IMG/VR virus record: IMGVR_UViG_3300021185_000238
Coordinates: 1-58,830 of that record
Direction: 5' to 3' (one strand)
Source of the DNA: a virus
DNA length: 58,830 bases
Under the pieces are notes generated by a model. It was not told the origin of the DNA. It saw only the letters and a program-made list of their open reading frames with translations, and did not search any database. Positions within the stretch are counted from its first letter, which is position 1. Every line of letters starts with the position of its first letter. Below, piece by piece: positions 1 through 58,830 of this stretch. The position numbers and the translations under genes were made by a program.

Positions 1-34
1 CTTCAGCAGCTATTCTTTCTGCTTCTGCTTGTGC
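1..34. repeat. Terminal direct repeat, left copy
   Basis: Bases 1-34 are identical to bases 58797-58830. Overlapping the two copies restores one reading frame on the minus strand (first codon base at 58830 falls on position 34, in frame with the ATG at 1627). The 34 bp lie inside a repetitive coding tract, so the overlap could be a true circular join or an assembly break in a repeat; the in-frame join favours a circular or permuted genome. Confidence 0.8.
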
Positions 35-1627
35 TGCTGCTTCTGCTTCTGCTTGTGCTGCTTCTTCAGCAGCTATTCTTTCTGCTTCTGCTTGTGCTGC
101 TGCTTCAGCAGCTATTCTTTCTGCTTCTGCTTGTGCTGCTGCTTCTTCAGCAGCTAGTATATCCTGCCTTATTTCTTCTTCCAGAGCGGCTATTATTGCT
201 GCTTCGGCGGCTGCTTCTGCTTCTGCTTCTTGTTCTACAACTTCTTCTTCATCGTCAGTTAAAATAATATCTACAATTTCGTTTACAACATCAAGTCCTG
301 TTGTGTCTGAGACAGCGTCTTCAGGACTATCTACTGTATCTTCAAGCAGATTTAAAACAACACCATCACCTTCACCTTCAGCAGCGGCTTCTAAAGAACT
401 AATAGCGTCTGCTATGTCTTGCCCAGCAGAAGTAACTACATCTGCGTCTGTAGCAAAATCTGTTAAGTCTACTCCCATAAATGTTCCTGAAACATCTATA
501 GAAGCTAATGTGCTTTCATAAAGAGCCTGTGCTTCAGTAGCCGTAGTTACTGTGCCGTTAGTTATTGCTTCGTCTACTGCTGCTCTAGCTGTGGCCTCTG
601 CTTCAGCAGCAGTAGTTCCTGTGGTGTTAGCAACTTCTGATAAACCAGATAAAACTAAAGCAGTCCAATCTTCTGCATGTAGTGTTTCACCTGTAGCAGC
701 TCGTAAAGCTGTTAAACCCGCGACCCCCGCAAACCCTAAAGAAGAAGCAGCAGCTTTAATAGGAAGACTGTTTAAAAACCCACTTAGTTTGCTGCCTGTA
801 AGGTCACGCCCTGCTGATTGGTCTTGCCCTATTAAATAATCAAACGTATTGTATTCGTTATGTCCTGTTACTTGGTCATTAAACAATATTACTTTTTTGT
901 AAGCAAAAGCACTGTCAGCCATGTGAGAAGGAGCTGTGTATAACTGACCGTTTTGTATAGTATAGACGTTCCTATCAAACCCGTCTGCCGCCATTAATGT
1001 CTGAGCAGCAGAGTTTAGGTAGTCATCTTTGCTTAATGTGTTTTGATTATAGAGTTTATTTAAAAACTTTAACTGACTAGATTTTACGAGGTTTCCGTAT
1101 TCTTCTGTAAACTTTTCTGGACTGTCTTTAGCTAACTCAACAAGATTATTTGTTTGGGTATTTGTAACCTCTCTATCAAGCCTAGAAGTTAATGAAAACA
1201 TTTCTTGATCTGTTAAGACTTTATTACCAAAGTCAGCAGAACTAACGCCATACTTTTCTAGCTCATTGTTCTGCGCTCTTAGTGCTTTTTCTTTTTCAGT
1301 AGCGTTAGCAAAGGCTTCTCGATTAGCGGCTCTTTGCTCTGCATTTGCTATACGTTGTAAAGCAGCTTCTTCAGGAGTAACAGCACGCTCTTGGTACAGA
1401 ACTGTTCCATAATCAGAATAACGATCACTTTTATCTGGGTTGTATTTTACTTCTCTCCAGTTTACAGGATTATCAACAGATGGAGGAACTAACCACTCTT
1501 CTACACTAACTTCAGGAAGAACTACAGAACCGCTAGCTAAAGCCGCTTCAGCAGCAGCAGTTGCTTCTTGTCTTTTTTTAATTCTACTTCTTTTACCTCC
1601 CCTACCGGGTCTAAATGCAGTAGCCAT
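1..1627 (-). CDS. Giant repeat-rich virion protein, N-terminal part (continues across the window ends)
   Basis: The frame opens with ATG at 1627, shortly downstream of the 301-aa structural gene, and stays open to base 1, about 542 codons. Joined through the terminal overlap to the frame ending at 56557 it gives a protein of about 1288 aa. The visible order is a basic N-terminus (RPGRGGKRSRIKKR), an Ala/Glu/Arg helical stretch near residues 85-125, an uncharacterised segment, a Gly/Ala-rich hydrophobic patch near residues 285-310, an acidic stretch, then [11 protein letters not shown]-type repeats running off the window. The position among tail and ejection genes suggests a virion protein. 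I cannot name a family. Copy number of the terminal repeats may be wrong in the assembly. Confidence 0.75.
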   Translation of the reverse strand, partial: MATAFRPGRGGKRSRIKKRQEATAAAEAALASGSVVLPEVSVEEWLVPPSVDNPVNWREVKYNPDKSDRYSDYGTVLYQERAVTPEEAALQRIANAEQRAANREAFANATEKEKALRAQNNELEKYGVSSADFGNKVLTDQEMFSLTSRLDREVTNTQTNNLVELAKDSPEKFTEEYGNLVKSSQLKFLNKLYNQNTLSKDDYLNSAAQTLMAADGFDRNVYTIQNGQLYTAPSHMADSAFAYKKVILFNDQVTGHNEYNTFDYLIGQDQSAGRDLTGSKLSGFLNSLPIKAAASSLGFAGVAGLTALRAATGETLHAEDWTALVLSGLSEVANTTGTTAAEAEATARAAVDEAITNGTVTTATEAQALYESTLASIDVSGTFMGVDLTDFATDADVVTSAGQDIADAISSLEAAAEGEGDGVVLNLLEDTVDSPEDAVSDTTGLDVVNEIVDIILTDDEEEVVEQEAEAEAAAEAAIIAALEEEIRQDILAAEEAAAQAEAERIAAEAAAQAEAERIAAEEAAQAEAEAAAQAEAERIAAE

Positions 1628-1648
1628 TATCGTTATCTCTGTACGTTC

Positions 1649-2554
1649 TTAGTTCTTTATGAGGATGCCTTGAAAAGACGCCCCCACTTCTACGTTGGTG
1701 GTATCGGAAAACGCTCGGCACTCTATATCCGTCTTTTCTTCTACCTTGAACGGGTACGTGAGTGGTAGCACTAGCAAGGAACTCTGCATGGTCTGTACTA
1801 TGCGCGTGCGGAACGTATTAGAACCGAAGTCTCGTGTAACGAAACTTGCAGTAACGTGTTTGTTTGCTAGAGATATTGCAGAGGTAAACGTAACGTCGTC
1901 TAGGTACAGAGAGTATCCGGCAGGGACTGTATAAGCAGCGATCTGAGACTGGTTATCTCCCTGTATGACGTGTGCATACGTAACTCCTGTAGGTACTCCA
2001 GAACTTACTCCGCTGTTAGCTACGTATATGTCTCCCGCAGCCGTGCCACCACTACCAGAGGTAGCTACAAATATCCTGTTAACACGTAACCACGAGCTAG
2101 CATCGCTTACCTGCACCTGAGTCTGGCCGTTCATATTAACAGTTACGCTCTTGGCGTTGTAGCTGCCGTCCACACCTTCCACAGTTACAGTATTAGCTCC
2201 CGTACCCCCGTTAGAATCGGCAGTGCTAGAACTACTTATGTACACAGTGGAAGCAGATGTAAGGTAAGGGTAGTTACCGCCAGTACCCCACACAGTCTCT
2301 TCAGTGCCATTTATGTCAGGATTAAACCCAAACTTGTATACGGTACTAGCCCCAGCTACCTGACCTTTTGATACTTGTAGCTCGTAGGGTTCTTGAACTG
2401 CCATAGCGTTTCTCAGTGCGTTATCTAGCTGGTTAAAGTAAATACGCAGTACTTTGTTAAACTCTTCAAACGACTCTTGGTCGTATACCTGCGGAGGATA
2501 CGGTAGCGCCGGAGCACGAAACGGTACGTCATACCTAGTATTGTCTACAGCCAT
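1649..2554 (-). CDS. Putative tail-associated structural protein
   Basis: A 301-aa protein with no recognised domain. The N-terminus is rich in Pro and Tyr (RYDVPFRAPALPYPP) followed by a short helix (FEEFNKVLRIYFNQLDNALRN). The rest is Thr/Ser/Val/Gly-rich with the look of beta-structured tail or fibre domains. Its start overlaps the stop of the gp10-like gene as TAATG, so translation is probably coupled. The context, between a neck/tail protein and the giant virion protein, supports a structural role; this is inference from position and composition. Confidence 0.6.
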   Translation of the reverse strand: MAVDNTRYDVPFRAPALPYPPQVYDQESFEEFNKVLRIYFNQLDNALRNAMAVQEPYELQVSKGQVAGASTVYKFGFNPDINGTEETVWGTGGNYPYLTSASTVYISSSSTADSNGGTGANTVTVEGVDGSYNAKSVTVNMNGQTQVQVSDASSWLRVNRIFVATSGSGGTAAGDIYVANSGVSSGVPTGVTYAHVIQGDNQSQIAAYTVPAGYSLYLDDVTFTSAISLANKHVTASFVTRDFGSNTFRTRIVQTMQSSLLVLPLTYPFKVEEKTDIECRAFSDTTNVEVGASFQGILIKN

Positions 2555-4398
2555 TATCGTCTGCCATCAGGTCGCATATCTATACGGGGAGAACCTAATT
2601 GCCAAGTAACTCCAATATCGCTAGATTCTACCTTGATTGATAGCTGCCGTCCACGCACTCTAGTATAAAGTTGATCTGTAAACTGCTCTACAGGTAGCAC
2701 TGCGGTGCGCGTTATTGAGCCGCTGTTAGACCCTCCTACGGACGTGGGGTTGTTATACCCTGCACCAGAATCTGTTAACGGGAGCAATGTCATAGTAGCA
2801 CTGGGAGACCCTGCTTCGGAGTCATCAAACCGTATGTCAGGTATTAGACGCCATATAAACGCGAACTTATGCCCATCGTCTAAGTCAAACTGCGCGGAGG
2901 TAATATAGGCAGGAATAGCTGCTGTAACACCTGTCTCATTGTCGTCTACGCCCTGCTCTTGATTTACTAAGTTGTAGGTGTACGTAGCTGCTAGAGGGTT
3001 GGTACGCAGTCCAGAGTCAAGCCACGCACTGCGCGTCATGGTGCCGTAGTACCATACTTGTTCTAGGTAGTTATACACTACATACCTGTCAGCAACCAGA
3101 GAATCACTTGAACAGTAGAACCACCATATTTCGTGGTACGATTCATTAGTCCCCGCGAACACGGAGTCGTACTGTTCTTCGTTAAAGTCGTTAAACACAA
3201 ACTTACGTAGGTCGCACTTTAGGGGTTTAGTACGGCCATCATACATGTAGAATTTGTCTTTGCCCATCCAGTATGCTACGCCATTGGCGTATGCCACAGC
3301 GTTTTGAGAAGCGGTAGATATGTTCTCTCCTACCAACTGCGCAGTCCATACCACTGGAGCGCCCACGTACTGTAGTGCATACAAGGCTGAGTCAGTCCAC
3401 ACTAGTACTTCCTGACGTGCTTGTTTGGCGGCCACGATTCTTGAGCCATTAGACAGTACGAGATCGCCTGCTTGGTTTGTTGCGCCGGGAGTCCAGTTAG
3501 TAGCATCTTCTTGATCTGACCACCGGATAAGCATAGGGTTCTGGGTAGCACTGCCCAAGGTGTTAGCGCCAAAACAAAATACAAACCTGTTTATATCAGA
3601 CACTAAAATAAACTTTTGCGTAGTGGGTACATTAGACGCACCCGATAGGGTAGATAACTCTACACCCACACCACTTACTCCGCCACTAGCGTCCCAAAAA
3701 TATATGGGGCTATCGTCGTGCGAGAACAATAAGTCTTCTCCAAAGTTAGCCTGACTCCATATCCGTATGGACTCTGTAGAAGCTGAACCTGTACTCCACG
3801 CTCCAGACCCCCACGTATTCGCTCCCCAACCTACTAGAGGCGTGGCTTGCGCAGGGCCGACATTTATCTGGTAAACAGCAGTTACAGTACCCCCACCCGT
3901 AGCCGCGCTAGAAGCTGTACTAGAAGCTGTTATGGTGTATGAACCAGAAGCCACTGTTTGGATTTGGAACTCGCCATTGAGGGTCAACCCGCCAACTGCG
4001 GAAGCGTTACTAAACGTAACAAAGTCCCCAAGAGTATAACCCCCCACTGCATCTGTAACAGTCACAGTAGCCGAACCAGATACGGTGGTAAACGGGTTAG
4101 TCAGCGTATTAGTAGCGCGTGTTGGAGTTACATTGTAGTACAGCCCGCCTTGTTCAATATAGAACTTTAGGTTCGTACCTACCCCCACAAGGTTTTGGCC
4201 GCTCAGAGTTACCCAGTTCCATAAAGAACGGCATACTCCGTCGAATATAGACGTAGATATACGCTGCCACCCACCTATCTTTTCCGGCGTACCTTGACGA
4301 AACCGTACTTTATCGCACTCATACCATCCACCTTCACTGGTGTACCTAGTATTCTCGCGGTTTACTCCGGCCTTTAGCTGTAACTTCTTTAGTGGCAT
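2554..4398 (-). CDS. P22 gp10-like DNA stabilisation / tail hub protein
   Basis: A 614-aa protein that starts with a Lys-rich segment followed by NTRYTSEGGWYECDKVRFR and GTPEKIGGW. This N-terminal pattern (gain of N-R-x-N-T-R-Y, then W-x-x-C-x-x-x-R-F-R-x-G) is typical of phage proteins annotated as packaged-DNA stabilisation or tail hub proteins, such as P22 gp10. The remainder alternates Gly/Thr-rich strands with aromatic blocks, as expected for a beta-propeller-like hub. It sits between the endolysin and further tail genes. Assignment is by motif memory and context; a structure-based comparison with P22 gp10 would decide. Confidence 0.55.
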   Translation of the reverse strand: MPLKKLQLKAGVNRENTRYTSEGGWYECDKVRFRQGTPEKIGGWQRISTSIFDGVCRSLWNWVTLSGQNLVGVGTNLKFYIEQGGLYYNVTPTRATNTLTNPFTTVSGSATVTVTDAVGGYTLGDFVTFSNASAVGGLTLNGEFQIQTVASGSYTITASSTASSAATGGGTVTAVYQINVGPAQATPLVGWGANTWGSGAWSTGSASTESIRIWSQANFGEDLLFSHDDSPIYFWDASGGVSGVGVELSTLSGASNVPTTQKFILVSDINRFVFCFGANTLGSATQNPMLIRWSDQEDATNWTPGATNQAGDLVLSNGSRIVAAKQARQEVLVWTDSALYALQYVGAPVVWTAQLVGENISTASQNAVAYANGVAYWMGKDKFYMYDGRTKPLKCDLRKFVFNDFNEEQYDSVFAGTNESYHEIWWFYCSSDSLVADRYVVYNYLEQVWYYGTMTRSAWLDSGLRTNPLAATYTYNLVNQEQGVDDNETGVTAAIPAYITSAQFDLDDGHKFAFIWRLIPDIRFDDSEAGSPSATMTLLPLTDSGAGYNNPTSVGGSNSGSITRTAVLPVEQFTDQLYTRVRGRQLSIKVESSDIGVTWQLGSPRIDMRPDGRR

Positions 4399-4416
4399 AT
4401 AACACCTATATACGTT

Positions 4417-4758
4417 CTAGTAGCACCAGACTACGGGGGTAGTATCTCTAGTGTCTACGTGGATAAAGGTTTTTGCTACACCTATACCATTAAACCCCAT
4501 TGCTTGCGCGTTCTTAATGATAGCATACGACTGACTACCATTGGATACTTTGATGTCGCAGGCTATCCCGCGTGCGTGCGTGCCCGGCTTTGATTTTCGC
4601 GCCTCTATGCTGTGGCTGGGGTCTCTATACCCGCTGGTGATAATAAATGGAAAACCACACATGTGGCGTAGCTCATCAAGTTTTACCAAGAAATCGTCAC
4701 TCATCTCGTTGTTGCCGGTCTCCTGACAGTCAAAGTCAGCCCGATTAAAGTATCTCAT
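4417..4758 (-). CDS. Endolysin, peptidase M15 family
   Basis: A 113-aa single-domain zinc peptidase. The metal-binding pattern of the M15A (DD-/LD-carboxypeptidase-like) fold is visible: SGYR near residue 42, GTHARGIACDI with His61 and Asp68, and FIHVDTR with His100. It would cut the peptide cross-links of host peptidoglycan at lysis. There is no signal peptide, so it needs a holin; the gene overlaps by four bases (ATGA) the end of the holin-like gene upstream, completing a lysis cassette. The length fits phage M15 endolysins without a separate wall-binding domain. Confidence 0.88.
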   Translation of the reverse strand: MRYFNRADFDCQETGNNEMSDDFLVKLDELRHMCGFPFIITSGYRDPSHSIEARKSKPGTHARGIACDIKVSNGSQSYAIIKNAQAMGFNGIGVAKTFIHVDTRDTTPVVWCY

Positions 4759-5126
4759 TTGCGCATACCCATTAGTTTGCTCGCACCTTTGATGCCAAAG
4801 CTAGCGGAAATAGCCACAAACAGTAAGTATTGATACCATTCTGGCAGATTATTGAGGGCGGCAAATGCTTGCTCAACTCTATGTATTACCGACATATCAT
4901 TTACCACTATGGCATACCCAACCATAAAGATGGGTACCGCTAACACAATTGTCCAAAATTCGTCTTTCCAGCTCGATGCAGAAGCATCAGCCATTTTAGC
5001 TTCCCAGTCAGAATCATTCTGAATAACGCTCATTTTGGCTTCGTGCTTTGCTTTTGACTGTTCAGCTTTATTTTTTAGGAACCCGCCAGCTAAATCTGCA
5101 ATGGGGCCAAGTAGTAATTTAAGCAT
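4755..5126 (-). CDS. Putative holin, GTA-type three-helix membrane protein
   Basis: A 123-aa protein starting MLKLLLGPIADLAGGFL. An amphipathic N-terminal segment and a charged Lys/Glu helix (residues 18-45) precede hydrophobic segments near residues 57-76 and 98-116 and a Lys/Arg C-terminus, the layout of the 3TM holin family known from gene transfer agents. I chose the ATG at 5126 because it overlaps the upstream stop as TAATG; a longer frame to 5147 would only add residues overlapping that gene. Directly upstream of the M15 endolysin, so a role in timing membrane permeabilisation is likely. Confidence 0.7.
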   Translation of the reverse strand: MLKLLLGPIADLAGGFLKNKAEQSKAKHEAKMSVIQNDSDWEAKMADASASSWKDEFWTIVLAVPIFMVGYAIVVNDMSVIHRVEQAFAALNNLPEWYQYLLFVAISASFGIKGASKLMGMRK

Positions 5127-5329
5127 TAGTACATTTTCTCCACACAATACAGGCCAATAATAAGTACATACATACCTCTAGCGACCATATCAAAACGATC
5201 AAACTTAGCAGAGCCGTCGTCGAGTCGTTTTTCTATACGCTCAAACTTTTCCTCGATAGCCTGCATTCTTACTGCGCATTCACGCTCGTGAGCCTCCAGC
5301 TTTAAAAGTGCTTCCTTAACCGTTGCCAT
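5126..5329 (-). CDS. Small coiled-coil membrane protein of the lysis module (XhlA-like layout)
   Basis: A 67-aa protein with a charged helical N-terminus (residues 4-45, Glu/Lys/Arg heptad-like) followed by one transmembrane segment (MYVLIIGLYCV, residues 53-63). This coiled coil plus single membrane helix resembles haemolysin XhlA-type lysis accessory proteins. It overlaps the genes on both sides (14 bases upstream, 1 base downstream). The role is inferred from architecture and neighbours. Confidence 0.6.
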   Translation of the reverse strand: MATVKEALLKLEAHERECAVRMQAIEEKFERIEKRLDDGSAKFDRFDMVARGMYVLIIGLYCVEKMY

Positions 5330-5801
5330 TTATGGCTCCTAATATTAGTGCGAACACAAAGTAAACGGCATAGCCAAGTACAGCTATCCCAGTGATCTGG
5401 ATACTATTCCAGAAGAATGCCTTTCGCTTTCTTGCCTGCAAATAGACTGTCTTTTCTCTCTGCGCGGCAATAGACCTACGTAGTTGGACTAGCTCGTTGT
5501 AGCCATCCTTGCCGTATTGATACATCAAGAGTTCCCTGAGTTCGCGTTCCATCTGCTGTGTACGCTTAGTCCGAGCGTATGTCTCCATAGCTTCTTCGTT
5601 GACAGACTTGGCGGCAATGATCTTCTTAAACAGCGGGGGATTATCAGCCTGACGTTTTGCCTCCGAAAGATCAGACACAGCACCATAGAATCGCCCGATC
5701 TGTGACAAGGTATCTTCTACTTCTTTGCCAGCAGACACCATACGCTTGATAGTGCCAAACGCATTTACGGCTACTGACATTGCTGTGACTGGATCAATCA
5801 T
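5316..5801 (-). CDS. Membrane-anchored helical protein, lysis module
   Basis: A 161-aa protein with no family I can name. Residues 20-125 are charged and predicted helical; residues 131-155 (ITGIAVLGYAVYFVFALILGAI) form a single C-terminal membrane helix. A good SD (AGAAGGG) precedes the ATG at 5801. It lies between a small lipoprotein and the XhlA-like gene. A spanin-like or holin-regulating role is possible but only suggested by topology and position. Confidence 0.6.
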   Translation of the reverse strand: MIDPVTAMSVAVNAFGTIKRMVSAGKEVEDTLSQIGRFYGAVSDLSEAKRQADNPPLFKKIIAAKSVNEEAMETYARTKRTQQMERELRELLMYQYGKDGYNELVQLRRSIAAQREKTVYLQARKRKAFFWNSIQITGIAVLGYAVYFVFALILGAINGNG

Positions 5802-5817
5802 CGAAAAGCCCTTCTAT

Positions 5818-6021
5818 TCACTCAGACGCAGAACGAATGTCTTTAGCAACGCCTTCGACAGCAGTGGCAGACCCTGAGCCTATGCCCTTGGCTGTATCTA
5901 CGACCATAGTCTGAGCAGAATCTACAGTAGTACCTACAATTTCTTGTGCGCCATCTACTGTCCCGTTAAATGTGTTACAGCCCATAAGGGCTACTGTTGC
6001 TAGTGCTATTAAGTATTTCAT
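5818..6021 (-). CDS. Small lipoprotein, possible outer-membrane spanin component
   Basis: A 67-aa protein with a short signal peptide ending in a lipobox (ALMGC, Cys15), so the mature chain would be a lipoprotein of about 53 residues. The mature part is rich in Thr, Val, Asp and Ala with repeats of the type VDxAQ/VDTAKG. A clear SD (AAGGA) precedes the ATG. Entericidin-like or o-spanin-like proteins have this size and layout; the lysis context favours a spanin-like role, without proof. Confidence 0.6.
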   Translation of the reverse strand: MKYLIALATVALMGCNTFNGTVDGAQEIVGTTVDSAQTMVVDTAKGIGSGSATAVEGVAKDIRSASE

Positions 6022-6033
6022 TATATTTTCCTT

Positions 6034-6675
6034 TTAGGTCTCTAGACCGTATCTTGCGTAACCCTTCGCTACGCTATATTCAAGTGTGTTCTTGTTAAAA
6101 ACAAAACCCCAAAAAATTATTTCATCAGCCTCCCTATGTGTTGTCGGTGCAAGCGGATACTGTAGATCATTGTCTCTACAGAAATTAATAATGGTTGATG
6201 GGGATGCTTTGCAGTAAACATCAACCCAATCTGAAGACGTTCCGTCCTGAAAGTGCGTGACAGCATAAAAACAGTTGTCCATTGGCAACACAGGTTTAGC
6301 GCCATCGTATTCTCTTATTACAACTTTAAGCTGTACGGCTTTAGTTACCAAATCAAATTTAAGACCATACCAATGTTTTAAGTTACTATTAGGATAGCTA
6401 GTTCCAAATGAAAGCTGTAGAGCCTCTGATGGAAACGCATTAAGCCCATACCAACTAATGCTTGGGTTTGTATAAGGCTCCCTGTATCCGTCATACCGAC
6501 CTACAAGATTATTTCGGCTTACCCCGAAAGGACTATACGTAGGAAACTTTTCTCTAAGTTCTTCTAGTATAGCTTTGCTTTCGTTTGCACCGACCGTGAA
6601 ATCTTGTCTGACAATCGAGCCGTCTACGTATACATCGTCACGTAATTCATGTCTGTGCTGAGAATAAAATGCCAT
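6034..6675 (-). CDS. Hypothetical protein
   Basis: A 213-aa soluble protein of unknown function, rich in Tyr, Phe, Asp and Trp, without signal peptide or membrane helix. No known motif is recognised. It lies between a 120-aa hypothetical gene and the lysis lipoprotein. The position downstream of fibre and glycosyltransferase-like genes would allow a role in the virion tip or in host modification; neither is supported directly. Confidence 0.5.
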   Translation of the reverse strand: MAFYSQHRHELRDDVYVDGSIVRQDFTVGANESKAILEELREKFPTYSPFGVSRNNLVGRYDGYREPYTNPSISWYGLNAFPSEALQLSFGTSYPNSNLKHWYGLKFDLVTKAVQLKVVIREYDGAKPVLPMDNCFYAVTHFQDGTSSDWVDVYCKASPSTIINFCRDNDLQYPLAPTTHREADEIIFWGFVFNKNTLEYSVAKGYARYGLET

Positions 6676-6685
6676 GTTTATATCT

Positions 6686-7048
6686 CTAGTCCGTGGGGAT
6701 CAGGTCAATGTCTTTTTGTGTGTACTGTGAAACTCTAAACATTTCTTCTAAGTTCCCAGAGTGACCGCCCTCTAGCAGTGAATCTAAAAAATCTGTACCG
6801 CCTTGTTTAGCTAGCGCCCACTCAACAATGTTGGCTTTTGTCACGTCCGAAAACGCTACAAAAGATTCAGCAGTGATAGCGTCTACATCTAGTTCTGTTT
6901 TAACAAGTCCAATGCTGTGATTATCTGGCAAGCTAGTCTCAAAAAAATGAATCTCCCACTCGACATATTTTACAATATCAGTGAAGCCCTCAGTCGTAAC
7001 GCACCCTACTCGTTTGAGTTCTGAGGTGTAATCAATTGTCATGCTCAT
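6686..7048 (-). CDS. Hypothetical protein, tail-region domain
   Basis: A 120-aa acidic protein. The segment around residues 55-90 (AESFVAFSDVTKANIVEWAL) resembles a small domain seen in hypothetical proteins near fibre genes of marine T4-like phages (a strand with S-F-x-x-F-x-D-x-T followed by a helix with W). Its ATG overlaps the stop of the upstream gene as ATGA. Function unknown. Confidence 0.5.
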   Translation of the reverse strand: MSMTIDYTSELKRVGCVTTEGFTDIVKYVEWEIHFFETSLPDNHSIGLVKTELDVDAITAESFVAFSDVTKANIVEWALAKQGGTDFLDSLLEGGHSGNLEEMFRVSQYTQKDIDLIPTD

Positions 7049-7767
7049 CTGGTAACTCCTAATGGTAAATTTTCAGCCAGCCCTTTTCTTAGCTTGGCGG
7101 CTCTATGCGATGTTTTTAATGCTACTGCCTCAACCTTTTTACGGGCATCATCAGGTAATCCCTCTGAAAACTCTAATGCTGTTTCCAATCTATAGGCAAA
7201 CATCTCGTTGCCATTAGCTGTCCCTTTTTCATAAACAGAGGTGTAATTCAACACAGATGCCTGCTCTCCCAGCATTCCGTAATCCATAGCGACTCTTGCG
7301 CTGACAGCCTCTGAAATAATTACATCGCACTTATGGTTCATGTGCCGAGGCATTCTTAACCTCTTCACGCGGCCAAGGACACCTGCATCAGCGTCTGGTA
7401 TTTTTATCCAGCGCCTTGGGTTTATACAAAAAACAGATAAATCAATAGACTTTTTGTTAAGGTTGCTACCGATCAGCCCGTATATATGCTTGTTGTAGGC
7501 GTTGTCTGTGAACACTCCATCTCGACTTACGCATATATCGTATTGCTCTAGTAACGATTTTTCTGGCAAATCGCCGTCTTGAATATCCAATATTACTCCA
7601 CTCTTGACAGCCAAGCAAATCTCATTAGAGTTCATTAGGGCTGTTCTTATAAACCCACCATCATAATCAACTACATCAAACTCCCAATCAGGCATATTCT
7701 TACGAATGCTATTAAGCGTAAGCTCGCTTAACTGATTGCATTTGATTACCAATATTTTTAGGCGCAA
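7045..7767 (-). CDS. Glycosyltransferase-like protein (TTG start)
   Basis: A protein of about 240 aa beginning at TTG 7767. A perfect SD (AGGAGG) lies six bases before that TTG, while the longer frame from 7842 has no SD and would overlap the upstream gene by 131 bases. The N-terminus (LKILVIKCNQLSELTLNSI, then PDWEFDVVDYDGG) has the beta-strand/helix pattern of a nucleotide-sugar binding fold, and R-x-W-x-K-I-P-D-A-D and RMPRHMNHKCDV resemble small glycosyltransferases. I see no certain catalytic DxD. It is coupled to a second polysaccharide-type gene. Function is inferred. Confidence 0.5.
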   Translation of the reverse strand: MRLKILVIKCNQLSELTLNSIRKNMPDWEFDVVDYDGGFIRTALMNSNEICLAVKSGVILDIQDGDLPEKSLLEQYDICVSRDGVFTDNAYNKHIYGLIGSNLNKKSIDLSVFCINPRRWIKIPDADAGVLGRVKRLRMPRHMNHKCDVIISEAVSARVAMDYGMLGEQASVLNYTSVYEKGTANGNEMFAYRLETALEFSEGLPDDARKKVEAVALKTSHRAAKLRKGLAENLPLGVTR

Positions 7768-8611
7768 GATGTTCCTCCTGATCGTATTGCAGAAAAAATT
7801 GTTGTATGCGTTCTTGCGGTTCATCAATGCTCGCGGGAACAAGTCCCGAAGTTTTGCAAGACAAAATCGCCTTCAGTTTTTCCGCGCTCAACTGTCCGTT
7901 ATGCAGAAGAGATTTGTAAATGGCACTGTAAGTACACCACTGGTTATCTTTGCCAAACCTATACACTGTCTTCCCTTTAGCTAATGCCGCAATTCCCATT
8001 TCAGAGTTATCACAACACCCAACAATTTTCGCTTCTTGCAATAACTGGTGTCCACTGATTTTCTTTGGTATTACAGCGTCACCGTATTTGTGAACTAGGT
8101 GCTGATAAGCAGGTGCTGAGGTAAGAGGGTGGCACTTCAGCTTTGCCCCCTGCCTAACAGCGTCATCCACTTTTGCCCAATCAGTAACTTTGTTCAGAAT
8201 GTTAGTTCCTGCCAAAAAAATTACAAAGTCATGCGAACTTCTGCTTGGCCTTAGACGATACTTGTCTTCACAATTCCTCGCTATCTCAAGAAAAAGTCTT
8301 TCGCCTTCATCAGTCACTTCAGACTCAGCCGCTCTACTCATGGCTTCAGTGGCAAACTTTTCACTGGCTACTCTCAGATATATAAAATTCGTAAGCAAGT
8401 CTGTGTAAACATACCCATGTATCTTATTGTCTGGAAAACTGTACCATACGTCATACTCAACCCTCGTGCCTTTTTCCCAAGATTTTGGCAGGAAACTTTT
8501 CAGGCCAACCAAGCCGCGATCATCTGCTTTTCGTAGAACATTCCCGCTCTTGAAAAAATGCGCTACAGGATTCCCAAGTTCGTCATTGTTCGCTAATTTT
8601 TTTAAGCTCAT
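7712..8611 (-). CDS. Capsule-type polysaccharide transferase-like protein
   Basis: A 299-aa protein. The segment KLKCHPLTSAPAYQHL (about residues 158-173), followed by SGHQLLQEAKIVGCCDNSEMG and ALAKGKTVYRFG, matches the C-terminal pattern of GT-B enzymes for capsule or LPS sugars: a K-x-H-P motif, then a strand ending in N-S, then G-K-x-V near a Gly. The N-terminal half has no clear motif. The start at 8611 overlaps a 48-aa gene by 29 bases. It may modify host surface glycans or virion proteins; the gene is located in the tail module, which is odd for a metabolic enzyme. Confidence 0.5.
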   Translation of the reverse strand: MSLKKLANNDELGNPVAHFFKSGNVLRKADDRGLVGLKSFLPKSWEKGTRVEYDVWYSFPDNKIHGYVYTDLLTNFIYLRVASEKFATEAMSRAAESEVTDEGERLFLEIARNCEDKYRLRPSRSSHDFVIFLAGTNILNKVTDWAKVDDAVRQGAKLKCHPLTSAPAYQHLVHKYGDAVIPKKISGHQLLQEAKIVGCCDNSEMGIAALAKGKTVYRFGKDNQWCTYSAIYKSLLHNGQLSAEKLKAILSCKTSGLVPASIDEPQERIQQFFLQYDQEEHLAPKNIGNQMQSVKRAYA

Positions 8612-8729
8612 TTGTCAGCCTTAAAACCTCATCTTCAAGTTCCGTGATTCGATCTTCTGTTTCGCTAAAATGCTCCATGATTATTTCCAGAGCATTTTCT
8701 AGCTTCCCATTAATTTCTTTGAAGTCCAT
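8583..8729 (-). CDS. 48-aa coiled-coil protein
   Basis: A small frame (M-D-F-K-E-I-N-G-K-L start) whose ATG overlaps the stop of the Thr-rich gene as TAATG. It is Glu/Leu/Ile-rich with heptad-like spacing from residue 10 to 46, so a short coiled coil is likely. It ends at a TGA within the next gene's start region. Coupling and the absence of in-frame stops support it; function unknown. Confidence 0.5.
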   Translation of the reverse strand: MDFKEINGKLENALEIIMEHFSETEDRITELEDEVLRLTNELKKISEQ

Positions 8730-10006
8730 TAATCCTCCGTCCACTGAGAGCCGTCCCAGTAGCGTTCGTTGTGAGCGCTTCCGCTAGTTACTTCAGTCTG
8801 ATTTCCGGTCGCTGTCAGGCGCTCGTAAACTACTGTTGCCGTGTCACGACTTGCACTTGTTGCGAAGCTAGTTGCTGTCAAGCGGTTAGTGGAGCGCGTT
8901 GTGTCTGTATTAAACGATGTTGTAGTAGCGTTCGATGTTGAGTTTGATGTGCCAAACGTAACCGTCGTATCGTAAGCCGTTGTCGTTGAGTTAGAAGTAC
9001 CGAAAGTAGTGGTCGTATCGTAAACCGTTGTCGTAGAATTCGATGTACCGAAAGTGGTTGTCGTATTGAACGAGGTTGTCGTGGTCGGGGCGGTAGTGCG
9101 CGATGTATTGAAGCTAGTCGTATAGGAAGTTGTTGTGCTTTTGCTAGTCGTCTTGCTAGTGTTGTAGCTAGTCGTATAGGAAGTCGTTGTGCTTTTGCTT
9201 GTTGTGCGGCTGGTGCTAGTTGTAGACGATGAAGTAACAGTCCTAGTAATCTTATAATTGCTTATAGTTCCAGTGTATGGGTTAAAAGAAGAACTGACAA
9301 ACGCGCCGCGATTGTAGGTAGTGCTTCCAGATGTGACTGACGTTGCACCAGACGATCCTGTGCCTACAGTTGCACCACCGTAAGTGAAAATAGCTGAAAA
9401 AGCAGTGTTCATCACATTATAAGAACTGCTATATGCTGGCGAAGTTGTGCTACTAGATGTCCCTGTCGTGTTGAATGTCGTGGTATAGCTTGTAGTGGTC
9501 GCTTTGCTAGTCGTCTTGCTAGTCGCGTAGGTAGTTGTATAGGAAGTCGTTGTGCTTTTGCTTGTTGCGCGGCTAGTTCCATACGTTGTGGTGTATGAAG
9601 TTGTTGTGCTTCGACTTGTGCCAGTAGCGCGGGTCGTATTGTATGACGATAAAGTGCTTCGACTTGTGCTTATTGCGCTAGTCGTATTGTAAGAAGTCGT
9701 AGTCGCTTTAGAAGTGCCTCTTACGCTAGTCGTATTGTAAGAAGTCGTGTAGGTCGTTGTCGTTGCCTTAGATGTCCCAGTAGCAAACGTAGTCGTGTAC
9801 GTTGTTGTGGTATTAGAAGAAGTAGTCGTAGAAAATGCTGTTGAAGTGTCACGACTAGTTTCGTAGATCGCACTCCACGCTGTGCTTAACGTGCCGTTAT
9901 TGTTAGCGACAACATAGTTCACGGCGTACAGTGTACCCTGATCTCCTTTTGCAAAGATTTGGGTAGGCTCTTTTAAGGTGCCACTGTCATTTACTTTAAT
10001 TGTCAT
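8729..10006 (-). CDS. Thr/Ser-repeat virion protein
   Basis: A 425-aa protein made mostly of Thr, Ser, Tyr and Ala repeats of the type TSKATTTSYTTT and TSYNTT. A non-repetitive N-terminal domain (residues 1-45, with GTLKEPTQIFAKGDQG), a central island near residues 195-250 (NVMNTAFSAIF to SNYKITRTV) and a C-terminal tail (ERYWDGSQWTED) break the repeats. It is directly downstream of the tail fibre, so a flexible or beta-solenoid fibre component is the best guess. The composition would also suit O-linked glycosylation, which is notable beside two glycosyltransferase-like genes (speculative). Confidence 0.65.
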   Translation of the reverse strand: MTIKVNDSGTLKEPTQIFAKGDQGTLYAVNYVVANNNGTLSTAWSAIYETSRDTSTAFSTTTSSNTTTTYTTTFATGTSKATTTTYTTSYNTTSVRGTSKATTTSYNTTSAISTSRSTLSSYNTTRATGTSRSTTTSYTTTYGTSRATSKSTTTSYTTTYATSKTTSKATTTSYTTTFNTTGTSSSTTSPAYSSSYNVMNTAFSAIFTYGGATVGTGSSGATSVTSGSTTYNRGAFVSSSFNPYTGTISNYKITRTVTSSSTTSTSRTTSKSTTTSYTTSYNTSKTTSKSTTTSYTTSFNTSRTTAPTTTTSFNTTTTFGTSNSTTTVYDTTTTFGTSNSTTTAYDTTVTFGTSNSTSNATTTSFNTDTTRSTNRLTATSFATSASRDTATVVYERLTATGNQTEVTSGSAHNERYWDGSQWTED

Positions 10007-10015
10007 TGGTCGCCC

Positions 10016-12250
10016 TTAACTAACTACATACCAAATGTGCCCATTAGCAAAGCCACTGGCGCTGGTAGGTGCCGTAGTTACAACAGATTGCGCCGCTCCA
10101 CCAATAGAACCCCAAGCACCATCCTGATAACCCTCAAACTCAGCAGTTGTAGAGTTGTATCTAAACATACCGTTAACTGGGCTACCATTTCTTTGCGCTG
10201 TTGTTCCGCTAGGTACTTTTACAGAATCAGTGCCGCTTAGTGTTAAATTACCCGTTGCTGTAACGTCACCAGTTACGCTAACGCCCGTTGCAGCCGTTGC
10301 AACCTTAGCCACAGCGTTATGGTATAAAGTTACTGCGCCGTCTTTTTGGCAAAGAATAGCAGATTCATCATCATTGAACAGTTTAAGTTGTGGGCCACCT
10401 TTAATAAATAAACTGCCGCCACCAACGTCTTCAATAATAGAATGTGAACCACTGTGGTAAATCTCCAGATTTGGCTCGTCACCAAACGTAGCCTTTACGT
10501 TGTCTCCAAGCGCAAGAGTACCTGTCATGGTTCCACCGGCTTTAGGAAGCGCCGCATTTGCAGTAGTTGTAGTGGTAGTTAGTACGCCATCTCTTGCTGC
10601 AATATCAACACCATCAACCGTGCCGCCTGCTACTATGTTACCAGACACATCTAAAATGCCATTTACATCAACTGTAGTAGCAGCTATCTGTACTTCTGTA
10701 TCAGCAACAATATCAAGTTGTCCATCAGCACTAGAGTTAATGTACAAGCCTGCGTCACGGAACTGAATTTTAGTATCAGTAGTTGTAGTATTTCCAATAG
10801 CTAGAGTTTGTTGTAGGGTTTCATTACCACCTGAAGCAGTGCTTGCAATTGTTCCGTCAGCAGCGATAGTAATATTAGAACCTGCGGTTAGAGAAGCTAC
10901 TACATTAGTTGTGTCCGTTACATCTGCACTAGCTTCAATACCGTCTAGCTTAGTGCCATCAGTGGCTACGTCTCGCCCATCAAACGTGCTATTAGTGGTT
11001 ATAGCTCCAGTCATAGCACCCCCAGACTTGGGTAGTGCAGCGTCTGCTGTAGTGCCTTGAGCTGCTGTAGCGTAATCTGAAGAATCAAAAGCCTTAACCT
11101 GTGCAAGGTTAGTTACTTCAGAATCCATTAGTGCGCCAGCGGCTGTAACATTAGTAGTATCAGTAACGTCTGCACTAGCTTCTATACCGTCCAGCTTAGT
11201 TCCATCAGTAGCAACATCTCGCCCATCGAACGTACTGTTAGTTGTAATGGCACCAGTCATTGCCCCGCCAGCTTTAGGAAGTGCCGCATCAGCAGTTGTA
11301 CCCTGAGCAGCGGTAGCATAGTCAGCAGAGTCAAAGGCTTTAACTTGTGCTAGGTTAGTAACCTCAGAATCCATTAACGCGCCTGCGGCGGTGACGTTAG
11401 TAGTATCTGTTACATCTGCGCTAGCTTCTATACCGTCCAGCTTAGTTCCATCAGTAGCGACATCTCGTCCATCAACTGTACCGCCCGCTACTATATTCCC
11501 AGAAACATCTAGGATGCCATTTACATCAATTGTAGTAGCGGCTATCTGTATTTCTGTATCAGCAACAATATCAAGTTGCCCGTCTGCGCTAGAGTTAATG
11601 TATATAGCTGCGTCGCGGAACTGCACCTTGTCATCAGTAGATACGGATACGTCTGTACCGCCAGTGGTATTTCCATTAGCTAGTACTTCCGCGAGGGTAT
11701 CGGATGTGGCTACTTGAGCATCTACGTATGCTTTGATCGACTGCTGTGTAGCGAGAGACACGGCGCTGTTCGAGGCCATGTTGTCTTCATCGAGTACCGC
11801 TGTTACCGTCGTGCTAGTACCCAACTGCAAAGAAGTAGTACTTGTTACCGCCTCAACTACGTTAGTCCCATCACAAAACAAGAACATAGTGCGTCCGTTA
11901 GGGACTAGAATGCCGGTACCGCCAGATGTTTTTAGGGTTACGTTTTGTCCAGAAGCATTCTTAGCTATGTATATCTTAGATAGGGTTGGGCATACTACAC
12001 TACCCGCTCCGGTTAGCTGGGTGCCTGAGTCAGTAAACTCTAGCATTGCACACCTAGATTCGGACGTAACTCCATTAGCAGTGGTTAGCGTGTGTGCGTT
12101 TGCAGTCCACGAATTAATGACCGCACGCCCCGCTATAGCCTGTTCTACCATAGAGGTTATATTATCGTTTACTACATCACCCCACGTACCGCTTAGTTCT
12201 CCCTGTACAGGTAGGGCTAGTTTTAAAATCGAAGTGTATTGCGTTGTCAT
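10016..12250 (-). CDS. Tail fibre protein with tandem repeats
   Basis: A 744-aa fibre. The N-terminus (TTQYTSILKLALPVQGELSGTW) is typical of marine phage tail fibres. The shaft holds repeats with ATDGTKLDGIEASADVTD and GGAMTGAITT, seen widely in cyanophage and pelagiphage fibres. Two nearly identical units plus a partial third recur every 246 bp (82 aa). The C-terminus (MFRYNSTTAEFEGYQDGAWG) is the common distal motif of such fibres and probably contacts the receptor. Located after a capsid/neck module and before the Thr-rich protein. Confidence 0.85.
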   Translation of the reverse strand: MTTQYTSILKLALPVQGELSGTWGDVVNDNITSMVEQAIAGRAVINSWTANAHTLTTANGVTSESRCAMLEFTDSGTQLTGAGSVVCPTLSKIYIAKNASGQNVTLKTSGGTGILVPNGRTMFLFCDGTNVVEAVTSTTSLQLGTSTTVTAVLDEDNMASNSAVSLATQQSIKAYVDAQVATSDTLAEVLANGNTTGGTDVSVSTDDKVQFRDAAIYINSSADGQLDIVADTEIQIAATTIDVNGILDVSGNIVAGGTVDGRDVATDGTKLDGIEASADVTDTTNVTAAGALMDSEVTNLAQVKAFDSADYATAAQGTTADAALPKAGGAMTGAITTNSTFDGRDVATDGTKLDGIEASADVTDTTNVTAAGALMDSEVTNLAQVKAFDSSDYATAAQGTTADAALPKSGGAMTGAITTNSTFDGRDVATDGTKLDGIEASADVTDTTNVVASLTAGSNITIAADGTIASTASGGNETLQQTLAIGNTTTTDTKIQFRDAGLYINSSADGQLDIVADTEVQIAATTVDVNGILDVSGNIVAGGTVDGVDIAARDGVLTTTTTTANAALPKAGGTMTGTLALGDNVKATFGDEPNLEIYHSGSHSIIEDVGGGSLFIKGGPQLKLFNDDESAILCQKDGAVTLYHNAVAKVATAATGVSVTGDVTATGNLTLSGTDSVKVPSGTTAQRNGSPVNGMFRYNSTTAEFEGYQDGAWGSIGGAAQSVVTTAPTSASGFANGHIWYVVS
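10920..11660. repeat. 246-bp direct repeats within the tail fibre gene
   Basis: Matching segments begin at 10920, 11166 and 11412, a constant 246-bp spacing (82 codons). Each carries the TDGTKLDGIEASADV coding block. The first two units are nearly identical along their length; the third diverges after the DGRDV/TVDGRDV segment. A multiple of three preserves the frame. Confidence 0.85.
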
Positions 12251-12281
12251 TTCTTTGGCCTCACACGGCTATTCTGTTTGT

Positions 12282-12722
12282 TTAGGCTATACGCACTATG
12301 GCGCTTGTAGCGTTACCCGTAGGAAATTGTATAGTAAAAGGACTGTTACTAGTGCTTTTGTTCGCCCCAAAGTCCAGTACTGCTATAGAAGGGTTGCCTC
12401 CTCCTACTTTATATATAAGCGCACCACGAGCAGTAATTGTAGAGTTTGCCCACGTAGCGTCTGCGAAGTCCAGAAAAGCTGTAGTGCCCGAACCCCCGTC
12501 TGTAGGGTTTGTACTAATGGTCAGAGTATACCCGCCAGTAGTGTATCCGTTACCGTTTGCTACTTCATTACTAGTTGTATACGCCGTAGTATCTGCGCCT
12601 AAAGAGGCGTCTCCTGTATACAGGGCTACCTTAAAAGTCTGCGCAGTATCACTACTAAAGTCCATCTCTCCGTTTAATAGAGCGACTTTAAAAGAAGTAC
12701 ACATTGCTTGAGCTATAGCCAT
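12282..12722 (-). CDS. Tail-associated structural protein
   Basis: A 146-aa protein starting MAIAQAMCTSFKVALLNGEMDF. The pattern of a short N-terminal helix, then FKVALYTGDASLG and a Thr/Gly-rich beta region, is found in conserved small structural proteins next to tail fibre genes in many marine phages. It is probably a virion protein attached to the fibre or neck. No catalytic motif. Confidence 0.6.
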   Translation of the reverse strand: MAIAQAMCTSFKVALLNGEMDFSSDTAQTFKVALYTGDASLGADTTAYTTSNEVANGNGYTTGGYTLTISTNPTDGGSGTTAFLDFADATWANSTITARGALIYKVGGGNPSIAVLDFGANKSTSNSPFTIQFPTGNATSAIVRIA

Positions 12723-12733
12723 AATTTAATTCC

Positions 12734-13366
12734 TTACTTAACAGCTACCTTAGTTTGTCCAGACCGATACGAATCCTGACGCAACTTACCGTCACCGAGA
12801 TTCTTTAGTAGAGCCATGCTTTGTAAGTACATACTCTCGTATTTAGCGACTATATCTTGCTCACCCTTCATAAACCGGATAGCTTCTACCAAGGCTCCAT
12901 TTAACAGTGCAGAGTCAAAGTTATTACCTAACCATGAAGTACCCGCAGTTACTATAGACGTAGGGTAATGCCCGTAAATGTGTTCTATTTCATAGTTAGC
13001 ATCGGGGGTGGGAGCCAGCTCTAGTTTAGTGTCGCTATAGTAAGCATAAAACTTAGGTAATCCGTAGTTAGCGGCAGTATTAACTGGGTACGCTTCACGT
13101 AAAAAGTTAACGTCTTTGTTTAACAGATACGTGTACGTGTTATTACTTATTACCGCTATGCTGTACGTATACAGGTAGTCGCTAGGTAAGGTATACAGCT
13201 TGTTGGTTTGAGCTACTGGGCCTTCATCTAACTTACGCAGGGCAGGTATCTGTACTGAATTGTATATCTTCTGCTCCGCCTGCTCCGTGAACATAGCGAG
13301 TTGGTCATCTGTGAACGTGTTCTCACAAATGTCTTGGATATTAGCTTTCAGTTCAGTGTAGTTCAT
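12734..13366 (-). CDS. Head-tail adaptor-like protein
   Basis: A 210-aa protein starting MNYTELKANIQDICENTFTDDQLAMFTEQAE. The N-terminal helices, followed by LYTLPSDYLYTYSIAV and a long C-terminal helical region (ALVEAIRFMKGEQDIVAKYES), match the plan of phage adaptor or tail-tubular proteins that join portal and tail. It sits two genes from the gp4-like protein. Family assignment is by layout, not by a unique motif. Confidence 0.6.
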   Translation of the reverse strand: MNYTELKANIQDICENTFTDDQLAMFTEQAEQKIYNSVQIPALRKLDEGPVAQTNKLYTLPSDYLYTYSIAVISNNTYTYLLNKDVNFLREAYPVNTAANYGLPKFYAYYSDTKLELAPTPDANYEIEHIYGHYPTSIVTAGTSWLGNNFDSALLNGALVEAIRFMKGEQDIVAKYESMYLQSMALLKNLGDGKLRQDSYRSGQTKVAVK

Positions 13367-13383
13367 AACTTATGCCATTGGGC

Positions 13384-13749
13384 CTATGAGGTAGTTACAG
13401 TAACTTGTCCTATACTACCATTTATTAACAATATGTTGGGGGTTAATCCAAAAGGATCGACTCCCCCACCTACAGGGTTCCAACCCCACTGTATGTCCCT
13501 ACTACTACTGTTTCCTGATTCTCCTAGGCTTTGGTCTGGTCTAGGATCACGTAACGCTTGTGGATCGTGTACAGGAAACTCTCCTAGCATATTCTGAGGC
13601 TGATCTGGATTCCAACACTCAGGGCACGCTTTTAAATTAGTATCTACATTCTTTACAACTAGGTTCTTCAGTTCCTTTAGTTTGTACTGGAACCCACACA
13701 CGTCGCATAACGCGATGGCTTTCTTATCAGAAGCAAACTGAGTAGCCAT
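13384..13749 (-). CDS. Small zinc-ribbon-like structural protein
   Basis: A 121-aa protein with two Cys pairs (CDVCGF at residues 15-20 and ACPECW at residues 41-46), a likely zinc ribbon. A Pro/Asp/Gly-rich middle and a beta-like C-terminus (ILLINGSIGQVTVTTS) follow. It lies between two neck proteins, spacing three bases from the gp4-like gene, so a neck or virion role is likely. Confidence 0.55.
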   Translation of the reverse strand: MATQFASDKKAIALCDVCGFQYKLKELKNLVVKNVDTNLKACPECWNPDQPQNMLGEFPVHDPQALRDPRPDQSLGESGNSSSRDIQWGWNPVGGGVDPFGLTPNILLINGSIGQVTVTTS

Positions 13750-13751
13750 GC

Positions 13752-14441
13752 TTACATATACCCTATGCGGGGGGTAAACCTAGCCGAGGTCTTCTCTCTA
13801 TCTTCTCCTGCGGCCAAGGCAAACTGCTCGTCGTACACAGACTTTAACAAGGGCACTCTTTCTGTCATCTCGGGTAGCTTCATGGCTATGTAGTATGCCA
13901 GTCCTGCTACTAGGCACGGGAAGAATCTAAAGTTCATATCCGCTGTTTCTACGCCACTACCGGCATCTTGTATGCGGCGCATACGCCAGTAGTACAATAC
14001 GTAGTCATTAGTATCTGGTAGAGGCCATACATTTACTTTGGGGTTATCCCGCAAACGCTCAATATATAGTTGTATGGGCCTGCCTTGTGTTAACTTGTTA
14101 GGGATAGAAGCGTACGTGCTCACACTAATCCGGCTTATGGATAGGTCAGTTTGTGTCGCTGCATTCCCGCTACCCGTGCGTATCTGGTGCTCCAACAAAT
14201 CAATGGTGTCTGCGGGCAAGTCATAGGGAGTGGTCTTACCTTTAACTAAGTTAATAGTGCCTTCGTCGATAGTCCACATGTTGATGCCGCGATTTTGCCA
14301 CTCAATAGTAAGCAAGTTCATGGAACGTCTAGCGGTTTTTAAGTCGTACCCAGAACGCATCTCACGGCCCGCTCGCTCAAACGCTTCTTCCGCGATCTCA
14401 GTGAACTCCATGTTAAACGCTGTAGAGTTTGATGTAGCCAT
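13752..14441 (-). CDS. P22 gp4-like head completion / tail accessory factor
   Basis: A 229-aa protein. Residues 10-60 (FTEIAEEAFERAGREM, then a helix with R-S-M-N-L-L-x-x-E-W and RGINMWTIDEG) and the later YDLPADTIDLLE and YYIAMKLPEM segments fit the helical adaptor family that includes the P22 tail accessory factor gp4, which closes the portal after packaging. The start overlaps the stop of the 60-aa gene at base 14441. Context with portal, adaptor and gp10-like genes supports a podovirus-type neck. Confidence 0.65.
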   Translation of the reverse strand: MATSNSTAFNMEFTEIAEEAFERAGREMRSGYDLKTARRSMNLLTIEWQNRGINMWTIDEGTINLVKGKTTPYDLPADTIDLLEHQIRTGSGNAATQTDLSISRISVSTYASIPNKLTQGRPIQLYIERLRDNPKVNVWPLPDTNDYVLYYWRMRRIQDAGSGVETADMNFRFFPCLVAGLAYYIAMKLPEMTERVPLLKSVYDEQFALAAGEDREKTSARFTPRIGYM

Positions 14442-14623
14442 TATTTACCCCACCCTGCCTTAGCTTTGACCTTAGCTTTATTAGATAGGTCGCCATAGTG
14501 ATACAGTTTCTTAGACGTATTTGACATAGCTTTGCCAGTCATAAGAGTCCCGTCAGGGTGCTTGTGCATACCACCCTTATGTTCTTTACCGTCTTTGAAG
14601 TAGTGCTTAACACCCATACCCAT
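14441..14623 (-). CDS. Small basic protein
   Basis: A 60-aa Lys/Gly/His-rich protein (MGMGVKHYFKDGKEHKGG start). No domain is recognised. It begins on the last base of the preceding stop (TAATG-like overlap at 14623). It is one of five consecutive small basic genes between capsid and neck genes, so it may bind packaged DNA or be a minor virion component; this is inference from charge and position. Confidence 0.6.
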   Translation of the reverse strand: MGMGVKHYFKDGKEHKGGMHKHPDGTLMTGKAMSNTSKKLYHYGDLSNKAKVKAKAGWGK

Positions 14624-14925
14624 TATTTCTTTCTCCGCTTAGTAGCCGATACTCGTCTAGGCTTACCTGCTGGTTGTCCTAGCCTTTTCTTTTCCGCTAC
14701 CTTCTTTGCTTTCTCGGCGCTAGACATCTCACCAGAAGTCTTGGGGGTTTTTTCAGATACACGCTTAGAAGGGCGGCAGTAAGGTGTTCCCCTACCGTCT
14801 CCCTTCTTTCTACCACAAGCCTTTCCAGTCTTAACGTCTTTCCAATCTTCTTTGAACCAACGCTTTAGGGCCGCACCCTTTTCGGTTTTGCGAACTCCTC
14901 CACCAGACTTGTAATACGTACGCAT
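14623..14925 (-). CDS. Basic protein with MR-x-YYKSGG start (DUF5872-like)
   Basis: A 100-aa highly basic protein. It opens MRTYYKSGGGVRKTEKGAAL, then KRWFKEDWKDVKTGKACGRK and GTPYCRPSKRVSEKTP. The W-F-K-E-x-W-x-D and C-G-R ... Y-C-R-P-S-K-R blocks match a small conserved family in viruses that I recall as DUF5872. The C-terminus is a Lys/Arg tail. It shares its N-terminal signature with two neighbours. DNA-binding is probable from charge; the function is not known. Confidence 0.65.
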   Translation of the reverse strand: MRTYYKSGGGVRKTEKGAALKRWFKEDWKDVKTGKACGRKKGDGRGTPYCRPSKRVSEKTPKTSGEMSSAEKAKKVAEKKRLGQPAGKPRRVSATKRRKK

Positions 14926-15104
14926 TACTTACCAGCCTTTTTCTTCCGGCACTTAGCAATGGCTCCCGACGCGTAAGCAGACGGGAACACCTTATATTGC
15001 TTCTTGACCTTTTTATAGCACGCGTCTTTTACAGTGCCCCCTTCTTTCATCTTTCGGGGTTTACTGCCGCAACCGCAATCGCTCTTCTTGTAGTAGCGTC
15101 GCAT
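14925..15104 (-). CDS. Small Cys-containing basic protein
   Basis: A 59-aa protein that starts MRRYYKKSDCGCGSKPRK and ends with the conserved block YKVFPSAYASGAIAKCRKKK, which I recognise as a recurring motif of small hypothetical viral proteins. Starts and stops overlap both neighbours as TAATG (15104 and 14925). Cys at residues 10, 12, 29 and 52 might bind zinc. Part of the small basic gene cluster; function unknown. Confidence 0.65.
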   Translation of the reverse strand: MRRYYKKSDCGCGSKPRKMKEGGTVKDACYKKVKKQYKVFPSAYASGAIAKCRKKKAGK

Positions 15105-15454
15105 TACGCACCTTTCATCTTGACCATCTTGCAGACTCTACCACCACGAGCCATACCGCAGCCACGAACCTTACCACCAGCTTTCATCTTGCCTTTACCA
15201 TCCGCAGCGTAAAAAGGGACTTTCTTACCACCTTTTTCTACCATGTCTAGCTTGCCACCAGCTTTATACTTCTTAGCCATACCACCAGCCATCATCTTCT
15301 TGGCAGACTTATTTTTGGCTTCCATAGCTTCCTTAGCTTTTTTCTCTTCGGGGCTAAGGGTTAAGTTCTGCATCATAGCTTCCCGCTGACGGGCGGCCTT
15401 TTGTGCGGGGGTCATCTTGTCAAACTCTTCTTTAGAAGGTACTTTTGGTTCCAT
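15104..15454 (-). CDS. Lys/Gly/Met-rich basic protein
   Basis: A 116-aa protein. The N-terminal third is a charged helix (SKEEFDKMTPAQKAARQREAMM). The rest is low complexity with repeated GG motifs (MMAGGMAKKYKAGGKLDM, KAGGKVRGCGMARGGRV). No enzyme motif. The GG-hydrophobic motifs recur in other virion proteins of this genome. Its stop overlaps the next ATG as TAATG. Confidence 0.6.
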   Translation of the reverse strand: MEPKVPSKEEFDKMTPAQKAARQREAMMQNLTLSPEEKKAKEAMEAKNKSAKKMMAGGMAKKYKAGGKLDMVEKGGKKVPFYAADGKGKMKAGGKVRGCGMARGGRVCKMVKMKGA

Positions 15455-15459
15455 CTATA

Positions 15460-15753
15460 TCACCATTTAGATTTATTTGCCCAATACGCCGCAGACATTT
15501 TGCCTTTGGCTATATTTTTACCGTGACGGGCTTTAAAAGATTTACGTTTAGCTTTCATCTTAGCGGACTCGCCCTTCTTAGGTTTACCTGCTGTAGATGC
15601 GCCTTGCTCACCGTAACGTATTATTTTCTCTTTGCCGTTCTCACATGCCTTAACTATGTGAGATTTCTTAGCGTGCGAGGGAGTCCGACGTGGTTTATTG
15701 CACGCCATAGCCTTTTTATCGACTTTACCGCCGGACTTGTAATAGCTACGCAT
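15460..15753 (-). CDS. Basic protein with MR-x-YYKSGG start
   Basis: A 97-aa basic protein opening MRSYYKSGGKVDKKAM, then KKSHIVKACENGKEKIIRYG and a C-terminal block RKSFKARHGKNIAKGKMSAA followed by YWANKSKW. These two blocks are highly conserved in small proteins of marine phages, but I know of no assigned function. Net charge suggests nucleic-acid binding. First of the basic cluster in transcription order. Confidence 0.65.
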   Translation of the reverse strand: MRSYYKSGGKVDKKAMACNKPRRTPSHAKKSHIVKACENGKEKIIRYGEQGASTAGKPKKGESAKMKAKRKSFKARHGKNIAKGKMSAAYWANKSKW

Positions 15754-16031
15754 TAACTATAGAACACTGTAATAGCGTCGATATTGGTAAAAGCAGTAAT
15801 AAAGACATCACTTTGAAAACGTACCCCGTAATCGGGAATATTAACAGAGTGAGAGTCATTAGCTTCAAAATCAATATCTAATAGGGTAGCTCCACCGTTA
15901 CCGTCGGTTATAGTAAGCCGCCCCGCGCCAGAGTTATTAGTCAGTACTTGTACTTGCCTTACTCGCGCTGGCCCTACACCTACCGAGCCTGCGCCAGTAA
16001 TCCGCTTTGCGGAAACATCAGAACTAGACAT
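15753..16031 (-). CDS. Small beta-rich capsid-associated protein
   Basis: A 92-aa protein rich in Val, Thr, Gly and Asp with alternating strands (VRQVQVLTNNSG, RLTITDGNGG, DVFITAFTNIDAITVFYS). No motif for an enzyme. The place just after the capsid gene and another small beta protein suggests a head decoration or minor structural protein. Confidence 0.55.
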   Translation of the reverse strand: MSSSDVSAKRITGAGSVGVGPARVRQVQVLTNNSGAGRLTITDGNGGATLLDIDFEANDSHSVNIPDYGVRFQSDVFITAFTNIDAITVFYS

Positions 16032-16043
16032 AAATGCCTCCTA

Positions 16044-16253
16044 TTAGCTAAGAGCCGCGCCAATAGCAGTTACCCAAGCAGCGCCAGTGTTAATTACGAT
16101 AGCGTATTCATCGTTACCAGAGCCGTTATCGCTGACCATATAAGCAGTACCTACAGCTACATCACCAAAAGCTGGGAGGTTAGCAGTAGTTACAACAGGG
16201 ATTTGAAAGCCGTTGTCCGAACGGACTGGGCCTGAAAAAGTAGTTTTAGCCAT
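16044..16253 (-). CDS. Small structural protein downstream of the capsid gene
   Basis: A 69-aa protein (MAKTTFSGPVRSDNGFQIP start). The SGPVRS..GF pattern and Gly/Thr/Val-rich chain occur in small capsid-associated proteins of phages. It is the first gene after the capsid terminator, so it may be expressed from read-through or its own promoter. Head decoration is a reasonable guess. Confidence 0.55.
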   Translation of the reverse strand: MAKTTFSGPVRSDNGFQIPVVTTANLPAFGDVAVGTAYMVSDNGSGNDEYAIVINTGAAWVTAIGAALS

Positions 16254-16262
16254 TATAAAGTT

Positions 16263-16274
16263 CTCACATGTGAG
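16263..16274. promoter_or_regulatory. 12-bp perfect palindrome before the 69-aa gene
   Basis: CTCACATGTGAG lies between the capsid terminator and the ATG at 16253, in a 172-base gene-free stretch. It could be an operator or a short 5' UTR hairpin. A weak extended -10 (TGGTATGTT, minus strand) is seen farther upstream near 16350. Both are suggestive only. Confidence 0.3.
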
Positions 16275-16379
16275 GTTAAGGCAAATCTGTCTACATGTCG
16301 TCAGTCGGGTCTGTCAGATTCACCGGATTGTTTCCCGATATATGAGAACATACCACAGTGTGTGATTTTACGCAAACAT

Positions 16380-16401
16380 AAAAAAGGGGGCCGAAGCCCC
16401 C
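16380..16401 (-). terminator. Rho-independent terminator after the capsid gene
   Basis: On the minus strand a 6-bp G/C stem (GGGGGC/GCCCCC) with a UUCG tetraloop is followed directly by six T. This is a textbook intrinsic terminator, 24 bases past the capsid stop codon. It probably lets capsid mRNA end here while some read-through serves the tail genes. Confidence 0.92.
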
Positions 16402-16425
16402 TTAGTACAGCATGTTACTACGCTA

Positions 16426-17331
16426 TTAAGCGCCGGGCGATCCGTAGATACCCAGTGGATCGGAAACACCAAACGAGTAGCGTTCACGAGCCTTGTAACG
16501 GCTGTTGCCAGTATCGAAATCAGCGTCCATAGAGGTAGCCATTGGGCTACGTACAAAGTGCTTCAGACCATTTGGCACGTCAGTCATCATAAACCAAGCG
16601 TCAGTGTCAGTCAGGTAGTGATTGACTGCATATCCGCCGGGTACTGCGCCGTTAGTCATAATGGCGTTGATGTCGTTATCAGCAGTTCCTACACGACCTT
16701 CAGTCTCAAGCAAACGAGTTGCAACAAACTGCAAGGCAGGTGGGATAACTAGCTTCTTAGGCTTGGCCGCGATCAAGAGACCACGCTCATCAGTGTAGCC
16801 TGCTACCTGAATGATAGCTGCTTCCAGAGAAGTTTCGTTAAGGTCAGCCGCAACAGTAGGACGGTTGGAGTTAGTTCCACCGCTAACCAGAGGGTGATCG
16901 GTAGCACAAAGTACTTTTCCGTCGCCGTAGGTAGTGCCAGCAAAAGCGTTGTTCAGAATGTCTGCGCCTTTAACTTGCTTGGTGTATGCCATAGCGCGAG
17001 CCAGTGCTTTGGTGTAACGAGATGACAGAGAGTCATACAAGTTATCTTCAATCGCTTCTTCAGTGATTGAGAAACCCATTGCAACAGTTTCGTGCGTGTA
17101 GCGTGCGCTCCATGCTTCCTGCGCGTTATCGTACTCGATTGCAGAACCTTCAGCTTTAGTTGGGGCAGAGCCAAAACCAGACAGCTTAGTTTCTTCTTCA
17201 AAAGAACGGTCAGAGGTTTCAGTCTCGAAAATCTCTTTGTGCTCTTCGCCATATTTTGCATACTCCAGACCAAATAGTGCGTTAAGTCCGGGTAGCAACT
17301 CTTTGAGTAATTGACTTCTTGAAATAGCCAT
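16426..17331 (-). CDS. Major capsid protein (gpT-like)
   Basis: A 301-aa protein. The N-terminus (SRSQLLKELLPGLNALFGLEY) is characteristic of a marine phage capsid family related to Mu gpT-type HK97-fold proteins. The central region (HETVAMGFSITEEAIEDNLYDS) and the P-domain-like RPTVAADLNETSLEAA, with KPKKLVIPPAL and the ending SFGVSDPLGIYGSPGA, fit this family. It follows the scaffold and a 204-aa auxiliary gene and is followed by a strong terminator. There is no long N-terminal delta domain, consistent with a separate scaffold. Confidence 0.85.
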   Translation of the reverse strand: MAISRSQLLKELLPGLNALFGLEYAKYGEEHKEIFETETSDRSFEEETKLSGFGSAPTKAEGSAIEYDNAQEAWSARYTHETVAMGFSITEEAIEDNLYDSLSSRYTKALARAMAYTKQVKGADILNNAFAGTTYGDGKVLCATDHPLVSGGTNSNRPTVAADLNETSLEAAIIQVAGYTDERGLLIAAKPKKLVIPPALQFVATRLLETEGRVGTADNDINAIMTNGAVPGGYAVNHYLTDTDAWFMMTDVPNGLKHFVRSPMATSMDADFDTGNSRYKARERYSFGVSDPLGIYGSPGA

Positions 17332-17335
17332 CTAG

Positions 17336-17950
17336 TTATTCTCCTACGATGCCGGTACCAAACTGGTGGTACGGTAGGTTAAATTTAACCAAGACATCAG
17401 TCTTAGCGTCGCCAATGGCAGAACCAGTTTTGGTTACAAAGCCAATCACTTTGAACGCTTTAGTAGCAGTAGCAGTAGTAGCGTCCAATGCAACATTAGA
17501 CTTACCAGTAGCAGTATTTACTGAAGTAGTGGCGTTCTGTGCCGCAGTCAAAGGAGCGTTGTGCCCAAGAGCAGCCTGAGCGATAGCGCCGTCAGCTTGT
17601 ACTTGGAAAGTTACGCCCGGATCAGTAATGACATAAGCAGTAGCGTTAGCAGTGCCTGATGGGTAGTACTGAGCAAAAATCAATTGACCTTCAGCGTTAA
17701 CATATTCACAACCAACGAACACACCCAGAGCACCGATAGTGTTGCCACCGAGGTTGTTAGTAGTTGCGTCTGTGCCAGTGCCAGAAGCTAGTTGAACATA
17801 ACCTGCATTAATCTCAACGAGAGAGCCGTAACCGATGTTCTGAGCTACGCCAGCAGGAGTAATAAGAAAAGCATCGCGGGCACCAGCATAAGGTGTACCG
17901 TCAGCTTTACGTACGGGAACAAACCCGTATGGAGAGGCTGTAGTTGCCAT
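17336..17950 (-). CDS. Head auxiliary / decoration protein
   Basis: A 204-aa protein rich in Ala, Thr, Gly and Val (starts MATTASPYGFVPVRKADGTP). The GFVPV opening and the beta-rich chain are typical of conserved structural proteins encoded just before the capsid gene in marine phages. It lies five bases upstream of the capsid gene and has a good SD (AGGTGAA). Decoration or minor capsid function is inferred. Confidence 0.65.
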   Translation of the reverse strand: MATTASPYGFVPVRKADGTPYAGARDAFLITPAGVAQNIGYGSLVEINAGYVQLASGTGTDATTNNLGGNTIGALGVFVGCEYVNAEGQLIFAQYYPSGTANATAYVITDPGVTFQVQADGAIAQAALGHNAPLTAAQNATTSVNTATGKSNVALDATTATATKAFKVIGFVTKTGSAIGDAKTDVLVKFNLPYHQFGTGIVGE

Positions 17951-17975
17951 TTATTTCACCTATAAAATAGTTTGA

Positions 17976-18425
17976 TTAAGACCCGCTACCAAAGGTAACT
18001 TTCGATCTGCGGTCATTAAATAACGGCATTCGAGGGTCGTTTTCTCGCATTAGGCTGTTGTCAACTGATTGCATTTGCGCGGTACTCTGATCTTTATAGT
18101 ACGTGTTGCGCTCGTCAACCATTTCAACAGGAGCTTTACACAGCATCAATCCACCGATTATCAAGTTGTCTTTGAACTTTTCGTTCTCGATAGACACAAG
18201 AGTAATCTCTGGGTGATCCGATGCCTTTACTGGCTCCCAACCTTCGCGTAGTTTTGAGGATACGTTAGTGGCGTCCATGTTACCTTGCGTGCTTACACGA
18301 ATCCAGCGAAATGCGTAGCCCGGCTCGGGGTGAGGCGAAGGCAATACTTCTGGCCTAGTCCAAGCTGCTTTACGGGCCGTTTTTTCACGGGTAACTTCTT
18401 CACGTTTGATTCTATTCTCAGCCAT
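17976..18425 (-). CDS. Conserved head-module protein
   Basis: A 149-aa protein: a Lys/Arg/Glu N-terminus, then PGYAFRWIRVSTQG and VSSKLREGWEPV, then GGLMLCKAPVEMVDERN. The W-x-R ... REGWE-V and GLMLCK-P-E blocks recur in hypothetical proteins between scaffold and capsid genes of related phages. It overlaps the scaffold stop by one base. Possibly an assembly co-factor; not known. Confidence 0.6.
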   Translation of the reverse strand: MAENRIKREEVTREKTARKAAWTRPEVLPSPHPEPGYAFRWIRVSTQGNMDATNVSSKLREGWEPVKASDHPEITLVSIENEKFKDNLIIGGLMLCKAPVEMVDERNTYYKDQSTAQMQSVDNSLMRENDPRMPLFNDRRSKVTFGSGS

Positions 18426-19426
18426 TATACTTTCCTCATCTCTTCTGCAACCTTTTTGGCGTATAAATCTAGGGGTACTCCAAGTTTTTTAGCGATAGCC
18501 ACCTGTGTCTGCGTTAACCTAATTTTCTTAGGTGCTGTGCTCCGCGTAGCGGGTGCAACCACATTAGCCTGCTTCTTACTTGTCCTAACCTCTGATTCTT
18601 CAGTTTCCCCAAACTCTTCGGGGAAGGTATTTCGCATACGAGAATTAATAGTCTCGTAGTATTCATCGCTAGTGGTGTCCACACCTTGCTTAACCAGCTT
18701 ACTGTGTACACCCATAGCATAAGCTGTCATCTCGTCATCAGAGCCGAACCAAGAATTTTCATTTGCCCATTCGGACGCTTTGGTATCTGGCTGAATCGGA
18801 GCTTCTTGCGGTATTTGTACAGGAATCTCAGCTTCTTGTAAAGCCTCTGGCTCAAAATCTGCTAACTTATCCGCTTTTATCTTAGCATTTGTTAGCTTTT
18901 CTTGCGCATCCAACAGTTTATCTGCATCTCCGGCCTCATACGCTCTTTTGTATGCCCGTTTAGCTAGTAACATCTCTCCACTAGCAGTTTTCTTAGCTTG
19001 CTCCAGTAACGCTGCTTGATTCTTTTCGACACTACTCTTTAACTTGTTGTTCTCTTCAACAAGCGTTTTTGCGTAGTTTTCAAACTCCACACGTTCACGA
19101 TGCGCCGCTTCTTTGGCACGCCGCTCGTCGTGATAACCTTTACTAAAGTGCTGTATTCGTTTGCGTACCTTATCTGAGTAATCTTCTAACTCTTCATCAG
19201 TAAGGTCTTCGGGGGGCTTAGATGCTTTACGCCCTCTGTCCGCCTTCGGTATGTCGTCTACTACTTCGACTTCTACTTCGGCTTCTTTCTCTTGCTTAAC
19301 AGGTTTTTCCTCGACAGGCTCTGATTTGCCAGACAAGTCAATCTCTACTGCGCTAGAGTCCTCTACTTCTATTACCTCATCCTTCTCTTCGTCAGGGAAG
19401 GTGTACTCAACTTTTTGAAATCCCAT
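18425..19426 (-). CDS. Capsid scaffolding protein
   Basis: A 333-aa acidic, helical protein. Residues 1-75 are Glu/Asp/Val-rich and probably disordered; residues 80-200 form a long charged helix or coiled coil; residues 230-275 carry W-A-N-E-N-x-W-F; and the C-terminus is basic and helical (LTQTQVAIAKKLGVPLDLYAKK), the usual capsid-binding end of scaffolds. The gene position between portal and capsid is the classical one for scaffold. Confidence 0.75.
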   Translation of the reverse strand: MGFQKVEYTFPDEEKDEVIEVEDSSAVEIDLSGKSEPVEEKPVKQEKEAEVEVEVVDDIPKADRGRKASKPPEDLTDEELEDYSDKVRKRIQHFSKGYHDERRAKEAAHRERVEFENYAKTLVEENNKLKSSVEKNQAALLEQAKKTASGEMLLAKRAYKRAYEAGDADKLLDAQEKLTNAKIKADKLADFEPEALQEAEIPVQIPQEAPIQPDTKASEWANENSWFGSDDEMTAYAMGVHSKLVKQGVDTTSDEYYETINSRMRNTFPEEFGETEESEVRTSKKQANVVAPATRSTAPKKIRLTQTQVAIAKKLGVPLDLYAKKVAEEMRKV

Positions 19427-19436
19427 TATTTACTCC

Positions 19437-19823
19437 TCACACTCGTGTAACGCCACGAGGATCGTTTACTACTGCTTCAATTGAGTCATCATTCATTAAA
19501 CGATACTCAACACCACCTACTTTAAAACGCGTACCAGTATTGGCACGAAACATCACATAGTCGCCAGCTTTACACCAAGCACCTGTAGGAAAGCGATCCT
19601 TATCAGAATACGCCTGCTCACCCATATCAAGGACAACCCCGATAGTAGACATGATGTATTCGTTATGGATTTCCTTACTAGACTTGATGATACCGCTTTC
19701 GCCGTATGTATCCTCTACTTCCGGCATGGCTACTAGAACACGGTACCCTACAGGAGTAGGAATTTGGTGGTCTAGTTCTTCTTCACTTTCTGCTTCTTTT
19801 GGTACTATTGTTAGATCAGTCAT
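19437..19823 (-). CDS. GroES-like co-chaperonin
   Basis: A 128-aa Cpn10-fold protein. The pattern PTPVGYRVLVAMPEVED, GIIKSSKE, STIGVVLDMGEQAY, WCKAGDYVMFRANTGTRF and a C-terminal VEYRLMNDDSIEAVV follows the GroES strand order, with a shortened mobile-loop region. The ATG at 19823 has an SD (GGAAG) and overlaps the upstream stop as ATGACTGA; a longer frame from 19856 would overlap that gene by 41 bases. It would replace or adapt host GroES to help fold the capsid protein, as phage-coded co-chaperonins do (T4 gp31). Confidence 0.75.
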   Translation of the reverse strand: MTDLTIVPKEAESEEELDHQIPTPVGYRVLVAMPEVEDTYGESGIIKSSKEIHNEYIMSTIGVVLDMGEQAYSDKDRFPTGAWCKAGDYVMFRANTGTRFKVGGVEYRLMNDDSIEAVVNDPRGVTRV

Positions 19824-20013
19824 TATCATCTTCCAAATAATTACGCGAGAGGTCATTTACATGATTCAGACAGGAAGTGAGACCTCGTAGCATTCCTGTT
19901 ATTTCTTTGTACTGAGCGAAGTCTTTAGCCCCACCATTACCTAGAAATTTTGTTGCAGAGGACATATCTTCCTCGATTTTGTTCTTGAGCACGTCAAAGA
20001 CGGTTTTAGCCAT
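19816..20013 (-). CDS. Small conserved head-module protein
   Basis: A 65-aa helical protein (AKTVFDVLKNKIEEDMSSA, then GGAKDFAQYKEITGMLRGL). The G-A-K-D-x-x-x-Y-x-x-x-x-G-x-x-R-G-L block is common in small proteins after portal genes of many podoviruses. It overlaps the co-chaperonin start. Function unknown; perhaps a portal or scaffold accessory. Confidence 0.6.
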   Translation of the reverse strand: MAKTVFDVLKNKIEEDMSSATKFLGNGGAKDFAQYKEITGMLRGLTSCLNHVNDLSRNYLEDDND

Positions 20014-20016
20014 GAT

Positions 20017-22488
20017 TTATTCCCTACGTTTGTTTGCAGAATCTGTTGCTGTTTTTATAGCGTCTAGCTTTAATTTAGTCGCATCTTTGCGCCTGTCCGC
20101 AGCCATCTTAGCAACGGTTTTTTCGGTGTCTAACTGTAGTTCTTGCTCTTCTAACTGTAGCTGCCCCTGATCTATAGCTGCATCAGCCATATCTTTCTGC
20201 ACCTTGCGTTGCAATTCAGCCTGTTTGAGTTGCGCATCGGCTTGGTCTTTCTGAGCCTTACGCTGCACTTCTTGCTGCTTAATTTGTAGCTCCGCTTGCT
20301 GCATCTGTACAACGGGGTCTTGTTGCTTCTGTTGTGCCTGCTTTTGCGCCGCTTCTTGCTGGTGCTGCTGTGTAAGCTGCCTACCGCCCTCCGCTACTAG
20401 TCTAGCCAGTTGTATTTCTGTTTCCTCTGTAAGCTCTTCATTAGGCGCTGGTAGGGGTGCTCCTAACTTCTCTTCCATCTGAGAGCGGTACAAGAACCCT
20501 AGGTGCTCCGCTATGTGAGCCTGTAACGCAGACATTATTTTCTGCGCCTGTGGGTTCTGGCCTATGGTCTGTGCAATCATGGGGTCTTTCATAAACGACT
20601 GGTGCGCCGCTATATGTGCTGCATGGTCTTGGTAGATGAACGCTTTTATGGGGGTACCTGTTAGCGCGTTCATGTTTTCGCTTACGGGATCAGTAGGTTT
20701 CACATCATCTTCCGTAGGTACTAGCTTGTCAGCGTTCTTGACGCCGAGCACTTCAATCATCTGGCGATGTAATTGAGGTAGGTTGTATATCTGAGGTGCC
20801 TGTTGTGCCATCTGCAACACTGCTTGGTACTGAACTACACGTTGCGCCATAGTAGAACTGTTAGGGTCACTAACAGGGATTACATCGACCATAGCGTAGT
20901 CAGCTTGGCGGGCGGCTACTTCACCTCTGTTAGGCATGTAGTCGTATTCCACAGATGCTTCTTCGGCCATGATAGCTTTGAGCATCTTGAACTCTAGCTT
21001 CATAGCGTAGTGGACACGCGCCTGTACCGCAGCCATAGGCTTTAACGTACGTTCTAGCAATGCTAGCGTAGTACCCACTGGGGCGTTTGCGGACATATCA
21101 GATATGTTCATGTCACTGATAGCACCTAGACGGCGGCCTTCAGTAGTGATCTGGTTAAGCAATGCTAACAGAGTCTGGCTAGGCTCCTTATAAGGTAGGG
21201 GCATGATGTTTTCTTTGATGCTGCCTGATGGCACATCTACATCTTTAAACTCGCCCGGCTCGATAGGAGTGTCATCACCTTTAATACGTAGCCCACGAGA
21301 CTTTAAGCCGCCGGGAAGGTTAGACAGGGTACCAGCGTCCACCAGTTGTCGTATGAGCGACGTTCCTGCTTTAGCGTACCCACCTACTATGTGGATGAGT
21401 CCTAGGCCGTAGAAGCCAAATCCGGGCACATATACGTAGTGTACAAAGTGCTGACGTTTTAGCGTTAAGGCGTCCTCTTCTTCCCAGTTACGACGGATCG
21501 ACAATATCTCTTCAGTACCGCGTTCTATAGTAACAATGTAGGGCTTTGCGATACCGTCTTCGTCGTCTACACCCTCAATGATGAGGTCTGCATGAATCTC
21601 ATATATAGTGTAACGATCATCATCAGTGATGTCGTACCCACCTTCCTCGGCCTTCTTTTCCTCAATATCGGTGTGGAACGGGCGAGGTTCTCCTAACTCT
21701 ACGCCAGAGTAGAAACCACTCACTTGTAGCTTCATTATCTCGTTCTTGGTTTTACGCATTACATGGGTAACGCGTTCGGCAGATTCTATGTTGGATGCGC
21801 CATAAGGCACAATAACGTCTTCTGCTGGAATATAGATGGCGGCCTGTCTACCCATATTGGGGTCGAAGTAAACCTTCTTAAACGCCGATCCTGCGAGTCC
21901 TAGGCTATATAGCATTCTTTCGTGCTCTGGACGGTACTCCACCATGTTCTCTGTAAGCTCATAGTTCATGTCCGCTTTTACACGCTCTGCTGCTTCTAAC
22001 TTCTCTTTAGTCTCTTTACCTAGAACCTTTACCTTTACTGGCCCTTGAGCAGGGAAAGTCTCACTCATGGTCTCTGCTTGGAACCGTATAGCTGCTTCGG
22101 CTAGGACTGTAGAGTTGACGCCACACGCGCCCTGCCAAGGAGTTGTACGCTCTTCGTACTTAAACCCTAGGATGTCCAGTCCTTTGACGTAGGTATCTGC
22201 CCAGTCTTTGCGGCTGTCCACATCTGCGTCTACCATACCTATTAACTCACCTGATAACTCGTTTAAGAGTCCTTCATCAAGTGCGTCCACCAAGTTGGCG
22301 TCAAACGCCATTAGGTCGGTCTCGTTGGCATCAGGGATCAGGGTGATCTCCATACTACCATCAGACAGAGTAACCATCTCAGGATCGACTATCTCAATAG
22401 ATAAGTCTCCCTCAAGCACTTCGGCCTCTTCTACTTCTACGTCTTCTATGCCTTCTGGTGCGGCGTAGATACCTTTCTCAATTGCCAT
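20017..22488 (-). CDS. Portal protein
   Basis: An 823-aa protein, long for a portal but common in podovirus-like marine phages. After an acidic N-terminus (residues 1-90) the core has KDWADTYVKGLDILG, TPWQGACGVNSTVLAEAAIRFQAE, AEDVIVPYGASNIESAERVTH and YVPGFGFYGLGLIHIVGGYA, all matching this portal family. The C-terminal 170 residues are Gln/Lys/Glu-rich with repeated KAQKDQADAQLKQAELQRK, likely a barrel or coiled coil reaching into the head. It lies between terL and scaffold. Confidence 0.82.
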   Translation of the reverse strand: MAIEKGIYAAPEGIEDVEVEEAEVLEGDLSIEIVDPEMVTLSDGSMEITLIPDANETDLMAFDANLVDALDEGLLNELSGELIGMVDADVDSRKDWADTYVKGLDILGFKYEERTTPWQGACGVNSTVLAEAAIRFQAETMSETFPAQGPVKVKVLGKETKEKLEAAERVKADMNYELTENMVEYRPEHERMLYSLGLAGSAFKKVYFDPNMGRQAAIYIPAEDVIVPYGASNIESAERVTHVMRKTKNEIMKLQVSGFYSGVELGEPRPFHTDIEEKKAEEGGYDITDDDRYTIYEIHADLIIEGVDDEDGIAKPYIVTIERGTEEILSIRRNWEEEDALTLKRQHFVHYVYVPGFGFYGLGLIHIVGGYAKAGTSLIRQLVDAGTLSNLPGGLKSRGLRIKGDDTPIEPGEFKDVDVPSGSIKENIMPLPYKEPSQTLLALLNQITTEGRRLGAISDMNISDMSANAPVGTTLALLERTLKPMAAVQARVHYAMKLEFKMLKAIMAEEASVEYDYMPNRGEVAARQADYAMVDVIPVSDPNSSTMAQRVVQYQAVLQMAQQAPQIYNLPQLHRQMIEVLGVKNADKLVPTEDDVKPTDPVSENMNALTGTPIKAFIYQDHAAHIAAHQSFMKDPMIAQTIGQNPQAQKIMSALQAHIAEHLGFLYRSQMEEKLGAPLPAPNEELTEETEIQLARLVAEGGRQLTQQHQQEAAQKQAQQKQQDPVVQMQQAELQIKQQEVQRKAQKDQADAQLKQAELQRKVQKDMADAAIDQGQLQLEEQELQLDTEKTVAKMAADRRKDATKLKLDAIKTATDSANKRRE

Positions 22489-22499
22489 TCTGTAACCTC

Positions 22500-24059
22500 T
22501 TAATAAAACCCGCTACCGCGATGTTTAAACTGTTTAATGTCTTCTGGCTCATCAGTAGGTAATCGTATAAATCCGCCTTGTCTGAACCGCATAAGTGCCA
22601 TAACTGTGGAATCCACCAGATCGTCATGGCTCATAAAGGGAAACCCTGCGATCTCTTCTACTACTTCTTCTGCCCATCTAGTCTGTGGAACCCATACTAA
22701 CCCAGATTGCACAATGTCTGATACAGAGTTTAGACGTGCTAGTTTATCACCAGAACCTCTATGGGGGGTATATTCTTGTACAAGTAAGCCCATACGTCGC
22801 ATTTCTTGGTACAACGCTACACCGGAACTCTTTTTCTCTACTATAAAAGCGTCTGGTTCCCATTCCGTGTACTGATCCATAGCCAATTCTTTTAGCTCGT
22901 GGAACTCCATACGCTCTTTTATGCTGTTAAGCAAGATTATATTATACGCTGAAGTCTCCTCATTAAGGAACACTCCCCACGTAGTAAGCGCCGTGTAATC
23001 CGCTCGGTTGTGTTTTTCTGCTGCGGAGTCCAAGGACATGATTATATATTCGCAGGCGGGGGGCCGTTCTTTCTCCCACTCATTCCACCACTCTCTTTTT
23101 ACTAGGGCGGCTTCCTCGGCGGTGGGTTGTTGCTGATACTGGGCGTTCCACTGGAACGTAGGCATTGATGCCTTGGTACGCAATAACGCCTCAAGATCAA
23201 AGAACTCAGGCCACAGAGGTTTCTGTATGGGCTTGCCCGTCTCTTTATCGTCCACATCTAATATAGCGGGGAACTCTATGACCTCATACTGGTCAGCACG
23301 GTCGTTCTGGGCCATATCCTTGACCACACGCCCCGTTAGGTCGTCCATGTGCCACCGTGTCTGGATAATAGCTACACTACCTCCGGGCATCAGACGAGTA
23401 CGAGCACCGAACGTAAACCACTCATACGCCTTCTCAAAGACAATAAAGTTGCCATTAATCACGTCTTGCTCAGAGTGAGGGTCGTCTACAAGTAGTAAAT
23501 GCGCACCACGGCCCGCTAGAGCCGATCCAACACCACATGCGTAGTACTCCCCGCCCATGCTCGTACTCCAGCGTCCGGCTGATTTAGAGTCACTGGCGAG
23601 TTTTACTGTAGGAAAGATGTCTGCGTAGACTTCACTGGCTAGGATGTTTCGTACCTTACGCCCGAAGTCCACCGCCAAATCGGTAGTATGTGACACCATC
23701 ATAACCTTCTTGTCAGGGTTACGCCCTAGGTACCACGCAGGGTAGAAGATAGATACAAGCTGGGACTTACCGTGACGAGGCGGTATGTTTACGCACGCCC
23801 TGTCTTTGTCTCCTCGCTCAATGGCCATTAGGAGGTCGGCCAACATGCGGTGATGCTTCCCAACTAAGTAGTCAGGCTGCATAAGTTTACAAAATTCTAT
23901 TAAATCGTCGTGTGCGGCTTTAACTGTACGCCGTTTGTCTAGCTCATCGACAAGTTTCTCTATCTCCACCACCTCGTCGGTGCTGAACTCGTCAATGTTA
24001 TCCAACATGTGCTGGATTTCTTCTTGGGTAAACGCTTCAGTGGTGCTAGGCGCAGTCAT
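22500..24059 (-). CDS. terL: Terminase large subunit
   Basis: A 519-aa packaging motor. Residues 92-99 (IPPRHGKS) are Walker A, residues 188-193 (LLLVDD) with PHSEQD are Walker B, and MMVSHTTDLAVDFGR lies between. The C-terminal nuclease shows its first acidic strand (IIMSLDSAAEKHNRADYTA), a second segment (AFIVEKKSSGVALYQE) and a third, HDDLVDSTVMAL. It cuts and pumps DNA through the portal encoded next. The start overlaps the 78-aa gene by 14 bases. Confidence 0.93.
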   Translation of the reverse strand: MTAPSTTEAFTQEEIQHMLDNIDEFSTDEVVEIEKLVDELDKRRTVKAAHDDLIEFCKLMQPDYLVGKHHRMLADLLMAIERGDKDRACVNIPPRHGKSQLVSIFYPAWYLGRNPDKKVMMVSHTTDLAVDFGRKVRNILASEVYADIFPTVKLASDSKSAGRWSTSMGGEYYACGVGSALAGRGAHLLLVDDPHSEQDVINGNFIVFEKAYEWFTFGARTRLMPGGSVAIIQTRWHMDDLTGRVVKDMAQNDRADQYEVIEFPAILDVDDKETGKPIQKPLWPEFFDLEALLRTKASMPTFQWNAQYQQQPTAEEAALVKREWWNEWEKERPPACEYIIMSLDSAAEKHNRADYTALTTWGVFLNEETSAYNIILLNSIKERMEFHELKELAMDQYTEWEPDAFIVEKKSSGVALYQEMRRMGLLVQEYTPHRGSGDKLARLNSVSDIVQSGLVWVPQTRWAEEVVEEIAGFPFMSHDDLVDSTVMALMRFRQGGFIRLPTDEPEDIKQFKHRGSGFY

Positions 24060-24282
24060 TTATCGTCACATCAGCGGTAGTTACCATGACTACTCGCGCC
24101 CCACAACTCAAAATCGGCTTATCTGTGGTACTTTGCAGGACTTCAGACGGCCCATTTATAGTTACAGAGTTACAATACGTGTTTTTCTTGCCTTGTTTTA
24201 CGGTAATTACAGGTTCGTTCGTCCCATTCTTGAGATTGGCGCGGATTTTGTGCTGATTCACGTGAATATACGTCTTAGGCAT
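24046..24282 (-). CDS. Small hypothetical protein between terminase subunits
   Basis: A 78-aa protein (PKTYIHVNQHKIRANLKNG start). It contains K-x-G-x-N-E-P-V-I-T-V-K and a block with T-x-x-N-x-V-x-I-N-G-P. Similar small proteins with this start lie next to terminases in other marine phages. Overlaps both neighbours by a few bases, so it belongs to the packaging operon. Function unknown. Confidence 0.6.
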   Translation of the reverse strand: MPKTYIHVNQHKIRANLKNGTNEPVITVKQGKKNTYCNSVTINGPSEVLQSTTDKPILSCGARVVMVTTADVTINDCA

Positions 24283-24859
24283 CCTTACTTACCCCCAATT
24301 CTGCGTCTACGTCTATAACTTCTCCGTCCAGTGTCACCTCATCCGCAGGATTTACGAGCTTTTCTAGCTTTTTGCGCAGTTTTGCCTTGAGATCATCCGT
24401 TGACTGGTGCGTAACGGTCACTTCCGACTTCTCTGCGAACAGTCCTACGTCCGAAATCTTACCCAGTAACTCCAACGCTCGAATACGAACGCGTGGATCG
24501 GGGTTCTCTGTCTCTAATATCAGCTTATTCGTTACCAAGTGGCGCACAGAAACGGCTGACTCCACTACAGAGGCACCAAATTCCGTGAGTATGTTACTAG
24601 TTAGCACCAGCGAGGCTGGGGTCAAGTTAGCCATACGTTTGTTTGTTGCTTTCTTCGATGTCTTTTCAGGATCATCGGCATACGCTATGGCAAGTTTAGC
24701 TGCCACGTCTTCATCTTCTTTGCTGGGCTTCAATTCTAGCCCGTGTTCTGCCAGCTCTAAGGCCGTCGTCTTCGCTGCTCGCGCACGGACACTCAAGTCC
24801 ACGGCGGGGTCGTCATCAAATAGCGGAACCCCTGTCTCGGGTTCGAGTTTAATCGTCAT
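24275..24859 (-). CDS. Terminase small subunit-like protein
   Basis: About 194 aa from the ATG at 24859 (a frame to 24901 adds 14 residues without a better SD; neither start has a strong SD). Residues 45-110 carry charged helices (PSKEDEDVAAKLAIAYADD, KATNKRMANLTPA). The ELLGKISDVGLFAEKSEVTV segment with K-A-K-L-R-K-K-L-E-K-L matches proteins annotated as small terminases next to this terL family. It would recognise the packaging site. First packaging gene behind the candidate late promoter. Confidence 0.6.
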   Translation of the reverse strand: MTIKLEPETGVPLFDDDPAVDLSVRARAAKTTALELAEHGLELKPSKEDEDVAAKLAIAYADDPEKTSKKATNKRMANLTPASLVLTSNILTEFGASVVESAVSVRHLVTNKLILETENPDPRVRIRALELLGKISDVGLFAEKSEVTVTHQSTDDLKAKLRKKLEKLVNPADEVTLDGEVIDVDAELGVSKDA

Positions 24860-24936
24860 ATTGTAATCGCAGGTTGTTAAACCGGAGTGCCTTTGTACCA
24901 TACTTGTTTACACAAGACAAGCATAGGGAGTTGCCC

Positions 24937-24990
24937 ATACCATTTATGGTATATCCTACATGATTATTATACATTTCCGATCATATCGGA
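24937..24990 (-). promoter_or_regulatory. Candidate late promoter with two inverted repeats
   Basis: On the minus strand a consensus -10 (TATAAT, plus positions 24966-24971) stands upstream of terS. An inverted repeat TCCGAT-CAT-ATCGGA (24976-24990) covers the spacer, and a second, ATACCAT-TT-ATGGTAT (24937-24952), lies around the expected start site. No good -35 is visible, which fits an activated or repressed promoter. Inference from sequence only. Confidence 0.4.
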
Positions 24991-25103
24991 TCACTAATAT
25001 AATAGCGCCTCTTTCAACCCCCTACTGTTCTGAGGTTTCTTTGTGTTTGGTCTTACTGTGTTTATTGTTTCGGCGTGTATTGTTGTTATTGTGGGGCTTG
25101 GTG

Positions 25104-25538
25104 TTATTGCCCTAGAGGATGGTCTACCCTTTTAAAGTTACGTAGGAGGTTTAGTCCCTCCTTTTCTGCTTCTTCTGTAAACTTGTCGGGGAGTAGCTGC
25201 AAACACCCTTTACTCCCCAGCTCTTCCGTAGGTTTTATAAGCACTCTCTGCTCGTCTAAAGCAATGAACATATAGAAGTCCGCCACTTTCTGCGAGGCTA
25301 GGCTGTACAGGTACTTACGTACTGGGTTTCTGTACCGCTGCTTGAGTGTTGCAAGGTTAGCCGCCTTCACCTGTAACGTGAACATCTCTTCGTGGTACGA
25401 CTGGCACCATAAGTCTACGCCGGAACGGTCTACGTGGTGGCACTCTATGCCGTGGCGCTCCAAAACATACATGGCAAAGAACTCACCTATCCTTCCTGTG
25501 TGTGCGGCGTTATCTATTCTGCCCTTTATTTTACTCAC
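25104..25538 (-). CDS. PD-(D/E)XK nuclease, Holliday-junction-resolvase-like
   Basis: A 144-aa protein. GRIGEFFAMYVLERHG supplies the early Glu helix, DRSGVDLW the catalytic Asp and FTLQVKAAN the Q-x-K variant of the E-x-K motif; this order (E, D, QxK) is that of small PD-(D/E)XK enzymes such as archaeal-type Hjc resolvases. It would trim or resolve branched DNA before packaging. It is the first gene on the minus-strand arm, separated by 244 bases from terS. Confidence 0.72.
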   Translation of the reverse strand: MSKIKGRIDNAAHTGRIGEFFAMYVLERHGIECHHVDRSGVDLWCQSYHEEMFTLQVKAANLATLKQRYRNPVRKYLYSLASQKVADFYMFIALDEQRVLIKPTEELGSKGCLQLLPDKFTEEAEKEGLNLLRNFKRVDHPLGQ

Positions 25539-25794
25539 GTCCCGCCTATGTATTACCTAATAGGAACGTACACCGTACAGTATAAAAAATTTTTTACAAG
25601 GGGTCAGAAAAAGAGGTGGGGGGTGTTCCTATATAGAGGGGGTAGGGGTCTCGAACTCATAAAATAACGATTTATTCGTGGAAATTAGTAATATATAGAG
25701 CGGTGGGACTCCTGTCTGACATAGCGGGTCATGGGGGCGGGGTAGGGGTCGGATTCTGGCCATTCGTGGGTAAACCTACCAGATAACCAGTAAT

Positions 25795-25810
25795 GTATAC
25801 ATATGTATAC
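25795..25810. promoter_or_regulatory. 16-bp palindrome GTATACATATGTATAC, copy 1
   Basis: Perfect palindrome, 17 bases before the candidate -35 of the rightward promoter. The same 16 bases occur at 27089, 27623, 27870 and 29226. This copy lacks the SD segment seen after later copies, so it looks like an operator. Confidence 0.7.
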
Positions 25811-25827
25811 AGTCGGCGGCCTATCTA

Positions 25828-25855
25828 TTGTAAACAGGGGTAAACTTGTTATTAT
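25828..25855 (+). promoter_or_regulatory. Candidate early rightward promoter
   Basis: TTGTAA (25828-25833), a 16-base spacer and TATTAT (25850-25855) form a fair sigma-70 promoter. It would start near 25862 and give a leader of about 75 bases before the ATG at 25938. Confidence 0.45.
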
Positions 25856-25937
25856 GCGAACCATCAAAGCCAATAACGGATTTGATCGGTTAACGCGGCA
25901 CCGCTACAAGCCCGCGCATTTTACAAGGTAATAAGTT

Positions 25938-26528
25938 ATGAAAAACGTAAACGAAGCAACAGCACTGCCAGCCCGATTCACCCCGAAAGCGGCTGATTTA
26001 TTAAGTAAGACTTCCAGCAAGGAGGAAAGTGCCCGTAAGCAAGCGCAGGCGGCCTATGATCAAATGATCAGTGATGGCATGCTTTGGACTGATTTCTTAC
26101 CAGTTAAGGCTAAGGGATCAACGGCCACGCCGGAGTTGAGAGAGGCGCTACTCGCGGCGCGGCGGAAAGGGTTCGGAGCATGGGCACCGAAGCTATACAA
26201 GACGCCCAATACGGCACTTAGCGATGAGGATATAGCCAAGAAAAATAAGTTAAGGACTGACGTAAATAAGAAAATAACGGACGATAGGACGGCTATGAGA
26301 TTACGCCAAGACCCTGAGTTTAAAGCCAGCGAGTCCGAGAAAAATAAAGCTAAACGGGCACCCCAACAGCCCACCGGCCAAGCCAAGGCGGCGGGGTCAG
26401 CGGCCAAGGTACTGGAGTCACTACAACAGGCGGCCAAGCGGGCGCAGGCAATTGAGGAACCGGAGTTTGATGTAGTGGCACTGGTTGCACTGCTAGCTAA
26501 GGCTCAACAGATTGTAGTTAAACACTGA
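25938..26528 (+). CDS. Hypothetical early protein, Ala/Lys-rich
   Basis: A 196-aa hydrophilic protein. No domain recognised. Residues 20-45 are helical and charged, a central part has LWTDFLPVKAKGSTATPELREALLAARRKGFGAW, written here as two blocks around SxATPELREA and RRKGFGAWAPK, and the C-terminal 60 residues are Ala/Lys/Gln-rich helix. First gene behind the rightward promoter, with SD (AAGG) nine bases before the ATG. Codon use looks richer in G+C than neighbouring phage genes. It could act on host DNA or proteins early; no evidence for which. Confidence 0.6.
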   Translation: MKNVNEATALPARFTPKAADLLSKTSSKEESARKQAQAAYDQMISDGMLWTDFLPVKAKGSTATPELREALLAARRKGFGAWAPKLYKTPNTALSDEDIAKKNKLRTDVNKKITDDRTAMRLRQDPEFKASESEKNKAKRAPQQPTGQAKAAGSAAKVLESLQQAAKRAQAIEEPEFDVVALVALLAKAQQIVVKH

Positions 26529-26542
26529 TCACCACCGGCCAA

Positions 26543-26554
26543 GGATGGCCATCC
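26543..26554. promoter_or_regulatory. 12-bp palindrome before a membrane micro-gene
   Basis: GGATGGCCATCC is a perfect palindrome directly before the SD (AGGAG) of the 39-aa gene, 14 bases ahead of its ATG. It may form a hairpin in the mRNA, similar in place to the leaders farther right. Confidence 0.4.
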
Positions 26555-26568
26555 AACAGGAGTAAGTT

Positions 26569-26688
26569 ATGACGCGTAATGAAATCACTGATGCAATACT
26601 GGCCGCGCTGGTCACGATAGTTTTAATTCCGGCGGCAGGCATTCTGTTAACTATCCTCTGGGTACTGATACAGGGGCAACCATCATGA
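26569..26688 (+). CDS. 39-aa single-pass membrane protein
   Basis: The frame opens MTRNEITDAILAALVTIVLI and consists mainly of one hydrophobic segment (residues 9-34). A strong SD (AGGAG) lies ahead, and the stop overlaps the next start as ATGA at 26685. Coupling and the SD support a real gene. It may alter the host membrane or block superinfection; unknown. Confidence 0.6.
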   Translation: MTRNEITDAILAALVTIVLIPAAGILLTILWVLIQGQPS

Positions 26689-26879
26689 AAAATCAAAAAT
26701 TGTTAAACCTGCTACAAGCTGATGCGGTTGATTACTATCTCCGCCAAGGGCACTCAATTGAGACCGCCAGATATATGGCCACCTATAACCACGCTGAACA
26801 TATTGACAAATCACTTGAAGACGAATGGTTAGCATTCGAGAATCGCCAGCATGCAATACACGGACTCGATCCTTTTTAA
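26685..26879 (+). CDS. Small hypothetical protein
   Basis: A 64-aa acidic helical protein (KNQKLLNLLQADAVDYYLRQ start, ending AIHGLDPF). No family recognised. It is translationally coupled to the membrane micro-gene and followed 16 bases later by a strong terminator, closing the early cassette. Confidence 0.6.
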   Translation: MKNQKLLNLLQADAVDYYLRQGHSIETARYMATYNHAEHIDKSLEDEWLAFENRQHAIHGLDPF

Positions 26880-26895
26880 CTCCCCTGCAATCCTT

Positions 26896-26920
26896 GCCCC
26901 GCTCCGGCGGGGCTTTTTTT
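26896..26920 (+). terminator. Rho-independent terminator of the early cassette
   Basis: A 7-bp stem GCCCCGC/GCGGGGC with a TCCG loop is followed by seven T (26914-26920). A strong intrinsic terminator, which isolates the early cassette from the downstream operon. Confidence 0.93.
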
Positions 26921-26940
26921 CGCCCCGAGAAAAGTCGTTT

Positions 26941-27143
26941 GATACCAGTTCTACATCTGCGTAGCGCATAGCGTATTCGTCTGATACCAGTTCTACATCT
27001 GCGTAGCGCATAGCGTATTCGTCTGATACCAGTTCAGAATCTGCGTAGCGCATAGCATGGCACGTTAGCGCGTGGACGTTTTTGGTTTGTATACATATGT
27101 ATACATTTCTCTGATACCAGTTCAGAACCTGCGTAGCGCGTTG
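26941..27143. repeat. 42-bp direct repeats (three in tandem, one separated)
   Basis: Copies begin at 26941, 26983 and 27025 with exact 42-base spacing, and a shorter fourth begins at 27113. The core is GATACCAGTTC followed by CTGCGTAGCGCATAGC, which includes the inverted repeat TGCG-TAG-CGCA. The third copy decays after 27055. The palindrome copy at 27089 lies between copies three and four. The core TGATACCAGTTCT recurs at 34343-34355 in another intergenic gap. Confidence 0.88.
27089..27104. promoter_or_regulatory. 16-bp palindrome GTATACATATGTATAC, copy 2
   Basis: Exact copy of the palindrome, placed between the third and fourth 42-bp repeat units. No gene start follows, so a protein-binding role is more likely here than an mRNA role. 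Confidence 0.7.
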
Positions 27144-27460
27144 TTACTTTTACAATGTTACTTTTTTTCTTGTAATGTTACCGCAATGTTACCTTTTTTT
27201 CGGCCAAAAAGTAACAATACAAAAAGTATCTAAACGTGCTGTTTCGTGACAGTGCATGACTAGGCATGTGCGGAAAATGGCCTTTTTTATACTCTTTTTA
27301 ATAAATAATTTATAATGTTACCTTTTACAAAAATAGTATCCGGCGTTCAAAAAATTCTCCCTTTGTTACCTCCCCTTTCACCTTAAAATAATACCCTCAT
27401 ATTTCCACCAAAAAGGTAACAAAGTAACATTGTATAAATATCAGTAACTTACAGACCACA
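27140..27460. other. AT-rich region with repeated GTTAC motifs, candidate replication origin
   Basis: About nine GTTAC or GTAAC motifs occur in both orientations, several as TGTTAC(C)TTTT (near 27143, 27156, 27174, 27187, 27326, 27365) or as their complement (near 27209, 27412, 27420). Between them lies a very AT-rich tract (27290-27325). No gene is present. Clustered short motifs next to an AT-rich stretch and direct repeats resemble iteron-type origins; this is inference. Confidence 0.45.
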
Positions 27461-27529
27461 CGTAGGTACACACTGGTACAACGTAGTACACTACACCGCT
27501 ACACACTAAACAACACGTTTGTGTACCAT

Positions 27530-27557
27530 TTGACATAAGCCGCCATTCCTGTATAAT
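27530..27557 (+). promoter_or_regulatory. Strong sigma-70 promoter of the rightward operon
   Basis: TTGACA (27530-27535), a 16-base spacer and TATAAT (27552-27557): both hexamers match consensus. The start site would be near 27564, about 98 bases before the first ATG (27662), and the long leader contains palindrome copy 3. Likely driven by host RNA polymerase. Confidence 0.8.
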
Positions 27558-27622
27558 GGTTTTAGTAGGTCGAGTTATGGCCTTCGGGGCGACACAGCTA
27601 AACGTGTCAACACAAACTAAAT

Positions 27623-27661
27623 GTATACATATGTATACAAATCAATCGGAGCAATACAGTT
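27623..27661 (+). promoter_or_regulatory. Palindrome/SD leader, copy 3
   Basis: GTATACATATGTATAC (27623-27638) is followed by a 23-base segment with AATCGGAGCAATACAG just before the ATG at 27662. The palindrome can fold as a 6-bp stem with an AUAU loop in mRNA. The whole unit recurs at 27870 with an identical 23-base segment. Confidence 0.8.
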
Positions 27662-27868
27662 ATGAGCGAAGCACTGAGGCACGCGGAGATTCACCACCAG
27701 AACGAGGTGCGTGAGATAGTTGGTAAGCAGACCCGCGAGTTGAAAGAAATGTCCCTTGTACTTAAAAGTGCAGTCGTTGCATTGCACAAGGGCAAAGCAG
27801 ATGTTGTAGACGCGCTATTGGAGCAGGTCATATACGACATAAGCAAGAAGGTCGAAAAACTAAACTAA
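27662..27868 (+). CDS. Small helical hypothetical protein
   Basis: A 68-aa charged helical protein (SEALRHAEIHHQNEVREIV start). No family recognised. It has the first palindrome/SD leader and is the first gene of the rightward operon; the following gene begins after the same leader. Possibly a small regulator; not supported further. Confidence 0.6.
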   Translation: MSEALRHAEIHHQNEVREIVGKQTRELKEMSLVLKSAVVALHKGKADVVDALLEQVIYDISKKVEKLN

Positions 27869-27869
27869 T

Positions 27870-27908
27870 GTATACATATGTATACAAATCAATCGGAGCA
27901 ATACAGTT
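27870..27908 (+). promoter_or_regulatory. Palindrome/SD leader, copy 4
   Basis: Palindrome at 27870-27885 plus a 23-base segment identical to copy 3, ending at the ATG 27909. The upstream context (AAACTAA) is also shared with copies 3 and 5. Confidence 0.8.
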
Positions 27909-28847
27909 ATGAACAATCTAAATCAAATGGTAGCAACAACAGCACCACAGGCAAGCGCACCATCAATCGGATCGAGTGCCATGTTGGGAGAGTTGAAGAT
28001 CAGTTGCTGGACTGGACGCAAGAAAGACAAGTCAGCATCCGCATCAGTGACGAGCCAGAACTACGCCGATAATGGTACGGCATCAGTCAATAAGAAGTTA
28101 CTGGGTAACTGCGACGAGTTAACCGCCATACAGAAATTCGTGGCCAACGCACGCAACATCCACTACAGCATGACAATGCCATGGAGTGATCTGGGTATGC
28201 GACTGTTACCGACAGCGCAGTACTTCAAGTACCACCAACAGATGACCGAGTTGCAAAGCGAGTTCGAGCGCATGGTCGATACGTTCTGTAACAACTACAC
28301 GTGGGAGGTGAGCAGGGCACAGGCACGGATCGGTAGTTTGTTTCGAGCCGATGACTACCCTAGTGAGTGGTCGATACGTGAGAAGTTCGCGTTCAACATC
28401 TCGTATATACCGCTACCCGAGGCCGGTGACTTTCGTGTGGACGTGGGCAACGAGCAACGTGACGTGTTGGAGTCACACTATAACGAGTACTACAGTAAGC
28501 AGTTGGGGTCTGCCATGCAGGATGTGTGGGATCGTACGTACAAGGCTCTGTCTAATATGTCCGAGCGACTAGACTATGGTGGCGATGACAAGAAGAAAGT
28601 ATTCCGCGACTCGCTAGTGGAGAACGTGCTCGACATGGTAGAACTACTTACTGTGTGTAACGTGGCAGGTGACAGCCAGATGTCCGAGATGGCGCGTAAG
28701 CTAGACGACACACTACGCGGGGTCACTCCCGATGGGTTGCGCAACAACGAGGGGTTCCGTGCCGAAACCAAACGGGCAGTGGACGATGTACTGAGGCAAG
28801 TACAGCCCCAAACTGGGCACGGCCTACTACCATCATTGGGGATGTAA
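27909..28847 (+). CDS. DUF3150-like partner of the ATPase-VWA pair
   Basis: A 312-aa mostly helical protein. Residues 25-110 hold LGELKISCWTGRKKDK and NARNIHYSMTMPWSDLGMRLL; a helix with EFERMVDTFCNNYTWEV follows. Proteins of this type (annotated DUF3150) commonly precede CobS- and CobT-like genes in phages and are thought to work with them. The order here (this gene, two small genes, MoxR ATPase, VWA protein) is the same. Assignment rests on layout and motif memory. Confidence 0.6.
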   Translation: MNNLNQMVATTAPQASAPSIGSSAMLGELKISCWTGRKKDKSASASVTSQNYADNGTASVNKKLLGNCDELTAIQKFVANARNIHYSMTMPWSDLGMRLLPTAQYFKYHQQMTELQSEFERMVDTFCNNYTWEVSRAQARIGSLFRADDYPSEWSIREKFAFNISYIPLPEAGDFRVDVGNEQRDVLESHYNEYYSKQLGSAMQDVWDRTYKALSNMSERLDYGGDDKKKVFRDSLVENVLDMVELLTVCNVAGDSQMSEMARKLDDTLRGVTPDGLRNNEGFRAETKRAVDDVLRQVQPQTGHGLLPSLGM

Positions 28848-28849
28848 TC

Positions 28850-29026
28850 ATGGATAAAAAATATTCAATCGCAGTGTGGGACATACAGTTCTACAAAGTA
28901 GACGAGGACGGCAACCCACTCACTGATAACAAGGGCAACGTCCAGCTATTCACCGAGGGAGGCAACATGGACTTATCGTATGTAGCTGAACACGTTACTG
29001 ACGATGAGTTATGGGAGGTAGAATAA
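28850..29026 (+). CDS. Small acidic protein
   Basis: A 58-aa acidic protein (MDKKYSIAVWDIQFYKVDED start, ending ELWEVE). It starts two bases after the previous stop and its own stop overlaps the next ATG as TAATG. No family known. Confidence 0.55.
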   Translation: MDKKYSIAVWDIQFYKVDEDGNPLTDNKGNVQLFTEGGNMDLSYVAEHVTDDELWEVE

Positions 29027-29214
29027 TGTATTACGTTGAAGCCTATGACTCAAACGACCGTCAAATACTGGGAAACCTTGACGGTCAAACGGTGCTACGT
29101 GTGCGCAACTACAAGCGCACCAAGCACTACAAGAACCTACGCACGCTACGTACGCCCCGCGTGTCGTATTACAAAATCGTGGCCGTTGATGGCCGCATTG
29201 TTGAAACGCTGTAA
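29026..29214 (+). CDS. Small basic protein
   Basis: A 62-aa protein (MYYVEAYDSNDRQILGNLDG start) with a basic middle (NYKRTKHYKNLRTLRTPRVS). I chose the ATG at 29026 because it overlaps the previous stop as TAATG and has SD GGGAGG seven bases ahead; an upstream ATG at 29011 lies inside that SD. Function unknown. Confidence 0.6.
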   Translation: MYYVEAYDSNDRQILGNLDGQTVLRVRNYKRTKHYKNLRTLRTPRVSYYKIVAVDGRIVETL

Positions 29215-29225
29215 CTAAACTAAAT

Positions 29226-29264
29226 GTATACATATGTATACAAAACAATTGGAGCAATACCATT
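29226..29264 (+). promoter_or_regulatory. Palindrome/SD leader, copy 5
   Basis: Palindrome at 29226-29241 with a 23-base segment (AAAACAATTGGAGCAATACC, then ATT) to the ATG at 29265. Length is exactly conserved though several bases differ from copies 3 and 4. Confidence 0.8.
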
Positions 29265-30347
29265 ATGAATACACAAGCTATGTACGCATTATCGCTAGAC
29301 CAAATCGCCAACGCTATCGCTACTGTTGGCCACCAACGCACCATACTCGTACAGGGTCACATGGGTAACGGTAAGTCATCACTGCTCAAGACGTTAGCAG
29401 ATAGATTCCCTGACCACGTGCCATGTTACTTTGACTGTACCACAAAGGACTTGGGTGACATCAGCATACCGTCACTCAATACCGATGAGGGATACGTGAC
29501 ATACCTACCCAATGAGGAGTTCGGTATACATCACGGCAAGCCACTAATAATCAACATTGATGAGTTAGGTAAGGCGAATCCATCAGTCAAGAATGCCCTA
29601 AACATTACTATGTTAGAGCATAAGGTAGGTAATAAGAAGTTACCAGAGGGTAGCATTGTGTTTGCTACTACCAATCTAGGTGCAGAGGGTGTGGGCGATT
29701 TGCTACCACCACACTCACGTAATCGCATCACAGTTGTCACAGCACGCAAGTCTACCAGTGACGAGTTTATCGACTGGGGTATCAGCAACGGTGTCGATCA
29801 CAGTGTGCTAGGTTTCGTGCGCGAGTTCCCGCAGGTGTTGCAAGGCTTCGAGGACGTGAAGAACCCCGATGACAACCCGTACATCTTCCACCCCAAGCAG
29901 TCGCGTGCCGCGTTTATCACCCCAAGATCATTGGAGGCCGCGAGTGACGTACTCAAGTTACGCGATCAGTATGACGATCACACCCTGACAGCTTTACTTA
30001 TGGGTACTATCGGTGATCGTGGCGCTATGGATATGATGGCGTTTGTGAAGCTGGCCGACCAACTACCGAGCCTACAGTCTATCAAGGACGACCCGCTCAA
30101 TGCCAAAGTACCCGAGTCAGCATCAGCCGTGTGCATGACAGTGTTCCGTGCTATGGGTGCGATGCAACGTGACTGGGTCGATGCGTGGGTGACGTACATG
30201 CAACGTCTCGACAAGGAGGCGCAAGGTCTGTTCGCCAATGGCATACGTGCTAACTCGTATGCGCACCGCGATGTTGTGATGCAGAGTAAGGAGTTCACCG
30301 CGTGGGCTATGCAGAACAACTACATGTTCGCAAGTGACAAGGTATAG
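29265..30347 (+). CDS. MoxR/CobS-like AAA+ ATPase
   Basis: A 360-aa AAA+ protein. Walker A is GHMGNGKSS (residues 31-39), Walker B is LIINIDELGKA (Asp99, Glu100), and a sensor-1-like FATTN segment follows near residue 133. The C-terminal lid is helical. MoxR-type ATPases act with VWA-domain partners, encoded 11 bases downstream here, to remodel proteins or insert metals; CobS of cobalt chelatase is the best known relative. In a phage the target is unknown. Preceded by leader copy 5. Confidence 0.85.
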   Translation: MNTQAMYALSLDQIANAIATVGHQRTILVQGHMGNGKSSLLKTLADRFPDHVPCYFDCTTKDLGDISIPSLNTDEGYVTYLPNEEFGIHHGKPLIINIDELGKANPSVKNALNITMLEHKVGNKKLPEGSIVFATTNLGAEGVGDLLPPHSRNRITVVTARKSTSDEFIDWGISNGVDHSVLGFVREFPQVLQGFEDVKNPDDNPYIFHPKQSRAAFITPRSLEAASDVLKLRDQYDDHTLTALLMGTIGDRGAMDMMAFVKLADQLPSLQSIKDDPLNAKVPESASAVCMTVFRAMGAMQRDWVDAWVTYMQRLDKEAQGLFANGIRANSYAHRDVVMQSKEFTAWAMQNNYMFASDKV

Positions 30348-30357
30348 GAGAGATACT

Positions 30358-31617
30358 ATGTTGACTATAGGTAAACAACTTACTGCGGAGGAGCGACTGT
30401 CTAAAGCAGTCGTTGCCATCATGGGACACCCGAGATACACAGCACTAGCAGGTGTGTTGATGATCGGTGAGAAAACTATCGAGGACGATGTACCGACAGC
30501 CTGTACCAACGGGCGTGATGTGAAGTACGGACGTGCATTCGTTGATGGACTGACCGATGCCGAATTGCGTGGGCTAGTACTGCACGAGGACGAGGGGCAC
30601 AAGCTACACCGCCACCTTGAGATATGGAAGTGGATGTATGAGATTGATCCGCATCTAGCTAACTGCGCGTGTGACTACGTTATCAACATCAAGATCGTCG
30701 ATGACAACAGGCAAGATGGGTTCGCCGAACTACCCGAGGGTGGGCTAGTCGATGAGCGGTTCCGTGGTATGGACAGCGCACAGGTGTTCAACATCCTACG
30801 CAAGGAGCAGGACGAGCAGTCGCAAGACGATCAGGGTGATGGCTCACAGGATGACGAGTCAGGGGGTGATGGTGAACCTTCCAGCTCTCCCGGTGGTGGT
30901 GGTAGCGCAGGACTTGACGAGCACGACTGGGAGGGTGCGCAGTCTCTATCCGACGAGGACAAGCGTGAGTTGGCGCGTGACATTGACGAGGCTATACGTC
31001 AGGGTGCTATGGCCGCAGGTAAGATGGGTGGTACAGGCAACCGCGATCTCGACGAGTTACTACAGCCACAGATTGATTGGCGTGAGGTGTTGCGTGAGTT
31101 CATACAGAACACGTGTGCAGGTAGCGACTACTCTACATACGCTCGACCCAATCGCAGGTTGATGAGTCAGGGTATCATCATGCCTAGCGGTATCAGTGAG
31201 AAGGTGGATGAGTTGGTCATTGCCATTGACACGTCAGGCTCTGTCGGACAACGAGAGTTGACAGCGTTCCTGTCTGAGGTCAAGGGTGTATGCGACACAG
31301 TCAAACCTGACAAGCTACGCCTACTGTACTGGGGTAGCAGTGTTGTGGGTGACGAGGCATACGGCATGCACGAGTTAGACAATCTGGTCAAGTCTACCAA
31401 GCCTATGGGTGGTGGGGGTACCGATGTCAACTGCGTCACGCAGTACATGGCCGCCGAGGGTATCAAGCCTCAAGCGTGTATCGTTCTGACCGATGGCTAC
31501 TTGTACTCTGGATGGGGTGATTGGACTTGTCCCGTACTCTGGGCGATACTGGACAACAAGAGCGCAGTGCCCGATGAGGGTAAGGCAGTACACATCAAGT
31601 CGAGGGATATGCTATGA
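30358..31617 (+). CDS. CobT-like VWA-domain protein with N-terminal zincin-like region
   Basis: A 419-aa protein. Residues 70-110 (RGLVLHEDEGHKLHRHLEIW) resemble the N-terminal metallopeptidase-like domain of the DUF2201 type, but the motif is H-E-D-E-G-H, one residue longer than HExxH. Residues 150-190 are an acidic Gly/Ser linker as in CobT. The VWA domain has MIDAS residues DTSGS (291-295), a Thr in GGGGTD (351-356) and Asp379 in TDG. The ATG at 30358 follows SD AGGAGAG; the longer frame from 30334 overlaps the ATPase gene. Confidence 0.82.
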   Translation: MLTIGKQLTAEERLSKAVVAIMGHPRYTALAGVLMIGEKTIEDDVPTACTNGRDVKYGRAFVDGLTDAELRGLVLHEDEGHKLHRHLEIWKWMYEIDPHLANCACDYVINIKIVDDNRQDGFAELPEGGLVDERFRGMDSAQVFNILRKEQDEQSQDDQGDGSQDDESGGDGEPSSSPGGGGSAGLDEHDWEGAQSLSDEDKRELARDIDEAIRQGAMAAGKMGGTGNRDLDELLQPQIDWREVLREFIQNTCAGSDYSTYARPNRRLMSQGIIMPSGISEKVDELVIAIDTSGSVGQRELTAFLSEVKGVCDTVKPDKLRLLYWGSSVVGDEAYGMHELDNLVKSTKPMGGGGTDVNCVTQYMAAEGIKPQACIVLTDGYLYSGWGDWTCPVLWAILDNKSAVPDEGKAVHIKSRDML

Positions 31618-31901
31618 CAGCAAGGTTGATAAAGTTTATGGGTTCGCACCCTGAGTTAACAACAGGACACATGTACTCCGCGAGGGACTACGCGAAGGTT
31701 GCGAACATCAAACCAAATGCTATGTCTACTAGGCTACACAGAGTGTTTGAGGTGTATAACTCGCATCTGCGCCCTATGTATCAGAACTATGACTACGAGG
31801 GCAACGCTATCAACAGGTCAGCAGATCGCCCATTGAAGAGTTCTTTCGATACACATGCAGAGAAGTTATCAGGTGAATGGTTAAACAGGAGATTGATATG
31901 A
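31614..31901 (+). CDS. Hypothetical protein, possible winged-helix
   Basis: A 95-aa protein whose ATG overlaps the VWA stop as ATGA. The segment HPELTTGHMYSARDYAKVAN followed by KPNAMSTRLHRVF looks like a helix-turn-helix (a S-A-R-D-Y-A-K turn, then a recognition helix). No clear family. It could be a small regulator tied to the ATPase-VWA pair. Confidence 0.55.
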   Translation: MTARLIKFMGSHPELTTGHMYSARDYAKVANIKPNAMSTRLHRVFEVYNSHLRPMYQNYDYEGNAINRSADRPLKSSFDTHAEKLSGEWLNRRLI

Positions 31902-32110
31902 GCGATAACAATTACAAACAAGCCTCAAAAGATTGCCTCCGGTCAACTGCGGAGGAGTTACGTATGGAGTGGGCAGATGCTGTCAACACTATAGACGAGG
32001 CGTTGGAGTTCTACTATGACCACGTTAGGGATACACCAGTGGACAGTGACTATGACCGCAATGACGTGGGGACAGTGCAACGTGCGTGGCAACGCATACA
32101 ACAGGGGTAA
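31898..32110 (+). CDS. Small acidic protein
   Basis: A 70-aa acidic helical protein (SDNNYKQASKDCLRSTAEEL start). The ATG at 31898 has SD AGGAG and overlaps the previous stop as ATGA; the longer frame from 31877 lies in the neighbour. Unknown function. Confidence 0.6.
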   Translation: MSDNNYKQASKDCLRSTAEELRMEWADAVNTIDEALEFYYDHVRDTPVDSDYDRNDVGTVQRAWQRIQQG

Positions 32111-32113
32111 GGT

Positions 32114-32209
32114 ATGGACGATAAAAAGAAAGAAGACTACGGGTATAGAGTACTCGCGCTGTGTGTACTTTTTGCATACCTAGTAGTAAATCAAATGGTA
32201 ACTAACTAA
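32114..32209 (+). CDS. 31-aa membrane micro-protein
   Basis: The frame MDDKKKEDYGYRVLALCVLF and a short tail form a charged N-terminus plus one membrane helix (residues 12-26). SD-like GGGGTAAGG precedes it. The gene ends just before leader copy 6. Size and layout fit a phage membrane micro-protein; low information. Confidence 0.45.
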   Translation: MDDKKKEDYGYRVLALCVLFAYLVVNQMVTN

Positions 32210-32211
32210 AA

Positions 32212-32252
32212 GTTATAACACGTGTTATAACAAAACAACTCGGAGCAATATT
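32212..32252 (+). promoter_or_regulatory. Palindrome/SD leader, copy 6, with a different palindrome
   Basis: GTTATAACACGTGTTATAAC (32212-32231) takes the place of the usual 16-mer; the following 21 bases (AAAACAACTCGGAGCAATAT, then T) clearly match the shared SD segment. In RNA it can form an 8-bp stem with an ACGU loop. The preceding ACTAACTAA is also like the other copies. Confidence 0.75.
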
Positions 32253-33140
32253 ATGGCTATGTATAATTATGGGCTAGACAGTTTCACGCACGTGGAACAT
32301 TTGTATAACAACACCAAACCAATCAGGGGTACTAACATAGTGCCTCTCGGGGATCGCAGACGTAAGTGGGAGTGCATCATTAAGGTGTCCCCACACCAGT
32401 ACGTGTTATCAGATTACGGTATTCAAGTGAACTATGCCTCCGCCACCCCAGCAGTGGTCTGGACTCGCAATGCCGATGGCACTGACACAGTGCAATTCCG
32501 TAACGAGTGTGGTGACGGCGCACACAATGGCAGGTACTCGTTCCTTGCGCGGTGTACGCCTACGAGCATGAGATTCATTGTGGATAGCGGCAAGCAGTAC
32601 ATACATTATGACGGGAGCCGCTACTACCTACCCAAGGGTGTTGATAAGCCCGTAGCGTTTACCAACGGTAAACAGAATTCAGTCGCAGGGCACCGACACA
32701 ACGGGGCATGGGCATGGGGGTTGACGACCGATCCGCACCCTGTACCCGTCATACGAGTACGTGTTAACAAGGAAGCCAAGGCACCGTACAAGAAAGCTAT
32801 CGACGAGTACTTGCACTGGGCGTGGACTATGACCCCGATACTTGAGGGCACTATGGACTGGGACTCAAACCGCGAGGCAACGCGGGGCGCTAGTGCAGTC
32901 AAGGGTTACACGTTTAGAGACATGCTAATGGACGATCAACACGAGCAACGTACCACTATGGTACACGCGTTCCTGTGTGAGTTAGCAGATAGCATGGGTA
33001 ACAGATACTGGTCTGGGTTTTCTGACAAAAACGTCAGCCTGACAAGTGACCCTAAGAAGTTCCGCACCAAGTTCAACGCGTGGATCAACTACTATGGCGA
33101 GTTCAATGAGTCGTTTGAAGAATACAGAGAGGTGAAATAA
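32253..33140 (+). CDS. Hypothetical protein
   Basis: A 295-aa soluble protein rich in Trp, Tyr, His and Arg. The N-terminal half alternates strands with blocks such as GDRRRKWECIIKV and HQYVLSDYGIQVNY; the C-terminal part is helical (MVHAFLCELADSMG). I recognise no family. It is headed by leader copy 6 and followed closely by another 308-aa unknown, which suggests a joint function. Confidence 0.6.
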   Translation: MAMYNYGLDSFTHVEHLYNNTKPIRGTNIVPLGDRRRKWECIIKVSPHQYVLSDYGIQVNYASATPAVVWTRNADGTDTVQFRNECGDGAHNGRYSFLARCTPTSMRFIVDSGKQYIHYDGSRYYLPKGVDKPVAFTNGKQNSVAGHRHNGAWAWGLTTDPHPVPVIRVRVNKEAKAPYKKAIDEYLHWAWTMTPILEGTMDWDSNREATRGASAVKGYTFRDMLMDDQHEQRTTMVHAFLCELADSMGNRYWSGFSDKNVSLTSDPKKFRTKFNAWINYYGEFNESFEEYREVK

Positions 33141-33141
33141 C

Positions 33142-34068
33142 ATGGCTGAATCACATTATTCGTACAACGAGGAGGGGAAGTACTGTTTATATACAGTTGC
33201 TGACGTACAGAAGATTGCCCTGCCTTCACCCGTAGGTAACGCGACAAACCGTTACGAGTTGAATTGGTTTATCAATGAGATAAAGAAAGCCTTCAGAGGT
33301 TGTGAGGTACGCCCTGACAACGAGGACAATAGTCGAGACATGGTGTATCACGTTTACTACCCCGAGGACGAATACACTATGGGTTGGATAGACGTGGGGT
33401 TCTGTCATACCAACGAGAAGATGGTGTACCGTGTGTACAGTAGAGACATAACCAATAACAAGCACAGCAACTACTCTTCGGAGTTCCGCACAAAGATCAC
33501 TGCCCTACAGGGACAGGCCAAGCAGAACGCAAAGAAGTACTTGCGCAGATGTACGCACAGCGAGGTAGTGCTTGCCAGCAGGACTAAGTGTAGGAGTGCA
33601 TTAATGCACGCGGTAGATGATACTGAAACTAAGCATGGCACTGCGTGGACGCAACTGCTCGGTGCGAGGTGGGACAAGACAAATGAAGACAGGTGTACTC
33701 CAATACTCAATGAGATGTACATGCTGTTGGACTCTGGACATGAGTTCATGGATAAGACTGTGCCAGATAACCTAACGTCTCTACGTGTGGCCAAGGAGGT
33801 GAAAGATCAATCCAAGGCTGACGCAGAGATGCCTATGTATGCTGTACGAGTATACGAGAGGTTAGGCAAGCAAGCGTTCGATGTGTGTCCCGTGGGGGAT
33901 ATGCACAATATGGAGAGGACTAGGCTGTTGGAGTTTGATACTTACTACGGTGACTTACCCGATGGCGTGCTGGGTAAGCTGTCTACTCTATCTATATGTG
34001 GGGTGGGAGACTACATACCGCAGGTTGGGTATCGCCACAGTGAGGCTCTGTTCTATGTCACACAGTGA
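33142..34068 (+). CDS. Hypothetical protein
   Basis: A 308-aa soluble protein (AESHYSYNEEGKYCLYTVAD start) with blocks DMVYHVYYPEDEYTMGWIDV and YRVYSRDITNNKHSNYSSEF. No family or motif is recognised. It begins one base after the previous stop and its end overlaps the next start by 14 bases, so these three genes form one translational unit. Confidence 0.6.
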   Translation: MAESHYSYNEEGKYCLYTVADVQKIALPSPVGNATNRYELNWFINEIKKAFRGCEVRPDNEDNSRDMVYHVYYPEDEYTMGWIDVGFCHTNEKMVYRVYSRDITNNKHSNYSSEFRTKITALQGQAKQNAKKYLRRCTHSEVVLASRTKCRSALMHAVDDTETKHGTAWTQLLGARWDKTNEDRCTPILNEMYMLLDSGHEFMDKTVPDNLTSLRVAKEVKDQSKADAEMPMYAVRVYERLGKQAFDVCPVGDMHNMERTRLLEFDTYYGDLPDGVLGKLSTLSICGVGDYIPQVGYRHSEALFYVTQ

Positions 34069-34333
34069 TACAATATGGGACGATCCGACAGAGATGCCTA
34101 ACGCTTACCGCGTTTCTACGCTGGGATACACTAACAGTATCGAGGTAACGTGTTTAGGTATGAATTGTGTTGACTCGGAGTGTGAGGGGTTATATGATCT
34201 GGATGAAGATGTACCGGAGTGGCTTGAAGAAAGGCTCTCGGTGCTGATGATGTGTGACCCTACACCGCCCACCGAACCTGTAGAGGGTATTGGTAGGCGT
34301 ATCGACGAGCACACGTTTTGGGTATTTAAATAA
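34055..34333 (+). CDS. Small acidic protein with Cys pair
   Basis: A 92-aa acidic protein from the ATG at 34055 (SHSDTIWDDPTEMPNAYRVS start). Cys residues in LGMNCVDSECEGLYD might bind a metal. The longer frame upstream lies inside the neighbouring gene. Function unknown. Confidence 0.55.
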   Translation: MSHSDTIWDDPTEMPNAYRVSTLGYTNSIEVTCLGMNCVDSECEGLYDLDEDVPEWLEERLSVLMMCDPTPPTEPVEGIGRRIDEHTFWVFK

Positions 34334-34374
34334 CAGAGGGACTGATACCAGTTCTCGACGAAAAGGAGAGGGTT

Positions 34375-34662
34375 ATGGCGATGACGCCAGAAGGGAAGGT
34401 TAAGAAGAAGATCGTTGAGCAACTGAAAGCGTTAGGGTGCTACTACTTTTTCCCTGCTACTGGGGGATACGGTAAGAGCGGAGTGCCTGACATAGTAGGT
34501 TGCTACAACGGAAAGTTCTTTGGGATCGAATGTAAAGCGGGTAAGAACACACCAACAGCTTTACAGGAGAAGAATCTCAGAGAGATAAGCGAAGCGTACG
34601 GAATCGCGTACGTAGTTAATGAAGACAACATGAACGATATTAAACAAATCCTCGGAGGATAG
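34375..34662 (+). CDS. VRR-NUC nuclease
   Basis: A 95-aa stand-alone VRR-NUC domain of the PD-(D/E)XK superfamily. TPEGKVKKKIVEQLKALG gives the early Glu, then FFPATGGYGKSGVPDIVG supplies the catalytic Asp and FFGIECKAG the E-x-K; LREISEAYGIAYVVNE ends the fold. Such enzymes cut branched or hairpin DNA and often travel with phage SNF2 helicases, as here. SD AAGGAGAGG precedes the ATG. Confidence 0.88.
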   Translation: MAMTPEGKVKKKIVEQLKALGCYYFFPATGGYGKSGVPDIVGCYNGKFFGIECKAGKNTPTALQEKNLREISEAYGIAYVVNEDNMNDIKQILGG

Positions 34663-34663
34663 T

Positions 34664-34993
34664 ATGAGTATTAATGACGCAACACCAGCCGATTGGGATA
34701 GGCTACGTGGACTCGGCCCTGCCCTAGAAAAGACTGGGCTAGAGCATTGGGGCACGGCTATAGCCGACACGTCCGATGATATGGTCAACCACCCCAATCA
34801 CTATACCTATGGCAATATCGAATGTATTGAGGGTATAGAAGCAAGCATGACTGCCGAAGCATTCCAAGGGTACTGCAAGGGTGCCTGTCTGAAATACCTT
34901 TGGAGGTACGAGCGGAAGGGCAAGCCGTTAGAGGACTTGCAGAAAGCGCAGTGGTACCTAAACAAGTTAATAGAGGTTATGGACTATGAGTAA
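34664..34993 (+). CDS. DUF3310 family protein
   Basis: A 109-aa protein. The C-terminal 70 residues carry the conserved pattern VNHPNHYTYGNIECIEGIEA, then CKGACLKYLWRYERKGKP and DLQKAQWYLNKLIE, the signature of DUF3310 (often labelled nucleotide kinase-like without proof). SD GGAGG precedes it by five bases. It begins the polymerase sub-operon. Confidence 0.8.
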   Translation: MSINDATPADWDRLRGLGPALEKTGLEHWGTAIADTSDDMVNHPNHYTYGNIECIEGIEASMTAEAFQGYCKGACLKYLWRYERKGKPLEDLQKAQWYLNKLIEVMDYE

Positions 34994-35153
34994 GGGTAGC
35001 CGTCAGCGCCCTACAGCCGCTACGTTCAGGGATAACTGGGATAAGGTGTTTGGGGATAAGGAAGCCCCCAAGCATATCACCGAAGCCGAACACAAGGCAG
35101 ACATGGAAGTAGTGGACATAGAGGAGGATGAAGATGGACTTGATAACGGTTGA
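34986..35153 (+). CDS. Small protein before the DNA polymerase
   Basis: A 55-aa protein (SKGSRQRPTAATFRDNWDKV start, acidic end). Similar short proteins with an F-x-x-N-W-D-x-V-F motif precede polymerases or helicases in other phages. It overlaps the previous stop by eight bases and the polymerase start by 20. Function unknown. Confidence 0.6.
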   Translation: MSKGSRQRPTAATFRDNWDKVFGDKEAPKHITEAEHKADMEVVDIEEDEDGLDNG

Positions 35154-36969
35154 CTTTGAAACGTATTATGACAAGGACTTCTCTCTCCGTAAGATGACAA
35201 CAGAAGCCTACATACGTGATCCTCGTTTTGAGGTAGTGGGTGTAGGTGTAAAGGTAAATAACAATGCTACAGAATGGGCTAGTGGTACGCACGAAGAACT
35301 TAAAGAATACTTACATACATTCGATTGGGGTTCATCTGTACTACTATGTCATAACACTTTGTTTGATGGCGCTATTCTTAGTTGGTTATTTGACGTTCAT
35401 CCTCGCGTTCTTACTGACACCCTTTGTATTGCTCGTGCTCTTCACGGTGTTGAAGTTGGCGGCTCTCTCCATGCGCTTACGCAGAGATACGGCCTCGGCG
35501 CTAAAGGGACGGAAGTACTAGATGCTATAGGTAAGCGTAGACTGGACTTCACTGATGCGGAGTTAGACAAGTACGGCGACTACTGCATCAATGACGTGGA
35601 GTTAACCTATAAGCTGTTTAATGTTATGGGCAGAGGGTTCCCCAAGGGGGAGTTACGCCTTATAGACTGTACGCTACGCATGTTCGTGGAGCCTGTACTG
35701 GAGTTGGACTTAGGACTACTTGAGCAACACTTGGAAGACACCAAGCAGATAAAGGAAGACTTGATAACGTCTTCTGGTGTTACAAAGAAAGAACTTATGA
35801 GTAATCCTAAGTTTGCCGAATTGCTTGAGGGGCTAGGTGTCATACCCCCTACAAAGATAAGTCTTACCACTAACAAAGAGACGTTCGCGTTCGCTAAGAA
35901 TGACGAGCAGTTCAAGGCATTGGAGAACCACTCTGACCCTAGAGTGCAAGCACTCGTAACTGCTAGGCTAGGCACCAAGAGTACGCTTGAGGAATCACGT
36001 ACTGAGAGGTTTATAGGTATAGCTAAACGCGGACTTCTCCCGGTACCTGTAAGATACTACGCGGCACACACTGGTAGGTGGGGTGGCGATGACAAGATCA
36101 ACATCCAGAATCTACCTAGCCGTGGTGTGAATGGTAAGAAGTTAAAGAACAGTATGCTTGCCCCCGAAGGGTACATGATGGTTGACTGTGACTCGTCGCA
36201 GATCGAAGCGCGTGTACTGGCGTGGCTTGCAGGGCAGGATGATTTAGTCCAAGCGTTTACCGATAAGGAAGACGTGTATATAAAGATGGCGTCTAAGATA
36301 TACAACATACCAGAAGAAGCGGTCACGAAAGACCAACGCTTTGTAGGTAAGACTACTATCTTGGGCGCAGGATATGGCATGGGTGCGGTACGCTTTGCAG
36401 ACCAGCTACAGTCGTTTGGTACCCACATGGACGTAGAGGAAGCACGTAGGGTAATCCGAATCTACCGAGACGCTAACTGGAAGATAAACACGTTATGGCG
36501 TGACTGTCAGAACATGCTGGTTGAGATGTCGCGTGGTAACTCGGGTAGCCTCGGCCCCAATGGGATAGTTAAGTACGGGGCTGACGGGCGTAATGGTTGG
36601 ATACTACTACCGTCTGGACTCAAGATGCGGTATGACGACTTACAGTACGAGCAGGGTGAGCGTGGGCCGGAGTTTAAGTATAAGACTCGGCGCGGGTACA
36701 CTAGGATATATGGCGGTAAGGTCACAGAGAATATATGCCAAGCGATAGCTAGATGTATCATTGGCGATCAGATGTTAGCGATTGCTAAAAGGTATAAGGT
36801 CGCTTTGACTGTACATGATTCCGTGGTATGTTGTGTACCAGAGGATGAACTTAAAGAAGCTACACGTTACATTGAAGAGTGTATGAGTAGCACCGCACCT
36901 TGGGCGGAAGGCTTGCCTATCACGTGCGAATCAGATAATGGTAAATCATACGGAGAAGCGGCAGGATGA
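35134..36969 (+). CDS. DNA polymerase, family A, with 3'-5' exonuclease
   Basis: A 611-aa replicative polymerase. The exonuclease domain has DFE (Asp7, Glu9) and a YGDYCINDVELTY block. The polymerase domain has motif A VDCDSSQIEA (Asp351), motif B with Lys406 and Leu410 before GAGYG, and motif C VHDS (His561, Asp562). The start at 35134 has SD GGAGG six bases ahead; an ATG six bases earlier lies too close. Leu410 aligns with Phe762 of E. coli Pol I. No 5'-3' nuclease domain. Confidence 0.95.
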   Translation: MDLITVDFETYYDKDFSLRKMTTEAYIRDPRFEVVGVGVKVNNNATEWASGTHEELKEYLHTFDWGSSVLLCHNTLFDGAILSWLFDVHPRVLTDTLCIARALHGVEVGGSLHALTQRYGLGAKGTEVLDAIGKRRLDFTDAELDKYGDYCINDVELTYKLFNVMGRGFPKGELRLIDCTLRMFVEPVLELDLGLLEQHLEDTKQIKEDLITSSGVTKKELMSNPKFAELLEGLGVIPPTKISLTTNKETFAFAKNDEQFKALENHSDPRVQALVTARLGTKSTLEESRTERFIGIAKRGLLPVPVRYYAAHTGRWGGDDKINIQNLPSRGVNGKKLKNSMLAPEGYMMVDCDSSQIEARVLAWLAGQDDLVQAFTDKEDVYIKMASKIYNIPEEAVTKDQRFVGKTTILGAGYGMGAVRFADQLQSFGTHMDVEEARRVIRIYRDANWKINTLWRDCQNMLVEMSRGNSGSLGPNGIVKYGADGRNGWILLPSGLKMRYDDLQYEQGERGPEFKYKTRRGYTRIYGGKVTENICQAIARCIIGDQMLAIAKRYKVALTVHDSVVCCVPEDELKEATRYIEECMSSTAPWAEGLPITCESDNGKSYGEAAG

Positions 36970-37157
36970 GTGATATAGAAAAAGCAATGAAAGAAGCCCA
37001 CGCGTTCGCGGACAGGGAACTAAAGAAAGCACGTAGCAACGTGTCTGAACTACGCACTAAAGTTGTAGAGTACGCCCTTGGTACTGTAGAAATTAGTAGG
37101 GTACATGCGGTAGGTGTTGCATTTGTGTTGATTATACTAGGAGCATGGTTTGGGTAA
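36966..37157 (+). CDS. Small tail-anchored membrane protein
   Basis: A 63-aa protein with a charged helix (residues 3-40) and a C-terminal membrane helix (VHAVGVAFVLIILGAWFG). It overlaps the polymerase stop as ATGA. It might tether replication to the membrane; no direct support. Confidence 0.55.
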   Translation: MSDIEKAMKEAHAFADRELKKARSNVSELRTKVVEYALGTVEISRVHAVGVAFVLIILGAWFG

Positions 37158-37410
37158 CGTAACAGATATTAACGAGTTTAAGCGTGCCAAAGAAGTAACC
37201 TCTAATTTCCCCGAAACTGACGGAGATTACCTGACTATAATAGTAGGAGAAACAAAAGAGGGGGAAGAGATAATACTTATAGAGCAGTGCGAGATGGAAG
37301 GTACTGTGGAGCACAAGAATACTATATGTATGGATAAGGATATGTTGCACACGTTGATAGCTGAGTTAGTAGTGGCCGCAGGTATTATAGAGGGTAAAGA
37401 ATCGGAATGA
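37150..37410 (+). CDS. Hypothetical protein (TTG start)
   Basis: An 86-aa acidic protein starting at TTG 37150 with SD AGGAG six bases ahead; no ATG start gives a similar length. It has DYLTIIVGETKEGEEIILIE and a C-terminal helix. It overlaps both neighbours. Function unknown. Confidence 0.55.
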   Translation: MGNVTDINEFKRAKEVTSNFPETDGDYLTIIVGETKEGEEIILIEQCEMEGTVEHKNTICMDKDMLHTLIAELVVAAGIIEGKESE

Positions 37411-38078
37411 GTATAACCCCGTGGTCGTTCTCAAAGATTAAGTCGTTCGAGCAGTGCCCTAAGAAGTTCTACCACCTCAAGGTGGCAAAGGACTACAGGG
37501 AGCCAGAGACAGAGGCCATGCTATATGGCACTGCCGTACACCTTGCCGCAGAGGAATACATTAGGGATGGCACTCCGCTACCCGAAAAGTACAACTACTG
37601 TAAAGACGTACTTGATGTACTGAATGGCATAGAAGGTGAGAAGCTGTGCGAGTTGGAGATGGGGCTTACTGAGAACCTAGAGCCGTGCGGGTTCCGAGAT
37701 GACAACGTGTGGTGGCGTGGTATTGCCGATTTAGTTATCCTAAACAAACGCACCAAAACAGCTTATGTGGTAGACTACAAGACAAGTAAAAATACTAGGT
37801 ACGCTGATAAAGGCCAGTTAGAACTGATGGCTATGAGCATGTTCAAGATGTACCCCAAGCTAGAGAAAGTGAAGGGCGGCCTATTATTTGTAGTGTGTGG
37901 TGAGTTAATAAAGGAAGACTACTCCAAGCCGGATGAGCCTAGGCTATGGGAGAAGTGGTTATCAGACTACAGCCGCATGGAACAAGCATTTGAAAATGAT
38001 GTGTGGAATGCCCACCAAAGTGGATTATGTCGTAGGCACTGTATTGTTACCGAGTGCGTACACAATGGGAGAAACTAA
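37407..38078 (+). CDS. Cas4/RecB-like PD-(D/E)XK exonuclease
   Basis: A 223-aa nuclease. It opens with SKIKSFEQCPKKFYHLKV and GTAVHLAAEEYI, then GIADLVI holds the catalytic Asp, VDYKTSK the D-x-K, and GQLELMAMSMF the Q-x-x-x-Y/F-like motif IV. Cys in FEQCPKKF together with C-terminal LCRRHCIVTEC may hold an Fe-S cluster as in Cas4 and AddB. It probably makes 3' overhangs for recombination or recycles host DNA. It lies in the replication operon. Confidence 0.85.
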   Translation: MSITPWSFSKIKSFEQCPKKFYHLKVAKDYREPETEAMLYGTAVHLAAEEYIRDGTPLPEKYNYCKDVLDVLNGIEGEKLCELEMGLTENLEPCGFRDDNVWWRGIADLVILNKRTKTAYVVDYKTSKNTRYADKGQLELMAMSMFKMYPKLEKVKGGLLFVVCGELIKEDYSKPDEPRLWEKWLSDYSRMEQAFENDVWNAHQSGLCRRHCIVTECVHNGRN

Positions 38079-38350
38079 TGCGTAAGAAAAGAAAGAAGCA
38101 GGTCAATGCCCCTGTCGGCAGTAAAGCGTTCGAGGCTAGGATGGAGCGACAGCGTGCCAGACGCAAGATGGACAGAGAAGGTAAAGACGCCAACGGTAAC
38201 GGCAAGGCTGACAAGCGTGAAGGTAAAGACGTTAGTCACAAGAAGGCACTGAGCAAAGGTGGCACTAATAAGGACGGTGTTACAGTAGAGGATCGCTCAA
38301 AGAACCGTAGCCGCAACTATAAAAAGAAAGGCAGTAGAAAGCCTAAGTAA
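38078..38350 (+). CDS. Small very basic protein with HNH-like remnant
   Basis: A 90-aa protein of Lys/Arg clusters. KDVSHKKALSKGGTNKDG and VEDRSKNRSRNYKKKG resemble the H...GG...N...N pattern of HNH nucleases, but without the usual Cys pairs and full length. The ATG at 38078 overlaps the previous stop as TAATG. Similar proteins exist in marine phages. It likely binds nucleic acid. Confidence 0.6.
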   Translation: MRKKRKKQVNAPVGSKAFEARMERQRARRKMDREGKDANGNGKADKREGKDVSHKKALSKGGTNKDGVTVEDRSKNRSRNYKKKGSRKPK

Positions 38351-38608
38351 AGAACTCCCTATTGGTATGGGTTGACGCGTGCTTGATGCGTCGTTAAATG
38401 ATGTTGTGTCCTTTCCTTGGGACACCTATTGCGCCTCCGTGGTAGGTACGCGACATAAAATCGAGTAGTCCGAAGGGGGCGCGTTTGGGATGTTTGCCGC
38501 GCTCCGATCATAAGTAGACCTAGCCCTATCTATGGACGAAGCAGGGCCATTAAACTTTTTCGCGTGACGTGGACACCCACTTCATGCTATTTCGTATCGG
38601 AGCGATAA
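38351..38608. other. Structured intergenic region before the helicase gene
   Basis: No gene is visible. Three hairpin-forming segments follow each other: GTGTCC...GGACAC (about 38405-38424), GGGCGCG...CGCGCTC with one G-T pair (about 38478-38506) and GCCCT...AGGGC (about 38524-38550). A weak promoter-like TTGACG lies at 38372. It may be a structured leader or small RNA. Confidence 0.35.
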
Positions 38609-40144
38609 ATGAAGATAGTAGATGATAAGGCGTTATTACTTACGCTACGTAACCCCGCAAAGGTTACATCGGTTATACCAAAGAGCAGGGAGTTAGCAAA
38701 CAACCAAGTACTTGTTAACTGGGGATTAGAAGAGACACAGGTACTGCGCAACATGAATATCAATGCGCCATCCCCAATAGAATCTAAGTACGATTGGACA
38801 GGTAAGTACACTCCGTTCGATCACCAGAAGACTACAGCTAGTTTTTTCACGTTGAACCGCAAGGCTTTCTGCTTTAACGAGCAGGGTACAGGTAAGACCG
38901 CCAGTGCTATATGGGCATCAGACTACCTGATGAAGCAGGGGGTGATACGTCGAGTGTTGGTGGTCTGCCCCCTATCTATTATGGATTCTGCGTGGCGTAA
39001 CGACCTATTCAGTTTTGCTATGCACCGCAAGGTAGACGTGGCGTATGGGGCAAAAGCTAAACGCGCCAAGATAATCGAGGGCGATGCTGAGTACGTGATA
39101 ATAAATTATGACGGAGTGGAGATCGTAGCAGACGCCGTGGCTAACGGAGGGTTTGACCTCATAATCGTTGACGAGGCTACGCACTACAAGAACCCACAAA
39201 CAAAACGATGGAAGACCATGAACAAGTTAGTGGGGCCAAGTACGTGGTTGTGGATGATGACAGGTACTCCCGCCGCGCAAAGCCCTACCGATGCGTACGG
39301 TATAGCCAAACTCGTTAACCCCAATGGCGTGCCTAGGTTCTTTGGGTCGTTCCGCGACCAAGTAATGCGTAAGGTAACAAACTTTAAGTGGGTGCCGAAG
39401 GAAGATGCTACCAACACAGTGCATAGGGTACTGCAACCTGCCATACGGTTCACCAAGGAAGAGTGCCTAGACTTACCTGACATGGTGTACACCAAGAGAG
39501 AAGTGCCTTTGACTAGGCAACAGACTAAGTACTATAAAGAATTAAAGAATAAGATGGTAATGCAGGCGGCAGGAGAACAGATAAGCGCCGCCAATGCCGC
39601 AGTTAACATGAACAAGTTATTACAAATATCCGCAGGTGCGGTATACACCGACGATGGGGACTCTCTTGAGTTTGATATATCCCCACGCTACAAGGTACTC
39701 CGAGAAGTAATAGATGAGTCTAGTAAGAAGGTGTTGGTGTTCGTACCGTTCAAGCATACGATTGACCTACTGACTAATAAGTTACGTGATGATGGTATAT
39801 CTACGGAAATAATACGGGGAGACGTGAGTGCCGGTAAGCGTACGGAGATATTCAAACGGTTCCAAGAAGCTGATGATCCCCGAGTGTTGGTCATACAACC
39901 TCAGTCAGCGGCGCACGGTGTAACACTAACTGCGGCAAACACGGTGGTATGGTGGGCACCGACAAGTTCCTTGGAAACCTACGCACAGGCTAACGCTCGT
40001 GTACACAGATCAGGACAAGATCACAAATGTACCGTTGTGCAGCTACAAGGTTCGCACGCAGAGAAACGTGTTTACGCACTGCTTGACAATAGAATAGACA
40101 TTCACACAAAAATGATAGACCTTTACAAAGAAATACTTGACTAG
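38609..40144 (+). CDS. SNF2-family helicase/translocase
   Basis: A 511-aa SF2 ATPase. Motif Q/I region is PFDHQKTTASFF and GTGKT (residues 93-97); motif II is VDEATH (187-192); motif III MMTGTPAAQSP; the second RecA domain has VLVFVPFKHTIDLL, and motif VI is ANARVHRSGQDHK. Such phage enzymes remodel protein-DNA complexes or forks. SD GGAGCG precedes the ATG. It follows the structured intergenic region. Confidence 0.9.
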   Translation: MKIVDDKALLLTLRNPAKVTSVIPKSRELANNQVLVNWGLEETQVLRNMNINAPSPIESKYDWTGKYTPFDHQKTTASFFTLNRKAFCFNEQGTGKTASAIWASDYLMKQGVIRRVLVVCPLSIMDSAWRNDLFSFAMHRKVDVAYGAKAKRAKIIEGDAEYVIINYDGVEIVADAVANGGFDLIIVDEATHYKNPQTKRWKTMNKLVGPSTWLWMMTGTPAAQSPTDAYGIAKLVNPNGVPRFFGSFRDQVMRKVTNFKWVPKEDATNTVHRVLQPAIRFTKEECLDLPDMVYTKREVPLTRQQTKYYKELKNKMVMQAAGEQISAANAAVNMNKLLQISAGAVYTDDGDSLEFDISPRYKVLREVIDESSKKVLVFVPFKHTIDLLTNKLRDDGISTEIIRGDVSAGKRTEIFKRFQEADDPRVLVIQPQSAAHGVTLTAANTVVWWAPTSSLETYAQANARVHRSGQDHKCTVVQLQGSHAEKRVYALLDNRIDIHTKMIDLYKEILD

Positions 40145-40193
40145 CTAACAATAAGGCAATAAAGTGTACGTCCCGTTAGTAAAGGAGCGTATA

Positions 40194-40592
40194 ATGAGTG
40201 AAGTAAAGTCTACCGCTGAACAGTTAACCAAGGTTTATCTCAAGATCAAAGATAAGCGTTCAGAACTATCGGCGGCGTTTAAAGAAGAAGACGGCAAACT
40301 GACTGAGCAGATGGACAAGGTAAAGAAAGCCTTGTTGGAATACTGCAAGGAGCAGGGCGTCGATAGTGTAAAGACTTCAGCAGGATTGTTTTATAGGTCT
40401 GCCAAGACTAGGTATTGGACTAGTGATTGGAGCAACATGCACGAGTTTGTTTTGGAGCATGAAGCACCCGAGTTACTTGATAAGCGACTCAACCAGACGA
40501 ACATGAAGCAGTTTCTAGAAGAGAACCCCGACCTTGTACCTAAAGGTCTTAACGTAGACTCAGAATATGTAGTCTCAGTAAGGAGAAAATAA
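40194..40592 (+). CDS. Conserved replication-operon protein
   Basis: A 132-aa protein starting at ATG 40194 with SD AAGGAG. An N-terminal coiled coil (residues 3-60) is followed by GVDSVKTSAGLFYRSAKTRY and a C-terminal region ending VVSVRRK. Proteins with this K-T-x-x-G-x-F/L-Y-x-x-x-K-T-R block are found in many phages near recombination genes; a Gam- or Gp157-like role is possible but not shown. The next gene starts on its last base. Confidence 0.6.
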   Translation: MSEVKSTAEQLTKVYLKIKDKRSELSAAFKEEDGKLTEQMDKVKKALLEYCKEQGVDSVKTSAGLFYRSAKTRYWTSDWSNMHEFVLEHEAPELLDKRLNQTNMKQFLEENPDLVPKGLNVDSEYVVSVRRK

Positions 40593-40840
40593 TGGCGGCA
40601 TTTGTACCAGTCGAAGATGTAGCGAAGCACTTTGCAGTGTCTATCTCTACTGTACGTGCATGGATACGCACTAATAAAATCCCAAGCGATACCTATATAA
40701 AGGTAGGTTCTACTTATCGGTTTAAGTTGCCGGAGTTAGAAGCCGAACTTTTGGGTAAGCCTGCGGTAGTTGTAGATGAAGCACCCCAAGGCGACATGAT
40801 GTATGAGCAGTTAGAGTTAGACTTGGATGAAGACGCCTGA
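40592..40840 (+). CDS. Helix-turn-helix protein, excisionase/MerR-like
   Basis: An 82-aa protein. FVPVEDVAKHFAVSISTVRA with WIRTNKIPSDTYIKVGS and TYRFKLPELEAELLG is the winged helix-turn-helix of excisionase-type domains. A Glu/Asp-rich tail follows. No integrase is found, so it is more likely a transcription or replication regulator than an excisionase. Starts and ends overlap its neighbours by one base. Confidence 0.75.
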   Translation: MAAFVPVEDVAKHFAVSISTVRAWIRTNKIPSDTYIKVGSTYRFKLPELEAELLGKPAVVVDEAPQGDMMYEQLELDLDEDA

Positions 40841-41517
40841 TGAGTGGTAACGGGCTACGCCGAATCAGCATACGTGGTGGCAAGTTTCACGTTATAGCTG
40901 ACGGCGAAGAAGTTACTAGGGACTTAGGCTATATGGATGTGGTGATAGTAAATGCCGCACCAGTATCTCGCGCTTACTATGGCGATGCGTATGACCCCAA
41001 TAGGGTTGCGGTACCAACGTGTTGGTCTTCTGACACACAGGTACCTTCAGTAGATGTACCCCAAGAGCAACGGCAAGCAATGCGTTGTATGGACTGCCCT
41101 CAAAATATAAGAGGTTCAGGTCAGTATGGGGGTAGGGCTTGTCGGTTCTCTCAACGACTAGCAGTTGTATTTGGGGATAACCCCGAAGAGGTGTATCAGT
41201 TACAGATACCTGCCACGTCTATATTTGGCAGTACCAATAGCGGAGACATGGGTATGCAAAACTATGCTCGGTTACTCGCTAAACATGACACACCTGTAGT
41301 TACTATCACCACCAAGATTTACTTTGATGAGGGTAGTACAGTACCAAAACTTTGCTTTAAGCCGGTAGACCGCTTAGACGAAGACACACTTGAGAGGGTT
41401 TCGGCCATGATTGACCACGAAGATACTATTCGGGCGATCACTATGTCTATCCCTATAACAAGTGAACCTGTGTCTCCGTTCAGTGCGGTGGAAGGTTTCG
41501 AGTTAAATGCAAACTAA
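40840..41517 (+). CDS. Zinc-binding protein next to the ssDNA-binding protein
   Basis: A 225-aa protein. A central Cys cluster (PTCWSSD, then MRCMDCPQNIRGSGQYGGRA and CRFSQRLAVVF) likely binds zinc. The chain ends with SPFSAVEGFE, echoing SPFGAVEGGF of the next protein, so both may share an origin or a partner. Found next to ssDNA-binding proteins in other marine phages; probably part of the replication machinery. Confidence 0.62.
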   Translation: MSGNGLRRISIRGGKFHVIADGEEVTRDLGYMDVVIVNAAPVSRAYYGDAYDPNRVAVPTCWSSDTQVPSVDVPQEQRQAMRCMDCPQNIRGSGQYGGRACRFSQRLAVVFGDNPEEVYQLQIPATSIFGSTNSGDMGMQNYARLLAKHDTPVVTITTKIYFDEGSTVPKLCFKPVDRLDEDTLERVSAMIDHEDTIRAITMSIPITSEPVSPFSAVEGFELNAN

Positions 41518-41535
41518 TTAATTAGGATTTATCAG

Positions 41536-42258
41536 ATGGCTACAAATAATCAATATGTAATCTCAAACGTCGAAGCCCTATGGCCTCGTATCAATAAGAC
41601 TTACAAGTTCGATAACGCAGAGAACCGCACTGTACCGTGTGACGCGTTTGACGAAGGCGCTAAGTATGAAACCCGCTTCCGTATGACTAAAGACCAAGCC
41701 AAGGCTCTGTTCGTGGAAATGGTTAAAGCGTATGAAGCCAAGAAAGAAAAGGGCTGGCCTGACAAGTTCGACATGCCCTTTAAGAAAGAAGAAGATGGCA
41801 CTTACACGCACAAAGCATCACTGAAAGGGGCGTACGGTAAAGACGCTACGTTTAAACCTGTACAGTACGATGCAAAAAGCGTTAAACTACCAGACGACTT
41901 CATGCTTACCACAGGTAGCACAGTCAATGTAGCAGTTACGTTTACTCCGTACAACATGCGCGAAGCAGGTGTATCTCTACGACTACGTGCAGTACAGGTT
42001 ATCAAGTACGTACCTATGGAAGCCGCATCACCGTTCGGTGCTGTAGAGGGAGGGTTCCAGTTCTCTGCGGAAGAAAATCCGTTTGAAATAGCTGAAGCCC
42101 CCGCTAAAGCCCCTGCGGAAGCAGTAACTGATGAGTTGTTTGGGGATGATGAACCCGCAAAAGTCGAGGAGCCTAAGAAGGTAGTTAAGAAGAAGGCACC
42201 CGCACCAAAAGCATCTGACGATGCACTGGCTGATATAGTAGCCGACTGGGACGACTAG
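41536..42258 (+). CDS. Single-stranded DNA-binding protein (DUF2815-like)
   Basis: A 240-aa OB-fold-like protein. NVEALWPRINKTYKFDN, FKKEEDGTYTHKASLKGAYG and VKLPDDFMLTTGSTVNVAVT follow the pattern of phage DUF2815 ssDNA-binding proteins. A Pro/Ala/Lys linker leads to an acidic aromatic tail (ALADIVADWDD), the usual docking tail of SSB and T7 gp2.5. Located between the zinc protein and the primase-helicase. Confidence 0.8.
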   Translation: MATNNQYVISNVEALWPRINKTYKFDNAENRTVPCDAFDEGAKYETRFRMTKDQAKALFVEMVKAYEAKKEKGWPDKFDMPFKKEEDGTYTHKASLKGAYGKDATFKPVQYDAKSVKLPDDFMLTTGSTVNVAVTFTPYNMREAGVSLRLRAVQVIKYVPMEAASPFGAVEGGFQFSAEENPFEIAEAPAKAPAEAVTDELFGDDEPAKVEEPKKVVKKKAPAPKASDDALADIVADWDD

Positions 42259-42349
42259 TCCCTGCAATACTGAACTGTAGCTAGGACATATTCCGAAAAG
42301 GGCGTGCAAGCGCCCCTGCTACAATACCTCTCGGATTTAGGTATTTATT

Positions 42350-45160
42350 ATGCAAGTAGAAGACTTTTTAAGAAGGGTACTGGGGGAAGATGGGCACTAC
42401 TGCCTATTCTCTTTCCGTACAAAAGATGACAGGAGGGTACAGAAGTTTTACACCTCCGTAGGGGATATGGCTGATGCCGCACGTGACCTAGATAGCAAAG
42501 GATATGATTCTTATTTTGCACTTAGTACATTTAAAGAATCAAACTCACGTAAAGTAGGCAACGTACACCAACTCAAGTCTTTCTTTTTAGACCTCGACTG
42601 CGGGGCTACCAAAGACTATCCAGATCAAGATAAAGCCCTTGTAGCATTACAGGGGTTCTGTAAGACGTTATCACTACCCAAACCTAAACTGGTTAACTCT
42701 GGCCGTGGCGTTCACGCATATTGGTTCCTATCGGAGTCGATAGGGTTGGACGACTGGCTACCTGTAGCAGAACGTCTAAAGAAGTTATGTGCTGAACACG
42801 GACTACTGGCTGACCCCGCTGTCACCGCCGATGCCGCTAGGGTACTGCGTGTACCTACTACGCACAACTACAAGACCGATCCACCATCACCTGTAGAGTT
42901 CTTTGGAGATGACCATCCTGATGACGTAGACTTTGACAAGTTCTCTACGCTATTGGGAGGGGGGTTGATACCAGTTCCCAAGAAAATGACCCCGTCCGGT
43001 AGCAATGCTGTCATGGATGCGTTGATGGGTAACAAGCAAAACAAGTTTAAAGACATCATAGCTAAGACCATGAACGGCACTGGTTGCGACCAGATAAAAA
43101 CTATATGGAAAGACCAAGAGAATTGCAGTGAACCCATGTGGAGGGCGGGGCTGTCTATCGCTAAGTTCTGCGTAGACTCCGAATCTGCGGCTCACAACAT
43201 ATCTAAGAAGCACGAGGGGTACACTCCCGAAGACACACGGGAGAAGATGGAACTGATTAAAGGCCCATACAAGTGTACGTCTTTTGACGAGTTTAACCCT
43301 GACGTATGCCCGAACTGTCCTAACTGGGGCAAGATAAAATCCCCCATAGTGTTAGGCAGTAGCGTGGTGGAGGCAACGGAGGCAGACAACATCGTAGAAG
43401 TACCCGCGTTAGACCTCCCCTTTGCACCTGCTACTACCTACGTTATTCCGGCGTACCCTAGACCATTCTTTAGGGGAACCAACGGTGGTGTTTACATACG
43501 GACTACCAATGCCGAGGGCGACCCTGACGAGAAGGTCGTGTACCACAATGACCTGTACGTGGTTAAGCGTATACAAGACGTGGAGATGGGTGAAGCTGTA
43601 GTTGTTAGGCTACACCTACCTAAAGATGGAGTGAGGGAGTTCACAATCCCGCTTACCTCCGTTACCTCCAAAGAAGAATTACGGAAGCAGATGTCCATGA
43701 ACGGGGTTGCTGTTTCGAGGATGGACGATCTTATGACTTATATGACTACTTGGGTAAACGAGTTACAGGCTACCAGTGTTGCAGACGAAGCACGTAGGCA
43801 GTTTGGATGGACTGATGATTCGTACACATCGTTTGTAGTAGGCAACCAAGAAATATTTGAAGATAGTATAAAGGCCAATCCTCCTTCCACCCCCACGGTG
43901 GGCTTGTTCCATGCGTTTGAACCCAAGGGTACTTTGCAAGAGTGGATCGACATGGCTAACTTCTACGACCGTGACGGGTTTGAACTACATCAGTACATAG
44001 TTGCGTCCGCGTTTGGATCACCTCTTATGGCACTTAGTCCGGTAGCTTGCTCGGGGTTCCACGTGCATAGTAAGGAGAGTGGCCTTGGTAAAACTACTGC
44101 TATGTTCGTAGGGGCATCTGTATGGGGCAACCCCGAAGAGTTAGTGCTGGATAAGAACGATACGCAGAACTCTAGGATGCTACGTGGAGAAGTGTACCAT
44201 AACCTGCCACTGTACATTGACGAGATGACTAACGCTAAAGGCGACGACCTATCAGACATGGTGTACCAACTGACTGGGGGTAAGCAGAGGAACCGCATGA
44301 CTGGCGGTGGAGCAAATACGGAACGGGCACGGGGTAAGCCTTGGAGCCTACAGGCTGTCACTACAGGTAACACTAGCATCATCGAAAAGATAAGCATGTA
44401 CAAGAATGGGCCGAAGGCGGAGGCTCAACGTATGCTAGAGACCAAGGCAGTTAAGCTGTTTAAAGAAGCGGGAACTAAGAGCATTACTGATGCTCACGCA
44501 CGCAACGCTGTGTCTATATACGGCCACGCCGGAACGGTTTACATACAGTACGTTATGAAGAACCTAGAAGAAGTAAAGAAGCTACGCGACTCCGTGCAGG
44601 CAAAGATAGATGAAGTGGCAGGACTCACCGCTGAGAACCGATTCTGGTCAGCAGGTGCGGCAAACAACCTGACAGGTGTACTCGTGGCTAAGAAGATAGG
44701 ACTAGTTAACTACGACACTAACAAGCTGTTTAAGTATGTTATCAAGTTACTACGTGAGAACTTAAATGCGGTAGCTGACATGGGTTCTTCTGCGGCAGAT
44801 ACCCTCAACGACTATATCCACGAGCATTGGGGTAGCATACTTAAAATCAAGAGTAGTGACGACCTACGCAAGAATCAGGGCAACGGCATGGACGACCTAG
44901 TTATACCCGAACTAGACCCTAAAGTGCGGCTAGTTGGTAGGTATGAGACTGACCTCAAACGTGCGTACCTAATACCTAAACCGCTGAAGGCATGGTGTGG
45001 GCGACAGCAGATAAACTACGGATCGTTTATACAGGAACTCAAAGATGGCTTTGGGGCTAAGACCACTAAGGTGCGACTTACTAAAGGTACTACTACCGTG
45101 TTACCTCTAACGCACGCGTTGTTTGTGGACTGCTCTAAGGTAGATGTAGAGACACAGTAA
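42350..45160 (+). CDS. Primase-helicase (AEP primase + DUF927-type helicase)
   Basis: A 936-aa fusion. The N-terminal archaeo-eukaryotic-type primase has LDLDCG (Asp81, Asp83), NSGRGVHAYW (His122) and AARVLRVPTTHNYK (near residue 170). A Cys-rich linker (VCPNCPNWG) may bind zinc. The helicase part has Walker A GLGKTT (578-583), Walker B PLYIDEMT and TGGKQRNRMTGGG, typical of DUF927 helicases. It would prime and unwind DNA for the family A polymerase. A small GGGCG...CGCCC hairpin lies in its leader near 42300. Confidence 0.88.
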   Translation: MQVEDFLRRVLGEDGHYCLFSFRTKDDRRVQKFYTSVGDMADAARDLDSKGYDSYFALSTFKESNSRKVGNVHQLKSFFLDLDCGATKDYPDQDKALVALQGFCKTLSLPKPKLVNSGRGVHAYWFLSESIGLDDWLPVAERLKKLCAEHGLLADPAVTADAARVLRVPTTHNYKTDPPSPVEFFGDDHPDDVDFDKFSTLLGGGLIPVPKKMTPSGSNAVMDALMGNKQNKFKDIIAKTMNGTGCDQIKTIWKDQENCSEPMWRAGLSIAKFCVDSESAAHNISKKHEGYTPEDTREKMELIKGPYKCTSFDEFNPDVCPNCPNWGKIKSPIVLGSSVVEATEADNIVEVPALDLPFAPATTYVIPAYPRPFFRGTNGGVYIRTTNAEGDPDEKVVYHNDLYVVKRIQDVEMGEAVVVRLHLPKDGVREFTIPLTSVTSKEELRKQMSMNGVAVSRMDDLMTYMTTWVNELQATSVADEARRQFGWTDDSYTSFVVGNQEIFEDSIKANPPSTPTVGLFHAFEPKGTLQEWIDMANFYDRDGFELHQYIVASAFGSPLMALSPVACSGFHVHSKESGLGKTTAMFVGASVWGNPEELVLDKNDTQNSRMLRGEVYHNLPLYIDEMTNAKGDDLSDMVYQLTGGKQRNRMTGGGANTERARGKPWSLQAVTTGNTSIIEKISMYKNGPKAEAQRMLETKAVKLFKEAGTKSITDAHARNAVSIYGHAGTVYIQYVMKNLEEVKKLRDSVQAKIDEVAGLTAENRFWSAGAANNLTGVLVAKKIGLVNYDTNKLFKYVIKLLRENLNAVADMGSSAADTLNDYIHEHWGSILKIKSSDDLRKNQGNGMDDLVIPELDPKVRLVGRYETDLKRAYLIPKPLKAWCGRQQINYGSFIQELKDGFGAKTTKVRLTKGTTTVLPLTHALFVDCSKVDVETQ

Positions 45161-45161
45161 C

Positions 45162-45377
45162 GTGTTAATGGTAGATGACATATCCCCTGACGGAATAAAA
45201 ATCGTAACAAACTGGGGCGCTATGCACGTGGGAGCATCTGTGTTTATCCCGTGTCTAAACACACAAGTAGCTAAGGAACAGGTCGTAAAGCTGTTTAAAC
45301 GTAAGAAATGGCAAGTTAAAACAAAAATAGCCATAGAAAATGGCAAATTAGGTATACGTATCTGGCGGACTATATGA
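45162..45377 (+). CDS. Small conserved hypothetical protein
   Basis: A 71-aa basic protein from GTG 45162 (or ATG 45168, same frame). Blocks are GIKIVTNWGAMHVGASVFIP and a basic KLFKRKKWQVKTK end. Its form suggests a small nucleic-acid binding or replication accessory protein. Last gene on the rightward arm. Confidence 0.6.
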   Translation: MLMVDDISPDGIKIVTNWGAMHVGASVFIPCLNTQVAKEQVVKLFKRKKWQVKTKIAIENGKLGIRIWRTI

Positions 45378-45433
45378 TACTATATGGGACGTAGTGGGAA
45401 TCTCCCCTGACTCACTATGGTTATACCCCTCTC

Positions 45434-45471
45434 AACCCCCTGCTCGTTTCCGAGGCGACAGGGGGTTTTTT
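45434..45471 (+). terminator. Terminator at the meeting of the two arms
   Basis: A 9-bp stem AACCCCCTG/CAGGGGGTT (45434-45442 with 45459-45467) with an inner hairpin loop runs into six T (45466-45471). It ends rightward transcripts; its T-run overlaps the stop codon of the convergent giant gene. On the minus strand no T-run follows, so it is probably one-directional. Confidence 0.88.
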
Positions 45472-48400
45472 ATCTAGGGTAAACCGCATCTAACGCGGCC
45501 TCATCTACCAAGTTTAGGAGTTTAGGGTTTACGTATAAACCGTTCGCACGTTGCATACTCGCAGTCGTCTGTACATCACGCAGTAAGGCTTCAGCCAAAC
45601 TACTTCGGGTTATAACGACAGTGGGGTTTTTATCGTTAAAAGCAATTATTTTTGGCATTATTTTATCTAGTCTTTGCGAATCATCTATCATGTACGACGT
45701 GATATACTCGCTCATTAGGTCTTTTCTTTGCTTACCTATGGCCCTCGCCTTTTTACTTACCCTAGCGTTCACTTCCTGCTGTAATGCGTACCCCATAGGA
45801 GGAAAACCTACGCCACTAAGTAACAAATCTTTATTGGTTAGTCCTTCGTATATAGCAGCACGTGACCTACCTTGCGTTGTCTTGGTATACATACCCCTCT
45901 CTTGATAAAATCGCCCTACAGGAGTTACCCTATACAGGTTAGTAACACCCGCAGGTAGAAAATTTTCAATGGCTCGCTGATAATTCTCTTTTTTTACGTC
46001 TTCGATCCCTCTAATAATTCTCTTTACAGTGCTCCATGCAGGGCCACCCGTAAACATAGCTACAAGTTCTTCTTCTGTGGGTTCTGGGTTGTACCTGTTC
46101 TCTTGAAACAGCAAGTTTGTAAGGGCTACACGCTGAGACACGTCTACACCTGAGTAGTAAGACAGTGGCCCTTTATATGCCATAAGCCCCAAATGAATGT
46201 CATCGAAGACGGCTGTCAGAGCGTGCTGTAGTTCGGCCCTAGTCATATCCTCATCGTCTTCTTTAAACAAGTCCCTTACGAACTGTACGATCCCAAACAA
46301 GGGCATACCCTGCACACCGGCAACAGCAAATGCGGTCAGGTTAACGCCTACTATAGCTTTTAATGCTTGCGTCCTTATCTCGTTCCTTTCTTGGCGCGGC
46401 ATGTCCTTGGTGCCTCCAACGACTAGGTCGTAGTGACTCTTTATCATAGTAGTGTACATACGCATACCGAAACTCTTGTACATACCTGCAATGCGTCCTA
46501 AGTTAGCGCGTATGAGTCGGGGGGTAGTCTCCAGAGTCGCGCCGCCATTTAATTCGTGAGTTACGTACGCCGCTTCCTCTGCCGCAAACTTTCTCTTAGC
46601 CTCTGTATTACTTGGCACGTCAACAAACTTAGCTTGTAGTTTACTGTACACTCGCTTACTAGAATCCATCTGCTGTAACAGTAAGTCGTAACTAGCAAGT
46701 AAAGAAGACTGCCGGTTAAACCTCTCAGCCGAGTTAAACATAATAGCCGAAGTCTCTCCCCACCAGTCTAGGCTCGTCCACTTCTTAGTTCTCTTCTCCC
46801 CACTGGCCTCTACCGCCGCAGATATATCCATACCTACTGTAGTCTCTATAAGCCCTTGCTCCAGAGCGTGCTTTATCAGGGGTATGTCTCGTTCAAGCGC
46901 CTCTATATCTCTTTTAACCTGCGCTGTATCGTCTAAAGACAGGGGATTCTTAGCGGAGGATATTAACTGCTTTCGCTTACTTTCTTTCAGCGTGACTTGC
47001 AACTCTATAGCAACCTTACCGTTACGTGTTACTTTGACTTGCTTAACGTCGTAGTCTCTGTCTATCCTGTTACCCCTAGCCATTACTCTTGCCGTAGCAC
47101 TGTTGAGCGCCCCAACGGTAGCGTCTATACCGTACACAGAAGCTAGGTTGGGAAATACCATTGTGGGGAGTTGAGCCAAATTAACAAGTGCTGATGACGC
47201 GTTAAAACCAATGGTGTATATGAAGGCTATCTGATTAGCAATCTTAGCGCCCTTCTCAAACATATTGTTTGGAGACCCAGACAGAGCAAAGTCAGCCCTA
47301 TCCAGCAGTTCATTGCGGGTATAGTTACGTAACGCAGTACTCTTCCACTTAGGGTCTATAGACTTAGGGTCTCCCGCCGCCTCAATTATTTTTTCTTTAA
47401 GAGCAGATATTTTTGCGGCGCTTCTAATCTTAGCTATTTGCGCGGCTAGGCTATAGCCTTTTTTCTCTAAGCCTAGTGCTGCATTGGGTTCAAACCCGTA
47501 CACGTTATTACGTCCTTGTAGAGACTTAGCGAAGGCAGTCTCTGGTAATGTATTGATGAACATGTTCATCACCGAAGTCTGTATATCCGGCGAAATATCA
47601 TTAGCCCTTAGTAGCTGTAGTATGTCTGCCACAAGTGATCCAGAAGGAGCTGTTTTGTTGAACTGCTTAATGTCCATGTCGGCATCGTATGTCCTGACTC
47701 CCTCCACTCCACCTATAGCATCTTTCGCCGCGTTTAAGGCCGCCGCTTCCTGCTCTCCTTTAGTCTGGAACATAAGAAACACGGGTTGTTCTTTACCATC
47801 TACCTTAACACTGTAGGCTACCTTGTATTTTCCCTCCCGTACTAACGGGAAGTACACGTCTAGAGCACCTTTCCCCGCCAACTCTCTGGCTATCCTGTCC
47901 TTCATTTTTGCGGCTAATTCCTTGTTGTCGCCGGAAGTACTATCAATTTGCCCGAATACCACATCCAACAGATCATCGAACTGCCCTTTATACAGCTTGC
48001 GTTGTCTTCTGAACTCCGCCTGCCCTCTCTCCCCTATATTATCCCAGTGCTCTCGCTGGTCTAACCACACGTCAAACAAGTCTCTGCCGTCACCAGCTTC
48101 TTTACCTTCATACCTAGTTCTAGCGTCTACTTTACTTAATTCGGGGTCTACTCCATATATAGTAGCGCCAAACTTAGTGCTGTATATTAGAGTGTTAAAC
48201 GAATCAACTACTTTACTATCTACGGAATTTGCCCAATCTCTAAATTTAACTAGTACGGACTCTACGGATTTCTGCCCTAAACCTATCTGTACCCTTTGCG
48301 CACTAATTGCCCTATACAAATCATACCCTAGCTGCCCAAACCCTGTGTTTCTGGCTACATCTCCTAGAGTCTGTAAGTCAAGTGCGCCAAGTGCAAGTTG

Positions 48401-51400
48401 AGTAGGCTGCTTGGCCATGTCTACGCCTTTAAAGAAGAACTCTCTCAAAGTCGCAAGTCTCTGACTACTAGAAGATGACTTACGCTCTAACCCTCTAAAT
48501 ATAGCCTTGGCCAACGGAGAAGTAGCGGGACGCCATTTGTCCTCCCCCGTAAAGTCTCTCACAGCAGATTGCGTTTCCATCGCGGCTAGCTTATCCATAC
48601 CCCTAAAATTTGAGTCGGTGGACAGCATGGTCAGTATAGTTTGGTCTACTGCTGTTAAAGCGGAGCCGCTAAACTCTACATTTACGTCTCCTCCAATACC
48701 GGATACCTTACTCCCTGCACGCTTTACCGCGCCGTACGCTCTACGCACTATATTAGTAACCGCATCAAAAAACGCCTGTAAGGCAGTGTAATCCTTACCC
48801 TGAGAGTTTAATTCCGCCAGACGAAGCTGAAACGCTGGGTTGCTAAATGCTTCTGCTACAAATTCACGTATGTTAGTTATGTTGTCGAATTGCTTAATCT
48901 TGCCGCTTGCTACGAGGTCGTTATATAGCTTTTGTATTTTCTTGGTGTTGGGGTCAGACGGATTATTAAGCGTAGCAACAGTAGCCGCGTGAGTAATCTC
49001 GTGCAGTAGAGTATGTACTGTAAGGGGGTTGTCGGAGTTGATAAATATAGTGTTGGAGTCCGCGTCGTATACCCCTGCTATAACATTATCATCTGTTCTA
49101 GGAGTGTACCCTATACTTTCTAGGTCTCCGGTGTTTACTACCTCTACCTTTACCCCATCAACTACGTTAGATAACGCTTTTATTACCTGCTTAACGCGGT
49201 TATTCTTGGTTCCTCTAGCAAGCGCCTGCATAGCGCCGGGTAAATCTCCTTTGGATAACAACTCTATAACGTCTTTAGATAAGTCCGTATCCATAGTTGC
49301 TGCAACATCTACATCTAACTCTAGGAAATCGTACCCGAACTCTTTTTGTATTTTATATATTCTTGCGCTTTCTTTAATGAGGTCAGGGCTGGCATCCGCA
49401 AAGAACTTTTTGGATTCGGCATCTCTCTTACTACGGGGTACGTCGTGCATGGCTAAGTTGTAAGCAGCGATAACGTCTTCTCGTGTTATGCCCTTAACTT
49501 TTGTAAACTTCTCTACAGCCGCATCTATTATTTCTTGTTTAGTAGTCTTGGGTTTAGGCTTAACGTCTTTACGAGCGTCTAAGTTAGCCTCTGCTTCTGA
49601 AACTTTCTTGGCGTCTTGCCTATCTTTTTTAGCTTTATTTCTAGCTTCGGCTTTAGCCTTTTTAGCTTCAGCGCGTTTTACAGCAAGCACTTCCGCTAGT
49701 TGTTTTAAGTTAGTCTCTGGATCACTGCTAGCGTTAGCGTAGGACTCTGCCCGCTCAACATTCCGTTTAGCCGTGGTGGTCAGTAACCCTTTGTTATTAG
49801 TAGAAGTGTAATCTAAGCTATTGTTGTTTATAACCTTGGCAAAGTTAGCGTCCGCAGATTCTTGGGCGGATTTTCGCTTACTTACTTCCTTTTTCTTCCT
49901 CGCACTTTTATCTGCTGTCTTAGCACGAGTTGTTTCTACCCTGCCCTCGGTGTCTAGTATTTCCTGTGCTTCTGCGGCGTCTGCTTCGGCATCAGCTATT
50001 TCTTGGGCGCTACCCACCTCTTGCAGGCTTTCTTGTGTCCTTGCATCGGCCTCTCGTTCTGCCAGCATAGCTGCATCAGCAGCGGCAGCTTCGCCCTTCT
50101 TTATTATTCCTTCTTCCGCTAACTTTAAACGTGCCTTCGTATCAACCATACGTGCCCTGACCTGTCGCATAGTCTCAGCACTTAAATTATTCGTCGCCCA
50201 GTCTAGTACCTTTTGCCCGTTTTCTCCGCCGGTAGATTCTAGGTTGGGTGCTAGCGGGTCTACTTCACCAGACTTTTTATTAGGTTTTTTGTATACAACA
50301 CTCTCAGGATCAGCCACGTCATATATGGCGCTATCCAAGGCGCTATCAAGATCGTCAAATTGATTAAGGTACTTATGCACAACAGTGTTCGCGTTGTATG
50401 CTTCTTTCTGCCCTGCATCGTACCCATCGGGGGCTTTATCTTTTCTTGGGGTGTTTTTTAATCCGTTTGCTCTGGACGTATCTCTACCCGAAGCTGCGTG
50501 AGGCTTCACAGTAAAACGAGTCCTACCAGTAAACCTGAACTTCCCCGTCTCTGGGTTAATAGTGGGTGCTACCGTCGTATCCTCACTAGAAGGGACAAAC
50601 CCGACCGCTTCCAGCTTCTTCTGCATATCTGTTTTCGGCTTTGCTTTCGGCTTTGCTTTCGGCTTTGCTTTCGGCTTTACCGCAGGGGTAGTTGTTTCTA
50701 CCGCAGGTGTAGTTGTTTCTACCGCAGGTGTAGTTGTTAATGCACCACGCTTAGTTCCTTTTCCTGTTCTAGCAGGGCTAGTGCTTTCGACAGGGCTGTC
50801 CAATCCTGCAACGTCAGTTGGTGCAGTATCTCTGGCACCTTCAAGGGTCTCTCCCCCTGCCACGACTGCTGGACTATCTTGAACGCTGTCTCTACCTCTT
50901 TCTGTGTCAACTGCTGTAGTAAGTCCACGTTTGGCTCCTTTCTCAGGTATTAACGCTTCCATTTCAGCCACGTCAGAGTCCGCAGCGGTTAGCTTTTCAT
51001 CTTCAGCTTGCTCTGCGGCTAACCTCCCCGCTTCTGTGTCGCGGTCAGCGAGTTGGAAGTTAACGGCTTTTTGTATAGCACCTGCTTCTGTCTCAGTAAT
51101 TATTGAGTCTGTTACGCCCTCGGCCTCTAGCGCACTCTGGAAGGCTTTACCCAAAGAGTTGTAATTAGTTGTGGGGTTTTGCTCTATAACTTCTTGTAGT
51201 ATGGCTTCTCTACGCCGAGCGGTGTCGGATAGTGTGCGACCTTCTACCCTACCAGTTATACTTTCTAGTTCTGATTCCTGCTCTAACTCTTGCCTTTGAT
51301 CTGCGGTGCGCGTTCGCTCTTGAGCCTTTATGTCTTCTTCCGCTTGTATTTCTGCGTAGGCGTCATCGTCTACTAATTCTTGTATTTCAGCGGTTTCGGA

Positions 51401-53110
51401 GGCGTCTATTTGATCTATAAAGTCGTCTTCTCTGGGAGTGATCTGGCCTTCTTCTCGGGCCTCGGCAAGAGTTCTCGCCTCTGCTTCAGCGGCTTCTTGT
51501 TTACGAACATTTCTAGCGGCGAAGGCTTCCTGCTCCTCGAAGGTCATATCTTCAAACAAGGCTGCTTGTTCTTCTTGCGACAGGTCTTCTATAAAGCCTA
51601 AGTCTGATTCTGCCTCTATCTTTACTTCTGCATCTGTCTTTCTATCCCGCATCTTATCCAAGAATGCTTTAAGTTCAGGAGATAGGCTCAAAGCCATTTC
51701 AGTTTCGGTTTCAAAAGTTATTGAATTGTCAGCCCCTACTTTACGCTTCCAACCGGCATACTTCAGTACTTTTCTTTCTTCGGCATCTGTTAAACGCCTA
51801 TCAGTATTTACTAACTTGGCTAGTTCTTTTTGGTCTATGTAGTACTCGCGGTTCCCGTCGTCGTCAATGACGTAAGGGTCTCCGGTTTTCTCGTCTACGA
51901 GTACTTCTCTATCCAGTAACTCGTTTACTTGTTCTTCGGTGGGTGGCGAGTCCAACGTCTCAGGAGTATCCAAACCTAAATCTAGCTGACGATCCTCAGA
52001 ATCAACCTGTGTCTCGGCTTGAATATTATCAATTTGTTCTGAACTAATACCTGTTCGTACCTTACCGCGTCTGCCAGTAATTTGGTCTGCGACAAGCTGT
52101 ACAAAGAAGCCCGTAGCACCGCCGACTTGCCCCTCTTCATAGACTCCTGCGTCAATCGCTACTTGATCGGGGTCGTACCCTTGAGCAATTAAGTTTTGTA
52201 GTATTGCCGCACCAGCTTCTTGAGCAGCTTCTCCAGTACCAGCAACAACGGCACTACCGACTCGCCCTATAGTGTCTGCGTCTAACTTGTTAAACACTTC
52301 AGACACTCCGGGAATACGTAGCATTTTAAGTATGGGGACTTGCTCTAAAGTACCTACGCCAAACCCTTTAAGGGCGGCTGTGTTTCTTTCGTCTTCACTA
52401 GCACCAAAAGCTCTTGCCCTTTCACTCGCTTCACCAGCACCTGCAAACGCGGTCGTTAATGTGCCAGCAGCAACCCCCGACAATCCTGCGGCAACCGCTG
52501 ATGCTCCCAAGGCACCCGCACCATATATAGTACCTAGAGTGACTCCTATAGCACCGGCTACAGAGCCTATGCCGGTTCCTAATTTATAACTAAAGTCATC
52601 TGGATTACCCGCGTCGGGGGTTAAAGCGTCACCAACTCCTTGAATAAATTCACGAGACCGAAGCTCGGCTTCTTCTTCCTGTAAAGTAGCTAAACCTAAC
52701 GCAGAGGTTTCTGCTAGATTAACTACGCCCGCTGCTGTGCCCGCTAACAAGTTTTCTAGTAAACCTGCTTCGTCTGGAGATTGAGGTTGGCGGTCAGCAA
52801 AAGCCTGTGCGGGGGTACGAGGATTAGGCGCAGGAGTAAGAGTACTAGGCGCGGGAGTAAGAGTACTAGGCGCAAAAGTATTAGGCGTAGTGGGGCTGGG
52901 AGACAAGTTAAAACTGTCTAGTTGTTGTTGTAGTAATCCTGCACTTGCAGTGTCCCCCGCATCGTTAGCGCGGTTTATTGCGTCCGGCAGCCAGCTAGAC
53001 TCTTCTGAGTATACTCTGTTAAGTTCTTGCTCTAATACTTGCACTGATGCAAAGTCGTTAGCGGCTTTAGCCCTTCTTATCTGGGCGCTTAGAACGTCTA
53101 TTTGATTCAT
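45470..53110 (-). CDS. Large polyvalent/ejection protein with zincin motif
   Basis: A 2546-aa protein from ATG 53110 (a GTG two codons earlier is possible). Order: short N-terminal helices, Pro/Thr/Asn linker (residues 70-110), Gly/Ala-rich hydrophobic stretch (about 180-260), long acidic coiled-coil region, KPKAKPKAK repeat near 820, Ala/Glu/Lys helices to about 1200, then a metallopeptidase-like motif LLHEITHAAT (His1370, His1374) with FVAEAFSNP. The last 900 residues contain SAERFNRQSSLLASY and MYKSFGMRMYTTMIK, seen in large polyvalent phage proteins injected with DNA. No clear enzyme besides the zincin. Confidence 0.72.
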   Translation of the reverse strand: MNQIDVLSAQIRRAKAANDFASVQVLEQELNRVYSEESSWLPDAINRANDAGDTASAGLLQQQLDSFNLSPSPTTPNTFAPSTLTPAPSTLTPAPNPRTPAQAFADRQPQSPDEAGLLENLLAGTAAGVVNLAETSALGLATLQEEEAELRSREFIQGVGDALTPDAGNPDDFSYKLGTGIGSVAGAIGVTLGTIYGAGALGASAVAAGLSGVAAGTLTTAFAGAGEASERARAFGASEDERNTAALKGFGVGTLEQVPILKMLRIPGVSEVFNKLDADTIGRVGSAVVAGTGEAAQEAGAAILQNLIAQGYDPDQVAIDAGVYEEGQVGGATGFFVQLVADQITGRRGKVRTGISSEQIDNIQAETQVDSEDRQLDLGLDTPETLDSPPTEEQVNELLDREVLVDEKTGDPYVIDDDGNREYYIDQKELAKLVNTDRRLTDAEERKVLKYAGWKRKVGADNSITFETETEMALSLSPELKAFLDKMRDRKTDAEVKIEAESDLGFIEDLSQEEQAALFEDMTFEEQEAFAARNVRKQEAAEAEARTLAEAREEGQITPREDDFIDQIDASETAEIQELVDDDAYAEIQAEEDIKAQERTRTADQRQELEQESELESITGRVEGRTLSDTARRREAILQEVIEQNPTTNYNSLGKAFQSALEAEGVTDSIITETEAGAIQKAVNFQLADRDTEAGRLAAEQAEDEKLTAADSDVAEMEALIPEKGAKRGLTTAVDTERGRDSVQDSPAVVAGGETLEGARDTAPTDVAGLDSPVESTSPARTGKGTKRGALTTTPAVETTTPAVETTTPAVKPKAKPKAKPKAKPKTDMQKKLEAVGFVPSSEDTTVAPTINPETGKFRFTGRTRFTVKPHAASGRDTSRANGLKNTPRKDKAPDGYDAGQKEAYNANTVVHKYLNQFDDLDSALDSAIYDVADPESVVYKKPNKKSGEVDPLAPNLESTGGENGQKVLDWATNNLSAETMRQVRARMVDTKARLKLAEEGIIKKGEAAAADAAMLAEREADARTQESLQEVGSAQEIADAEADAAEAQEILDTEGRVETTRAKTADKSARKKKEVSKRKSAQESADANFAKVINNNSLDYTSTNNKGLLTTTAKRNVERAESYANASSDPETNLKQLAEVLAVKRAEAKKAKAEARNKAKKDRQDAKKVSEAEANLDARKDVKPKPKTTKQEIIDAAVEKFTKVKGITREDVIAAYNLAMHDVPRSKRDAESKKFFADASPDLIKESARIYKIQKEFGYDFLELDVDVAATMDTDLSKDVIELLSKGDLPGAMQALARGTKNNRVKQVIKALSNVVDGVKVEVVNTGDLESIGYTPRTDDNVIAGVYDADSNTIFINSDNPLTVHTLLHEITHAATVATLNNPSDPNTKKIQKLYNDLVASGKIKQFDNITNIREFVAEAFSNPAFQLRLAELNSQGKDYTALQAFFDAVTNIVRRAYGAVKRAGSKVSGIGGDVNVEFSGSALTAVDQTILTMLSTDSNFRGMDKLAAMETQSAVRDFTGEDKWRPATSPLAKAIFRGLERKSSSSSQRLATLREFFFKGVDMAKQPTQLALGALDLQTLGDVARNTGFGQLGYDLYRAISAQRVQIGLGQKSVESVLVKFRDWANSVDSKVVDSFNTLIYSTKFGATIYGVDPELSKVDARTRYEGKEAGDGRDLFDVWLDQREHWDNIGERGQAEFRRQRKLYKGQFDDLLDVVFGQIDSTSGDNKELAAKMKDRIARELAGKGALDVYFPLVREGKYKVAYSVKVDGKEQPVFLMFQTKGEQEAAALNAAKDAIGGVEGVRTYDADMDIKQFNKTAPSGSLVADILQLLRANDISPDIQTSVMNMFINTLPETAFAKSLQGRNNVYGFEPNAALGLEKKGYSLAAQIAKIRSAAKISALKEKIIEAAGDPKSIDPKWKSTALRNYTRNELLDRADFALSGSPNNMFEKGAKIANQIAFIYTIGFNASSALVNLAQLPTMVFPNLASVYGIDATVGALNSATARVMARGNRIDRDYDVKQVKVTRNGKVAIELQVTLKESKRKQLISSAKNPLSLDDTAQVKRDIEALERDIPLIKHALEQGLIETTVGMDISAAVEASGEKRTKKWTSLDWWGETSAIMFNSAERFNRQSSLLASYDLLLQQMDSSKRVYSKLQAKFVDVPSNTEAKRKFAAEEAAYVTHELNGGATLETTPRLIRANLGRIAGMYKSFGMRMYTTMIKSHYDLVVGGTKDMPRQERNEIRTQALKAIVGVNLTAFAVAGVQGMPLFGIVQFVRDLFKEDDEDMTRAELQHALTAVFDDIHLGLMAYKGPLSYYSGVDVSQRVALTNLLFQENRYNPEPTEEELVAMFTGGPAWSTVKRIIRGIEDVKKENYQRAIENFLPAGVTNLYRVTPVGRFYQERGMYTKTTQGRSRAAIYEGLTNKDLLLSGVGFPPMGYALQQEVNARVSKKARAIGKQRKDLMSEYITSYMIDDSQRLDKIMPKIIAFNDKNPTVVITRSSLAEALLRDVQTTASMQRANGLYVNPKLLNLVDEAALDAVYPR

Positions 53111-53137
53111 ACACACTACTCACTGTCTTATGCTAGT

Positions 53138-53146
53138 AGTATACCA
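53138..53146 (-). promoter_or_regulatory. Candidate extended -10 element
   Basis: TGGTATACT on the minus strand (plus AGTATACCA) about 28 bases before the 2546-aa gene forms an extended -10, flanked by a direct repeat TGCTAGTA. No good -35 is visible. It might boost the last gene of the late arm. Confidence 0.3.
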
Positions 53147-53195
53147 GTGAAATGCTAGTAACCACACTACGTTGTTACATGGTGTTTAAGGGCTA

Positions 53196-54785
53196 TTACT
53201 GACCCATCATATTTTCTAGCATGCCAGTCATTTTTTCCATTAAACTTGAATATTGCATAGTAGCATCTAATATCTTTTGATCTAATATCTTTAGTTCTGC
53301 TTTAGCAGCCGCAATACGCTCTCGACCTTTATCAGAATTTAGGTTCTGAGCATTGCGGAGTTCAGAATCAATCCGCGCTCGAGTTAGCTCCTGAGATTTG
53401 AGTAGCATGTCCTCAGTCTTCTGTATAGCGCCTGCTTGCGCTACAATCATACTATTGAGCTGTTGGAGGGTTAACGATTCTTGCGTTAGTTTTCTTGTAT
53501 CTTCAGCTACTTGCGCTTGTACTGCACGTAATATGTTTCCCATCTTACCTTGGTCGTACTTGATGTCGTTAGCAAACCTCTGTTCTCGGGCAGCAATATC
53601 TGCGCTACTCAGACCTTTTAGGCTATCAAACGCTTTACTCTGCATCTCTGCGTATACCTTAAACGCGTCAGCAGCCCCAGCGTCTGCATCTTTAAGTAAA
53701 TTTAACGTAGCTACATTCTTTTCATTAGTCATTTTTCTTACGCGGTCTATACGTTCTTGATCGCCTTTTGCTCTGTTGGCCGCTAACTTATTCTGGGCTA
53801 TAGTAGACCCTCGAACACCGCCTAGAGCCATGCCACGCAGTATGGCATTCCTGTCATCTTTTTTCATTTTAGCTGGGTCTGTAGCAGAAGCGTCAAGTTT
53901 TTTCTGTTCGTCTATCTGTCTCTGTAATTCAGCTTGGATACCGACGCCTTCGTAGCGTTTTGTCAGGCGATCACGTTCCTTGGTCTTCTCCTCCTCAATA
54001 TCCTTACTAGCCATTTCGCGTTGCGCGGCAATTGCCTTTGGCCCCATAGCGTCTGACACTTCTGTAGTATCGCTACGCAAAATCTCTTTATTAATATCGG
54101 ATTTGTCTACACCATACTCTTTTAGGCGATCATCCACACTCTTACTTGTGGTAGAAGTAGAAGTTGTAGTTTTGTTTATGGGGCGTGCACCTGTACCACC
54201 TGTACCACCTGTACCACCGTATTTCGACTGCGCCTGTTTAAGTGCCATAGCGGTCATTTGTTTGGGCGTAAGGGCGGGGCCTGCGTAAGTACCCTGCTGA
54301 GGCTGGGCTGTTTGATTAAGTATCTGGAGCGCCGACTGGCTAGTACCCCCACCGGCTTGAAACCCTACGATTCCGCCTTGCGCCATATTCCGCATGTTAG
54401 GACGTGGATTATTGGCAATACCCTGTGGCATGGGACGCTGCCCCTGTTGAGGAAGTCGAGGGCGTGGATTACTGGCAATACCCTGTGGCATGGGACGCTG
54501 CCCCTGTAAATTTTGAGGTATATTTCCAACTCTGGCTGCTCTATCCATCATGCTGTCCCTACTACCAGAAACTAAGCTTTTTTCGTACTGATCTTTAATT
54601 GACGAGGGCTGCTTACCCTCTCGAAGCATAACGGCTTTGGACAACGCTTCTTTCTCTTCCATCAATTGCTGGTAGGCGATTAAGTCTGCCAAGTCTTTAC
54701 TGACTTTATATCTTTCATCTAAGACTTCGGGATTACCTCGATACGCCTTAACGGTACGGTCTACCTTGGTACTGAAATTGCTCAT
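53196..54785 (-). CDS. Virion protein with coiled-coil C-terminus
   Basis: A 529-aa protein. An N-terminal helical part (residues 1-70), then a Gln/Pro/Arg-rich part with near repeats GQRPMPQGIASNPRP, then MAQGGIVGFQAGGG at about residue 133, then a long Glu/Lys/Ala/Gln coiled coil to the end (TGMLENMMGQ). It belongs with its neighbours to the group of late giant proteins, probably an internal head or tail tip protein. Confidence 0.6.
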   Translation of the reverse strand: MSNFSTKVDRTVKAYRGNPEVLDERYKVSKDLADLIAYQQLMEEKEALSKAVMLREGKQPSSIKDQYEKSLVSGSRDSMMDRAARVGNIPQNLQGQRPMPQGIASNPRPRLPQQGQRPMPQGIANNPRPNMRNMAQGGIVGFQAGGGTSQSALQILNQTAQPQQGTYAGPALTPKQMTAMALKQAQSKYGGTGGTGGTGARPINKTTTSTSTTSKSVDDRLKEYGVDKSDINKEILRSDTTEVSDAMGPKAIAAQREMASKDIEEEKTKERDRLTKRYEGVGIQAELQRQIDEQKKLDASATDPAKMKKDDRNAILRGMALGGVRGSTIAQNKLAANRAKGDQERIDRVRKMTNEKNVATLNLLKDADAGAADAFKVYAEMQSKAFDSLKGLSSADIAAREQRFANDIKYDQGKMGNILRAVQAQVAEDTRKLTQESLTLQQLNSMIVAQAGAIQKTEDMLLKSQELTRARIDSELRNAQNLNSDKGRERIAAAKAELKILDQKILDATMQYSSLMEKMTGMLENMMGQ

Positions 54786-56556
54786 GTGTTTATCCCTAGT
54801 AATTTTAATAAATCTTCTACGCCTGCGGTGCCTTTGGCCAGTTCGCTTGCACTGCTAGGCCCAGTATAATAGTTTGACTGTGCTTCGAGGGGTAAGCTTT
54901 GCAACAATGACTGCATGTACTGTACTTGCTTGTAGGGGTAGTCTCGCTCTTCTCTGAACTGCGCGTAGTCTGCGGCCATACCTTCAGACTCGATACCTCT
55001 CTGGATAGCGCCAAGCCCCTCCTGCTGTGCCATAACATCAAACCCATACTTATTACGGGCGGCTTGCTCTTTGTTATACTGATCTCGCGCTACATCGTAC
55101 GCGGTTTCATACCCTTTACCTGTTATGCCCGCAAGATTTGTTTGTAGGTTGCGTAGCCCTTCTGATTCCATAATAGCCTGACGAGAACCACCGAAACCAC
55201 CTGCGCGAGTAAGTCGGCCTGCGGCAGCTACACGGTCTATCTCTGCTTGCCTACGGGCTTCGTCCAACTGAGGGTTAAGCGACGCCATAAGGTATGGATT
55301 CATATACTGTTGCGCTTGGTCTGCGCCGAAACTAGCTATGCCCATGTTAGCGGTGTCCGCATCTAACCCTCCTGCGGTAGTAAACGCCTGCTCTTGTAAG
55401 TCTGATGCTCCGGCACTGAGTGGCCCTGTATAGGCTTCATACCCAGTATCTGCTAGCGCCGCGCCTCTACCCAGCATGTCGGTGACATAGTCGCCCGCCC
55501 AGCTAGATAGGGAGGACTCAAACCCTGCGTTAGCGCCGCCTTCTTCAGGGATAGTATCAAATATACTATCAGTAGAACCGCCTGTACCACCAGTACCTGT
55601 ACCACCAGTACCTGTACCACCAGTACCTGTACCACCAGTACCTGTACCACCAGTACCTGTACCACCAGTAGTAGTCACGGGGTCTGTAGTCACGGGGTCT
55701 TGGGAGCCGGTATTAAATTTTTGTACGGGGCCGCCGTTGTTATATGCCTGTGCAATTCCGCCTTGAGCCATCTTAGGCATAAACTTGTTAGGGTCTATTT
55801 GTTTACCCTGCTCGGAATTACCAGTCCGTGCCTTACGTATACCGTCCATCATACCGTGTAACTGCTCTGCACCTGCATCAGAATTGCCGTTACCTAAGTG
55901 ACTTACTACATCAGCGGGAATAACGAACTCGCCGTCACTAAGACGGGCTTCTTGCGTACCATCAATAGTTGCGGGAACTTCGTCAGCCATGCCGTCAGTC
56001 TTACCGCCTAGGTAGTAACCCTTGTGCGCGGAGGCTATACCACCTGCCGCCATAGTAATCACGGGGTCTGTAGTCACGGGGTCTTGGGAGCCGGTATCAT
56101 TGGTGTCTGTACGGGTGTTAGCATCTACGGGTACAGGGGCGTTAGGGTCTAAGAATCTTTTGGACAGCACTTCGTCCTGAGTAGCTATCGGATTAGTAGA
56201 CAACTCTTGTGCGTAGTCTTGACTCAGCGTTTTAGCTTGTTCAAGCGTAAGAGGAACCTTATCTTCGGGCGTCTGTGCAAATATAGTGTCAGAAAAGTAT
56301 CTACGCCCCGATTCGCCGGGCCGTCTAGGAACTTGACCCGCAACAGGAGCGGGCATAGGCACACGGTCTCGTACAGCAGTATATTCTGGAATCTTGCCCT
56401 GATACCCTACTTGAGGAGTTTTAGTCGCAAACTCATCTTTAGCTAGGTACCCCAACCCTAAATTAAATAGGTTTCCCCCAAACTCACTGTCAATAAAATC
56501 TTGTCCGATGTCTATTGCTGACCCGACGCCGTCTACTATATCGCTGAACCAACCCA

Positions 56557-56557
<1 letters not shown>
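54782..56557 (-). CDS. Virion protein with conserved DGEFVIPADVVSHLG motif
   Basis: A 591-aa protein. It starts with a hydrophobic amphipathic helix (GWFSDIVDGVGSAID). The middle carries the block ARLSDGEFVIPADVVSHLGN with GKTDGMADEVPATIDG, a well-conserved motif in marine phage structural proteins. A duplicated GSQDPVTTDPV and (GTGTGG)n repeats follow, then helices (DEARRQAEIDRVAAAGRLTR). It overlaps its neighbours by 1-4 bases. Probably a tail or ejection component. Confidence 0.62.

Positions 56558-58830
<2,273 letters not shown>

What the first reader, a model, noticed from the sequence alone, without database searches (positions are those of the whole stretch)
14441..15753. Five tiny basic genes in a row, three sharing the start MR-x-YYK
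The products at 14623, 14925 and 15460 start MRTYYKSGG, MRRYYKKSD and MRSYYKSGG, then diverge fully. A common N-terminal tag on different basic bodies suggests a shared targeting signal, for example for packing into the head. All lie between the capsid and neck genes.
Basis: partly seen in the sequence, partly recalled or inferred. Interest (0 to 1): 0.62.

Follow-up and report, generated by a model that had tools for sequence, protein, structure and literature searches.

The report
Shared leader on phage head-region proteins
In a marine phage, several unrelated small, strongly basic proteins made next to the capsid gene begin with the same short leader peptide, and relatives put that leader on at least eight kinds of recurrent viral building-block proteins, which looks like a shared docking signal for the virus head.

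Summary
Five small genes (pI 10-10.8) lie between the capsid and SU10-type adaptor genes; three start MRxYYK. Across 328 loci held, 89 distinct proteins start MRxYYK (0.02 expected); all 89 belong to a few small basic families, and no capsid, adaptor or neighbouring-gene protein carries the leader. A DNA scan that ignores the bodies found RxYYKxGG at an ORF start in 61 of 67 distinct places. The leader sits on at least eight body types. Bodies are recurrent viral modules: DUF5872 split over two genes, phrog_7595 (Tlr6F-like), and in relatives DUF6321. A second leader (RGMG) is also shared, and leader types match within a genome. Head links: phrog_7595 is also the C-terminal domain of the predicted capsid-maturation protease of phage ICP1 (hhalign E 4e-7). 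A T4-like cyanophage protein beside the terminase fuses three of the modules, and an S-CREM2 protein ending in the DUF6321-type module was detected in virions. No maturation protease was found in this phage's head-gene block, so T4-style leader cleavage is unlikely. Most likely these are head-associated basic proteins whose leader is an exchangeable, uncleaved docking arm. The leader's function remains inference.

The parts
15460..15753 (-). Basic protein, 97 aa: leader MRSYYKSGG + phrog_7595 domain (beta hairpin plus two C-terminal helices in the model)
   Evidence: phrog_7595 E 7.9e-37; AF2 pLDDT 79.8, pTM 0.68; same domain at C-terminus of ICP1 Gp125
15727..15753 (-). Leader MRSYYKSGG
   Evidence: low-confidence arm (mean pLDDT 61 for residues 1-10) in the model
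15104..15454 (-). Basic K/G-rich protein, 116 aa, without the leader; contains internal KKYKAGG and RGCGMARGG
   Evidence: no Pfam or PHROG match; relatives in the same position
14925..15104 (-). Basic protein, 59 aa: leader MRRYYKKSD + YKVFPSAYASGA module = first part of DUF5872
   Evidence: DUF5872 profile positions 11-40, E 0.002 for the genome, below cut-off; 20 of 27 relatives match
15078..15104 (-). Leader MRRYYKKSD
   Evidence: conserved in relatives
14623..14925 (-). Basic protein, 100 aa: leader MRTYYKSGG + second part of DUF5872
   Evidence: DUF5872 profile positions 48-111, E 2.7e-14, 54 bits over cut-off 27.5
14899..14925 (-). Leader MRTYYKSGG
   Evidence: unstructured (mean pLDDT 45 for residues 1-10) in a poor model
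14441..14623 (-). Basic protein, 60 aa, without the leader (HYFKDGKEHKG..HKHPDG)
   Evidence: relatives in Roseobacter phages CRP-902 and CRP-207
16426..17331 (-). Major capsid protein, upstream flank of the island
   Evidence: Phage_capsid_4 E 7e-15, phrog_371 E 4.5e-23
13752..14441 (-). SU10-type adaptor (neck) protein, downstream flank
   Evidence: PF24175 E 8.7e-9

Best explanation
The five genes are a late-gene island of small head-associated basic proteins. Three of them are built as one exchangeable N-terminal leader (MRxYYK[SAK]GG, a flexible arm of about 9 residues) joined to one of a set of recurrent viral basic modules: the two parts of DUF5872 in separate genes, and the phrog_7595 domain. 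Proposed working: the bodies are held inside the procapsid and contact DNA or the inner shell, and the leader is an uncleaved docking peptide for the scaffold or inner capsid surface that loads several different bodies by one contact. Shown here: the leader, its confinement to these basic modules and to N-termini, its exchange with other leaders, the module identities, the conserved capsid-adaptor position, and a phrog_7595 domain on a predicted capsid-maturation protease. Inferred: presence in the virion, DNA contact and docking by the leader.
For: 89/89 MRxYYK proteins are small basic modules, 0.02 expected. A body-independent DNA scan gives 61 of 67 distinct RxYYKxGG places at an ORF start (58 ATG, 3 GTG) and at least eight body types. 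Island order MCP-[phrog_7595 or DUF6321 body]-14925 type-14623 type-SU10 adaptor is seen in most of 155 relatives. Two leader types match within genomes: for the 14925 and DUF6321 bodies YY/YY 27, RG/RG 9, YY/RG 0, RG/YY 0; the excess holds when shuffling inside groups linked at 75% adaptor identity. phrog_7595 is the C-terminal domain of ICP1 Gp125 (XkdF protease domain E 7e-10; phrog_7595 E 6e-11; hhalign E 4e-7), a predicted capsid-maturation protease (PMC9040626, PMC7567579). P-SCSP2 has four modules in a row between scaffold and MCP. S-CAM8 and S-SM2 fuse the modules in one protein between the terminase genes or next to terL. S-CREM2 gp137, ending in the DUF6321-type module, was detected in virions (4 unique peptides, PMC10665884).
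Against: No virion proteomics was found for a phage with the stand-alone leader-bearing forms. S-CREM2 gp137 coverage was 4.1% and the matching peptides are not stated, so the module itself may be absent. 122 of 141 relatives of the 14623 product lack the leader. The ICP1 copy of the phrog_7595 domain is not basic, so DNA condensation cannot be its only role. In some phages the modules lie away from the capsid gene (CRP-207 near lysis genes and terminase; HTVC106P near a peptidase).
Confidence: 0.5

Rival explanations
1. The leader is part of the nucleic-acid-binding surface: an aromatic-basic N-terminal arm (R, YY, K, GG hinge) that adds DNA or RNA contact to any basic body, without any targeting partner.
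For: Composition R-x-Y-Y-K-G-G, disordered in the models; only strongly basic bodies carry it; related KYxxGG motifs occur inside the 15104 product and its relatives.
Against: Almost strictly N-terminal: only 6 of 67 RxYYKxGG places are not at an ORF start. A binding motif could sit anywhere. Two alternative leaders match within genomes, which charge alone does not predict.
Confidence: 0.22
2. The leader is an evolutionary hitch-hiker: a short N-terminal cassette spread between neighbouring genes by recombination or gene conversion, with little function of its own.
For: Leader exchange is frequent: 21 changes of leader class on the adaptor tree. Leaders match within genomes. Relatives work without it.
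Against: Synonymous sites of leaders are hardly more alike within a genome (0.54) than between genomes (0.50), so there is no sign of recent copying. Codons vary while R-x-Y-Y-K stays fixed. Non-basic neighbours never acquire it.
Confidence: 0.15
3. The proteins are late, non-virion factors (for example packaging accessory or host nucleic-acid-binding proteins) that merely sit in the head operon.
For: Relatives often lie beside terminase genes (S-CAM8, S-SM2, CRP-207). No direct virion data for stand-alone forms.
Against: Detection of the S-CREM2 module-bearing protein in virions (PMC10665884) and fusion of the phrog_7595 domain to a predicted capsid-maturation protease.
Confidence: 0.13

Closest known systems
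T4 internal proteins with the capsid targeting sequence (CTS)
   Same: One short N-terminal peptide on several otherwise different small proteins of the phage head. The CTS encapsidates them into the scaffolding core and can carry foreign proteins (PMC3012670).
   Different: The leader here has no acidic residue, and no head-maturation protease was found among the head genes scanned, so T4-style cleavage is not expected. The bodies here are conserved modules shared by unrelated viruses.
Tlr6F / DUF5754 (PF19058) and phrog_7595
   Same: The 15460 product is a clear phrog_7595 member. 17 of 45 relatives match DUF5754 weakly, best E 0.0016. The model matches a giant-virus protein (Tunisvirus) in BFVD. 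Tlr6F is reported in polinton-like viruses, virophages, giant viruses and some phages, function unknown (PMC4642659).
   Different: The window protein itself does not reach DUF5754 even at E 10, and it carries the phage-specific leader.
DUF5872 (PF19197), reported in an algal giant virus (PMC12085832)
   Same: 14925 and 14623 products match consecutive parts of the one family profile, in order.
   Different: The domain is split into two overlapping genes, each with its own leader.
T4-like cyanophage gp114 / T4-GC119 family (phrog_727)
   Same: Carries the 14925-type, DUF5872-like and DUF6321 modules in one polypeptide.
   Different: Fused, without the MRxYYK leader; in S-SM2 interrupted by a DUF192 domain.

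Membership tests
T4 CTS-bearing internal proteins | One conserved N-terminal peptide on unrelated head-region proteins | tested here: met
T4 CTS-bearing internal proteins | Leader ends in a prohead-protease site ((I/L)xE, from memory) and a maturation protease is encoded | tested here: not met
   Leader MRxYYK[SAK]GG has no E; no protease family match among the head genes of the window. A diverged protease cannot be excluded.
T4 CTS-bearing internal proteins | Peptide directs cargo into the head | not testable with these tools
   Needs virion mass spectrometry or a fusion assay
DUF5872 (PF19197) | Score over the curated cut-off, 14623 product | tested here: met
   54.2 bits against 27.5
DUF5872 (PF19197) | Score over the curated cut-off, 14925 product | tested here: inconclusive
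   14.4-15.5 bits, below 27.5, but profile positions 11-40 directly precede those matched by the neighbour
phrog_7595 | Full-length profile match, 15460 product | tested here: met
   E 7.9e-37, profile 11-96 of 96
Tlr6F / DUF5754 (PF19058) | Score over the curated cut-off, 15460 product | tested here: not met
   No match at E 10; relatives only 0.0016 at best
DUF6321 (PF19846) | Score over cut-off for the alternative occupant of the 15460 slot in relatives | tested here: met
   17 of 17 members matched, L096 protein 68 bits against 28.5; not present in the window island

The most novel reading that the evidence does not exclude
MRxYYK[SAK]GG, and the alternative RGMG leader, are uncleaved capsid-loading signals of a large group of marine phages. 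One receptor on the scaffold or shell reads the leader, so unrelated basic modules (DUF5872 parts, phrog_7595/Tlr6F-like, DUF6321 and others) become interchangeable internal head proteins, and the leader type co-varies with the receptor.
Probability: 0.33. Interest if true: 0.75.

Novelty: new variant of a known kind. Interest (0 to 1): 0.55.

Why it matters
Tlr6F-like, DUF5872 and DUF6321 proteins are widespread in viruses, yet no function was found for them in the papers searched. This locus ties them together as interchangeable parts of one capsid-adjacent system with a common leader, and links the Tlr6F-like domain to a predicted capsid-maturation protease. That gives a concrete, testable head-related function for an orphan viral protein set, and perhaps a short tag for loading proteins into phage heads.

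Tried and rejected
Three genes as paralogues: rejected, profile comparisons show no body similarity. 15460-type and DUF6321 bodies as one family: only 20 columns, hhalign probability 6%; left open although the two never co-occur in one island. DNA-level repeat or recombination word: codons vary freely. Solved-structure relatives: none by sequence and none by fold for the 15460 product. The 14623 product gave a poor model (pLDDT 62.6, pTM 0.32) that was not searched. Prochlorococcus siphophage P-SS2 proteome: no module in the first 40 kb, so no help. Phylogenetically independent pairs for leader matching: too few to reach significance. No paper mentioning DUF6321 is held.

Full report
WHAT IS THERE. 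The window is a 58,830-base IMG/VR virus record. Its nearest cultured relatives by terminase are Pelagibacter phages HTVC027P/HTVC023P, phage DSL-LC04 and a Planktothrix/Synechococcus group, at 41-48% identity. On the minus strand the head block reads terminase, portal, GroES-like protein, scaffold-like protein, two unknowns, MCP, two small acidic ORFs, the five basic genes, then SU10-type adaptor genes. All five basic genes were found exactly as described, with pI 10.0-10.8 among acidic neighbours. Most starts overlap the previous stop as TAATG, which suggests translational coupling.

IS THE LEADER REAL. In the loci held at that point, 6,697 distinct ATG ORFs of at least 40 aa were listed; 89 start MRxYYK, 0.024 were expected, and all 89 are in the small basic families. 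By family the looser leader is on 19 (14623 type), 49 (14925 type), 18 (15460 type), 29 (DUF6321 type), 2 and 1 proteins, and on none of 104 MCPs, 132 adaptors, 32 relatives of 14441 or 45 of 15104. Of 67 distinct places, 58 are directly preceded by ATG and 3 by GTG, each opening a small basic protein. Nine of the 58 ATG-started proteins are not matched by my module models; they are a YPSAYAN variant and a SLKNWTKQKW type. One GTG case carries a further body. Tyr, Arg and Lys codons vary, so the peptide is conserved rather than the DNA. Synonymous identity of leaders is 0.54 within and 0.50 between genomes, so there is no sign of recent copying.

EXCHANGE OF LEADERS AND BODIES. In 155 related islands the order MCP ... 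15460 type or DUF6321 type ... 15104 type ... 14925 type ... 14623 type ... 14441 type ... SU10 adaptor recurs. The 15460-type and DUF6321-type bodies were never seen together, so they look like alternative occupants of one slot. Outside the leader-bearing group the same bodies begin MAVRK, MAKQ or MMKCRGMG. The RGMG leader is itself shared by three bodies. For the 14925/DUF6321 pair the table is YY/YY 27, RG/RG 9, YY/RG 0, RG/YY 0, the remainder involving 'other' starts. Shuffling within adaptor-identity groups keeps the excess up to 75% identity and loses it at 80% for two of three gene pairs. The groups are coarse, so shared ancestry is not fully excluded. The leader is therefore exchangeable, not an inherited part of each body.

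WHAT THE BODIES ARE. 14623 is DUF5872 (positions 48-111, 54 bits) and 14925 covers positions 11-40 of the same profile: one known viral domain split over two genes. 15460 is phrog_7595 (E 7.9e-37) and resembles Tlr6F/DUF5754 only weakly through relatives. Its AF2 model (pLDDT 79.8, pTM 0.68) has no PDB match. In the viral library its confident matches, by Foldseek probability, include a Tunisvirus protein, ICP1 ORF125, and proteins named XkdF and ChaB.

LINK TO THE HEAD. ICP1 Gp125 has an XkdF protease domain at residues 36-160 and a phrog_7595 domain at 184-261 (E 6e-11; hhalign E 4e-7). Gp125 is described as the predicted capsid-maturation protease (PMC9040626, PMC7567579). P-SCSP2, a T7-like cyanophage, has 14925-like, HHS-type, 14623-type and DUF6321 genes between scaffold and MCP. 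MED4-184 has two modules just before its MCP. S-CAM8 gp114 and S-SM2 protein 109 fuse several modules between the terminase genes or next to the large terminase gene. S-CREM2 gp137, in the corresponding place and ending in the DUF6321-type module, was detected in virions with 4 unique peptides, 4.1% coverage (PMC10665884). This supports a head role for the bodies but does not prove it for the leader-bearing genes.

MECHANISM. The pattern works like the T4 internal proteins, where a conserved capsid targeting sequence loads a diverse protein set into the scaffold core (PMC3012670). It is not filed as that family: the leader lacks a protease site and no maturation protease was found among the head genes scanned. 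I favour an uncleaved docking arm on head-internal basic proteins (0.5), ahead of a nucleic-acid-binding arm (0.22), a neutral mobile cassette (0.15) and non-virion late proteins (0.13). Virion location, DNA contact and docking are inferred.

Noticed in passing
L328:14709-15545 (-) (Vibrio phage ICP1 ORF125): The predicted capsid-maturation protease carries a C-terminal phrog_7595 domain (184-261) that looks acidic rather than basic, so the domain's core role may be protein contact rather than DNA charge neutralisation.
   Followed up: partly
L241:3263-4630 and L242:1729-3855: T4-like cyanophage proteins fuse DUF5872-like, YKVWPSAYASGA and DUF6321 modules, with short (I/V/L)xE stretches between some of them that resemble T4 prohead-protease sites; possibly a head polyprotein.
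   Followed up: no
L242:1304-1732 and L245:502-1215: Neighbouring cyanophage proteins start MKTLKQFLKE (S-SM2 108) and MQTFSMFFSE (S-CREM2 gp136, detected in virions), reminiscent of the T4 capsid targeting sequence as I recall it.
   Followed up: no
island loci such as L227-L231: A second leader containing RGMG is shared by 14925-type, DUF6321-type and RLFNKIK-type proteins and replaces MRxYYK in other genomes.
   Followed up: partly
window:14441-14623 and relatives: HYFKDGKEHKG..HKHPDG family in two Roseobacter phages and many environmental contigs; no Pfam or PHROG match, never with the leader.
   Followed up: partly
window:8729-10006 (-): 425-aa protein made almost wholly of Thr/Ser-rich TTSYTTTFNT-like repeats downstream of the long tail-fibre-like ORF.
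   Followed up: no
window:45470-53116 (-): 2,548-aa ORF with only a weak EF-hand-like Pfam match; function not identified.
   Followed up: no
window:19437-19856 (-): GroES-like (Cpn10) gene inside the head gene block, between portal and scaffold-like genes; also annotated in HTVC023P and CRP-902.
   Followed up: no
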